Source: Tenrec ecaudatus
Lineage: Eukaryota > Chordata > Mammalia > Afrosoricida > Tenrecidae
Direction of reading: 5' to 3'
NCBI RefSeq assembly: GCF_050624435.1
Contig: NC_134536.1
Location: 8,560,758-8,624,757, forward strand
DNA length: 64,000 nt
Shown: positions 1 to 64,000 of the stretch, one piece after another
Position numbering within the stretch: position 1 is the stretch's first letter
How the letters are laid out: every line of letters starts with the position of its first letter
The notes under the pieces: generated by a model
Told to the model about the DNA's origin: nothing
Seen by the model: only the letters and a program-made list of their open reading frames with translations
Database searches by the model: none
Program-made: the position numbers and the translations under genes

Positions 1-1695
1 GGCCTCACCACGGGACACAGCATTCCTCACTGACCCATAGCACCATGGGGAACAACACTAGAGACACAAGGCAGGAATTGTGCCCACCCTGAGCTCACTA
101 TGCTGAAGCCAGACTCTGAGGACATGCAGCAGAGCAGCGGGGGGAGCAGAGCAATGAAGTCCCCAGTGATAGATGTGGAGCCAGGGCATGGCACCCCATC
201 AGACTGGACTGGAAAGCATTCATGAAGGACAACAAATAGACTCTGAAGTATTTATAGGATATTTTTTGTGTTGTTGGTGGTGTAGCTATTGTTTTGCTTT
301 CTATTGTTGCTTCATTGTACTCAGTCTTGTGATGGTACATAGCATGTCTACCTGGAAGGGATAGGCAGGATGAGCAAGCAGGAAAAGAGAACAATGGGAT
401 GACAGTTTGGGGGGACATGGTAGAAGGGGAGGCAGGGAAAAGGAAGTGTTTGTTAAACCCAGGGACAAGGGAACAACAAGTAATCCAAAATCAGTGGCAA
501 GGAGGCTGTAAGAGGTCTGGCAGGGCTGGATCAAGGGCAATGTAACCAAGAGGAATTCCTGGAACCCAAATGAAGGCTGAACATGATAGGGGGACAAGAG
601 GAAAGTACAAAGAAATAGAGGAAAGAACTAGGAGGCAAAGGGTGGTTATAGAGATCTAAATATAGGCATATACAGATATAAATAGATTTATATACAATGA
701 GGGGAAATAGATCTATGTACATATATTTATAGGCTTAGTATTAAGGAAACAGATGGACAGTGGGCCTCTGCTCAAGTACTTCCTCAACACAAGAACACTT
801 CGTTCTAACAATTCGGCAGTCTGAGATGCTCACCTTCCTGGCACAATCACTGAAGACAATGGGTGCACAAACAAAAGTGGCGAAGAAAGCTGATGATGCC
901 CGGCTATCAAAAGATATAGTGTCTGGGGTCTTAAAGGCCTGAAGATAAACAAGCAGCCATCTAGCCAAGAAACAACAAAGCCCACATGGAAGAAGCACAC
1001 CAGCCTGTGAGATCACAAGGCATCAAAGGGATCAGAGACCCCCCCCCAAAAAAAGCATAGCATTGTGAATGAGAGGGGGTATAGAGTGGGGACCCAGGGC
1101 CCATCTTTGGGAAATTGGACATCCCCTTGCAGAACAGCTATGGGAAGGAGACGAGCCAGTCAGAGTGCAATGATGAAACATACAATTTCCCTCTAGTTCT
1201 TGAGTTCTTGAATGCTTCCTTCTCCCCCCCCCACCCCCCACACTATCATGATCCCAATTCTACCTTACAAATCTAACTGGTACAGATGGGAACTGGAAAC
1301 ACAAGGAATCCAGGACAGATGAACCTCTCAGGACCAGTGGTGAAAGTGGCAATACCAGGAGGGTGGAGGGAAGGTGAGGGAGAAAGGGGAACAGTTTACA
1401 AGGATCTACATATAACCTCCTCCATGGGGGATGAACAGCAGAGAAGTGGGTGAAGGGAGACATTGGATGATGTAAGATATGACAAAATAATAATAATTTA
1501 TAAATTATCAAGGGTTTATGGGGGAGGGAGAGGCGGGGGAGGGGAAACATGAGGAGCTGATACCAAGGCCTCAAGTAGAAGGCAAATGTTTTAAGAATGA
1601 TGATGGCAACATATGTACAAATGTGCTTGACACGATGGATGGATGGATTATGATAAGGGCTGTACAAGCCCCCAATAAAATGATTTTTTTTAAAA
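1..1695 (+). mobile_element. L1 LINE 3' end, young afrotherian/tenrec-type family
   Basis: This non-coding sequence matches at least five other places in the window: its first 650 bases match 24690-25403, and the remainder matches 57985-59140 and, inverted, 9797-10366, 15461-16725 and 53609-55015. It ends in AATAAAATG followed by a T/A-rich tail, as expected of an L1 3' UTR. The window starts inside it. None of the small ORFs across it is a gene. A G- and C-rich stretch near 1224-1245 is part of the element. Confidence 0.8.
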
Positions 1696-2215
1696 AAAAC
1701 AGTGAAGGAGTGGCGTCTAACCTGACAATCAGGTCACATCCTGATGATGCTTCTAGTGGGTGTGGTCTCATGAGGATTCTGGGCATTTTATCTCTCTGCC
1801 TTCATGTTCCTCTTGACAAGTCGTGGGGAGACTTGCTGAGGCCTGTGAATACCCACTCTCTCTGCTTTACCTTTCTGTTGAAGAGCCAAACTCTGAGAGC
1901 TGGAGGAGTCAAGTGGAGAGCCATGCCAGCACTGACATGCTTCCACTGCCATTGGATCCACACCCACCCAGACTTTGCACCCACCAGCCTGTGATCTTCC
2001 TGCATTTTACATCATAGCATGGAACTGTGTGAGTCTAAAGAGAGATTTATGCACTAGCATTGGACTTATGGACTAATATCAGACTTATGGACTTGATCTG
2101 GACTGGGCTGGGATGTTTTCTTGATATATAAGTGCTTTTTAATATAAAGCTCTCTCTTGCACACATATATGAGTATTTCTGGATTTGTTTCTCTAGTCAA
2201 CCCGACTTACACACT
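1696..2215 (+). repeat. Repeat A copy (unnamed family of about 520 bp)
   Basis: It abuts the L1 tail on its left. Diagnostic parts are the 'ACTGCCATTGGATCCAC' block near 1950, the 'CCTGTGATCTTCCTGCAT' block near 1988-2005, and a 3' end reading 'GTTTCTCTAGTCAACCC' followed by ACTTACACAC. The same blocks recur in the same order at 16826, 17838, 28660, 51245 and 60627, and inverted at 7322 and 15985. Confidence 0.7.
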
Positions 2216-2609
2216 CCTGAACTGGAACTGGGTCCTGACTGGGACATGTACATTATGTCAGACCAGGGATAGGGAACATATTTTTAACATAATTTGTGGA
2301 CCATACAAAATTATCAACTTAAAAATTAGCTTGCTTTATTTAGTCAACCATTTAATTAGTTCATCCCCAATGTGATGGTGGGAACTGCTTCTATGACATC
2401 AGCTGGTACTGATGGTTTCAGAAGCCTTATCCAGCCTGTGGGTAGGACGTCCCCTGCCAGCCCTCACCTCCCTCCAGCCCCTTGCAAAAAGGAATTTGCA
2501 ATATTGGCCCAGGCTCTTCCCCAGGCAGTCAGGGCATGACTCAGGACTTCGCCACCCCCAGGACAGTGGTCTCCATCAAAGTCACATCCAGATAAGCCTC
2601 TAAAAGAGA
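2216..2609. other. Unassigned, possibly part of a hAT-type element
   Basis: From about 2258 the sequence (CAGGGATAGGGAAC, then GGACCATACAAAATTATCAA) reads like the left end of an old hAT DNA transposon, but I could not find a matching right terminal repeat. The rest (2410-2609) is GC-richer and shows no gene or repeat that I recognise. Confidence 0.3.
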
Positions 2610-2850
2610 GTTAGAATATGCTTTTAATAAGGTGACCAGACATCCCACTTTCGGCAGGACAGTCCCGATTTTTAACAATTTGTCCCACATCCCGTGGCGT
2701 TTTTAAAAAAAATCCCAATTTTTGGAAAGAATGCATGACAAGCTAGGGTATACGGTTTTCGGCTGCCATGTGGCTATTTCGCCAGGATATGAGTTTTTAT
2801 CAATGGTGTCCCGCTTCACCAAGGTTAAAATCTGGTCACCTTATTCTAAC
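2610..2850. mobile_element. Non-autonomous DNA transposon candidate with perfect terminal inverted repeats
   Basis: ATAAGGTGACCAGA at 2628-2641 is exactly inverted at 2831-2844 (TCTGGTCACCTTAT). An outer GTTAGAATA at 2610-2618 is also inverted at 2842-2850, so the left arm appears to carry a short insertion of about 11 bases. The interior contains an imperfect 'GGGACAGTCCCGATTTTT'-like block. No ORF could encode a transposase. The size and ends suggest a hAT-type MITE, but the superfamily is not proven. Confidence 0.6.
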
Positions 2851-3084
2851 ATGAAGTACATACCTTATATAATGAACACACTTTTGAAGATGTGGTTCAC
2901 ATAAAAAAAAGTGTCCCTGAACGAGTTGTACAGAAAGTGTTCAATGAAAACCTAATCTGCTGTGTAGGGGTTCACTGCAGACATAAAAAAAGGTGCAGCC
3001 TTGGCCTGTCATGTGCCATCCTTCCATTGTTGCTATGGCGGAGTCCATTTGTGGCGGCCGCTGGGTCCATGCAGCTCATGAAGG

Positions 3085-3270
3085 GTCTCACGCAGTATTC
3101 TGATCCTCCACTCTGCCAGACATGATGTTCTTTTCTAGCAATGAGCCTCTCTTGATGGCATGTTCAAAGTCAGCAAGCAGAGTCTGGCTGTCCCTGCTTC
3201 TGGAGGCTCCTGCTTGTTCTTCATCTACCATAGCCCTACGAGGTCGCCGCCATTGCCTCTGTTCCACAGT
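3085..3270 (-). mobile_element. RTE LINE fragment (3' coding region)
   Basis: Read on the minus strand this resembles the end of the RTE ORF seen better at 35396-35663 and 60288-60540, including the block equivalent to 'CCAGTCCCTGGAGAA...CATGCTTGG'. It is diverged and 5'-truncated. The 230 bases before it (2851-3084) show nothing I recognise. Confidence 0.5.
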
Positions 3271-3504
3271 TGAGAAAGCCAAGGGGCTCAGAGAAGGTAA
3301 ACAAACATAAAAGCTAGATAGCTGGCGAAAGCAGTCTGCTGCAGACTCCGGAGCATGAGCATTTACCCTTCCTTTCCCGGCTTAGCCCGTTCCTCCAGCA
3401 CACGACCAAGACGCAGCCCCTCCGGAAGCCTCACCCTTCATTCTAAGGGCATTCACAGCCTGCTGATGGGTCAGGCCCCAGGGCACCAACGACCTAGCTC
3501 ATAA

Positions 3505-3687
3505 GAACAAATGCAGTTGTTGGGTGCGGTTCAGTCGATTCCACTCCAAGTGACCGAGTAGCACTGCCCATAGGGCGTCCTGGGTTGTCTTCTTGCTGGG
3601 AGCCCACTGTTAGGTCATATTGGCGGGTTTGAACTGCCACCCATTTGATTAGCAGCCAAGCGCTTAACCATTGTGCCACCAGACCTC
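3505..3687 (-). mobile_element. AfroSINE (tRNA-headed SINE)
   Basis: On the minus strand the head reads GGAGGTCTGGTGGCACAATG, then a B-box-like GGCAGTTCAAACCC, followed by the SINE body with 'CCCTATGGG' and an end near 'TCGACTGAACCG'. The tRNA-derived A and B boxes are still visible. It is nearly full length. Confidence 0.8.
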
Positions 3688-4628
3688 CTTATAAGAATAG
3701 TGAGCAGCCCTAAACTAGGGAAGAGGTATGGTTAAAGCAAAGTGCCGAGCTCTCACGCAGAGCCTGATTCTCCTGACATTTGCAAAGTTTTAATAGCGAC
3801 TCTGAAGATTCCTGTTTGAAACCCAATACGCTTGACAAATGGTCTGGCCTCGTCCTCTGCAGTTTCCACATGGCCTGGGTTGCTTACACTGCAGTGATAA
3901 TTTAGGGATTTGTCTTTTTCCAAGCGCACTGTACAATGGAAAGTTTTTTGCTGCCCCTGTGCTCCTCTTCTGTCCCCTTCCCCAGGGCCCCCCTCACTTT
4001 TTTAATCTCCGCCTGGGGACACAGCCACAGGCACCAGCGCCGCCAAAGCCAAGTGGGGCCTCTAGCTGGCATTGGATGGTGGGAGCGAGCCACCCAGGAG
4101 GATGTCTGAATGTGCTGTACCCAGCCCGGGGCGCTCCAGGCTCTGCAGGGACTTGGGGTAAGACTCCCGGGGTCTCTTTGTCCGTGGAGGTTTGGCGTAT
4201 GCAGCGACTGTGCATTGTTTACTTTGGATGCAAAGATTAAAAAACAACAACTGTGCTCCATTATGCTAATTGGGGGTCTGCCTTAGAGCCATCTTTGCAG
4301 AAAGCAGAGTCAATTGGCGAAGAGTTGAAGGAAGAATGCCGATGAGGCTAAAGAACTCATTCCAAAGGATCTGCTTCTCTCGTGAGTGCATTTTGAAATT
4401 TCGGGTTTTAACATATATATCTGTAAAGCCCACCTGTCTTCGTTATCCATAACAGAAATAGCATAGGTCGGTGGGCTTAACGGGCAAAACCTTATGCTCT
4501 CACAGTTGAGGAGGCTAGACGTCTGAATTTGGGGTACCAGTTATAGAGGCAGACTGTCCCTCTCCATTGGCTTCAAGAAGATGCTTGGCTTCAATCTTCT
4601 CTTGGGTCTAGGAATGTCTGAGCAGAGG
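3688..4628. other. Intergenic, no feature recognised
   Basis: Apparently single-copy sequence. ORFs of 60-133 codons occur on both strands around 3840-4260 but overlap one another in several frames and show no domain, so I treat them as chance. Confidence 0.6.
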
Positions 4629-4835
4629 GAGCCCAGGTCCAGAGGTGCAGTGGGGATGAGGAGGGCTGCTAACCCCGAGGTCCGCAGTTTGAAACCACGA
4701 GCCTCATTCCACAGGAGAAAGACGAGGCGTCCTACTCCCATCAAGAGCTATGGTCTTGGAAACCCACAAAGGCAGCTCTAGCCTCACCCAGAGGGTCACG
4801 ATGAGGAAGAACTGACTTGATGGCAGGGAATAATG
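4629..4835 (+). mobile_element. AfroSINE, diverged
   Basis: A head like GGAGCCCAGGTCCAGAGGTG is followed by GGCTGCTAACC, a B-box region (CGCAGTTTGAAACC), 'GGAGAAAGACGAGGCGTC' and a tail with GACTTGATGGCAGGG. All AfroSINE blocks are present in order. Confidence 0.75.
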
Positions 4836-5129
4836 TTTAGCCTCCACAGGCCAAGTCTCTCTGCCAAAAGATGATTCAAGGCAGGGGATTTGACCTTGTC
4901 CATTTCACAAGCCTGGGAGCTGCTCTCCAGCCTTCAAGTCTGTAAAATCAGGAGGTGGTTAAGCTCCATGGTGATCGTTTTTGGCCCCTGCCCTGGCTGT
5001 TCCTCTGAGACTGGGCTCACAGCTTTGTCTACCCGCAGCTAGATCGGGAGGTGGCTTTCCTGGCAGCTCCTTTACATTATGACATTGAAAACCAAATTAA
5101 GCTAGTTACCTGCTCAAAAATTTTAAACA

Positions 5130-5337
5130 ACAGCAATAAAAGCTCACTGCCATTGAGTCAATTCTGACTTAGAGTGACCCTAGAGGACAGGACAGAACTT
5201 CCCCTGTGGGTTTCAGAGACGGAATGTTTACGGGAGTAGAAAACCTCATCTTTCTGCTGCAGAGCGCCTGGTGGTTTTGAACTACTAACCTTGCAGTTAG
5301 CTCCCCAATGCTGAACCACTGTGCCACCAGGGCTCTA
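5130..5337 (-). mobile_element. AfroSINE, near full length
   Basis: Minus-strand copy starting with a GAGCCCTGGTGGCACAGTGG-type head at 5337 and ending in the GTCAATGGCAGTGAG-type tail at 5130. The body carries AGGGGAAGTTCTGTCCTGTC. Confidence 0.8.
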
Positions 5338-5640
5338 AAAACTCCCTGCCATTGAGTCTATTCCCACTCATAGCAACCTTGTAAGACAGGGTAGAACTGA
5401 CCCCATGGGTCTTTGGAGACTACCTCTTTACAGGAGTAGAAAGTCTTGCCTTTTGCCTGGGGAACTGCTGGTGGTTTTGAACGGCTGACCCTGGAGTTAG
5501 AAGCCCAGTGTGTAACCATAGAACTGCATGTGCTCTGTAGGGTTTTCAGGAGTTGATTTTTCAGATGTCAGTCTCTAAGGCCTTCCTTCCAAGGTGCCTC
5601 TGGCTGGATTTGAGACATTCAACATTGGCACCACCAGGGC
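5338..5640 (-). mobile_element. Second AfroSINE directly behind the first, with a head separated from its body
   Basis: The body (5340-5510) matches the neighbour at 5130 in the same orientation. Its tRNA-like head appears displaced to about 5625-5640 (minus strand GGCCCTGGTGGTGCCAATG), with some 110 bases of diverged sequence between. It could be one disrupted SINE or two fragments. Together with the previous entry it forms a head-to-tail SINE pair. Confidence 0.6.
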
Positions 5641-6429
5641 CTTCTGAAGATGGAACTTTGAGCATAACACACGCAGCGCCCCACTTGCCCCTTCCTCTAC
5701 TGAGCTTCTGGTGAGCAGCTAGCTCCTGTTGTCCCCATCCAGACCCACATGGCCATTGCTAGAAACTGCTACACCCATAGAGCCGAGAAGGAGTGCGTGG
5801 TAGGTGTGTGTCCCTTCTCCTGTGAGCTCTCGGGCAGAGGTGGACGAGGAATGGCAGGGATGGCATGGGCCCTGCGCATCACCTGAGCGAGGTGCCAGGG
5901 AGCAGTTTCTATTACCCTTCATAGTTCCCTCGCCGGCTATGCGCGGTCACTGAGACCTAAAACCCACTGTCCTCATCACCATTTTCTGTCCCTGTGCTGC
6001 TGCTCTGCACGGAGAGTCCAGCGAGGCTGAAGGCCTGGCCCACAGGTTCCTATCTGTCCACAGACCATGGCACTGTTGTATCAACCACAGAAGAGCGAGG
6101 TGGTATGCTGATTTATTGCTGAGACTGAGAATGTAGCTACAAGGTTATATTTCATGCTGAAAAGTGCCATTCTTATTTTTTGGAGACCATCTAAATCATG
6201 ATCTAGTTTGCAAAGAAGCCATTTCCATAAAGATGATGTGTGTGGGGGTGGGGGGGTTATCCCTAATTGTATACCCAGTATAGGGTCTAATGTAGCCTAC
6301 AGAGAATCGGATACTAAAGTTTTTGTTTCTCCTGGCAGGTCATCGGAAGCCATGCCTCTTCTTCCAGAGACAGGGCTATCTGACAATTTGTGGGTGGGGC
6401 TCATGATGACCACCGGATCCATCCAGTCA
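5641..6429. other. Intergenic, no feature recognised
   Basis: No convincing coding sequence or repeat. A short G-rich run (TGGGGGTGGGGGGG) lies near 6242-6256. Confidence 0.55.
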
Positions 6430-6600
6430 CCAGAAAGCCCACTGTTGTCACGTCCATTTGGGTTCCCGACAGCCCCATCTGTTACGGAGTAGAATTGAGC
6501 CCAGGGTTCTCTCCATAGCAATCTTTATGAAAGCAGATGTTTCTTCCCGCGCACCACTGGGTGGATTTGAACTACCAATATGTAGGTTAGTAATTGCAGT
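6430..6600 (-). mobile_element. Degenerate AfroSINE
   Basis: Minus-strand order of body blocks is kept: a B-box-like GTAGTTCAAATCCACCC, a GGTGCGCGGGAAGAA block, and a partial tail. Divergence is high and the edges are uncertain. Confidence 0.5.
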
Positions 6601-7250
6601 TGTTTGGTGCCCTGGAGTCAGTGCTAGGTGCAACCGAAGGGAACACGTCCCGGCCCTGCGCCTTCCTCACAATTGTTCTTGTGTTTGAGCTCATCAAGGC
6701 AGCCACGGTGTCAATCCAAATTATTTAAGTTCTCCTTTTTTAATTTCCCCACTCCTGCACCACTGCTTGACCAAGCATGATGTCTTCTCCAGGGACTGGC
6801 CTCTCCTGATGACATGTCCAAAGTTCATGAGACAAAGTTGCACCACCCTTGCCTCTAAGGTGCCTGCTGGCCAACCTGCTTCCAAGACACCTTTGTTTGT
6901 CCGTTTGGCAGCCCATGCATAGTACTTTTCAATATTCTTTTCTGGCACCGTAATCCAACGATATCGATTCTTCTTCAGTCTTCCTTATTCCACGTCCAGA
7001 TTTCACACGCATATGAGGTGATTAAAGACACCATGGCCTAGGTCAGGTGCATTTTGGTCCTCAAAGTAGCATGCTTGCTTTTCAACACTTTAAAGAGGTT
7101 GGGTGCAGCAGACTGACCCAACGCAATGCATCAGTCCATCTCTTGAATCCTTTCCCATGAGGATTGGTTATGGATCCAAGCAAAACAAAATCCTTTGACA
7201 ACTTCAGTCTTTTCTCCATTTCTCATGATGTGACCTATTAGGAAATCAGG
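6601..7250 (-). mobile_element. RTE LINE 3' part
   Basis: On the minus strand the segment follows the RTE order seen in 25404-25997: a lysine-rich 'GTGAAATCTGGACGTGGAAT' region equivalent, the 'CTGGAGAAGACATCATGCTT' block at about 6775-6800, and a 3' end with ACTCCAGGGCACCAAAC at 6600. All frames are broken, so no reverse transcriptase could be made. Confidence 0.65.
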
Positions 7251-7321
7251 CTCGACTTGATGGCTATGAGAGGACAGCAAATTTTTTGTAAAATGTCTTT
7301 ACATTGAATCACAATATCAAG

Positions 7322-7840
7322 TCAACATTGTTTAGTCTGAGACTTTAGAGAAATGAATCCACCGAAACTCATGTATAAGAGAGAGTTTTATATAAATCTT
7401 AAGTGCACATCAAGAAAACATCCCAACCCAGTGCTGCCCAAGCCCACAAACCCAACATTAACCCATATGTCCAACACCAATCCACAAAGTCCTCCTCCAT
7501 CTCACAAAACAGACTCAATGACACTGACTGTAGGAGGAAAGCAGAATCAGCATGTAAGCAGCTCAGTGCTGGCAGGGGTCTCCACACAGCTGCTCCAGCA
7601 CCCAGGGCTGCAGCGGGGTAGGTCCATGTGGCTTCTCCTTGGAGATGTCTTGCAGGAAGTGAGCCCTGCCAGCTAAAGCAGGGAACTGGCTAAGGCATCT
7701 ACACCCTGGTCCGACCATCAGAAAGCAAGAGACCCAAGAACTAGAAAGGCAAATCTCACTGAGCCATTTATCCCTCCACCCTTCAATTAACCCCACATGT
7801 GTTTATCGGTCAGGTTGGCACAATAAACTAACTACTTCAA
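7322..7840 (-). repeat. Repeat A relative, inverted copy
   Basis: Its plus-strand start (TTTAGAGAAATGAATCCACC, ATGTATAAGAGAGAGTTTTATA) is the inverse of the 3' end of repeat A, and its far end (GTTTATCGGTCAGGTTGGCA) is the inverse of the 'TGCCAACCTGGCCAATAGG' block found at 60630 and 28775. It belongs to the longer variant of the family. The ORF at 7353-7676 lies wholly inside it and is not a gene. Confidence 0.7.
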
Positions 7841-8339
7841 AGTTGTTGATATGGGTTCACAAAGGCTACTTACTTTAATATTGTAGGTCAAACCTCAGAC
7901 AATTAGACAGAACCAGCAACTCTAAAAATGCCAGCAGCCACGAAAACCAGCACACGTACTTGCACCTTGTGCAGACGAAGCCCCGTGATTCTGTTTGAAA
8001 GGTGATCATGGGCGTGGGGGATAATGGCAGCTCCGACTAAGTGCATCAGAAGGTTCAAAAAGTAAATTAGCACAGAGGTTTAGCTTTGTCTATGTAAGCT
8101 GGGCGTAGAAAACCCATTTTTGTTATTATTTGCTATAGAGATTTTGACAAGCAAGGCATCGCTGATGGAACGCAACCCAATTAGGTGATAGAGCTGTCTG
8201 GATGTCAGCCCTCTGACAGGCTCATCCAGCGTGGTCCACACGCACCTGGCTTCCTCTGGGGATGGCACTTTTCTTGCACCTCCAAGGGCTCAATGGCCTA
8301 ACGGACTGACTCCATTTTCAACCAACCAGCGTCTTAACA
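7841..8339. other. Intergenic, no feature recognised
   Basis: No repeat block or coding signal that I can name. Confidence 0.5.
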
Positions 8340-8510
8340 CAGGAGCCCTGCGGATGCAGCAGGTGACATGGTGGCTGCTAACCAAAAGGCTGGCCTCGGG
8401 AGAAAGATGAGGTCGTCGGCTCTCATCAAGATCCATAGCCTTAGAAACCCTGTGGAGCAGCCACACTCTGTCCTGTAGAGTTGGCCTGTCAGCAGTGGGT
8501 GGGTTTGAGG
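8340..8510 (+). mobile_element. AfroSINE, diverged
   Basis: GGAGCCCTGCGGATGCAGCA begins the head. It is followed by GGTGGCTGCTAACCAAAAGG, the GAGAAAGATGAGGTCGTC block and GAAACCCTGTGGAGCAG. The tail is truncated. Confidence 0.7.
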
Positions 8511-9784
8511 GTCACAGGGTCCAGGGATAGTGGGAAGTGTTGGGGTCCATGCCTCACATCCCTTCTGCACAAACACTTAACAAGCTCTAGGAGTCTCTGC
8601 CAACTTCCTTTCCTTGCCTCTCTGACCAAGTCCCTCCTTTGTTGGTCCCTAGCTCCATGACACTGCCTTGGGTCTTGATAGTCATCCATGTCAGGAAACT
8701 AGGGGGAAGAGGTCTTGAGTGTTGTGGGCTTGGCTCTCTCTCCTCACAGTGCAATTCGGGTGCTCTGTTGGCCAAAATGCAGCCTCCCGTCCTGAGAGAG
8801 GCTGAGGAGGAAGAAGACCAAGAACCCCACTGTGCTATACCGTTGAATGTGGGGCCGAGCATCTCCAAAGAGACTGAAGAGCACACGTCTCTCTCTGAGC
8901 TCTGGTACCACATCATCCTGTGGTTTGGGGGGAAGTTACTTAATCTCTCTGGATCCTGGTCCTTTACAAGAGAAAAGTCATAGAAGTATTATAAGGATTA
9001 AGGGAGAAAAAAAAGGAAATCTACAAATGATATGTTTGTGTATAATACCACCAGCCTTTGAATGATGACTGCATATTTTCTAGAGAAAATCCATTCCTAT
9101 CACCACGCTGCGGTCTCTCTGGTTTTCTGTGAATGTTTTACTTTGGATAACAGATGAAATGTCACATAGGTGGCCTGTTTTCTGTGCTGCACCACAATGG
9201 AGAACTTGGCTTTTGTTCATCATCTACTGATGGGGGAAAAAAGTGTGCTGGAATGGGATTAATATTTTTAAACTGCCAGCTCTTGTCTTCAGAAGAGCTA
9301 TGAACCTGGTAGGTTCAAACCACCAACCCAGGTCTGCACCTGCTGAGACAAGAATGCAAATGTGGGAGAAGACAAAGCTGAGGAAGTTTGTGTTGGAGGC
9401 TGGAACTGGGGCAAGTGTTTCTTGGCCTAGAGAGCACTAGCAGATGCTGTTCCCCAAGCCCCACCCCTGCTGAAGCAGCAAAAAACAGGACCTGGAGATT
9501 CTTGCTTTGCATTCCACCTTCCATTGAGTCAACCGTAACTACCATTTGAGCAGAAACTTCCTAGGTGTGGACTTGACAGGAAACTTCTTTATCTTTGTCC
9601 ATCCCAACGGTCTTAGGATGCCAGTGACAGATGAGAACCGACCTTCTCTAGACCCGGAGGGAGTATCAGGAGAGAGTGGACTGGCCCATCAGATCTCAGC
9701 AGAAGGGGGCAGTTTCAGGAGTGGTGTAGGGAGCTGGGTCCCCAGCTCTTGGGCAGGGGAGCCCTGGTCCCTTGTAGCTTCCTT
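8511..9784. other. Intergenic, mostly unassigned, with one MIR remnant
   Basis: At 8933-9005 the order ACTTAATCTCTCTGGATCC ... AAGGATTAAGGGAG resembles an inverted MIR element. The overlapping ORFs over 8587-8983 on both strands, up to 114 codons, lack recognisable domains. Two short AfroSINE-like pieces may lie near 9300-9345 and 9510-9570. Confidence 0.45.
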
Positions 9785-9796
9785 CAAATTTACAAG

Positions 9797-10366
9797 TTTT
9801 TTTTTTAAATCATTTTATTGGGGACTTTTACAGCTCTTAGAACATTCCATACATCAATTTTATCAAGCATATTTGCACATATGTTGCCATCATCATTTCC
9901 AAAACATTTTCTACTTAAGCCCTTGATATAAGCATCTCTTTTTTTCCCCTCCCTTGTCCACCCTTATGAATCCTTGATCAATTACATATTGCTATTATTA
10001 AGTCTCATCTTATACTGTCTGTTGTCTCCCTTCACCTACCTTTCTGTTATTTGTCCCCTTCAGAGGTTTCCCCTTTGTGATGGGCTCCCCCTTCCTCCCC
10101 CTTCTCCCTCCCCGACCATCCCTCTACCTATCATTACTCCCACTACCATTCCAGAGGGGTCTATCTGCCCTGAATTCCATGTGTCGAGGCTCTTATCTGT
10201 ACCAATGTGTGTTCTCCGCTCTAGCCGGATTTGTAAGGTAGACCTGGTCAGGGTAGTAGCGGGAGGAAGCATTCAGGAACTGGAGGAACGATGTGTATTT
10301 CAGCGGTACTATTCTGCACCTTGGTTGAATCATCCTTTCCTTATAACCCTTCTGTGGGAGGATGGT
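9797..10366 (-). mobile_element. 5'-truncated L1 insertion with target-site duplication
   Basis: The poly-A tail appears as a T-run at 9797, followed by the inverted L1 3' UTR. The insertion is framed by CAAATTTACAAG at 9785-9796 and CAACTTTACAAG at 10367-10378, a 12-bp duplication with one mismatch. Its boundaries are therefore well defined. The ORF at 9974-10414 is an L1 shadow. Confidence 0.85.
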
Positions 10367-10378
10367 CAACTTTACAAG

Positions 10379-11254
10379 TGTGTTCTTTTCCCTCGCACAG
10401 AAGCACCCTGGTGAATGTGGCGCAGGCCAAGCAGGTTTCCTTCTGTTGTGTGTCGGGTCACCACGACTAGGCACCTGATAACATTCCTCTCCCCACAGGC
10501 CTGTCGCAGTCCCTGCTACCTGGCACACTGAGGAGCATCTTTTGGTTTTTATTATGGTGCCAATTCTTTTTGTTCTGTTTCTATTTTGCCCTCTGATTAA
10601 CCTTAATGTCCTTTGAAGGTCATGGTAATGATGGAAAAGTTCAAGTTATCCCCGCCCTGCTCGCTCTACTGCCTCTCCAAAGCCCATGTCTGTCTTCGCC
10701 ACGGCCCAGAGGGAGCCACCACTGCCAGGGAGGAGCTGTCCGGAGGGTGGCAGGATTGGCAAGACACTCCAGGGAGAGGGAGTGTCCAAAAAATCATAAC
10801 AAGGGGTGGCGATGGGATCGCTTATTTCCTGGAGTTTTGCCCATTTTCTCACTGGGGAGCCTTTGAAACATTAGCACAGAATTCACAAAACCCTTGATTA
10901 AAAGCGTCCACACTGGGATGATGCTGGGCTGTTGATTGCTTTACTGGACTTTCTGCAAATGGAACCCATTGCCATTTCCACGCCTGGTCATTCCTGTTTG
11001 CAGCTGGCCGGCAGTTGGCTTTGTTGCCATGGGGACTGTTTCCACAAGACACAAACACATCAGCTTTGTGAAATCTCTGGGGGGAACCAACAGCTGGAAG
11101 GTGCCGGGCCATTAGCAGGAAGGAGAACGTGTCTGCTGGGTGTTTGCATGGACACCGCTACTAAAATTGTGGCTCCAACGTAGCCAACATCTCTGTAGGA
11201 CTTAGACTCCTGAGTACTTCAGAAACCCAAACTCAAGGCTCATCACATGCCACA
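10379..11254. other. Intergenic, no feature recognised
   Basis: Several ORFs of 70-110 codons overlap here on both strands without a domain or a repeat match that I can support. Confidence 0.5.
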
Positions 11255-11345
11255 AGGCTGGTAGTATTGTTAACTTCATTTTAGATAGGGAAATCCAGGC
11301 ACCCAGAGGTGAGCAACCTTGGGTTTGGAAGTGGGGCTCAGTGGC
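11255..11345 (+). repeat. MIR remnant
   Basis: TTCATTTTAGATAGGGAAAT, then CAGAGGTGAGCAACCTTGG, match the order of the core and 3' part of the ancient mammal-wide SINE MIR. Heavily diverged. Confidence 0.5.
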
Positions 11346-11349
11346 ATGT

Positions 11350-11830
11350 GCATAACCCCTATATCTGTTTCTTATGGCTGCTGTAACAAAATACAATACA
11401 TTGGGTACCAAAAATAACTCATCACCTCACAGGCCTGGAGGCTGCATGTCTGAAATCAGGGTGTTAGGAGGGTCATGTTCTTTCCAATGACTTTAAAGCA
11501 GTGGTTCTCAACCTGTGCCTGGCCACCCCTTTGGAGGTCGAACAATCCTTTCACAGAGGTCGTCCGATTCTTAACAGTAGCAAAATTACAGTTATGAAGT
11601 AGCATAAAAATAATTTGATGGTTGGAGGGTCACCACAACAAGAGGAACTGTGTAAAAGGCTCATGGCATGAGGCAGGTTGAGAACCACTGCTTTCAAGAG
11701 AGACCTTTCCTTGTCTTTTCCAGCTCCTGGTGGCCCCAAGTGTCTGTGGCTTGGAGCCGCATCTTCACAGGGCTGGTTTCTCTTTATAGAGCTCTCTTGC
11801 TTCATAAAGACAGACTCAGATTGCATTAGA
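11350..11830 (+). repeat. Ancient mammalian interspersed repeat split by a SPIN insertion
   Basis: Left part 11360-11498 (TTATGGCTGCTGTAACAAAA, then CCTGGAGGCTGCATGTCTGA) and right part 11691-11830 (CCTTGTCTTTTCCAGCTCCT) are consecutive pieces of a repeat that I know from many placental genomes but cannot name with confidence. The 192-bp element between them is described separately. Confidence 0.55.
11499..11690. mobile_element. SPIN-type hAT MITE, copy 1
   Basis: Ends CAGTGGTTCTCAACC (11499) and GGTTGAGAACCACTG (11690) are exact inverted repeats of at least 15 bp. The 8-bp flanks CTTTAAAG (11491-11498) and CTTTCAAG (11691-11698) differ at one base, as expected of a hAT target duplication. 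The interior (CCCTTTGGAGGTCGAACAAT) matches the SPIN ('space invader') non-autonomous consensus as I remember it. No transposase is encoded. Confidence 0.9.
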
Positions 11831-11934
11831 ACTAACCCTTCTCCAGTACGGCCTCATAGTAACTTAACCAACTGCTTCAAAACATGATTTTCCAAACAAT
11901 GTCACATTTGCAGGCATCAGAGGTTAGGACATGC

Positions 11935-12060
11935 GCACACCTTTTATTAAAATAGCTTTGTTGGCAGATAACTCACACATCATGCAATTAACCATTCAGT
12001 CACACGAAGAAGAGTTGTGCAGTCGTCACCGCAATCAATTTTCAGGATACTTTCTTCTTT
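11935..12060 (-). mobile_element. Ancient L1 (L1M-type) 3' fragment
   Basis: TTTTATTAAAATAGCTTTGT, CATGCAATTAACCATTCAGT and GTTGTGCAGTCGTCACCGCA are in the order found in old mammalian L1 3' ends read in reverse. Diverged. Confidence 0.55.
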
Positions 12061-12870
12061 TGTGCGTTGTTGTTAATGCCCAGCCCCACCCCACTCCTTA
12101 GGTAATTATTCATTCACTTAGGAGCTCTATATATTTACCTTCCTGGATTTCATATTTTAAAAATTATACAAACTAGAAATAAGAAGCAAACCAAAAAATC
12201 CAACAACAATTACAATTCAAAACAGAGAAAACCCTCAATGGGAAAGAACAAAGAAAATATTTTAAAAAGCTGAAAATATTTTAAATGGATCAAAAGGGAG
12301 ATCGAATGATAAAGTGTCACATTTTAGCTGAACTGCATCTGCCATAGTCAATTCTACAATGCTCTCTGACTGAGAGCAAGGCTAACCACATCCCTGGGTC
12401 ATGACCAGAGGGGCTTCACGGGAGGCTCCATCCATATGTGGACCCTTAAGTGGATTTGGGGCTCCCACTGGCATCCACAACCTTCTGAAAACGGGGTGTT
12501 CACGATTTAAGCTCTGATACCATTCCCTCCAACCGATTTAGATTTTATTGGTTACCAGCCTTGGATCACAAAGGCTGGTATGGTTCTTCCATGTAGACCT
12601 ATTTTGATGCCTAACTTAAATGACTGTTAGTTTGTAGATAAGCCTTTAAGACCCCAGATGCTATTCTTTCTGATAGTTGGGCACAATCTGGTTTATTCAC
12701 CACACTTTGCAATGACACTCACGTCTTTGGTGATCGCTCCTGGAGGCGCATACTCATACCTTTAGCAACCTTTATACCATCGCGTCTATGGACAAGGCCC
12801 AATTCAGGGATGACTTTCTTCATTACAGCACACCCCACGTGAAAAAGACTTTGAACAGGATGAAAGTAAA
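12061..12870 (-). mobile_element. L1 3' UTR, older relative of the young family
   Basis: The block TAAGCCTTTAAGACCCCAGA (near 12640) and the stretch around it match 54370-54390 in the inverted L1 at 53609-55015 and 49050-49070 in 48550-49088. AT-rich sequence at 12130-12300 is its left part. Confidence 0.6.
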
Positions 12871-13665
12871 TTTTAAGCAGAAATAATATTTGTTAGATTG
12901 TTTCTTATTTATAAAAGATAATTAACTTTATTGTTTATATAATTAGGCTTGATTACAGCATCTTACTCTTGATGTTCTATTTGTTCTCTCATTCTTGGTT
13001 CACTTTTTCCTTCCATTTTTTGGTTAAGCGTTTGTAACTTCTTTTGTTGGCTTCTCAGGTATACCAAACCTAGCGCCATTTCATTGATTTTGGTACATAA
13101 TGACCGAAAAGACAGGGCACAGCAGGTCCTTTGAGTGCCTGAGGCTGCACATCTTCACGGGAGCAGGTTGCCTAGGCTTTCTCCTGTGGTGCAGTTCTTG
13201 GATTTGAGCTGCCAACTTTGTGTTCAGTAGCCCACTATGCATGCTCTTATTTTTAACTCTAGTGGTTGACTGAGTGCTTCTCATACATATCTGTCACTTA
13301 TCAGAGTCTCTCTTAAGTGATATTATACCAAGCCACACAGAGTACAACAACTTTACAATAGCATGCTTCCACTCTCTCCCAACATTTTCCATTGTTATTA
13401 TACATTTCGCTTCTAATGCTATCAATGTAACACTACATTTTATTATTTCTATTTAGATAATTATATTTTAAGAAAATTTAAGTATTAGGAAAAAGTGTTA
13501 TAGATTGACCCTTGTAGTTATCATCTCCAGAGAATACGAGAATGTTGTTTACCTGTGTTTTATGGACTGACTACACAAAGGCCACTAGTGTGACTAAAAA
13601 CAAATTTGGAATACTGTGATTTAAAATTGGAAAATGTGTGTCCAAGGTTGTCTGTATTCTTTTGT
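12871..13665. other. AT-rich intergenic sequence with a SINE fragment
   Basis: A minus-strand AfroSINE fragment may occupy about 13110-13245 (GGATTTGAGCTGCCAACTTT). The rest is AT-rich and unassigned, possibly old L1. Confidence 0.4.
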
Positions 13666-13669
13666 CATT

Positions 13670-14410
13670 CTTATTTAGTCTGCACGCGGAACAGATAATA
13701 AGAGAAACCGACTATATGAAGAAGAACCTGGCATCGAGCTTTAACAATCTGTGATGTGGAGGCGGCACCGTCTTGGTTGCTGAAAGCAAAGGGAACTTGA
13801 AGCACTTACTGATAAAGATCAAAGGTTACAGCCTACAGTCTAAAGAACAACAAAAATCCTCACAACTGCAGTAATGAGCAGTCTTACGGCAAACAGAGAG
13901 AAGACGAAAGTTGGCAAGGACTGTATTTTACTTGGCCTCTGAGTCAAAGACCATGGATGCGGGATCAAGACATCAAATGACATACAGCTTTAAGCAAATC
14001 TGTTGCCAAAAAACAAAAGTCTAAGTGTTTAAAAGTAAGAGTGTCACTTTGAGAACTAAGGTGCTCCTGCCCCAACCCGTAGTATTTAAATTCACCTCAT
14101 ATCCATGTGAAAGCTGGAAATTGAGAAGTACCCCAAGACATAATTAATGCCTCTAAATTTAGTGTAGGAGAAGAACATTGAATGCACCACGGGCTGCCAG
14201 GAGGAGCACCCTACCTGTGTTGGAAGAAGCACACCTGGGTGCTCCTTAGAAGCCAGGACGGCAAGATTTCATCTCATGTACATATTGTCAGGAGGGACCA
14301 GTCCCCGAGAAGGAGATCGTTCTTGATAAAGCAGGAGTCTGTTAAAGAGAAAGACTCAGTGAGGTGGATTGACACAGTGGCTGCAACGATGGGCTCAAAG
14401 ATAGAGAGCC
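13670..14410 (+). mobile_element. RTE LINE, reverse-transcriptase C-terminal region and 3' end
   Basis: It follows the RTE order of 22290-24245: GACTATATGAAGAAGAACCT, AACTTGAAGCACTTACTGAT, GTGTCACTTTGAGAACTAAG, GTGAAAGCTGGAAATTG, GGACCAGTCCCCGAGAAGGA and GTGGATTGACACAGTGGCTG. Frameshifts and stops occur throughout, so it is a dead copy. It extends the afrotherian BovB/RTE signal. Confidence 0.75.
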
Positions 14411-14539
14411 TCCCTCTCGGGCGAGGCACAGAACATCCGTGCGGAGTGCTCTGAGTTGGGGCTCTCTCCGTGGTCGTTCATCTGACACCTTCCTCCTAGC
14501 CTTCTGGTAGCACGATCCTGTCCACATCATCTACTTTCA

Positions 14540-15005
14540 TATATCTGAAAGAGTTCTTGCTTCACCTTTGATGTTAGAAGGGTACTCTCACAGGAGAGAG
14601 TATGCCACAGTATTTTGTTTCTTCCAGCACTTTAAATGGTTGCTCCGCAGCCTTCCTGTGTTGCTTCTTCCAAGATATTTGCTCTTATCATGTTTTCTTT
14701 CTTTTTTTTTTTTTGTCATGTTATTTGTGTTTGTGCTTCTTGGATCTGTGGGTTTACAGTTTCCAGCAGATTCGGGGAGATTTCAGGCACAGTGCCTCCA
14801 AATATTTTTCCTACCCTCCCTTTCTCCTCCAACGACTCTAATTGTACCTGCTTTAGGATGCCTGGAGATGTCCCAGAGTTCACTAACATGATCTTCCTTT
14901 CCTTTTGACTTGGATTATCCTCTCAGTGTTTCATTCGCATTGTTTCTATAGCTATATCCAACTTCCCTAATATTTTATAGTTTCTTCCACTAAAGTTTTA
15001 TTAGG
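14540..15005 (-). mobile_element. Ancient L1M-type 3' region
   Basis: Around 14745-14800 the order TGTGGGTTTACAGTTTCCAG ... TCCAAATATTTTTCC, then GGAGATGTCCCAGAGTTCAC, matches the inverted 3' region of old mammalian L1s as I recall it. The ORFs here are shadows. A T-run lies at 14702-14714. Confidence 0.55.
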
Positions 15006-15027
15006 CCTTTTCATAATGAGTTGTACT

Positions 15028-15385
15028 TGGAGGAGCTGCAATGGTTATGCACGCGATTGCTAAGTGAAAGGTAGGCGGTTCAAAACCCATAGCTGCTCCT
15101 TTGGAGAAAAGAGCTGATAATGTGTTCGTGAGTAGACCAAGGTTTAGGAAAGTCTATGGGGCAGTCCTATCCCATAGACCCTACAGGGTCTCTACAGCAT
15201 ATAACAACAGCAATACTTACCTAAATGTTGGATGGCAAACCTGCCCAGCAGTTCTGTGGCAGAAAGATGACAACAGACGTCAGTGAAGACAGCAGCCAAG
15301 AAAATCCTCTGGAGCCGTTCTCGTCTCTAACAGATGGGATTTACAGGAGGCAGAATTGACTTGAGAGCAACAGGTTTTTATTTTT
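15028..15385 (+). mobile_element. AfroSINE followed by an RTE-derived SINE-like fragment
   Basis: A SINE head (GGAGGAGCTGCAATGGTTAT), B-box-like GGCGGTTCAAAACCC and a body to about 15210 are followed by a second fragment ending GAGGCAGAATTGACTTGAGA. Boundaries are approximate. Confidence 0.6.
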
Positions 15386-15460
15386 AAATGTCTCTTCTTA
15401 ACAGGGTAAATATTTCTTGCCTCCTGTCTTTTGGATCTCTGGAATACAACTATAATGACT

Positions 15461-16725
15461 GTCTTTTTTTTAAAAAATCATTTTCTTGGGGCTAATACAA
15501 CCCTTATCACAATCCATACATCCATCCATTGTAACAAGTACATTTTTACATTTGTTGCCATCATCATTCTCAAAACATTTGCTTTCTACTTGAGCCCTTG
15601 GTATCAGCTCCCCATTTTCTCCCCTCCCTCTCTATCCCCTCCCACATGAACCCTTGATAATTTATAAATTATTATTACTTTGTCATGTCTTACACTGTCC
15701 AACATCTCCCTTCACCCACTTTTCTGTTGTCCATCCACCAGGGAGGGGTTATATGTAGATCCTTATAATCGGTTCCCCCTTTCTACTCCACCTTCCCTCC
15801 ACCCTCCGCCACTCTCACCACTGGTTCTGAAGGGTTCATCTGTCTCCTGGATTCTTGTGTTTCCAGTTCCTATCTGTACCAGTGTATATCCTCTGGTCTA
15901 GGTGGATTCGTAAGGTAACATTGGGAACATTATAGTGGAGGGGAGGAAGCATTTAAGAACTAGAGAAAAGTTGTATGCTTCATCGTTCTGTTAATCTGAG
16001 TAAACTAGAGAAACAAAGCCATGGACACACATATGTGTTTAAGAAAGAGATTTATATACAAGAGCAATTGAACACTGAGAAAACATCCCAGCCCAGTCCT
16101 GACCAAGTCCATAAATGCGATATTAGCCCATATGCCCGATTCCAATCTATAAAGTCCTCTTCAGACTCATGAAATACATGCAATAATGTCAAATGTAGAT
16201 CACAGGCCAGTGGGTAGAAAGTGTTTGGACCCAATTTCATTGGAAACAGCACTGGCAGAGGTCTCTGCATCAGAATGGGTCCAAGTGTCTTATCAGCTAT
16301 TACTGGTATGTCTCCCAGGGTCTAAGCCAAAAGTCTCCCACCCCTAAGAAGGAAATACTAGATTTCCCAGAATTCTCAGGAGAAGGCCATGGCCACACAG
16401 AAGCCTCATTGGCTATGATCTGATTGATAGACTAGATTCCACCCCTTCACTCATAATCCTCTCAAATTGGCAATTATATAACTACCATAATCGTTGCTAC
16501 CCTGCACCCTGACTGGTTCATCTCCTCCCCGTGATCCTTCTGCAAGGGGATGTCCAGTTGTCTACAGATGGGCTTTGGGTCCCCACTCCACACCTGCTCC
16601 TCATTCTCAATGATATGATTTTTTTTTCCTTTGATGCCTGATACCTGATCCCTTCGACACCTTGTGATCATAAGGCTGGTGTGCTTCTTCCATGTGGTCG
16701 TGTTTTTGTTGTGAGGTGGCATTCA
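15461..16725 (-). mobile_element. L1 3' end split by an inverted repeat A copy
   Basis: The L1 occupies 15461-15984 (poly-A as a T-run at 15464-15471) and resumes at about 16490-16725 with CCTGCACCCTGACTGGTTCA and GTCTACAGATGGGCTTTGGG. The same junction is uninterrupted at 54120-54250. The inserted segment is about 500 bases long. Confidence 0.75.
15985..16489 (-). repeat. Repeat A relative inserted into L1
   Basis: It begins TGTTAATCTGAGTAAACTAGAGAAACAAA-like in two short blocks, then TTTATATACAAGAGCAATTG. Its order matches the inverted copy at 7322-7840, including CATCCCAGCCCAGTCC. Because it interrupts the L1, its insertion is younger than that L1. Confidence 0.7.
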
Positions 16726-17415
16726 ATTGGCTCTAACTCATAATGGCCTTATATACAACAGTAAAAGACACTCCCGGCCTTATACTGTCTCCACAATTGT
16801 AGATATACTGAATCTAACTTTGGAGCCTGTGGCAGTTACATAACCTGGTGTCAACTTGAGACTATTAAGAGTGAAGGTGTGGAGTTTAGCCTGTCAATCG
16901 GGTTGCTGCTTGTTGACCTCATTTAGAGGTACTGAGGAGATAAGTAGCTGACCGGAGGCCAGATACACACTCTCTCTGCTTCATCTCCCTGAAAGACATT
17001 CCTGTTGACAAGCCACATGGAGACACACTGATGGAGTCAGAGCCCTGGAACTGGGGGAGCCACATGGAGACCCACACCAGCACTGAGATCTTTTCACCAC
17101 CACTGGATCCACAAGATTCTCCACCCACTGGCCTGTGATCTTCCTGCACACGGCATTATTGCATGGCTGGGTGAGCCTAAAGAGGAATGTATAGACTAGT
17201 ATTGGACATACGGCTAATATTGGAATTATGGATTTGATATTGGACATGGCTGGTATGTTTCTTAATATACAATTACTGTTTGATATAAAACTCTCTCTTA
17301 CATACATATGAGTGTCCTGGGATTTGTTTCTCTAGTCAACCTAGAGTAGCACAGAGCCACTGTGCCCATCCATCTCATTGAAACTCTACTTTTAAACAGA
17401 CCCTCTACATTATCA
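16726..17415 (-). mobile_element. RTE 3' end split by repeat A
   Basis: RTE sequence at about 16735-16825 (GCATTCAATTGGCTCTAACT, GTCTCCACAATTGTAG) resumes at 17352-17400 with GAGCCACTGTGCCCATCCAT and CTCATTGAAACTCTAC. The uninterrupted order is visible at 60288-60440. Repeat A (next entry) lies between. Confidence 0.65.
16826..17350 (+). repeat. Repeat A copy inserted into RTE
   Basis: Begins GCAGTTACATAACCTGGTGT, passes the CCACCACTGGATCCACAAGA and GGCCTGTGATCTTCCTGCAC blocks, and ends ATGAGTGTCCTGGGATTTGT with GTTTCTCTAGTCAACC. One of the best-preserved copies in the window. Confidence 0.75.
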
Positions 17416-17417
17416 AG

Positions 17418-17565
17418 TCTGTTAGGCCGGTTTCTCTAAAAACCAGTGACTCTTATCTATGTATTGACAGAGAAGTAGACATCGAGGTAATGGCTCAGAC
17501 AGTTTTAGGCGAAGGCAGGTTCAAGTCTGGTGGTCTGATGTCAGTCTAGAGGGTTCTCCTCTTTC
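17418..17565. repeat. Repeat B fragment (5' part)
   Basis: The fragment contains GGTTTCTCTAAAAACCAGTG, then GCAGGTTCAAGTCTGGTGGT and TCAGTCTAGAGGGTTCTCC. It resembles the start of longer copies at 21841-22285 and 37352-37860 (AAGTCTGTGAGTCAGATGTT, CTGGAGGCTTCTCC). I cannot name the family. Confidence 0.5.
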
Positions 17566-17584
17566 TATTTTGAATGTTTGTGAT

Positions 17585-17790
17585 CTGTTTTATTTCATTT
17601 TATTTTTAACCATTCTATTGGCATATGCTTTGGGTACAACACAATTCAGTAGTTTAAATATATTTAAAAGAGTTGTGGAAGCATCCTCATAATCAATATT
17701 ATATCATTTTCTCATTCTTGTATCCATTGTTATTAGCTTCCCATCTCCCCCAAACTCCCTTTGTATGTCTAGGGATATTTTTGAAGTTTG
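17585..17790 (-). mobile_element. Ancient L1M-type fragment
   Basis: An inverted 3' part of an old L1 is suggested by AACCATTCTATTGGCATATG, ACAATTCAGTAGTTTAAATA and ATTGTTATTAGCTTCCCATC, in that order. Low conservation. Confidence 0.4.
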
Positions 17791-17837
17791 TTCTGAAATG
17801 CAATTAAGGTCCTTGAAAGTGCCTGAGTCTTATGGGT

Positions 17838-18358
17838 CTTGGGGCAGTTACATAGTCACCTGTCAACTTGCAAAGAAGAGGAGTCTAGCCTGTCAATCAG
17901 GTCATAGTCAATGAGGCCTCTTCTGGGCTTTCCTGAGGATTCTGGGAACTCCTGTCTTCTTCCCTGGAGGCAAGACACACACTCTCTCTTCTTGACATTC
18001 CTGTTGGCAAACCACATGGAGCTACACTACTGGCAGCCAGAGCCTTGGGGCTGGAGGAGCCATGTGGAGACCCACGCCAGCGCTAAAATGCTTCCACCAC
18101 CACTGGATCCACAAGGCTTTCCACCCACTGCCCTATGATCTTCCTGCACATGGCATTATTGCATGGCTGGGTGAGTCTAAAGAGGAATTTATGGACTCGT
18201 ATTGACATATTGGCTAATATTGAAAATATGGACTTGATTTGGACTAGACTGGGATGTTTTCTCAATATACAATTACTCTTTTATAGAAAGCTCTTTCTTA
18301 TACACATATGAGTGTCTATGAATTTGTTTCTCTGGTCCACCCAGACTACCACAAGTCA
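17838..18358 (+). repeat. Repeat A copy
   Basis: Starts GGGGCAGTTACATAGTCACC, includes GGCAAACCACATGGAGCTAC and the CCACCACTGGATCCACAAGG block, and ends TTTGTTTCTCTGGTCCACCC with AGACTACCACA. It shares its whole length with the copy at 16826. Confidence 0.8.
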
Positions 18359-19854
18359 ATTGTTAAAAATTAATAGTAACTCCAATGCACTTAGTGAAGG
18401 GTAAATTATTTACACTACCAAGGTAAGATTATTTTGAGTATGCCACCCAAGAGCCCAGAATTATGAACCTTTCTAGTCTGGCTCTGGACCACGGGCAATA
18501 CTGAGTTTTGTGAAACTCCCAAGTAATATATTTTTTCTAATTATTATGTGTATTTATATTTTTGTATGTCCTACATTTTCCTCATGATATGAGCCGGCTT
18601 GTTCTCTGCTGAATAATCAAGATGGACCTTCTGCAGATGTCTGGGCTTCTTTCTCTAGGATTCTCTCACCTCCTTATCACTCTGCACTGTAAACTCCACC
18701 GACGAGAGTCTGTGGACTCTTAGCTCCAACCTCTTTGCTCAGGGTGATTGCCAGGCTCCACCTCAGTTCTTCTCTGTGCTGTATAGCCTGGAAACCAAAG
18801 TCGTGGGCTGCTAGGAATAGTAAAATCTGGATTTGCTGTACACCTCCCCTTATAACTGTTGAAGAATAAAACTGTTTCATGATTTTATAAGAGCCACACC
18901 TATGAGCTTTACTACCGCAGAAGATACTATGGCTGAGGTGTCCAGTTACAGGCACTTAGCAAACCTCTCTGGACAGAGGATACTTCTAGTGGGAGTAAGA
19001 TGGGCTGCCGGTAGAAGGTCTGACAGCCACAGGAATCCAGGAAAGTGGAAATGAGGGTCTGTGTGTGAGAGGGACAGGAAGGACTGAAAGCAAGGACTCT
19101 GAGCTGTGGGAGCCCAGATGCCTGCGAATGCTGCTGGCAAGGAGACCGGGCCGCCAATGGAACTCACTCCCACTTCCTTTGTTGATAGGAGTTAGACATG
19201 TAAACAGTGTCTCCAAGGGTGTTTTAACTGCTCAGAACATTTGTTTGATTTAATGAGGCCCCAGGACCCAGCTGTCCTCCAACTTAGCCTTCCACAGAGC
19301 ATGATTTTCATCCCTTGGAGCAGGATTGTTTATTTCAAATTCAGGCAGAGGAGACAAGAGCAAACAGCGGGTGGCACCTTAGGGGGGAACTTGTTTGAGA
19401 GAGCAAGAGCATCATCTGGCAAAAAAACCCTTCCTGCTGTCCTTCAGTGACAGTATCCCAGGCACCTTTCCTTCCCTGCCGCACAACAAGCACCGGGAGG
19501 CTCAGTTTTAAGGGACAGAAGCTAAAAAGGCAAAGACCTACCCACAGAGTCCACAGGGAGAACCTTCACTTGAGCCAACTCCCAGAATGCAGACGTTGAG
19601 CCTCCTCGCTGCCAGTAAATAAACCTTTGTTGGTTGAGCCACCTGCTTGCAGTATTTCCGTTATCGCAGAAGAAGGCAACTAAGCCTCCCAGAAAATAGA
19701 TGCCGAACCAAGTGTTGAATGATTCAACTCACTTAATTGAGCAAGGGGCTATCAGTACGTGGCACCCTGCGCCAGACTATGGATAACTAGTCTTTCTCAC
19801 TCACTGACACGTTCGTGTTGTGTGCGTCTTTGATTCTATTCTGTCAGAACGCGC
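18359..19854. other. Intergenic, no feature recognised
   Basis: This long stretch is without a nameable repeat or gene. Small ORFs on the minus strand at 18927-19216 overlap in three frames, so at most one could be real, and none has a domain. Confidence 0.55.
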
Positions 19855-20007
19855 GTGGCAGAGGAGAACTGCTTCATAGGGTTCCTTGGACTGGAATCAC
19901 TATGAGACCCAACGGCCAGTTGTTTCCCCCCTAAGGCTGATGGGGAGTTCAAACAGTGTATCTTTTGGCTAGCAGCAGAGCGCATGACCCTTGTGCTGCC
20001 AACTCAA
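19855..20007 (-). mobile_element. AfroSINE, diverged
   Basis: Body blocks CTGCTTCATAGGGTTCCTTG, AATCACTATGAGACCCAACG and the inverted head GACCCTTGTGCTGCCAAC occur in minus-strand order. Confidence 0.65.
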
Positions 20008-20484
20008 CGCTTATTTCTTTGAATCCTACAGCGACGCATAAATCAACCCCAGGTCCAATGAGACCTCATGGAGATCTCACTCAAAAACAACCCTGGGGCT
20101 GGCACCAGAGTATATGGAGGTTCTGAGTGCATATAAGGAAGACCCCATATGGAGTCATTTACATTGACAGCGAATAATGCTATGGAAAAGAACCCATGAA
20201 ATTAGGGATAAACACCTCAAAGTAACAGCTTTGCTGCTATGATTTCTAATTTTACAACATGAAGCACATCTTAGGAAATCACCATTTCCCTACCCTTCCC
20301 CTGCCCTAAAATATTCTTACGATCCATGGAGTTAAAAGTGAAACTTGGATTCTAGTCAGCTATAAACACTGGGAAATGTCATGTAGGTTTTTAGTGCCCA
20401 CTCTGGCCATACCTCCTCTAAGACAGAGGTGTTCCTTCTTCTGACAACCCACGGTGTAGTCACCATTCTTCACTAGCCCCACAG
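20008..20484. other. Intergenic, no feature recognised
   Basis: No repeat or gene that I can support. Confidence 0.5.
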
Positions 20485-20840
20485 TTGAAAGACATCCGTT
20501 CTTCTTGAGTCTCCTTACTCACTGTCCAGCTTTCATATGCATATGAAGGAGACACCCTGGTTTGCGTTAAGTGTATCTTTTTTTGTTTGAACACGTTAAA
20601 GAGGTCTTTTGCAGATGTGCGCAATGTAATATGATCTTTGACTTTTTGACTGCTGCTTCTATGAGCGTAGTGCTTGGTAAAGTAGAGGAGAAGCCAAAAA
20701 GAGGAAGATCGCTGGGGATAGGGACTAACACCGTGGCTGCCACAAAGGGCTCACAAAGGATTGCGAGGCTGGGCAGGAATAGACAGTGCTTCATTCTATT
20801 GGGTCATTATGGGTTGGAAGTGGCGCAATGGCATCTGTGC
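20485..20840 (+). mobile_element. RTE copy with inverted 5' half (twin-priming pattern)
   Basis: 20485-20660 is RTE sequence on the minus strand (CTTTCATATGCATATGAAGG, GTTAAAGAGGTCTTTTGCAG). 20664-20840 is the RTE 3' part on the plus strand (TGCTTGGTAAAGTAGAGGAG, ACACCGTGGCTGCCACAAAG). The two join head to head with almost no gap, and the inverted piece is the part that would normally lie just upstream. Confidence 0.7.
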
Positions 20841-20878
20841 TAGGTTAGTTTCTCACGAGTAGCTTTTATATATATATG

Positions 20879-21805
20879 GAGATAACTCCCCAAAACAGAA
20901 TTGCACTGGGCAGAGAGGAGCTTTTGTAGTACACATTTTTCCCTGGTAGCGAGCATTGAGCAACTCACTCTGAGTTAGTGCACCCAGTGGTGTCACCTGG
21001 GAAGGTTCTCTGGTCACAATGAATTTTTTCATCAAAGCATTTTCACTGGAGCCTTGTTTTTGGTGATGGCCAATTAAAGAGAACAGCATGTGGTTGTGAG
21101 ATTTTGTTTCCTGCTCAGGAAAAATGCTTTGGAAATGGTTGTGATGTTGAACACAGCTTACAAGGACAGCACTATGGGAAAAACTCAAGTGGACGATGAG
21201 TGGTCTTCTGGTTTCAAAAGAAGGGAAATGTTGATTGATGACAAATCTCATTCTGGATGTCCATCCACTTCACAAATGGATGAAAATGTCGACTTGTAGT
21301 GCATTTTGAGTTTATTGCACCAGGTCAGACTGTTAATCGATATTTCTATTTATATGTTATGGAAAGATTGAGCAGCTGTGAGATAAAAAGGCCTGATTTG
21401 TGGCAGACGGGACTGGTTTGACCACCAGGACAATGCACCTGCTCACGCAGCCTTCTCAGTGGGCCAGTTGGCAATAAACAGAATGCCTCTCTTGCCCTAT
21501 GAACCTGACTCGCCTGACCCGATTTATGTGACTTCTTTGTGTTTCTGTGAATAAAGACGGACTTGAAAGGACATTGATTTAACATCATAGAAGAAGTTAA
21601 GAAAAAATTGAGGGAGGTGCTGTCAGCCATCCAAACAGATAAGTTTGGAAAATGTTTCCAAGAATGGAATCACAGATTTGACAAATGTCTTAAGTGTAAT
21701 GGAGAGTACTTTGAAGGTGATAAGGTTATTTTGTAAAAAGAAAAAAAGAAAGAAAGAAATTTAAATACATAGCTTTGAAAAATATCTGTTTGGGGGGTGT
21801 TTATC
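20879..21805 (+). mobile_element. Mariner DNA transposon, transposase gene internally deleted
   Basis: The ends near 20879 (CTCCCCAAAACAGA) and 21805 (ATCTGTTTGGGGGGTGTTTA) are imperfect inverted repeats. The plus-strand ORF at 21090-21299 encodes a helix-turn-helix-like region ending KSHSGCPSTSQMDENVDL, close to the 'SGRPSTSRTDENV' motif of mariner transposases of the cattle-mariner type as I recall them. Beyond a deletion the frame resumes with a QDNAPAH-type segment whose Asp codon lies at 21429-21431 (second catalytic Asp), and a YFEGD-like C-terminus near 21705-21720. The first catalytic Asp region is missing, so it is dead. This is not a host gene. Confidence 0.8.
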
Positions 21806-21820
21806 CCCCCCTCCCTCCCC

Positions 21821-21840
21821 TGTGTGTGTGTGTGTGTGTA
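21821..21840 (+). repeat. (TG)10 microsatellite
   Basis: Ten uninterrupted TG units directly beyond a C-rich stretch that follows the mariner end. Confidence 0.95.
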
Positions 21841-22285
21841 TTATAGGGTTTTTCGGAGAGAGACAAAGACATCCATATCAAAAGCATGGCTCACACCATT
21901 GGGAAAGTGGAAAAGTGGGTAAGTCCAGTACAGTTCAAGTCTGTGAGTCAGATGTTAAGCTGGAGGCTTCTCCTGACTCCCATCACTGTGGGCGCTGATG
22001 AACTAGGAAACAGCAAGACAAATTAGGAAGCAAAAAGATGAAGCCAGAGGCTAGAAGATGTAGAGGTGAGTGATTCTAAGGTCATCAGATCAGATGGCAG
22101 GCCACTAATACTTCCCAGGGTCAGCAGTCCAAAGAACTGAAGGTCAAAGAGTCAGATGTGGAATCTAGACGCAGCAAGAAGCAGGACTTTCCAGAGAATC
22201 TATTTATATAACAATTAAGGCCATGGCAACTTTCTTTCAATTACGTCTGGGTTATGACCTGAATAAGAGGTGACATTCCATCTTA
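21841..22285. repeat. Repeat B copy
   Basis: The copy includes TCAAGTCTGTGAGTCAGATG, TTAAGCTGGAGGCTTCTCC and TTAGGAAGCAAAAAGATGAA, in the same order as in 37352-37520 (AGATGTTAAGTTGGAGGCTC, GGAAGCAGGAAGATGAAAC). The family is not named. Confidence 0.55.
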
Positions 22286-22289
22286 CCAC

Positions 22290-24245
22290 CAATTGTCTGT
22301 CAGTTTGTTGTACTGTGGGGGCATGCTTGTTCCAGTGATGCCAGAAGTTATGTCACTGGTATTTCAAATGCTAGCAGGGTCACTCAAAGTTAACAGGTTT
22401 CAGCAGAGTTTTCAGACTAAGAATATACTATGATGAAGAAATAGAATTTCGTGCCAGGGGTGTTGGTCATTGAAAACCTTAAGGAAAGCATCGAAACATT
22501 GTCAGAAACTAAGAACCTCATGAGTAGAAGCAGAACATTGTTAGAGATACTGCCAGAAATAAGCCCCTCCAGTTGGAAGAAACTCAAAATATGACTGAAG
22601 AACAGTTGCCTTCTCACGGTGGAGTCAACAACAATGACATGGATGGAGTAAAGCTCCCGGAGCTTCTTTTGCTGATAGGGCACCACTCAAAATGAAAAGC
22701 TGCAAACATCAATTAGTAATCAGAACTTGGAAAGGATGCAATAGGAATCTAGGATAATTAAAGATAACCAAAAATGAAATGGAATACATAAAGATCTGCA
22801 TTCTAGGTGTCAGTGAGCTGACATGGATGGGTATTACCATTTTGATTCAGAACATCATGTGGTTTACGATGCTGAAAATGATGGATAAAGAGGAATGATA
22901 TCTCATTCATTGTCAAAAAGGATATTTCAAGATTAATTTTAAAGTACATTGATGTCTTTTATGGGATAATATGTATATGCATAAAGGAAATCCAATCAAT
23001 ACAACTATTACTCAAATTTATGGCCCAACCACTAAGAATTCTACTAACATTTTCACTCTCAAATTGATCACACATGCAATCAAGATGCATTGAAAACCTT
23101 GAGAAGAATGGGGATCCCAGAGAAATTCCTTGTGCTCATTTGGAACTTGTTGTGAGAACAGAACAAGGGAATGTGACTGCATGGTTTGAAATCAGGAAAG
23201 ATGTGCATCAAGTTTCTATTCTCTCACCATACGTATTCAATCTGTATGCTGAGAAAATCATCAGAGAAGCTAGATTACTATATTAAGAAGAATGTGGCAT
23301 CAGGATTGGAGGAAGCCTTCTTAACAACCTGTGATGTGCAGATGACTCAAACTTGCTTGCTGGAAATGAGGAGGACTTGGAGAATTTACTGATGGAGATC
23401 CAGGATCGCAGCTTTCAGTATGGATTACAACTCAATGTAAAGAAAACCAAATTCTTCAAAACGGAAGCAGCATGTAACATCATGATAAGTGGAGAAACAA
23501 TTGAGAGTGGCAAAGATTTCATTTTTATTTGGCTCCAAAAATCTGTGCTCATGGCAGCAGCAGTTAAAAAAACAAGCTATGTATAGCGTTGCATAAATGT
23601 GCTGCACACAACTTCATCAAAGTTTTGAAGAGCAAGGATGTCACTTTGAAGACTTAGGTGCACCTGGCCCAAGCCATGCTATTTCCCATGGCCTTGTGTG
23701 CATGTGGAAGTTGGATATTGAATAAGGAACGCAGAGTAGAAATGGGTGCGTTTGAATTTGGGTGTTGGCAAATATTAAAAGTGTCATGGACTTCCAGAAG
23801 AGCAAAGAAATCTGTCTTAGAAGAAATGGAGCGACTTCATGGCCGGAGAGCTCAGTCTCTGGAAAAGGAAGTCATGTTTGGTAAGCTGGGATGGCAACCA
23901 AGAAAGGAGACCCTCTACATCAGTGGTTCTCAACCTTCCTAATTCTGTGACCCTTTAATACAGTTCTTCATGTGGTGCTGACCCCAACCATCAAATTATT
24001 TTCATTGCTACTTCATCACTTTCATCTTGCTATTTATGAATCAATGACTGCTGTGAAAGGGTCGTTTGAACCTCAAGAGGGTCGCGACCCACAGGTTGAG
24101 AACCACTGCTCTACATGATGGACTGGCAGTGGGGCTGCCAGACTGGGCTCAAGCATCACAATGGTGAGGATGGCACAGGACTGGACAGTGTTTTGTTCTG
24201 CTGTCCACAGGGTCATTATGAGTCACACAGGTTTGACAGCACTTA
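22290..24245 (+). mobile_element. RTE/BovB-clade LINE, longest copy, internally deleted and split by SPIN
   Basis: It opens with the RTE 5' block (TTGTCTGTCAGTTTGTTGTA). It then has a stretch resembling the endonuclease domain (22800-23040; ATTTATGGCCCAACCACTAA), and after a deletion the reverse-transcriptase region (23090-23600). In that region the peptide QLNVKKTKF, preceded by 'TCDVQMTQT' where the family has a YADD-like active site, shows the catalytic motif to be mutated. The 3' end reads GTCATTATGAGTCACACAGG with TTTGACAGCACTTAACA. Stops and frameshifts abound. SPIN sits inside at 23921-24108. Confidence 0.8.
23921..24108. mobile_element. SPIN-type hAT MITE, copy 2, with perfect target duplication
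   Basis: The left end CAGTGGTTCTCAACCTTCCT and right end GGTTGAGAACCACTG are inverted repeats. CTCTACAT flanks both sides (23913-23920 and 24109-24116) with no mismatch, an 8-bp hAT duplication. The interior (GACCCTTTAATACAGTTC, then GGGTCGCGACCCACAGGTTG) is very close to the SPIN non-autonomous consensus as I recall it. Removing it rejoins the RTE sequence exactly, so it is younger than the RTE copy. Confidence 0.95.
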
Positions 24246-24334
24246 ACACCCCCAGCACCCTGATTTTGTTCTTCTCAGAATTATGGCAGGTGGGGCAAAG
24301 GTGGGTGGAAGCAGAATTATTGTGGAGAGGAGAC

Positions 24335-24465
24335 CCTGTGAACCCTGGTGAGATAGTTGTTAGCATTGGGCTGCTAACCACCAGGACAGCAGTTCAAAAC
24401 TACCAGCTGCTTCTCAGGAGAAAGATGTAGCTTTCTACACTCATAAAAAGTTACAGTCATACCGC
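24335..24465 (+). mobile_element. AfroSINE, 5' part
   Basis: AACCCTGGTGAGATAGTTGT, GGGCTGCTAACCACCAGGAC, AGCAGTTCAAAACTACCAGC and GGAGAAAGATGTAGCTTTCT form an intact head and body start. The 3' half is lost where the L1 begins. Confidence 0.75.
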
Positions 24466-24469
24466 CATG

Positions 24470-25403
24470 AAGCAGGGAACCAAGAGAGAGGTCTGAGGGG
24501 GCGGCCCCAATCCCAACCACATGGACAGCCCCCTCTCCCACAGAAGAATTCACTTCAGAGGACAGTACTGAAGCTACAGTTCAGGGAGAGGGACATGTCT
24601 GATCAGAGCACACAGGAGCAATTGAAGGGAGAGGAAGAGAAAAAGGAGCACATCCTGGCCCACCAAGTCCCCAGGACACCATTCCCACTTAGAGCAGCCA
24701 AAGCACAGAGAGGACCAACCATAGGGCTGGCCCCACTATGGCACACAACATCCCTCACTGACCCATAGCACTATGAGAGACAACACTGGAGACACAGTGT
24801 GGGAATTGAGCCTGATCTGACCCCAACACACTGAGGCAAAACACCGAGGGCGTGCAACAGAACAGCAAGGAGAACAGAGCAACGACGTCCCCAGGGAATA
24901 CCAAATTTAGATTTTGGGGCCAGGACGTGGCGCCCCATCAGACTCAACAGAAAAACACTCCTCAAGGTCAACTTTGAACTATTTACAGGCTTTTCCGTTG
25001 TCTTTTGGTCATTAGATTTTTGGTGTTGTTATTGTTTTGTTTCCTTTTGTTGCTTTGTTTTTCTCTGTCTTGTTTTTTTGTGCATATTATTATCTCCGCA
25101 GGTCTATCTAGATAAGAATAGGCGGGAAAAACAATCCGGAAGAGAAAACAACGTGACTGATGGTTCTGGGAGGACATGGGAGAGGGGGAGGTGGGAGATA
25201 GGAAGTAGGTGTTAACACACCCAGGGACAAGGGAACAACAAGTGATCCACAATCAATGGCGAGGAGGGTGTAGGAGGCCTGGTAGGGCTTGATCAAGGGC
25301 AACGTAACTAAGAGGAATTACTGAAACCCAAATGAAAGCTGAGCATGATAGTGGGACAAGAGGAAAGTAAAAGGAAGTAGAGGAAAAAGCTAGGAGAAAA
25401 GAT
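24470..25403 (+). mobile_element. L1 3' UTR segment, truncated at both ends
   Basis: 24700-25400 aligns with bases 1-650 of the window block by block (GCATTCCTCACTGACCCATA there, ACATCCCTCACTGACCCATA here). The left part, 24470-24700, extends further 5' than the copy at 1. It stops abruptly at an RTE copy. Confidence 0.7.
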
Positions 25404-25997
25404 TGAAGTTGTCAAGGATTTAGTCTTCTGGATCTACAATCAATGCTCATGGAAGCAGCAGTGAAGAGATCAAAAGATGTGTTGCACTAGGTAAACATAC
25501 TGCACAAGACCTCTTTAGAGTACTGAAGAGTACGGTTGTTACTCTGAGGACTAAGGCTGTGCCTGACCCAATCCATGGTACTTTCAATTGCCTCGTATGA
25601 AGGTGGACACTGAATAAAGAAGACCATAGAAGAATAGATGTATTTAAATTGTGGTGCCGACAAAGAATATTGAAAGCACATGGACTGCCAGAAGGACAAA
25701 CCAATCTGTCTTGGAAGAATACAGCCAGAGTGTTCCTGAGAGGCAAGCCTGGAAAGACTTCATCTTGAGTCCTTTGGACATGTTGTCAGGAGAGACCAGG
25801 ACCCTGGAAAGAAGATACCATGCTTAGTAAAGTAGAAGGATGACGAAACAGAGGAAGAGCCTGTAAGAAATGGATTGATACAGTGGCTACAGCAGTGGGC
25901 CCAACAGAGCAAGGATTATGAGGATGGTGGAAGACCAGGGTGTGTTTCCTTCCGTTGTACCCAGGATCGCTAGGAGACGGAACTGGCTTGATGGTAC
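25404..25997 (+). mobile_element. RTE LINE 3' part
   Basis: Blocks in order are AGATTGAAGTTGTCAAGGAT, ATGGAAGCAGCAGTGAAGAG, CACAAGACCTCTTTAGAGTA, GGAAGAATACAGCCAGAGTG, TTTGGACATGTTGTCAGGAG, GGATTGATACAGTGGCTACA and GACGGAACTGGCTTGATGG at the 3' end. Several stops interrupt the frame. Confidence 0.8.
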
Positions 25998-25999
25998 CA

Positions 26000-26190
26000 C
26001 CACCAACCCCCCACGGGAATCTTTTCACAGCTTACTGTCTGTTCATAGCAAATCCCACTATGGAGTTGTTTACATTGTGCTTGGTCACATCAAGGGGGAT
26101 TACGAGACCTTCACTGTCAAGCCACCGAGAAACCGGACCCATCCAACGTGACATAACATCCAGCTATCACAGCACCTAACGACATTTACT
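26000..26190. repeat. Repeat B fragment (3' part)
   Basis: AATCTTTTCACAGCTTACTG, AATCCCACTATGGAGTTGTT and ATGACATAACATCCAGC-like blocks parallel 37720-37855 (AATCTTTCCACAGCTTCTTG, AATCCCATCATGGATTTGCT). It directly follows the RTE 3' end. Confidence 0.5.
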
Positions 26191-26830
26191 ATCTGTACGG
26201 GTTCCTCCACCCGTCAAGGGTATTTGGGAACCACTTCTCTACTAGGTGACGTATGAACGCTACAGCAAGGTTAGCTCTGAGAAGGAGTGAAACCTTGCAT
26301 GTAGCTCTTGTTTCTATCCTCGCTGGTTAGATCTCAAGAGGAAACGATTCCTAGAGAACTATGCTTTCAATTCCATCAGATGACTTGAGTTGATACTGAC
26401 CTGATACATCCTTTAAAAATCCTCTTGAATCGAAGATAGCAAAGGAATCGTCTTTTCTCCTAGCTGTTAATAGCTAACAAGTATGCCTCGAGAGAAATTA
26501 TGAGTGAAGATTACGTTTGTGAGCTCATTTATTCCAACTCTGATCAAGGAAGACACCGCACAGTTACAGGGCCATTTCACGTGGTCAGGCAGCCTGGCCC
26601 GGCCCCAGAGCTGAGACTGGCACCGAGAGCTGCATTAGAGGAGGTGGGGAATCTTCATGAGTGGAGATGCGCTCTCTCCTTCAGGAATCATGCACATGGG
26701 AAATTGAGAACACAATAAAGAGGCTCATTTTGGAGAAAAAAAAATATCCTTCCTTTTAGTCATCTCAGGAGGTTGAGGAAGAAGTTGTGGATGATTTAAG
26801 GACAGGCTAGATCTGAAACGCAGGAGGTTA
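26191..26830. other. Intergenic, no feature recognised
   Basis: No repeat block or gene that I can name. Confidence 0.5.
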
Positions 26831-26834
26831 AGAG

Positions 26835-27065
26835 CTCAATGGCGCAGCAACAGCTCAGTGGAAAAATGCTAACCTCCCATACAGGGCTCCAGGCTGGATT
26901 TGGATCAATATATTTCATGTGATACTTGTATGTTGCCATGAAGCTGAATAGGTTTCAGCAGCACGTCCAGATTAGGAGAGTCTAGGAAGGAAGTATTGGA
27001 AATTTACTCCTGAAAATCACTCAATGAAAACTATGAGAAGAAGATGTCATGGGATCAGGTGAGAA
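26835..27065 (+). mobile_element. SINE remnants (AfroSINE piece and RTE-derived SINE piece)
   Basis: A tRNA-like stretch (26840-26910) is followed by GCTGAATAGGTTTCAGCAGC and TCTAGGAAGGAAGTATTGGA, the order seen at 57875-57950 and 49565-49640. Low conservation. Confidence 0.4.
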
Positions 27066-28316
27066 TCAGATGGCCCAGTGTTTCATTTCACTGAGGTGGG
27101 GACCATGACTTGACATAAAATCTATCAACTTGATGACAGCTGCCACCAGCACCAATCCAGTGGCTACACAGGCACCCAAATCAACACAGTCCAGTCACTT
27201 CGCCTCTTTGTGGATAAGAAAACACCCTGCTGATGCACTTTCTCTCTCCGGGAGGCTTCTGAGAGCACTGTTGGTAAATAGGTCGAGGTTGCTGCAATCA
27301 ACGGGCTGTCATTTTTCACATAGTAAAATTGCTAGGAACTCTCAGTTGGTTGATTACTTCTGCTCACAAAGCCATCTCTTCTGTAGGGTCGTTTATGTAG
27401 CCATTTAGTGCCTTCCTGCATTTGGAAGAGACTTGGCTGTTATGAAAAGTTGGAGAGTCGAGTCCACTCAGAGACGTCTTTGAAGAAAGGCTTGCCAATC
27501 TACTTTGGCCCTGCTCTGACCCGCAGGACTCACCACGAGCAAGAGTCCACTTGAAGGCAATGAGTTTGTTTTTCCTTTAGAAACCAGTCATGTGTTCTCT
27601 CCCCTCCTGGCCTGATGTCCTCCTGCATTTGGACATGAGTTCTGGGCTCTTTCCTCACACAGGGACCAGCCAGCCAGCAGCGGGCCAGACAGGCTGAGTG
27701 AACAGCATGATGGAAACTCAGCTGACGAGTGGAGGACTTCCAACACAAATTTCCCTTTTTCACCACAATTTTATAGAACTTTGCAAAGAGGCACATCAGC
27801 ACTTTTGCAAGCCGAACTTGATTCTAAAAAGCAGTAAGCTTGTCAGAGCTCAAAACTGTTTGGTAAATCTAGTTAATGGTTTGCTCCGTTCCCAAGCACA
27901 GGGTGTTCCGGTAACCCTATCTTGTACCGTACCAAGAGGGCTCGGAGAACAGGGCTTGAGAAAAGCCTGCCCCATCAGCCAGTGTCTGCAACACATCTCC
28001 TGTCCACCCAGCCCCTAGCTTACTCCATGTCCCTGTGCTGTCAGGTCATGCTCTTTTCCTTCCATCTTGGTATCTCACTTTTTCAATAGGTTGTTGCAGT
28101 CCATTTCAGTTTTAATTGCTTCCACAAAACATCAGTCTGCCCTTCATTAACTGCTACATGAATCACCAGCAGAGACCACTGACTTACTGAGGAGGATTTT
28201 ACTCCTGTGAGATAGATTGAAGTGATGAAAATGATTCACTGAGTGATAGTCCTAGGTAGAAGTTCAAGAACTTATAGAAAGTTCAAAAGCACTTTGTAGA
28301 TATTTGAGTTAATCAG
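27066..28316. other. Intergenic, no feature recognised
   Basis: This is over a kilobase without a nameable repeat. The overlapping opposed ORFs at 27530-28018 (90 and 106 codons) have no domain. Confidence 0.5.
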
Positions 28317-28528
28317 AGGAGCCCTGGTGGTGTGGTGGATAAGTACTTAGCTACTAATCAAAAGGTTGACAGTTCAAACTCACCAGCTACTGTATGGGAG
28401 AAAGTTGTGACAGTCAGTCTACATTCATGAAGAGTCACAGACTTGGAAAATCTATGGGCTCTTTTTATTCTGTCCTATAGGTCACTGTGAGTTGGAATTG
28501 GCTCTACATCAACAAGTGGGATTTGGCT
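28317..28528 (+). mobile_element. AfroSINE, full length
   Basis: Starts AGGAGCCCTGGTGGTGTGGT with A-box and B-box-like GACAGTTCAAACTCACC, and ends with GTGAGTTGGAATTGGCTC and ATCAACAAG. A canonical copy for comparing the others in this window. Confidence 0.9.
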
Positions 28529-28659
28529 TTTGAGCTCATTTTGTCCACTTTTGAAAATGTATTACTGTACAGCTTTTTAACTCCCTTGTACTTTTCAGAC
28601 TAAATCTCAGACTTCTCAAGTAGAAACATAATTCCACTGGCTTGATCCTGACACCTTGG

Positions 28660-29265
28660 GATAGGTAGGTTTTGTGTCAACTTTTCAGGGTCACGATTCT
28701 CAAGATTTTGCAGGTAAGACTGATTAATCGCCACCAAGTGACTTAACACAATGTCACCCTTCTCTATAATGTGCCAACCTGGCTAATGAACACATGTGGG
28801 ATTAACTGAAGGGCAGAGAGATAAATGGCTCGGTGAGCGTCGCCTGTCTAGTCTCTTGCTCTTTGATGGTCGAACCAGTTGTGGCTGCCTTAGCTAGTTT
28901 TCTGCCTCAACTAGAAAAACTTACTTCCTGGGAGACATCACTGAGGAGAAGCCACATGGACCTACCCTGATGCAGCCCTGGGTGCTGGAGAAGCCACCTG
29001 GAGACCGCTGCCTGCACTGTGATGCTTACACACTCACTGATTTGGCTTTCCTCCTGCATTCGGTGTCATATTGTGTGTTTGTGAGTTAGAGGAGGACTTT
29101 GTAGATCGATGTCACACATATAGAATAATGCCGGATCTATGGGCTTGGACTGGACTAGGTTGGGATTCATAATGTACAATTATCCTTTATATAAAACTCT
29201 CTTATAAAATATGAGTGATTATGAATTTTGTTTCTCTAGTGTACCTAGACTCACATAAGGTGAGA
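28660..29265 (+). repeat. Repeat A copy, long variant
   Basis: It carries an extra 5' part (TGTGCCAACCTGGCTAATGA, ACATGTGGGATTAACTGAAG) that also occurs in the copy at 60627 and, inverted, at 7322. Its 3' end reads TATAAAACTCTCTTATAAAA then TTTGTTTCTCTAGTGTACC. Confidence 0.7.
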
Positions 29266-30305
29266 TGTCGTACCTTTCCTCAGATCACATAGCCCTCGTG
29301 CAATCAGCTGAAAGGAAATATCCTATTTCCAATGTAAGTGGACACGGTGGGAAAGCTTTCTTGCTTTTTAGTTGAGTCTGGATCCTGCATCAGGCTCATC
29401 TATCTCTGATTCTTGATACTTGAGCCAACAGCCTTCCATCTTGCCTGACAACCCTGGGAGTCATCAGTGACTTGCCATTTGACCTGCTGACTTAGCTTCT
29501 AATGCCTCTGCATCCAACAGCCTGTCATCTTCCTGTCAATCTTGGGCTGAAAAGCCCTGAAACTATGAGACTTAGAAGAAGTCCAGCCTAACATTTTCCC
29601 CTTGGTTCCTGTGAAGTGGGCCCAGGAAGGTGTAGTTCACAGAACATACTTGAGCAGCCCAGGAGTACACAGTAACATCCTTATAAAGGGAGGATGGATG
29701 GCCATGGTCAACCCATGGAGAAGGCAGCATGAGTGCAGACAGTCTCACCCGTGGGAACAGCGTGATGAACAGATAGTGGAGAAGAAGTGTGCTGTTTGAG
29801 GGAAAGCTTCCCACAAACTTGAGAAGCCCTTTGTTCTTTTCAACTTAGATACGCCTCTCCCTGGACTGAGGTCCCACAATCTTCTAAATCTCTCTGGGCT
29901 GTTCTCTTTTATAACCAGTCTCCACAAATGAACATGGCTTATTCTCATCCACTCCAGCTCACATAGGAGCTGCTGACACTGGTTTCCAGTTTCTCCACAA
30001 CTTAACCAGCAGGTCAGCTCCCTGCTGGATGTCAGCCCGTTTGCTTATCCTTATATTCCCATTCGCTCCGAATTAGTACCTGTCAGAGGACCTGCATCCC
30101 CACAGCATCCCCAGTTCCTTCAGAGCACATATAAACTCTAGTGCATATGAAATTTATCAGGCAAATTATTTTGAAGTGAGTAATTAAAAATAGGTTCATG
30201 TCAAATGTTTTAATTTTCCCCTTGTGTGACTCTAACTTCAAATCCAGCAAGATCAAATCCATAAAGGTTAAAATGCTAACAAAGATTTTTTAAAGCTTCC
30301 CAGCA
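29266..30305. other. Intergenic, possibly more repeat A-like sequence at its left
   Basis: 29370-29580 (AGCCAACAGCCTTCCATCTT, CCTGTCATCTTCCTGTCAAT) faintly resembles the middle of the copy at 60627. Otherwise nothing recognised. Confidence 0.4.
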
Positions 30306-30309
30306 TTCC

Positions 30310-30645
30310 CTAGTGTGATGGTTTGAATTTATGTCGAATAGACATACCTGGGTGAAGGTAGGGGTGGAGCCCAACCGATCAATCAGGTCATGGCCTGATG
30401 CCACCACCTTAGGGATGTGTATAATAGAGAGGTCCTGAGCAGAGGCAATAAAATAAAATCGATCTGTCCAGTCTCCCTTTCTTTCGGGGATTCACCTCCC
30501 AGGACCCACTTACCTAACAGCACGTACACCCTTTGAGTCCTCAGCATTCCTGTGTGTGGGCCCCTTATTGATAAAATCTCTTTTGATGCACCTGCCATAC
30601 ACGTGCCACTGGGTTTGCTTATCTTGAGAACTCAAACTAACACAC
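30310..30645 (+). repeat. Repeat C, interspersed repeat ending like repeat A
   Basis: Starts GTGATGGTTTGAATTTATGT, contains GGAGCCCAACCGATCAATCA, AAATAAAATCGATCTGTCCA and ends CTCAAACTAACACAC. The start and end words are like those of the repeat A superfamily, but the middle differs. A single copy is seen here. Confidence 0.45.
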
Positions 30646-30684
30646 CAAACTTGGGTACAGATCGAGATCCCACACTCTTATTGC

Positions 30685-30905
30685 TGCTGTTAACCACTGT
30701 GGAGCTGACTCCTACTGACCCCTAGTGATGCCCGTGCCCAATGGGATTGAGCCATTGTGACCCATAGGGTTTCCTGGGCTGATTTCCGAAAATACGTCAC
30801 CAGACCCTCCTCCTTCCTAGCCTAGGTTAGTCTGGAAGCTATGCTGGCACTTGCTGGGTAGCATACGGACATGCAAGCCTTCACTGGCATACTGGCTGTG
30901 TACAT
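30685..30905 (-). mobile_element. RTE-derived SINE-like fragment
   Basis: On the minus strand the block AGCTTCCAGACTAACCTAGG followed by AGGAAGGAGGAGGGTCTGGT matches the order at 49580-49640 and 57900-57950. It ends with a GTCAGTAGGAGTCAGCTCC segment. Confidence 0.55.
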
Positions 30906-31740
30906 TGGGCAGCAGTTGAAATCGGATGTCCTATAGGGCAGGGGAGAATTCCACCAATGAACCACCAACTAACTGCCCCTGGACGCCAGACCCCAAACAA
31001 GAAACACGTGTTCTACCATCTTAAAGGCATAAAGATGATCATCTCCATTTATAAATCAAATGATTTAAAAAAAATTCTTACACAGATCAGATTTAAATAG
31101 GTGGGAGCCACCAGTTAAGTTTCAGAAGCACAAACTCTGAATTTGAAGACTTCATGAAGCACAGGATCCGTGAGTCCGCTTTGTGTGAGGAGCACGGCTT
31201 TGGGAAAGGCTTGTATTGAGTAATGTATCTGGTGGCAAGAAGAAAATGTCAGTATATTCAAAACAGATTGACGTTAAAAAATCTGGCCTTGCGGGCCATC
31301 AGAAGTTTAGCCTTTCTCATTGAGGTGGTCTCTCACTGCCAGATGGTCGTGGGAGCAAAAAACAGTTGAAAACCATCAGGTGGCTGCACGGGAGGCTCAA
31401 ATCAGGACCTTGCGAGTGAGCAGGGAAGGACGGGTTGCCTGCCTCACAGACCCAAATAAAAATGACCCCTGGGTTTGCTCACTCCATCAAGGCCAGCACA
31501 AGGACGCGGAGTCGGAGCTGGCTTGTTGCCAGCACGGGTGGCACGAGGAGAAAGTATGTGGAGTCTCTTGTCTTACGTTGCCGACAGTTGCTCTTCACGT
31601 TACTAACATTCTCGACTGAGTCATCGGCGGGGGTTCACAAAACTGAGGTGGAGACAGGGGGCACGATAATGTTGTCCGGATCCTGGGTCTTACAGCCCTG
31701 GCTTCCACCAGACTGTTAGCTTTGTATCTGTTCTTTGCAT
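30906..31740. other. Intergenic, no feature recognised
   Basis: ORFs at 31320-31719 overlap in two frames on the same strand and show no domain. Confidence 0.5.
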
Positions 31741-31741
31741 T

Positions 31742-32012
31742 ATTGTCATTGTGCTTTGGAGGCGATTCTAACTCCTGGCCTCACCATGTGGTCCACAGAA
31801 CTGCTCCATAGGGTTTCTTGACTGTCATTTGTATTAAGAAACCTTGATGATGGTACAAGAGTTGAGCACCTGGCAACAACAGGTCAGTGAACTGGACTCA
31901 CGTGGCCATCTTCTCCTGTAAGAGTTTCAGCCTAAAAAACCTTATGAGGAAGTTCTACTCTGTCACATGGAATCACTATGGTTTCAAACAACTTGATAGC
32001 ATGCAGCAACAG
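31742..32012. mobile_element. Two AfroSINE fragments in opposite orientation
   Basis: 31742-31840 is an inverted body fragment (CAGAACTGCTCCATAGGGTT). 31842-32012 runs forward (TCTCCTGTAAGAGTTTCAGC, GTCACATGGAATCACTATGG, CAACTTGATAGCATGCAGCA). Confidence 0.6.
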
Positions 32013-32812
32013 TGTCTACTGAATCAAATCGCCAGGCCTTTTCTTTGGGGGTGCACTGAGTAAGATAGTATGGCCAACTTTTTTCCTTACCAGCCCAGTG
32101 AAAACTGTGCCACCCAGAGAAGTTACTTATAATGTGGTGATGAATTAAAATCGTTTGGGGAAAAGGGAAATACAAAAAGGGTTTAGTGGTTTAAAGAAGC
32201 TACTTGCCCTTTCTGTTGCCATTGCAACGAACAGCTCTGCCGAAGACTGAGCTGCCCCGGGCCATGTACTCGGTGAGTAGCAATGTGCATAAAGGGTTCA
32301 GAGTCTCGGTTCACTTGCTAGATTTGGAACTCTCAAGTCTACATTTCAGATTTCAAAACTTCTTGATTAATCCTTCAAATGCTTCTTTGCAAAATTGTAT
32401 AAATTCATGCTGTGAGTCAACTGGAAAAAAGTTCAGGAAAGATTCATGTTGTTTTCATTCATTCTCAACCAACTAATCCTTGTAATTACCAAGCTACTTT
32501 ATTTTCTTAAGCACAAAACCTTTGGGCACCAACCAAACTGAAATTCCTTCCTCTAAGCATTTCTATGTAATTTATTCCAGGAAAGAAAAAGAGTGTAGGT
32601 GGAATGCCAGCACAGATCGATTGGTAGTAACTGTTTGAGAACAATTCTGGCTGCCACAGGCCATAGAGATAATGTAGACAGCAATTGATAATGTCTGCCA
32701 TGGATGTGGAATGGGAGAGTGCTGTATGAATGCTTCATATTTGCATTTCCTTATGCTTTCATTTGAAAATTTTCGGAACCACCCCTCACCCTTTTTCCAA
32801 ATAAAAGACATT
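32013..32812. other. Intergenic, no feature recognised
   Basis: AT-rich. The minus-strand ORFs between 32507 and 32901 overlap in three frames and lack a domain. Confidence 0.5.
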
Positions 32813-32970
32813 GAGCTGGTAGCCAAAAAAGTCAGTGGCTCAAACGCACCACTTGATCCTTGGGTGAAAGATTGGCTTCTCATAAAAAGCAGCAGTCTCA
32901 AGAACTCTATAGAGGACTTCTCTTTTACAGGCTCGCGATGACTTGAAATTGACTTGATGGCATTGGATTT
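32813..32970 (+). mobile_element. AfroSINE, 3' part
   Basis: GGGTGAAAGATTGGCTTCTC, CAAGAACTCTATAGAGGACT and GACTTGAAATTGACTTGATGG are AfroSINE body-to-tail blocks. The head is much altered. Confidence 0.6.
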
Positions 32971-33062
32971 AGTTCTTAATTAGACTGTGCATTTTCAAGT
33001 TGACACATTGTGCCTAAAATGGCCAGCAAACTATTCTATGTAACTGCTGATATTGTTGGGTA

Positions 33063-33200
33063 TAAAGGCATTGAATCCAACTCACCGTGCCCTGGTAGGA
33101 CAGAGTAGAACTGCCCTATAGAGTTCTCTTGGCTGTCATCTTTATGGGAGACCTTGGGTAACAGCCAACTGCTTAACCAGTACCTCACCAAGGTGCACTT
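33063..33200 (-). mobile_element. AfroSINE, diverged
   Basis: Minus-strand order: GCACCTTGGTGAGGTACTGG head-like block, AAGCAGTTGGCTGTTACCC, GGGCAGTTCTACTCTGTCC and a GGATTCAATGCC tail. Confidence 0.6.
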
Positions 33201-33927
33201 AACAAATGTGAGGGCTAATAAATATGTAGTCAGTGTGATGGTACCGAGCAGAGTGCTACTAAATCAAATCAGATGGGATAAAATGGGCTATCTCCAATAC
33301 AAAATAAACAGTCCTGGCAGGAAATTCACATCTACTTAGAGGCCAAAAATATTTTCAGCATTACTTTAAAATGCAAACATCCTCTAGACGTCATTTGAGA
33401 ATGCTGCCCAAAAGCTTAATACAAATCGGCACATGGTTCCCAATGAATTTTTGTCAAAACCTAACAAAATGGAATACATCAAATTAAATGTATTTTGCTA
33501 TTGTGTTATACTTGGCTGCTGAATTATCAGGAGTCATAAAAATGGAAAAGTAGATAATGGGAAAATAGATTGTCAAAAATTCTACATTCGAATGATTAGA
33601 AACAGGAGTTAATTAGATCACAGGAAGGAGCCAAGGCCACAGAGATTCACCAGCAGGAGGAGGACTGGGAGCTATCTTTCTAGGATGCTATGTGGCAGTT
33701 AACACTTCTTTCCCCTGGAGCTGTCCTCTCAGATATCGGCCAACAGCTTTCTGGTCTCAGCACACTCTTGAAAAGAGGCGAGGCAGGGAGCAAAGCAAAA
33801 GGGCCCAGGGTTGATCTGTAGCCAGGCTACCCTTCCTGGCCCAGTGGAAAAGGGTCCATCTGCAAAGGGGCAGAGAGGAAAGGCCATGAGGTGAGATTGA
33901 AGCCAGGAGAGTAGAAGGTTACAAAGC

Positions 33928-33929
<2 letters not shown>
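33201..33929. other. Intergenic, no feature recognised
   Basis: Nothing nameable. The left half is AT-rich. Confidence 0.5.

Positions 33930-33961
<32 letters not shown>
33930..33961 (+). repeat. (GT)16 microsatellite
   Basis: Uninterrupted GT units. The Cys-Val ORFs across it are translation artefacts of this tract. Confidence 0.95.
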
Positions 33962-33967
<6 letters not shown>

Positions 33968-34085
33968 CCATCTTACTGTGGGGGGTGGGGGGCACGGGCA
34001 GCATGGGTCACTGTCTGGTCCATCCTCCAGGGTCCTTTCTGTGTCATCTTTCACCTGGTTGGTGGGAAGGCCAAACTTTGACCAA

Positions 34086-34105
34086 ATATATATATATATA
34101 TATAT
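34086..34105 (+). repeat. (AT)10 microsatellite
   Basis: Uninterrupted AT units, 125 bases after the GT tract. Confidence 0.95.
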
Positions 34106-34214
34106 CTTACAGATGTGTTACTTCAGTGTATGTGTTAAGTACAGAATGCCTCTAGGAGAAAACCTTTTTTACACATCAGACCAGTTGACCATCCAGTTCT
34201 TCTATCTCCTGTGC

Positions 34215-34375
34215 ATCAGAGTAGAATTGTTCCCCACGGGATTGTCAATGGCTCGTATTTTGGTGAGTGTTTCACTCGGCCTTTCTTCCGAGGTGTCCCT
34301 GGACTCCCTCAAACCTCTAACCTTCCAGGTTAGCAGTGGAACATGGTGACCCTTTGCGTCACTTAGACGCCTACT
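34215..34375 (-). mobile_element. AfroSINE, diverged
   Basis: CAGAGTAGAATTGTTCCCCA, GGATTGTCAATGGCTCG, ACCTCTAACCTTCCAGGTTA and CCCTTTGCGTCACTTAGACG are in inverted SINE order. Confidence 0.5.
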
Positions 34376-34464
34376 TGCACACCATGGACGTCACTCTTGG
34401 TCTGCTAGGTAAACATAATTATTTAATCGGATTTTCATCCCCATTCTTGATGCACCCAAACCTG

Positions 34465-34832
34465 GACAATGAATAAGTAAGACCAGTGACGAACTGATGC
34501 CCTTGAAATCTGGTGTGAGCAACAGCTATTGAGTGGACCCTGGAGTCCCGACGAATGAACCAATTTGTCTTGGGAGAAGTACAACCAGAGGCTCTTTCGA
34601 AGTGAGGATGGTGAGACTTCGGTGCCCATACTTTGCAATGGTTATCAGGAGGGCCCGGTCCCCTAGAAAAGGAGAGCATGCTTGGGTAAGAAGAGGGGCA
34701 TGGAAATAAATGAGAGAGAAGGATGGGTTTAAACATACCAACCTGTGAGAAGGGTCTAAAAGCGGCCCGTGTGTGTTTCTGTGGTACACGGGACTGCTAT
34801 GAGTCAGAAGCAACTGGGTGGCACCGAACAAT
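34465..34832 (+). mobile_element. RTE LINE 3' part, diverged
   Basis: TTGTCTTGGGAGAAGTACAA, AAGTGAGGATGGTGAGACTT, ATCAGGAGGGCCCGGTCCCC and GACTGCTATGAGTCAGAAGC appear in RTE order and end at GGTGGCACCGAAC. Confidence 0.65.
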
Positions 34833-35394
34833 GGCAACCCCCTTCCATGAATTGGTAAAGATGCACTTCAGCTCATCTGACCTCCCTCACCTTCTCTGGG
34901 GTCTTGGCTAAGTTCTGTGGGGCCCACACTGCACCCAGGTATCACTTGTGCTGTCAGCTGTCTAAACAGATGTCTGGTGCGCTCCCTGCTTCCACCAGGC
35001 TGTGGCTGTCAGTCCGGGCATGCCTCTGTCTGGCCCAGGGGCTCAGTGGTCACTTCTGCACCTCATCCTGAAGTGCAGGTGGTTCTGATGCTAGTGCTTA
35101 GGAACCATGGGGCAGTGGTCCTGTTTGGACCACCCCGTGCCTTCCTTGACTCTATTCACTTTCCCAAGACTCTGCTGAGAGGTCACCACCTAGATCTCAC
35201 TCTCGAGTTCTGCAAACTTGCCTCAGGTTTTGCTGTCTTGCCAAGGGGCAGGCTGCAGAGAGGGCTCATAGTTGTTCATAGCTATGGTCTAGTCAGCCCC
35301 CACCTCTCAGCACCTCACGCCCAGCGGGAGGAACTGCGGCACTGTCTGTACCTCCGCACAATTGGTTGCGGATTGGATCCTTGTGATCCACAGT
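34833..35394. other. Intergenic, no feature recognised
   Basis: It contains most of a 188-codon ORF (34917-35483), the longest on the plus strand here. Its 3' third runs into an RTE copy, it has no domain, and I do not call it a gene. Confidence 0.5.
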
Positions 35395-35395
35395 G

Positions 35396-35663
35396 GTGCA
35401 AGGATGGCGAGACTTCATCTCGCGTCCTTTGGACATGTTGTCAGGAGAGACCAGTCCCTGGAGAAAGACATCGTGCTTGGTAAAGCAGAGGAGCAATGGG
35501 AAAGAGGAAGGTCCTCAACAAGATGGATTGACACCGTGGCTGCAACAATGGATTCAAGCATAGGAACCATTGTGAGGCTGGTGCAGGACTGGGCCATGGT
35601 TCATTCTGTCACGCATGGGGTCGCTATGGGTTGGAACTGATTCAGTGGCCCCTAACAGCAGAC
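35396..35663 (+). mobile_element. RTE LINE 3' end, well preserved
   Basis: The peptide at 35430-35600 (VVRRDQSLEKDIVLGKAEE, then RGRSSTRWIDTVAATM) is the C-terminal part of the RTE ORF and still open for about 70 codons. The 3' end reads GGTCGCTATGGGTTGGAACT with CCCCTAACAGCAG. Compare the inverted copy at 60288-60540, whose frame is open over the same stretch. Confidence 0.8.
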
Positions 35664-36865
35664 TTTAAAATCCTTAATAAAGTCCCTATCTCTTTCCAGC
35701 CCCCTTCCCACCTCTCAGGTGCTGTAGGACCTGAGACCTGTTCCTAACTTAGTGAGCAATGTCTTCTTCGCGCCCTATCCCTTTTGGTGTCACTTAGCAC
35801 TTAAGCAAATCTTCTTAATCTCGGTCTCTGGAGTGTCTGGAGGGGAGGAGGAGAGACGGGTGGGTCTGTGAGCAGCTCCACCATCACTGTTTTTCCTGAG
35901 CATATTCGTCGTCAGTCAGAAGCCTTTCAGTTTCTCGTTTCAGAAACCCAACTCACACAGTGACTTCCGAATGAAAGCAATGTTATTGAGTCAGCGGGAC
36001 TGTTGAACATTAAGTGTATTATTTCAGGCACAGCTGGGGTCAGAGGCTCAAATCCTGTCTCCTGGAGTCATTTCCCTGCATCGTTTGGCTTCACTTTGTG
36101 TTAGCGGCAGTTGGCAGGCTCTTTTCCGTTGGCAGTAGTCCTTAGTATCAGCCTCACAACCCGCATGGAGCAGCAGCACCGCTGGACCAAATGCCGCAGG
36201 GAGAGGAGGGGCCGGATGCTCACTTCTGCTTGAATTAGAGGCTCTTCTGACAGCCCACTCCTGCAGCTGGAGAATGGGACAGCTCCTCTTAAGTCGGACA
36301 GGCACTGGGTAGGATCCTGGTTCTTGTCTGGGGAAAATGGTGGAGCTGCTGTTTGAATAAAGTGAAATGGATCTGGGTAATCAAAAGTAACAGATGGACA
36401 GTCCGAATGAGCTGGATTAAGCTGTAGGAACAAACAACATCCTATGCCCAGAAGAAACGTAGCAGAGGTGGGTCCCTTGTGCCCATTCATATACATTAGA
36501 AGTTTGCAGGAAGCTCTGCTCACTCAGATCCCAAGCTAACAAGAAGCCATCGACACATGCTTCTCCCAGACAGCAAAGCGGGATGCTACTAAGATGCTTC
36601 CGTTGAGAGAGGTTGCTTGTCACTTCCACCCAGATCCAAAGGGCCAGTGGTAGACATAGGACATGCCCAGCATCTGAAGGACTGAGGATGGCAATGCAAG
36701 CATGCCAGAATGCTTGGTAACCTCCCAATGACAGCGACCACCTGGCACATTTATAAAGGGAAAACAGCAAGAGTTTGGTCTGTGGTGGATATCTTACAGC
36801 AAAGTATGTGCAAACTATTCTCATGCATTGACAGGTCTAAGTAGAGGTTACACTAACTCACATTG
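35664..36865. other. Intergenic, no feature recognised
   Basis: Minus-strand ORFs of 85-140 codons (36048-36824) overlap each other in different frames. No domain or repeat recognised. Confidence 0.5.
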
Positions 36866-37022
36866 ACCCTACACATCATGCTAAATGGAGAAGATTGGTG
36901 TTGTCAGAAGGTTCATTTTATTTGGGTCCACAATCAATGCTGGTGGAAGCAGCAACCAGGAAATCAAATGATGTGATTCATTGGACAAAAGACTTTTTTC
37001 AAGTGTTAAAAAAGCAAAGATG
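36866..37022 (+). mobile_element. RTE LINE internal fragment
   Basis: TTCATTTTATTTGGGTCCAC, AATCAATGCTGGTGGAAGCA and AGGAAATCAAATGATGTGAT match 25435-25480 in order. Confidence 0.7.
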
Positions 37023-37261
37023 CCATGTTCCAAATATGAAGACACTAATATAAAACAGATATTGAATTCTAAAAATCCCATTTTAATAAAGTAGTGCATT
37101 CCACCTTCTCTCTGAGCATTCAGCCTAAGTAATGCACATAATTATAATATGTTGGACCACATGTTTCTGGGGAAGTATTGGTACAATATTGGAAAAACAC
37201 TTCACCAAAGGAAATATACATACAAATCAGAAGCAAAACCAGTGATATATAATATATGTGT

Positions 37262-37262
37262 C

Positions 37263-37298
<36 letters not shown>

Positions 37299-37351
37299 CA
37301 GAGAACGAGAAGCAAAACCAGTGAGATAGATAGATGATAGATAGATGATAG
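37262..37351 (+). repeat. Compound microsatellite (TG)n(TA)n followed by (GATA)n
   Basis: TG units pass into TA units at about 37275 and end near 37299. A (GATA/GATG)-type tract follows at 37324-37351. Confidence 0.9.
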
Positions 37352-37860
37352 AAAGAAAGTGAGGTCAAGGAAATGACCCACACAGTGGGAGAAGTGGGTA
37401 AGAACAGTCTGGCTCTAGTCAATGGGTCAGATGTTAAGTTGGAGGCTCTTCTTGGTTCCCATAGCTGCAGGGTCTGACAGATCAGGAAGCAGGAAGATGA
37501 AACAGGAAGGCCACGGGCTGGTGGATACATGGTTGAGTGAATCCACGGTCAGTATGCCTCTGTTGATTGGCAGGCCATGGACTCGAGAACTGGAGGTTGT
37601 TGAATCAGATGCCATATGCAGACCCAGTAAAGTTAAGCTAACTTCCACAGCATCGACATATAGAGGAGTAGGCCACATTCCTCATGAAACACCCTGCTTG
37701 AAGGAGAAGCACTCCACCCTAATCTTTCCACAGCTTCTTGACTACGAATCCCATCATGGATTTGCTGACATTATGCTGGATCACATCCAGAGGCCTCCAC
37801 AGCCAAATTACTGAGAAGTCTGGGGCAGCCAGTTGGACGCAAACCTAACTATCACAACGG
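37352..37860. repeat. Repeat B copy, longest
   Basis: It spans both the 5' blocks (AGATGTTAAGTTGGAGGCTC) and the 3' blocks (AATCTTTCCACAGCTTCTTG, GACGCAAACCTAACTATCAC) seen separately elsewhere, so it links the fragments at 21841 and 26000 into one family. Confidence 0.55.
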
Positions 37861-39750
37861 GGAGAGAGCGATCCTTTGGGTGACAGGACTGTTGTGCTTT
37901 AACTTTAGTGGTGGTTGCATGGCTGTTCATGTGTCAAACTCAAAGACGTGTACACTAAACTGAATGCACATATAGTTTTAGAAACAATGAACCCAAACAA
38001 AAACTGTATCGGCATGTAGAAGAGTTCATGGAACCGAGTAAGCACTTATCAAAATCAACTATGCTTATATCTGTAAAGATTAATAATGTTTACTTCTATT
38101 GGTACTGTGAGTCTAAATAGAAAGTATTTTTCAACTCAATAACCACATATAAATTCAGAAATATTCTGACTACAATTCAGGTCCTGAATTTGTCCCAAGT
38201 AAACCCTCTGGACTGATTGAGTTCTGTATCTCTCTGGCCACCACTTGTTTCTCATTACCTAGAGCAACCCCAAGGGATAAACAGCATTTTCCAATACAGT
38301 ATCAAAACAAAACAGAGCTGTGGTCGCCAAATAATTAATTCCCATACAACATGGAAATCCAGAAATGTTGCAAATGGAATGTAGAGTCTCGCAGCAGCTG
38401 TGTTTCACATGGAAATAGAACACTAAACGTGACAGCCCTCAAGCAAACAAGTCAACAAAATATATCCACCATTATTGTCCCAATCTTAAAAAAAAAGAAA
38501 AAACACCCAAGTTTTCTAGTATTGTTTTACTGTTAACACTGAGCTCTGAGATGGACACGGACCATATATTGGCTATTGATCATAGTTCCTGGCATTCGAT
38601 GTTTGTTGAGCTAAAGATGAATACATGGTGAAAAATAAACATTACTTCCAAAATCAAATCGTGCTGAGGACACAAGTTTTCTTTTGGCCGCTCTACTCAC
38701 ATCTCTCCAAATCCTGAAGTTGCGGTCCATCAAGACCAAAGAACATATAAGGATGTGGAGAGGCAGTTCCTCATCTTGCATGATCCCCCTGAAAGGACCT
38801 GCGGTTTTGGAGGACTAGCTCCCACATAGAACGTTCTAGACCCTTCATTGAGGTCTCTCACAAAGAACCCCATTTTGCTATCCTGAGACAAATCTACAGG
38901 TTTCTCACCCTGTCTGGGTGCAGGAGGTGGAGTGTCTGTTTAGAATGGGCAGGCTCTATACCATACTTATACAGGGCTAAGTGGAATGAATGGCTGTGGG
39001 AAGAAAGTGCGTCAGGGCCACACAGATGCAGGAAACTTGCTGCTAAGCTTCTCTGGGATTTGGCTGCAGGAACTGCCAACAGAAGGCAACCAGGAGGTCG
39101 TAACAAAGGGCAATGCCCTGGATGTCTTTTTCTATAAACTTGATCAAGCTCTTTGATGGCAGCAAGCATAGCATCTCTTCTGGGCTGTGCAGCTGTACCC
39201 ACCACCATGCTGAGGACATAGTACAAATGCAACAAGCTCTCAATCGAGTGGACTGCATTCAATAAGAAGTTCACTCTGTGGGGAGCCAGATGTGTCAGCT
39301 TACACTAAGATGCTGGACTCTCTCAGGTGGACAATGTTGATTTACTTCAGGAAGATCTCGTCTCTTCTTTTCTGACAGCATATGATCGGGTACTGTGAGT
39401 CTCGGTTGCTAGTGAGTTGATGCTGACTCAGGGAGAACCTGTGTGTGTCAGGGTAGTACGGTGCTCTGTCGAGTTTTCAGTGGTTGATGTTCCAGCAGTT
39501 GATTCCTGGGCCTTTCTTACCAGCTGTGAATGTGTTAACTGTTTGAACCATCAAGAGACTTCTAGTTCTTGTAAGGAATCAAAAAATAAGAATGATTTGA
39601 GATGAATAAGAGGTAGGGTTTGCATTATTGGTAGCTTGAACTTGACTGCTGGAGCTATTCAGTTGAAAGTAACTGCAGAGCGTTCAGGGTTGGCAATGAT
39701 GCTGAAGTAAAAAACCGATGTCTTGGTTGATTAATAATGTCTGTCATGGG
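37861..39750. other. Intergenic, mostly unassigned, with one curious ORF
   Basis: AT-rich to about 38650. On the minus strand 39290-38894 is open for about 130 codons. Its first 50 residues (HLAPHRVNFLLNAVHSIESL, then LHLYYVLSMVVG) look more protein-like than the other ORFs here. I cannot identify it. It may be a pseudogene fragment or chance. Confidence 0.35.
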
Positions 39751-39952
39751 TCAAGAGGAGCCCTGGTAGTATAGTAGTTACATATTAGGATGTTAACCGC
39801 GAGGTCAGCAGTTCAAAACCACCAGATGCTCCTCGAGAGAAAGACACGGCTTTCTACTCTGGTCAAGAGCTACAGTCTGGGAAACCTACAGGGGTAATTC
39901 TACCCTGTCCTATATGGTTGCTATGAGCTAGAATTGACTTGATGGCTGGTTT
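39751..39952 (+). mobile_element. AfroSINE, full length
   Basis: AGGAGCCCTGGTAGTATAGT, CGAGGTCAGCAGTTCAAAAC, GAGAGAAAGACACGGCTTTC, GTCCTATATGGTTGCTATGA and GAATTGACTTGATGGC are all present in order. Confidence 0.9.
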
Positions 39953-40309
39953 TGTGGGTCGTGGGCTGGAGAAGAGTGTAGCCCTTGCCTCATCTGTTCC
40001 AGTTCTACTGGTGGAAGAAACAGGGGTCCAGAGTTCTAATCCCAGATCTACAACCATGTATATGACCTTAGAAGATGAATGACCGACTAAACTAACTACA
40101 TGAACTTTAAAGTTTACCATCTCTGGGAGGAGCAAAGAGATAGGCGCTTCCTCTCCACCCCACGCCTGCTTTATATAAGCTCTCTAAAAATTGACCTGAA
40201 TTCATTTGTATGAATCGTATTAGAATGTGCTGCATGCAGCCTCAGCCAGCATGGTCCCTTAACTGAGGCTAAGCCACTCCTCTACAAACAGACTTCTCAA
40301 TCCACTGGT
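39953..40309. other. Intergenic, no feature recognised
   Basis: Nothing nameable. Confidence 0.5.
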
Positions 40310-40560
40310 GCCAGTTTGTTGGTGGAGGCCATGTGTTGGTAGGATGCTGGACACTCTGATACCAGTTATTTCAAATACCAGCAGGTCACCCATGGTAGAC
40401 AGGTTTCAGAACTTCTAAATTAAGACAGACTAAAAAGGATGACGTGGCAATCACTTCCCCAAACCAGTCATTGAAAACCTGTTGGCTCACAAGAGAACAT
40501 TGTCTGACACACTTGCTATGGAAATGTCAACTGGAGGGATCAATGGCTAGAGGGGGACAC
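40310..40560 (+). mobile_element. RTE 5' region / RTE-derived SINE
   Basis: GCCAGTTTGTTGGTGGAGGC, ACCAGTTATTTCAAATACCA, CCATGGTAGACAGGTTTCAG and AACATTGTCTGACACACTTG match the 5' end of the long RTE at 22290-22560. Confidence 0.65.
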
Positions 40561-40827
40561 AGTGTTTGGTGCAGTAGCAGGTAAAGATGGTGAGGAAGAC
40601 CCTCAATGTGATGGGTCGTCACCAGGACTGGGCAACTTCTCTTTATGTTGTAGGTGGGTAGCCACAAGTCAGAGCTCACTCCATGCAACAGACCACAATT
40701 TAATATAGAATAGTTTATAGATGGTTCATTCTCTTAAAAAGTTTTTTTCTTGTTATGTCCCTGTAAACGGCCTTCTTAAAATGTGACTTCCAGAATTTAC
40801 ACAATACTAAAAACTTCTCTGGCTGTA

Positions 40828-41245
40828 GGTAAATCTGCAGCACAAGACCTCTTTAGCGTGTGAAAGAGCAAGGTTGTCACTTAGAGAACTTAGGTGTGCC
40901 TGACCCGAACCGTGATCTTTTGAACCACCTCTAATACATGTGAAAGTTGGACGATACATGAAGAAGACCGAAGCATCAATGCATTTGAATGAAGGTGCTG
41001 GTGAAGAATATTGAAAGTACCATGGACTGCCAGAAGAACAAACACATCTGCCTTGAAAGAAATATAACCAGAGTACCCCTTAGAGGGGAGGATGGCGAGA
41101 CTTTTTCATACATCCTTTGGACGGGTTATCAGGAGAGACTAGTTCCCTGGCAAAAGACATTATGCTCAGTAAAGTAGAAGGGTAGCATTGTACACAGGGT
41201 CTCTGAATCAGAAACTACTTGATGGCATCTAATAACAACAACAAA
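40828..41245 (+). mobile_element. RTE LINE 3' part
   Basis: GCACAAGACCTCTTTAGCGT, GTTGGACGATACATGAAGAA, ACCATGGACTGCCAGAAGAA, GGGAGGATGGCGAGACTTTT and a 3' end with CTAATAACAACAACAAATG. An inverted RTE 3' scrap may follow at 41277-41340. Confidence 0.75.
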
Positions 41246-43605
41246 TGTAGACTCATTTAAACGACTGTTGCTATCATTGTTAGGTGCTGTTAGTTGGTTC
41301 TGACTTACAAAGATGGTTTAACCCAGTTTGGACAGAGTATTTGCTAATAAAAGTACCTAAGTTTAGATTCTCGTTTTCTGTGTGTGTTTTTGTTTGGGTA
41401 GCTGTATCACCCGAGGACTGTATTTAATTTCCATTTGAAGTTGAAAACATTTATTTGTAATAAAAGTTCAGAGTTTTGCAATCCAATACAGCCTAAAGAT
41501 TCCAGGCTGGGTTCAAAAACCATTGTATGACTGAAGGCCAGTGACTTATTTATGTTTCATGAAATGAGACTTAAATTCTTCAGGGGAAGCATGCCGTGTA
41601 GCATATGAAGTGAGCGTAAAATCCTTCAGTGGGAAACACACCCATTATTCTATGAAAAGTATGAATCACAGGGAGAGGTTGGCTGCCTGTCTATGCTGAG
41701 CTCTAATCCCCATTTCTTCCCAAATCAGCCGCATCACCAAGACAGGCTCGCGGGGTAGACCACGTAGCTCTTCTCATGTGCACACATTTTATACCCAAAG
41801 AAACATTTCCAGGAAATGTGAAATCTGCTAGTTCTCCCCAAAGGGCCTCCGTTTGGCATCGTCCTCACTCTCCATTAGCATCCTAGAAAAGGTGCAGCGG
41901 ACAACACAGCAGAAACTGGGGTGTGGGGGGGCGGGGTAAAAGAAACAAGCCATCTGTTTATCAGGAGAAGTTAGTTATATTTAAAGATTTTATCTCTGGC
42001 TTGTTATGGTGAAACATTTCTGGATATTAAAATAAAGGTTTTATTTTAGTTATTCTTGTAAAGTAATCCCCCTTTCATGGACAAGAACCCCCAAAGCTAT
42101 GTGAAAGCTCCTACTCTATTTTGCAAACTGAAATGTGTGTAACATATGAGATGAGTATCTAATCTGTCCTCGTAAGGAAGTCTAGTACTTTCCCAGGCAG
42201 CAGGCTGCCTGCATTTCCTGCACTGGTGTCTCTTGTAGAGCCGGAAGTACATGTGAGACACCATAGCACCATCACCAGCACATGATTTGTTTCCTGGTAC
42301 ATTCTATCAGGTTCACCAGGATTCACCTCACCACAGACTACAGAGGCTTTGGGCAGGAGCCGACACTGCATCCTGCCATTAATCACTTACATAACAGTGA
42401 AGCCCTCAGGTTGGAAAAGAAAGAGTTTGTCTCGAGTTCATTTCCATCAGGTTTGGTTTACCATGAAATCATAAGAAGACAAAACCTATATCCCATAGAG
42501 CTGCCTGGGGGTCACAGATAGCAAAGCCCATAGATAATACATCTTCTCTGAAAACATTCCATTCAACTGTCCTCAATGAAAACCCTCTCTTGCCTGCAGT
42601 CCAGAAAGACGAGAGGCTTATTGCTTGTGTAAACCATTTGGAACCTACAAATCTAAACAACTATGGGAACTTGGTTACAAAGTGTGGAACTCCCCCTTGT
42701 TTGTGTTACTGGTTCTTGAGAGCTGGACCACTCCTAAAGTCAATGAATAGGGTCTGGCCAGACCATCTGGCCAGGGAGACCACCTGGGGGCTAAGACTGA
42801 CAAAGCTTCATCAGGCATGATGTCATTGATGATGGCCACGGGAGAGGGCTATAAAGGCTTAGGAAGATGAAGTGCACTGGAGCTGCTTGTGTGGAGAGAG
42901 TTAATAGTGAATACTCTTGGGAGGGTCAATGTGTCCACTAGGCACTAGGCACACTCTGTTCTGAGCACCCTCCTGGACCTTGCTCTATGAGTTTCTTCTT
43001 CTCCTTGGTGTAGTAATGATAGGTTTTTCCCTGGATGCATGAGTTATTTCAATGAATTATCAGACCTAAGAAATAGAGAAGAGGTTGCTAACCACTGACC
43101 TAATACCAAGTGAATGGAAATGAAAGATAGAAACAGCCAGTGTCTGCTGACCTGACCCCAGGTGAATAGGAATGGGTGAAAGGGACTGTGCGGAGCATCT
43201 GGGGTCTGTGCTAAGTAGGGAAGAAAGGCTGAAATTTCCACAGGACACATTTGTGATGCAACTGGTGTCAGAAGTGGGATTCACTTACACGGGCCTGGCT
43301 TTGGACAGTCACCACCTTGAGAACGGTGACCTGGAATCCTGACTGGTTGGTCATTTATATGAGCTATCGCAAAGGCATAATGCATGTTCCAAGTTCAAGA
43401 AAAGACCACCACCTGAAGTAGAAAGTACCCTGCCCTGATGTGCGGTTTAGTTCAGGTACAGACCCCTGATAGTATCTTAACATTCCAGGAACTCCCCTAG
43501 TCCAATAACTTTGTACTTCGGTGTACATCTTCCCTAGAAACTTCTAGATGTTAACAAATAGCACTTTTGTTCCAAAAAGTCCCACACACGTATCCATAGT
43601 GAACC
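41246..43605. other. Intergenic sequence downstream of FNDC1, no feature recognised
   Basis: This is the longest stretch in the window without a nameable repeat. A G-rich run (GGGGTGTGGGGGGGCGGGG-like) lies near 41918-41936. Small ORFs on both strands have no domain. Confidence 0.5.
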
Positions 43606-43622
43606 ATTACAAATTTAGCCAT

Positions 43623-43628
43623 TTTAAT
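43623..43628 (-). terminator. Candidate ATTAAA polyadenylation signal
   Basis: The minus strand reads ATTAAA here, the commonest variant of AATAAA. About 40 bases further downstream (plus 43583-43592) the minus strand has a GT-rich stretch (ACGTGTGTGGG), as expected for a downstream cleavage element. No AATAAA occurs on the minus strand between here and the stop codon. Confidence 0.4.
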
Positions 43629-43651
43629 CAATATTCTTGCAGACAAGAAGG

Positions 43652-43689
43652 TATATGTATATGCATATATACATATATTTATATATAAA
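43652..43689 (+). repeat. AT-rich (TATA)n tract
   Basis: Imperfect alternating A/T tract (GTATATGCATATATACATAT-like) inside the proposed 3' UTR. Confidence 0.8.
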
Positions 43690-44243
43690 AATTGAGAATT
43701 TACAAATAAGATTTGATACATTTAGCTTAGCAGTGGGTAAGTCCATGGGATAAACTTCAAGTGGGATACAGTTGCACTGGTGGTATTTTTAGTCATTCCA
43801 TTCTACTGCATACAAAGAGATCTGAAGCATACAGTCAGTGAGCTTTGTAGGAGTGCAATGAAAAGAAAATGTGTTTAGCATTCCGTGAGGCAAACTTAGC
43901 ATGTTCGTGTTGTTCCCTGCAGACACAAAAATGCCTGAATTTTGTGTCCAAAAAAGATTGAAAATCACAATGGAGCAGTGGCCTCCCCTGTAGCGGACAT
44001 TTCTGATGTCTCTGGGGATGTGCTCTCGCCAACAAAAAACTGAGGAGAAGCGGTGCAGACGTCCTGATTGAATCCTGTTTGTTGTCCTGATCATGAAGAG
44101 AAACAAGAGTTCCAGATGGAAGATAACCAGGATGTACAGTGTCGCCACCTGCAGACAGGAGAGCAGATCGCCTGCCCCCGGCCCCTAGTGCAAGTTCGTC
44201 CATGGGGCAGATCAGGGTAGCTCTCAGCATGATTGCCCTGTGG

Positions 44244-47223
<2,980 letters not shown>

Positions 47224-47253
47224 CTGGTGGCCTGACGACTAGCAGGGGGTTGT
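47224..47253 (-). CDS. FNDC1: FNDC1 exon 4 of 7: 30-nt microexon between FN3 and terminal domain
   Basis: This microexon of 30 nt has a CTCCACAG acceptor and a GTAAGT donor, the strongest consensus donor in the gene. It completes an Asp codon, encodes NPLLVVRPP and ends with the first base of a Gly codon (phase 1 on both sides). Without it the reading frame would be kept, but the ten-residue hinge between the FN3 domain and the terminal Cys/Trp-rich domain would be lost, so it could in principle be skipped cleanly. The next exon begins 712 bases downstream. I located it from the continuation of the family's C-terminal sequence, and both splice sites then fit exactly. The peptide after the junction, GGEPIWIPF, continues in the next exon. 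Confidence 0.85.
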
Positions 47254-48049
47254 CTGTGGAGGGAGAAGAAGACAAATAACATCACTACACACCAACAGCC
47301 CAAAGTGACGGTGCTGCCAATCACAGCGACCCAGGCTGCCACTGATTTGTAACAATAATGCTCCTTGGGTTCTGTCTCCCAGCCCTATTCTCTTAACACT
47401 CTTTTTAGTCATATTCCCTTGTGATTTACTTGTCAGCCTTGACTAGCGCAGGGGTTACGGGGCCAGGCCTCCCTCACAGTCAAAAATCCATGTACAGCTT
47501 ATTGTGGTGGCTTCTTGACCAGTGTGGGGCTGAACAGATTTTTCCCCTTGTTTCCACGGTAGTGAGTTCAAGTGTTGTGATTTTCTGCTGAGAATGCTGG
47601 TGTGCAGGGGGAAACGCAGCTAGAAAGTGTAGGTCCCTTTCATTGTGTATTGGCATTGGATGACACATCATCACCCCACTGTTTTGAAAAATGCCTGCCT
47701 TTGATAAAAGGGAAGAACATGAAGGGGGTGGAAAAGGTCCCGTTATCTTTTAGTTTCATTTTTTTCATGCACTTTTTGAAGGTACCCCCACTGCCACCTA
47801 GGTGGAAGAAAGCTATCTTGTCAAAACTTTGCATTTTGGAGCCAGATAAGCATTCAGACCCATTCCTATCCTCGGGTGCATCGCAGACCTGAGTTTATTG
47901 GGATGTTTTCGGGTCTGAATGATCTTATATTTCTCCAGATCCTTTGATCAAATGAAGTTTAGTAGTTGCCATAGATCCATCTTATGTTTGGAAAATGCGG
48001 CCATCAGCACAGAGGTATCTCTAGGCTGACATTAATCACCGACCATGGC

Positions 48050-48148
<99 letters not shown>

Positions 48149-48545
48149 AGAAAAGAGACTCTCATATTTCACAGGTTAGAAACACCGATGAGGTCTTTCA
48201 TCTACAGTCTTAGTGCATTGTTTTCATAAAATATTATATTTCCCACATATTTCAATTCAATAGATTTTGAGTCATTGTTTTAAAAACCCATTCCTATGGC
48301 AAATCTTCCCAGATGATGCTACATTAGGGGAAATAGAACCAAGTAGAAACTGCAGCCACTTTGGTTAGAGACCTGGTTCAACCGGGCTGAGGGAATGGGC
48401 CTGGCTTAGGGCCACAGGTTAGTCTGAATCCTCCAGCTGGTTTGCTGTATGGCAAGGTCACTGAGCCCAGAATGGCCACAGGGCACCAGCTCTATCATGT
48501 GTTGCTCAGATCACAAACCAAAGGAACATATTCTTCTTCTTCTTT
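47254..48545 (-). other. FNDC1: FNDC1 intron between exons 3 and 4, unassigned left part
   Basis: Unassigned sequence apart from the microsatellite listed next. The whole intron is 47254-50486 (3.2 kb) and phase 1. Confidence 0.7.
48053..48142 (+). repeat. Compound microsatellite (TC)n(AC)n
   Basis: About 26 TC units pass directly into about 19 AC units, 90 bases in all and uninterrupted. The longest microsatellite in the window, likely polymorphic. Confidence 0.95.
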
Positions 48546-48549
48546 TTTG

Positions 48550-49088
48550 GAGGGGTAAGGATAAAATAATAATCATATAAAGATAAAAATACAAATACTG
48601 AGTAAGAAAGAAAAGACCATCATCAATATTTTAACAGCCAGGGAAGAAATGTTTGTCATGGAACAAGTAAGAAATACTTGAAACTAGAGCAAATTCGGGT
48701 TGGGTCAAGAGGGAGGTCAACTGACCAAGGATCAATTCTGATCCAGCATAATCAAGTTTACAATGATCTCTGTCTGACAGTAAAGTTGCCTGGGACCCTT
48801 GCCTGCGGCTACAGGGGGTCTGCCAGACGCTTCATCAGGCTAGGTACTGTGCAGATAAATTGTAGGCTCCCACTGCCCTTGTCCTCCAAAGCCTTCTACA
48901 AATTGGGTGTTCACAATGTAAGTTCCAGTATCATTCCCTTCTTCAGATTGGAATTATATTATTTACAATCCTTGGATAACACAAGCTGGTGTGCCTCTTC
49001 CATGAGGACCTCATTGACTCCTCACTGGGATGGCTGCTTGTTTGAAGACAAGCCTTTAAGACCCCAGATGCTATCAGGAACATATTCC
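48550..49088 (-). mobile_element. L1 3' UTR, older relative of the young family
   Basis: It shares CTTCTACAAATTGGGTGTTC-type, AAGCTGGTGTGCCTCTTCCA and AAGCCTTTAAGACCCCAGAT blocks with 12480-12660 in the same orientation. The poly-A end is not preserved. Confidence 0.6.
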
Positions 49089-49094
49089 AGATGA

Positions 49095-49515
49095 TTGAGT
49101 GAGGCCTGTTGGCCCAGTGAGCGAAGCACGGGAATGTTAACAAAAAAGTCATCTGGTTCCAACCCACCAGCCGATCTTCAGGAGGAAGATGAGGTCGTCT
49201 GCTCCTGTAAGGATTTACAGCCTTGGAAATCATAGGGAATGGTCTTACTCTGTCTATAGGGGAGCTTGAATGCCATGGTGGCATAGAGGTTACACAAAGG
49301 GCCGCTAACTGCAAGGTCAGCAATTCAAAACCACCAGCCCATCCTGGGGAGAAAGATGGAGCTTTCTACTCCTGTAAAATTATAGTCTCAGAAACTCACA
49401 GAAGCAGTTCTACTCTGTCCTATAGGGTCAGTATGAGTCGGCATCAACTCGAAGGCTGTTTGGTTTTTTTATAGGGAAGCTATGAGTCAGAATGGACTCA
49501 AGGGGACTGGTTTGG
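49095..49515 (+). mobile_element. AfroSINE interrupted by another AfroSINE
   Basis: The outer SINE runs 49095-49255 (CCTGTTGGCCCAGTGAGCGA, AGGAGGAAGATGAGGTCGTC) and resumes at 49471-49515 (AAGCTATGAGTCAGAATGGA). The missing middle is the inner SINE. Removing it leaves a complete tail. Confidence 0.8.
49267..49470 (+). mobile_element. Inner AfroSINE with target-site duplication
   Basis: Complete from head (CATGGTGGCATAGAGGTTAC) to T-rich tail (GGTTTTTTT). Flanks ATAGGGGAGCT (49256-49266) and ATAGGGAAGCT (49471-49481) form an 11-bp duplication with one mismatch. Well preserved, so among the younger insertions. Confidence 0.85.
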
Positions 49516-49549
49516 GGTCTCATGCACAGCCACCACCATCTCTCAGCGG

Positions 49550-49760
49550 ACGTTTGTGAACTGCTGTGGTGCTGAAGAGGATTCCGTGGTGCTTCCAGAC
49601 TTCAATGGAGTAGGAAGAAAGGCCTGGAGATCTGCTTCTGAAAAGCAGCCAAAGAAAACCTCTGGATCCAATGGGTCCATCCCCAACCGTGCAGGACTAG
49701 GTTGGTTTCCTTTTGCCATGAGTTGGGAGCCAGTTGCAGGTCAGGTCCCAGCATGGTTTC
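49550..49760 (+). mobile_element. RTE-derived SINE-like element
   Basis: CTGTGGTGCTGAAGAGGATT, CTTCCAGACTTCAATGGAGT, GGAAGAAAGGCCTGGAGATC and CCATGAGTTGGGAGCCAGTT, in the order also seen at 57868-59230. Confidence 0.65.
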
Positions 49761-50204
49761 TGAACACCAGCACCCACAGGGAATCCTCTGAGTGTTACTG
49801 CTGTGACCAATATGTCTAGCTCAATCATCAACAGCAAGTCCAGCCACCCTGCCTCCTATAAGGGCCGTACCTCAGGGACTTCGTTTATTGGAGAAGCCAC
49901 TGCATTTCAGCTATTTACTGAACAACAACAAAATAAAACAAGTCTGTAACCAAGCTTTTCACAGATCCATCCAAATTTGTTCTTTGCTGAAAACTAACCC
50001 CTCCCCCCTTTTGTTGGCGTTAACCCATCTCCTCTACTAGGTAGCTCCAGTCAAGCCTACTTTTAATGTTATTTTGCATGTTTTCACATAGGAGAAAGAA
50101 AAGGATGCCTGGTTTGTAACGGGCAATCCGGTATCCGCCTTTTAAGTGAGAAGTGAGAATTTAACATCTTTCACATTTGCTGGACAGGAGTCCTTATTGT
50201 CGAT

Positions 50205-50422
50205 CAGGGGTTGGCAAACTTTAGAGATCGAAGAGCCAATCCTGTCCCTCACAGCAATTTAAAAATTACTCAAGAGTTACAATAGATGTAATTTTATAAA
50301 TAAATGGCATCACCACGCCCTGGACATGGATATATTTGCATCTTCAATTTTACGTCAGAGTCGATGTGCGTCTCAGAAGAGCCACGTGTGGCTCGACAGC
50401 CGCAGTTTGCTGACGACCCCTC
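50205..50422 (-). mobile_element. hAT MITE resembling OposCharlie1 (OC1)
   Basis: The left end CAGGGGTTGGCAAACT (50205-50220) is inverted at the right end (AGTTTGCTGACGACCCC, 50405-50420), which has a 3-base insertion. Inside the right end, GAGCCACGTGTGGCTC is a short palindrome typical of OC1-type elements as I recall them. The 8-bp flanks TTGTCGAT and GTCTAGAT agree at five positions, plausible for an old hAT duplication. It ends 65 bases before FNDC1 exon 3. No transposase is encoded. Confidence 0.75.
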
Positions 50423-50448
50423 GTCTAGATTCGTCCCTTGGTGTCTCA

Positions 50449-51244
<796 letters not shown>

Positions 51245-51760
51245 GTGTGGAAGGTACATAATCTCCTGTCAACTTGAGTGAAGAGGTGGAGTCTAGTCTG
51301 TCAATCAGGTCAGAGCCAATGAGGCCTCTGTGTGGCCATGGCCTTCTGAGGATTCTGGGAACTCCTGTCTTCCTCTCTGGAGGGAGGACACACTCTTTGC
51401 CTCACATTCCTGTTGACAAGCCACATGGAGCTGATGGACCTAGAGCCCTGGATCTGGAGGATTCATGTGAAGACCCATGCCAGCACTGAGATGCTTCCAC
51501 TGCCACTGGATCTAAGAGACTTTGCACCCACTGGCCTGTGATCTTCCTGTATTTGGCATCATTGCATGGCTTTGTGAGTCCAGAGAGGAATTTATGGATT
51601 AGTATCGGACATATGGGCTACTACAAGACCTATGGACTTGATCTGGACTGGGTTGGGATGTTTCTTAATATACAATTGCTCTTCGATATAGTCTTTTACA
51701 CATATATGACTGTCAATGAATTTGTTTCTCTAGTCTCCTCGGACTTACACACTGGGGGAG
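51245..51760 (+). repeat. Repeat A copy
   Basis: GGTACATAATCTCCTGTCAA at the start, GCTTCCACTGCCACTGGATC in the middle, TTTGTTTCTCTAGTCTCCTC with GGACTTACACAC at the end. Antisense to FNDC1. Confidence 0.75.
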
Positions 51761-52590
51761 GGAAGGTATTCAGTTTCAGGTTTGAAGGCTTTTGGCAGGG
51801 CATCTCCTCAGGCTCCAATAGTTTCTATCATATCAGAAAAATGGTTTTTGTTTTTTGGGTTTTTTTTTTTTAGTTTGGGTCCACATTTTTCCCCCACATA
51901 GCCAGAACCTTTTATTGTGATCCCGATCAGAGCAATCAGTAGGGGTAGCTGGTCACCATCTAGTTCTGGTCTCAAGGTAGTGGAAGCTGAGGGTCAAATG
52001 GTTCATTGGCCCTGTGGATTCACTGCTTGCTTATACCTTTGATTTTCATCACATTTATTTCCTCCAGTCAGAGAGAGACCAATAGTTACACCTTCCATGG
52101 CTTCTCCCTCACTTTTAAGATCTCAGTGACTACTAACCAAATAAAATGTAGAACATTGTCTTTGTGTGTCTATGTTGTGCTTATTGACCTAGAGGTCCCC
52201 TGAGACCCATGCCCAGTGACCCAATTCTGATCATGCCAGGCCATGGAAGACAGTAGGATATCTGACCCAGTCATGGAGCAACTCATGGTTGGCAGAGAGG
52301 ATGGCAGCAAGCCTAAAGAAAGAGCAGTAAGTCCAAGAAGGGGAAGTGGTGGAGGCTTGCAGAAAGAAGGGTTTGTTGAGGATTAGACTTTGGCTTGGAG
52401 CAGAGAATGTGCAAGGCAGTACTTCCCTGGGCCGATTCCTAGCCAAGTAGGTGGGGAGTCATCTTACTTTTCCATCTTATAAGCTGAAAGGCAAAAGGTG
52501 GATAGAAAAAGACGAGACCAGCTTCAGGGTTGCAACCCACTACCTCTATGCTTAATCTTCTGTCTTCCCTTCACACCCGGGACTCCACAT
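51761..52590. other. FNDC1 intron, no feature recognised
   Basis: A T-run lies at 51857-51871. The rest is not recognised. Confidence 0.5.
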
Positions 52591-52592
52591 GT

Positions 52593-53467
52593 TCTACGAG
52601 GGGGTACCCCACAAAACTGATTTTTTTTCCAAGGCTATGTATTTAATTTTTTTTAGAAAACAACCTTAAAAGTGCTCTTCATTACACTTAATACATTTGT
52701 CAAATCTGTAATTCCATTCTTGGAAACATTTTTAAAACTCATCTGTTAGGATGGCTGATAGAGCCTCCCTCGTTTCTTTCTTCTTCACCTATTCTACGTT
52801 GTCAAATCACTGTCCTTTCATGTCTCTCTTCATTTGAGGAAACAAAAAGAAGTCACACAGAGTGAGATCAGGTTAATAAGGTGCGTGGAGCAAGAAAGAC
52901 ATGCTGATGTTTGCCCAAAACTGGCACACTGAGATGGCTGTGTGAAAGGTGCAATGTCATGGTGGCAAAACCAGTCCCCCGCCTGCCACAAATCAGGCCT
53001 TTGGGGTCACAATCTTTTCAGAACCCTAAATAGAAACCTTGATTGAGATTGTGTATTTGAGCACAAGTACACGAATTTTGTGAACATTTTCATCTGTTCG
53101 GGAATTTGATGGGTGTCCAGAAGGAGGCTTGTCATCAATCGACATTTTGCCTTTTTGGAAACAAGAAAAGCACTCATACACTTGAGTTTTTCCCATTGTG
53201 GTGTCCTTATAAGCTATGTTCAACATCACCGAAGTTTCTGCAGCATTTTTCCTGAGCAGGAAACAAAATTTCAGGAAATAGCCACATGCTGTTCTCTTAA
53301 ATTGGCCATCACACACACAAAAAACAAGCTTCTAGCGAAACTGCTTTTACAAAAAAGTTCACTGTGACCAGAGAGAACCTTCTCAGGTGACACCACTCAG
53401 TGCATGAACTCAAATCGAGTTGCTCAGAGCTCCCTGAAAGCTCCACCCGAAGAGCTTTTTCTGTAGC
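52593..53467 (-). mobile_element. Mariner DNA transposon, second copy, internally deleted
   Basis: The plus-strand left end GAGGGGGTACCCCACAAAAC is the inverse of the 3' end of the element at 20879. The minus-strand ORF 53316-53026 encodes AETSVMLNIAYKDTTMGKTQ, then PPSGHPSNSRTDENVHKIRV, the helix-turn-helix region. The deletion here starts later in the protein and ends later than in the other copy, and again removes the first catalytic Asp. The 5' terminal repeat is not evident, so the right edge may be truncated. Confidence 0.8.
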
Positions 53468-53571
53468 AACTAGGACTCTGGCAGGGTAGAGGATTAGGAG
53501 TTGGATCGGCAGTCTGAATGCCCCAGCTGCATCATGGGAGAAAAATGAGACTTTCTACTCCAGTTAAAAAT
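53468..53571 (+). mobile_element. AfroSINE fragment
   Basis: GACTCTGGCAGGGTAGAGGA, GATCGGCAGTCTGAATGCC and GGGAGAAAAATGAGACTTTC are the head and body start. The 3' part is missing. Confidence 0.6.
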
Positions 53572-53608
53572 GACCAGTCCCCCATCTGCCACAAATCTGG
53601 CCTTTAAA
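53572..53608. mobile_element. 37-bp mariner scrap between a SINE and an L1 tail
   Basis: CCAGTCCCCCATCTGCCACA (53575-53594) continues to GGCCTTT and repeats, with two changes, 52975-53005 inside the neighbouring mariner. It is too long to be chance. Confidence 0.6.
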
Positions 53609-55015
53609 AAAATCATTTTACTGGGGGCTCTTACAACTCTTAACACAATCCATACATCAGTTGTATCAAGCACATTTGTACATATGTTGCAATCAAACAT
53701 TTCCTTTCTACTTTAGCTCTTGGTATCAGCTCCTATTTTTCCCCTCTCTCCCCTCCCTCCCTCCCACTCTTGTGAACCCTTGATTAAATTATAAATTATT
53801 ATTGTTTGCATGTCTTACACCATCCACTGTCTCCTTTCATCCATGTTCCTGCTGGTTGTCCCGCTGGGCGTGGGGTTTTTTAATACCTCAACCTTGTGAT
53901 CGGTGCCCCATTTCTCCCCCTTCTCCACCCACCTTCCTCCTAACCTCATCGTATCTCTACTCCCATTACTGTTCCTGGGGAGGGGAAGGGCAGTATCTTT
54001 CCTGGATTCTGTGTGTTGACAGTTCTTATCTGTACTGGTGTACATGCTTCAGTCTAGCTGGGTTTGTGAAGTAGAACTGGGGTCATGATAGTGGGGGGAG
54101 GGGCATTAAAGAATTGGAGGAATGTTGTGTGTTTAGTTAGTGCTATACTGCACTCTGGCTGACTTGAACCTCCCTTGTGACCCTTCTGTCAGGGCATGTC
54201 CAATTGTCTACAGATGGGCTTTGAGTAACCACTCCAATCCCCCTCGTTCACATCAATATGCTTGTTTGGGGTCTTCTGATGCCATTGACACCTTGAGAGC
54301 ACTCAGGCTGGTGTGCTTCTTCTATGTGGGCTTTGTTGCATCCCTGATAAATGGCCACTTGTTTAACTTCAAGCCTTTAAGACCCCAGATACTAAATCTT
54401 GTAATAGCCGGGTACCATCAGCTTTCTTCACCACATTTGCTTATGCACCCATTTTGTCTTCAGCGATCATGTCAGTAAGGTGAGCACCACAGAATGCCAG
54501 GTTATTGGAACAAAGTGTTCTTGCATTAAGGGACTACTTGAGTAGAGGCCCAATGCCCATCTGCTTCCTTAATACTTGATATATAAATATATGTATATGG
54601 GCCTATATCCTTATTGTTATATATTAATATATTTACTTATGTACATGCCTATATTTATAGCTCTATAAATGCCTTTTACCTTCTAGCTCTTTCTTCTATT
54701 TCCTTTTACTTTCCTCCTGTCCCACTATCATGTTCGACCTTCATTCAGCTCTCAGTAATTTCCCTTGGCTACATTGCATTTGATCTAAACCCACCAGGCA
54801 TTCTACGCCCTCCTTACCATCAAATTTAGACCACTTGTTGTTCCCTTGTCCCTGGGGTTTTTTTGGCTTCCCCCTCCCTTTCCCCCACCTTCCTGTCTCC
54901 CCTGTCCCCCAAGAACTGTTGGTTCCATTATTTTCTTCTTGGGATTATTTATCTTGCCTATCTTATATAGATAGACATGAAAGGAGGAAGAGGAGGAGAA
55001 GGAAGGGGCCTACAA
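53609..55015 (-). mobile_element. Young-family L1 3' UTR, nearly complete
   Basis: The inverted copy begins with the tail (AAATCATTTTACTGGGGGCT) and extends for 1.4 kb, overlapping both the 3' part and the upstream part seen at 1-700. It shows that these two segments are contiguous in one element. ORFs in it are shadows. Confidence 0.8.
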
Positions 55016-55409
55016 CAATTTCATCTCCACATTTCGCTAGTGGCAGAACCTAGCACCTGGATCGTGAGGACACTGATAACACAGGCCTCTGGGGGGTAGT
55101 AGTATACCACTGCTCGACCCTCATGTGCTGGAACCTTGCCTATGTTCCTCTCCAAGGGAGCTTTCCTGGTGATCATTAACACCCAAACCAGACTGTATGA
55201 GAAGACATGAGCATTAATCCTGTTTGTAACTCTAGGAACAAGCATTGCATACTGCCCACTCAGGGCGAAAAATGAATGACACTCCAGCCAGCAGGCCACT
55301 GCTCAGTGTAGGCAGACATATTTTTAACCTATATGAAGGGCTACCATACATCTTTCTTAAGTGGCATGAAATGGACTTCTTGGAGTTTAAGTGTCAGCTC
55401 ATCACAATG

Positions 55410-55740
55410 GTGTTGTTGCTATTAGGGGTCAACGAGCTGGTTCCTACATAACAAGACTATGTACATCATGCCCACAATCTTCATTATGTCAGAGCCCACT
55501 GTTTCCGCCACTGAGTCAATCTATCATTGGGTATCATTCTTTCTTCTTCTTGCTGCCCCTCAACTGTACTAAGGATGGAATCCTAATGGAACTAGAGACT
55601 TGTCTCTCCTAATTGCATGTCTGAAGTACGCGAGATAAAGTCTCTTCATCCTCCATTCCAAGGAGCATTCTGGTTGCATTTCTTCCAAGAAAGATTTGTT
55701 TGTTCTCCTGTATGTCTATCATACTTTCACGAGTCCTCAT
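55410..55740 (-). mobile_element. RTE 3' end, diverged
   Basis: The inverted 3' end (TGTTGCTATTAGGGGTCAAC, GCTGGTTCCTACATAACAAG) is followed by AAGTACGCGAGATAAAGTCT and CCAAGGAGCATTCTGGTTGC in RTE order. 55016-55409 between it and the L1 is unassigned. Confidence 0.6.
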
Positions 55741-55814
55741 CAACATAACAATTTAAATACAGCATTTTTTCTAGTCTTCCATTTCATTATCGAGCTAATT
55801 AGAATGCTTAAAAG

Positions 55815-56145
55815 AAATCCACAGTCATCAAGTTGATCCCAACTGTAAATCTGTACAGGTTTGGAGAGCCTCAACTCTCCCCTTAAGAGTGGCTGGTGAA
55901 TTTGAACTGCACACCTGTGGTTAGCAATACCCAGGCTCCTTATTAAGCTGCACCAGTGACTCTGTGGGTTAAGCACTGGGACGCAAGGTCATTAAATCAA
56001 GTCAATCAGCTGCTCTACAAGAGAAAGAGGATGCTGTCAGTTCGCACAAAGACTGATCCTTTCAGAAACCACAGAGAGCAGTTCCACTGTGTCTTCAGGG
56101 GTCACCAGGAGTAAGAATCGACTAGAAGGCCATGGGTTTTTAAAA
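55815..56145. mobile_element. Two AfroSINEs head to head
   Basis: 55815-55942 is an inverted copy (TTGAACTGCACACCTGTGGT, CCCAGGCTCCTTAT). 55945-56145 runs forward (GACTCTGTGGGTTAAGCACT, GGGTCACCAGGAGTAAGAAT, GACTAGAAGGCCATGG). Confidence 0.65.
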
Positions 56146-57867
<1,722 letters not shown>

Positions 57868-58294
57868 TTGTGGGTTGCTATGATGCTGAACAGGTTCAGT
57901 GGAGCTTCCAGACAAAGATGGAGTATAAAGAAAGATCAGGGGAGCTATTTCTGAGAATCAGCCAATGAAAGTCCTATAAATGGAGGCACAGGGCATTTAT
58001 AGAGGTCTAAATACAGGCATGTACATGTGTAAATATGTTTACATATGATGATAGGGAAATAGATATATGTACATGTATTTGTAGGTTAGTATTAAGGTAG
58101 CAGATGGACATTGGGCCCTTAATCAAGCGCTCCCTCAATCCAAGAACACTTTGTTCTAATAACCTGATATTCTGTGGTGCTCACCTTTCTGACACAATCG
58201 CGGAAGACAAAATGGGTGCATAAGCAAATATGGTGAAGAAAGCTGATGGTGCCCAGCTATCAAAAGATATAGCACCTGGATCTGATCCAAAGAG

Positions 58295-58295
<1 letters not shown>

Positions 58296-58335
<40 letters not shown>
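58296..58335 (+). repeat. (AC)20 microsatellite inside L1
   Basis: Flanked on both sides by copies of the word AAAGATATAGCACCTGG (58263 and 58336), so the tract sits in a short duplication. Confidence 0.95.
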
Positions 58336-58337
<2 letters not shown>

Positions 58338-59052
58338 GATATAGCACCTGGGATCTTAAAGGCTTGAAGATAAACAAGCAGTCATCTAGCTGAGAAGCAG
58401 CAAAGCCCACATGGAAGAAGCATACCAGCCTCTGTGATCATGAGGTGCCGATAGAATCAGGTATCAGGCACCAAATACCCAGAACAAAAAAATCGTATCA
58501 TTGTGAATGAGGGGAAATGCAGAATGGAGACCCAAGGCCCATTTGTAGAAACTGGACATCCCTTTACAGAGGGTCGTGGGGAGGAGACGAGCCAGTCAGA
58601 GTGCAGTAGAGCACCAATGAAACATCTAAACTTCCCTCTAATTCTTTAATGCTTCCTCCCCTACCCCACTATCATGATCCCAATTCTAACTAAGAAATAC
58701 AACTAGACCAGAGCATGTGCATTGGTACAGATAAGAGCTGGAAACACAGGGAATCCAGGACAGATAAATCCCTCAGGACCAATGTCAGGAAGATAAGAGG
58801 AAAGTGGAGGGAGAAAGGAGGAATCAATCACAATGATCTACATATAACCCCCTCCCAGAGGGATGGACAACAGAAAAATGGGTGAAAGGATACATTTGTC
58901 AGTGTAAGACATGAAAAAAAATTAATAAATTATCAAGGGTTCATGAGGGAGGCAGGGTGGAGGGGGGGATGAGGAACTGATACCAAGGGTTCAATAGACA
59001 GAAAATGTTTTGAAAATGATAATGGCAACCAATGTACAAATGAGCTCCACAC

Positions 59053-59111
59053 AATGGATGGATGGATGGATGGATGGATGGATGGATGGATGGATGGATG
59101 GATGGATGGAT
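59053..59111 (+). repeat. (ATGG)n microsatellite inside the L1 3' end
   Basis: About 15 units. The copy at 1636-1647 has only three ATGG units at the same place in the element, so this is an expansion of an L1 motif. Confidence 0.95.
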
Positions 59112-59230
59112 TGTGAAAGAGTTGTATGAACCCCAATAAAATGATAAAAGACACCCCTATGAATCACCACAGTCCAATTCTATTGTATATGAAATTATTA
59201 TATATGTAGGCTGACTCAATGGTAACTAAA

Positions 59231-59511
59231 AACAACCACACAAATGAGTGAGTTTCAAAAAGGTCCATGCAATATGGGATTAGAAGGTAATGGGGCTTTG
59301 CCATGAGCATTCTGAAGCTCTCTCGTAGATCCATTTGGCATCTTAGTTCAGCAGGTAAGAGAATGAGTAGTTGATTCCCTCATGAAAGAAGATTTTCTCC
59401 TTCCCCCTCGGGTTTGCCATGCACTGGAATGTTCCATCAGCAGCAGCATGGTTCAACTTGAGATAGGAGGGCCAGTGTCTATGATATCCATGGGAATGTC
59501 CTGGGCACTGG
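59231..59511. other. FNDC1 intron, no feature recognised
   Basis: Nothing nameable. Confidence 0.5.
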
Positions 59512-59610
59512 TGGTTAGTGTGCCATTGAGTCAATTTGACTGGTAGGACAGGGTAGAACCACCCCTGTGGGTTTCTGAGACTCAAACTCTTCAAGGGAGT
59601 CAAGTGCCTC
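59512..59610 (-). mobile_element. AfroSINE, 3' half
   Basis: GTGCCATTGAGTCAATTTGA, GACAGGGTAGAACCACCCCT and GTGGGTTTCTGAGACTCAAA in inverted order. The head is absent. Confidence 0.65.
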
Positions 59611-60284
59611 ACATGTGTCCCCCAGAAGCACTGCCTCTACAGATTGATAGAGGATTTCACCTGAATTAAGTTCCAGAGACACGGATGTGGGAGGTGAATT
59701 CTAGCAGGGCTTGGTCCTCACTGCACTGGCCCCGTGGTGCCTCCTTGTAGCCAAGCAACTCTCCCTTGTCAGTGTTTCATGAAAGCCCCGGGGATCTCAG
59801 AGTCCTGGCGTAGTTACGTGAAGAATGTATATTATGTAGCTGATCAAAAGCCTAGTAGCTTAAAATAAGGCCTGCAGTTATTTCTGTGTGTGTGTGTTTG
59901 TTTGCGAGCACACATGTGTCCATGCTTTGAGATACTGTTCAATTAATAAAAAGATATATATTTGTTTGTTTTCTATTGGGAAGATACTGGACTTCACAGG
60001 AAAGGGCCTGTCGAGCACATTCAGACAAGCACTTCTAATTTCCATTGAAGAGACACATTTCCCGCTCCTTGTCCTCTTACCACCTCTGTAGACTCTTTAG
60101 GGCCTCCTTCCCTATGTCATGAGTCCTACTTCTTAAGCAGTGGTCAAACCCCATAAGAGAAGCTGCTCTTTGACTGTTATTAGAGGTTTTTTTCTAATTC
60201 TAAGAGATAAAGTTGTAAATGTAAAATAAAAGCACTAGGGAAAAAAAGAAAAAAAGCACTAGAAATTCAGAATTATATAATTTT
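59611..60284. other. FNDC1 intron, no feature recognised
   Basis: Short GT-rich run at 59885-59900. Otherwise not recognised. Confidence 0.5.
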
Positions 60285-60287
60285 TTA

Positions 60288-60540
60288 TGTAGTTGTTAGG
60301 TGCTGACGAAGTTGGTTCTGACTCAGAGTGACCCTATGTATGACACAACAAAATATGGTCTGGTCCTGTGCCAGTTTCACAATTGTTATGTTTGAGCCCC
60401 TCATTGCAGCCACTGTGTCCGTCCATCTTGTTAAGGGTCTTCCTTTTGCCTGCTTCCCCTCTACTTTACCAAGCATCGTGTCCTTCCCCAGGGACTGGTC
60501 TCTCCTGACAAGTCCAAAGTACGTGAGACAAAGTCTCACG
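60288..60540 (-). mobile_element. RTE LINE 3' end, frame open
   Basis: The minus strand encodes VRRDQSLGKDTMLGKVEGKQ, then RWTDTVAAM, the same C-terminal peptide as in 35396-35663. The 3' end at 60288 is the GTTAGGTGCTGACGAAGTTG block. Confidence 0.8.
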
Positions 60541-60626
60541 TAATTCTATTAACTATACTAGCATAATAGTGACAGATAATATATAAAATTCTGACCTTAA
60601 ATACCACCACCACCATCTACCCTGTG

Positions 60627-61550
60627 ATAGATAGGTTTATTGTGCCAACCTGGCCAATAGGAACATATGGGATTAATAAGGTCACAATTGATTGGAGGGC
60701 AAATGGATAAATGGTTCATCAAGGCCTGCGGTGATCAGACTAGTGTGGGGTTGATGTAGCTGTTCTCTGCCTCAACTTGTGCGCTACACTACCTGTGGGA
60801 CAGCCAACCCATGAATCATGTTGCTAAAGCTTGAGGTTCCTTTGAGACCTGCTTCACCATGCTACTGGTGTATACATCGCTTAAGCCTGTCAGATCCTGT
60901 CATCTTGCATTACTTGAGTTTGATATCTCATCCGGACCTGCTGCGCTAAGCTCATGAGCTGCTGATTATTGGTGAGCCCCCTGGCTGTTTGCTGTTGTGG
61001 CCGGATTGCCTGCATTGCCCTAAGGAAGACTCAGTTGGCTGCTTCCTTGACCTTGGGCCCAGCAGCCCTCCTGAGTTCAAGGACTCCCAGTATATTAACT
61101 GTTGCACAGAAGTCCCAGGTGTGGTGAATGGAGACCTGGTGTAGGCAACTGGAGACCAAAGACAACTGTCTTTTTCACTCCCTGTGAGACATTCCTATGG
61201 ACAAGACACGTGGATCTATGCTAGAGCCCTGGAGCTGAAAGAGCCACATGGAGATCCTTGACAGAACGGAGATGCTTTCACCGCCACTGGATCCACAAGA
61301 CTTTCCACCCACTGGCCTGTGATCTTTCTTCCTGCATTCAGCTTCATTGCACGTGCTGCATGTGTCTGAAGAAGAATTTATAGACTGGTAACAAGCATAT
61401 GGGCTAATATCAGATTTATGGACTTAACCTGATCTGGATTGGTATGTTTTCTTAATGTACCATTGCTCTTTGATATAAAGTTCTCTCTTATACACATATA
61501 AGTGTCTATGAATTTATTTCTCTAGTTAACCCAGACTAACACAAACCCCA
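60627..61550 (+). repeat. Repeat A copy, longest variant (about 920 bases)
   Basis: It starts with the GATAGGTTTATTGTGCCAAC block of the long variant and ends TTATTTCTCTAGTTAACCCA with GACTAACACAAAC. The extra middle (60840-61150) is absent from the short copies, so the family has at least two structural forms. Confidence 0.7.
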
Positions 61551-61686
61551 AGACACACAATCATACACATACTCCTTTCTCTTATACAATAGAGAGAGGA
61601 AGAGATGATTCAAGGAAGATACCTATTCTCTTTTTACAAAATATACACTGATCCTCATATTTTGGAATACCCCGGTGGTGCAAAAG

Positions 61687-62055
61687 AGCCCTAATGGCTC
61701 TACAGGGAAAGTGCTGGACTGCTAACCACAATGTTGGCAGTGCAAAACCACCAGCCACTCCTTAGGAGAGAGAGAGGAGACTATCTGTTCCTATAAAGAT
61801 TGACAGCCTCTAAAATCCTATGTAGACTTGCCATGCATTGGAATCAGCTCAATGGCAGTGGGTGGGGTTATAAATGGTTAAGCGCTCAAGTACTTACCAA
61901 GAGGTTGGGTGTTTGAGTCCGGGCAGAGACTCCTTGGGAGATGGGCCTGGAAGTCTGTTACTGAAATGTTCAGACCCTTGAAAGCCCTGTGGAGCACTTT
62001 TTCTTTGCACACACGGATCACCATGAGTTGGAAACAGCTTAACAACAGCTAATAA
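61687..62055 (+). mobile_element. Two AfroSINEs in tandem
   Basis: 61687-61865 (AGAGCCCTAATGGCTCTACA to GAATCAGCTCAATGGCAGTG) is followed directly by a second copy 61866-62055 (ATGGTTAAGCGCTCAAGTAC to TTAACAACAGCTAATAA), both forward. Confidence 0.75.
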
Positions 62056-62309
62056 TGACAACATCCCCCAATAGACTTGTCTCCTTGACAGAGTCAGATA
62101 AGCTAATAAACACTCATAGGATGAAGCCTGGCTCATACACTCAAGATCCTTGAATATTTTCCTATCAAATCCAATTCCCACAGATGAGAATTCAGAAGCA
62201 CCATAGCGCACAGTTGAAGCCCTTTCCTCACTCTTGCCAGAGTACCCGATCTTCCATGTGAATATTTCCAACTCCCTGGCCATTTATAGGATTATAAATG
62301 TTCGAATTG

Positions 62310-62425
62310 CACAATATTTTACAGGCATGAAAGATGAAGTAGCTAGCTCAAGGTCATAAAAACCCGTCAGAACAAGAATTCAGGTCTTCTGATTTCCATT
62401 CAGTGCTCTTTTTACTACCCCCAAA
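62310..62425 (+). repeat. MIR remnant, 3' half
   Basis: AGCTCAAGGTCATAAAAACC, AACAAGAATTCAGGTCTTCT and AGTGCTCTTTTTACTAC follow MIR order. Confidence 0.55.
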
Positions 62426-62474
62426 AAGCTTCCTTGATTGTCCACATTTAATTCTGTTTAAAGATGTTATCTGA

Positions 62475-62720
62475 ATTCATTCATTAGTCTACTCATCCAC
62501 CCATCTGTTTATCCAACAATCTAGACACCCATTTATTCACCTATCCATTTGCCCATTCATCTAACCATCAACCCATTTAACCATTCATCCATTCATCCAA
62601 CAATATATCGATCCATCCCTCTATCCATCTACCCATTCAACCATCAATCCATCCACTCACCCATCTCCATTCATTCATCCAACAATCAATCCATCCATCC
62701 ATCCATTCACCCACTTGTTC
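62475..62720 (+). repeat. Degenerate (CCAT)n tract
   Basis: About 245 bases of CCAT/ATTCAT-type tetramers with many substitutions, ending about 50 bases before the donor of exon 1. The Ser/His/Pro-rich ORF at 62549-62764 is this tract translated. Confidence 0.85.
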
Positions 62721-62763
62721 ATTCTCTGCTTGAAGATCAATGGAAACACAGAGCATCTGCCTA

Positions 62764-64000
<1,237 letters not shown>

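Follow-up and report, generated by a model that had tools for sequence, protein, structure and literature searches.

We identified, with high confidence, the short repeat at positions 23921-24108 of the window (the whole 64,000-nucleotide stretch of Tenrec ecaudatus DNA that was analyzed) as 1 copy of a high-copy, non-autonomous, SPIN-type hAT element of the Buster group, MITE-like, ~192 bp in length, gene-free, and probably inserted some 30 to 50 million years ago. The SPIN identity is very likely, and its basis is anatomy, target site, copy number, and literature descriptions rather than alignment to a consensus. SPIN is attributed to horizontal transfer and is patchily distributed across distant tetrapods, with murine rodents among its published hosts and a transfer into tenrec placed at 15-46 million years ago (PMC5857283; the range is also given in PMC4079192).

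The element occupies 188 bp on the forward strand, with no coding capacity seen. Its 5' terminal inverted repeat (23921-23936, forward strand) and 3' terminal inverted repeat (24093-24108, reverse strand) are each 16 bp long, the 3' repeat being a perfect complement of the 5' end, and both agree with the short terminal inverted repeats of 10-25 bp described for hAT elements (PMC3942097). The initial annotation had reported inverted ends of 15 bp; the inverted ends are present, but they extend 1 bp further than was described. The 8-bp target-site duplication typical of hAT elements was also found, with CTCTACAT, carrying TA at its centre, adjoining both ends of the element at 23913-23920 and 24109-24116 (both forward strand). 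The right copy is identical to the left at 8/8 positions, and the chance of a single abutting pair of this kind is 1.5e-5. With inverted ends and duplications located, the span 23913-24116 and the perfect 8-bp target duplication that had been annotated earlier both proved correct.

A second full-length copy of the same family, absent from the initial annotation, was located at 11499-11690 on the reverse strand, with a length of 192 bp and 17-bp inverted ends. It is flanked on the forward strand by the duplications CTTTAAAG (11491-11498) and CTTTCAAG (11691-11698), which match each other at 7/8 positions. The 2 copies in the window are only 78.8% identical over 193 aligned columns, which argues against a very young family.

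We fetched 68 copies from the genome, 39 of them seeded by 23921-24108 (A-seeded) and 29 by 11499-11690 (B-seeded), and analyzed the 8-mers flanking each. Perfect duplications were found in 13/68 copies, compared with 0.6% of shuffled flank pairs, and 8-mers with at most 2 mismatches in 49/68 copies, compared with 11% of shuffled pairs, with the remaining 19/68 copies having at least 3 mismatches. Across both flanks of the 68 copies, position 4 was T at a frequency of 0.88 and position 5 was A at 0.92, and TA occurred at positions 4-5 on at least 1 side in all 49 good pairs (those with at most 2 mismatches). The target consensus is close to CTCTAGAG, which CTCTACAT of the 23921-24108 element fits. 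The target sites of the 68 copies thus follow the nnnTAnnn pattern given as the TcBuster target consensus in PMC3499496, where SPIN and Buster are both placed in the Buster group; the Ac and Buster groups are described as differing in target choice (PMC3942097). The anatomy, together with this Buster-type target site, supports a non-autonomous element of hAT type with the features expected of SPIN.

An RTE-like LINE copy carries the element in its 3' part, and the 3' end of this LINE copy aligns to other RTE copies across the junction, with its left part at 23845-23920 and its right part at 24117-24248 (both forward strand). The flanks were joined with a single duplication kept and aligned to other RTE copies in the window. 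The joined flanks aligned across the junction, with only small gaps, to 3 copies without the insert, at 60294-60505 on the reverse strand (71% over 213 columns, E 7e-22), 35444-35608 on the forward strand (70% over 167 columns, E 7e-10), and, as a weak match, 6642-6806 on the reverse strand (65% over 166 columns, E 0.007). Further, 1 frame stays open over the 87 codons between 23658 and the junction and over another 43 codons past it, up to a stop at 24244-24246, and at the filled site the same frame hits stops inside the element. The inverted ends, the 8-bp duplication, and the RTE relatives lacking the insert bear out the earlier description of a hAT element within an RTE copy, and the claim that the RTE reading rejoins when the element is removed holds on both the frame and the alignments, 1 of the 3 relatives aligning weakly. 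It follows directly from the sequence that the RTE copy inserted first and the small element later. Upstream, from 22401 to ~23657, the RTE copy has 21, 22, and 23 stops in the 3 frames, and the host copy is therefore a dead remnant. BovB, an RTE element, is reported to be present in afrotherians (PMC5857283).

Other repeats were also observed in the window. SINEs with a tRNA-like head were represented by 7 matches to 1 such head, itself included. These SINEs and the RTE copies are consistent with an afrotherian host, and SPIN in such a host would point to a tenrec. The open stretches at 1260-1733 (reverse strand) and 9932-10414 (forward strand) have translations that look alike by eye and are probably copies of 1 interspersed repeat, not genes.

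The window's own genome, a 3.92-Gb assembly of 2,140 contigs, was searched for further members of the family. With 23921-24108 as the query, 2,913 first-look candidates were obtained, and all 40 that were scored matched; among these 40, the sole 100% match was the window itself and the next best was 87%, and therefore there is no sign that the insertion belongs to a recent duplication. With the second copy as the query, 40 of 40 scored candidates matched (6,608 first-look candidates). A 19-mer of the 3' end had 17,110 exact matches in the genome (8,698 and 8,412), with 0 for the same 19-mer reversed as a control, and was kept in 32 of the 68 fetched copies. Similar copies in the genome number in the tens of thousands. 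Dividing the 17,110 matches by the 32/68 retention gives a rough estimate of ~36,000 copies, and the same 19-mer count with an assumed divergence of 10% gives a rough ~127,000. A third rough estimate of ~74,000 copies (95% range, 24,000-172,000) is based on the 5 copies or fragments counted in ~266 kb selected without regard to the element, a sample that includes the non-random window and counts some kb of hAT loci twice.

Because words that occur very often are left out of the genome search, it probably picked up copies by the less frequent words that they have in common with each query. The 192-base consensus, used as the query in this search, returned 0 candidates, its words probably being too common. 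The fetched copies, picked by similarity and with common words skipped, are not a random sample, and this affects their divergences. Between the consensus sequences of the A-seeded and the B-seeded copies there is a difference of 4.7%, which in our opinion arises because the search samples copies via unusual words. No relatives were found in viral and prokaryote contigs with exact patterns, in phages with the first copy as a blastn query, or in plasmids with the second copy as a blastn query, as expected, since vertebrate genomes lie outside these collections.

Further copies or fragments lie ~0.5 to 1.4 kb from fetched ones, at positions 2187-2382 of locus L060 and at 5-104 and 2259-2395 of locus L069. 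At L069 5-104, a 5' piece joins a 3' piece directly, making a shorter deletion derivative.

An autonomous SPIN partner was searched for in 23 hAT-domain loci, with ~1.5-kb flanks scanned, and the ends of this family were found in 0 of the 23. These loci were drawn from 147 PF05699 and 3 PF14291 matches, with 127 of the 147 PF05699 matches lying outside the sample, and they represent 20 distinct places, as L078 and L079 are identical and L082/L098 and L095/L100 overlap. The identity between L078 and L079 (contigs C139 and C152) covers 3,237 bases at 100%, in opposite orientation, takes in a hAT-domain match whose frame is 727 aa long, and suggests a recent duplication or an uncollapsed haplotype. 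The assembly thus contains at least 1 exactly duplicated stretch, and copies may therefore be double-counted in places. On contig C40, 9 hAT dimerisation-domain matches of 31.5-34.2 bits are spread over ~22 Mb (~15.97-37.68 Mb) on both strands, in frames of 86 aa in 8 of them and 99 aa in 1. The C40 matches suggest an amplified sequence carrying a hAT-derived fragment.

That the inverted ends and duplication arose by chance in a repetitive region has a negligible probability. A loose end scan allowing 3 mismatches gave 6 matches in the window, where 2.66 were expected, and 5 of 100 shuffles reached that number; this leaves chance some room, but the 4 exact end matches pair into 2 complete elements, the genome-wide 19-mer count stands at 17,110 against 0 in the control, and 49/68 copies have duplications with at most 2 mismatches. 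The chance reading is refuted by the genome-wide family. Very unlikely, though more probable than chance, is a MITE of another hAT family, such as OC1 or hAT1, in place of SPIN. The ends of hAT families resemble one another, and the family was separated from OC1 and hAT1 by descriptions; on the other side, the family consensus seems to agree with the SPIN_NA sequence, which we take as a lead and not as a test. OC1 (OposCharlie1), a horizontally transferred family, is present in tenrec too, at a published 6,837 copies and with a similar mean divergence, 8.1% (PMC3621081), likened here by description, but the at least 17,110 exact 19-mers exceed that published count. Central-TA target sites also fit the Buster group, where PMC3499496 puts SPIN.

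Within the SPIN reading, the age of the insertion was estimated from divergence. Compared with the closest consensus, which is the A-seeded one, 23921-24108 has 17 differences in 188 positions (9%, K2P 0.097), rising to 19/188 (10%, K2P 0.109) for the consensus of all 68 copies and 24/188 (13%, K2P 0.141) for the B-seeded consensus. With the neutral rate in tenrec set at 2.9173e-9 per site per year (given in PMC4079192, quoting Pace and colleagues 2008), these values correspond to ~33, 37, and 48 million years, respectively, the middle figure having a standard error of 7.5. The second copy dates at the same PMC4079192 rate to ~52, 43, or 36 million years with the A-seeded, overall, and B-seeded consensus, and the ages of the 2 copies fall for the most part in the published range of 15-46 million years and partly just outside it (48 and 52), a comparison that presupposes a tenrec host. 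The initial annotation had read the undecayed duplication as a sign of a fairly recent insertion, a claim that the divergence of 17/188 (~33 million years at the PMC4079192 rate) does not support. The probability that an 8-bp duplication survives intact at 9% divergence is ~0.20, and a perfect one was observed in 13/68 copies; expected in ~1 in 5 copies at that divergence, it is therefore no evidence of recency. A SPIN insertion only a few million years old is highly improbable. The duplication of 23921-24108 is indeed intact at 8/8 positions, and the mean K2P is slightly lower in copies with a perfect duplication (0.079, n = 13) than in those with 1-3 mismatches (0.086, n = 41), but 17 differences in 188 positions would arise with a probability of 2.5e-7 if the divergence were 2%, compared with 0.10 if it were 9%. 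Ranked from the least diverged, the element is 32nd of 40 in the first set when all sites are counted and 40th of 40 when CpG sites are left out; in the larger set it is 65th of 69. Among the 39 A-seeded copies, the lowest K2P is 0.054. The young-insertion reading is disfavoured by both the divergence and the rank order.

For the preferred reading, an old copy of a SPIN-type family, we propose that a SPIN-type transposase supplied in trans would have cut such an element out elsewhere and that the excised element would have been pasted into the RTE remnant present there beforehand, with the 8-bp duplication arising in the process. This insertion may have taken place some 30 to 50 million years ago, on the PMC4079192 rate, and the element and its site would have decayed neutrally since. 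We also considered whether the 2 window copies represent distinguishable sub-lineages, 1 combining T at consensus position 47 with G at position 54 and the other lacking this combination, that amplified separately in more than 1 SPIN burst or entry in the lineage; this reading is unlikely. Positions 47 and 54 are linked (11/12 compared with 12/52, p = 1.7e-5; p = 0.004 in the A-seeded set), as are positions 99 and 105 (p = 1.5e-5 overall and 0.001 in the B-seeded set), but neither linkage is relied on because rare-word sampling can create such linkage.

The element is very likely an ordinary copy of a published, horizontally transferred family, SPIN being already known in tenrec, and as a single copy it carries little weight because SPIN in tenrec has been published. 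It also calls for caution, as an intact 8-bp duplication is nearly uninformative on age when 13/68 copies of an old family keep one.

Among published sequences, the mouse Ate1 genotyping primer ATE Scr R1 (PMC2767504) includes a stretch identical to bases 1-19 of the reverse-complemented family consensus, a 19/19 agreement read directly off the printed consensus. The companion primer R2 (PMC2767504), ~55 bases further in, matches the consensus at 10 bases out of the first 12 and at 12/20 overall, departing from it after the 12th base. The stretches are short and the excerpt of PMC2767504 gives no SPIN name, and we regard a match of the Ate1 primer pair to the 3' end of the family as suggestive, judged from the primer sequences. 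Two other primers were rejected, namely, a Drc1 primer (PMC8522639) sharing 17 contiguous bases, which may be fortuitous given the size of the text library searched, and a TH primer, which matches an 11-mer but is unrelated.

This family has its 8-bp nnnTAnnn target duplications in common with TcBuster and the Buster group (PMC3499496). TcBuster, from insects, is a transposon system that includes a transposase, whereas 23921-24108 has no transposase gene, and the 2 are likened by target site only. Compared with its own family consensus, the element is 4 bases shorter and differs by 17-24 substitutions, depending on the consensus used. The closest likeness by description is to SPIN_NA of the lesser hedgehog tenrec (SPIN_NA_1_Et, the suffix Et presumably standing for tenrec), with which it shares inverted ends, a non-coding length of ~190 bp, and an 8-bp duplication with central TA, and from which no difference was seen at the level of description. 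PMC3183009 names SPIN_NA_1_Et as a SPIN family and lists it in a bat. A very high copy number in 1 genome is likewise shared with SPIN_NA, and the estimated ages fall largely, though not entirely, in the 15-46 million years published for tenrec SPIN.
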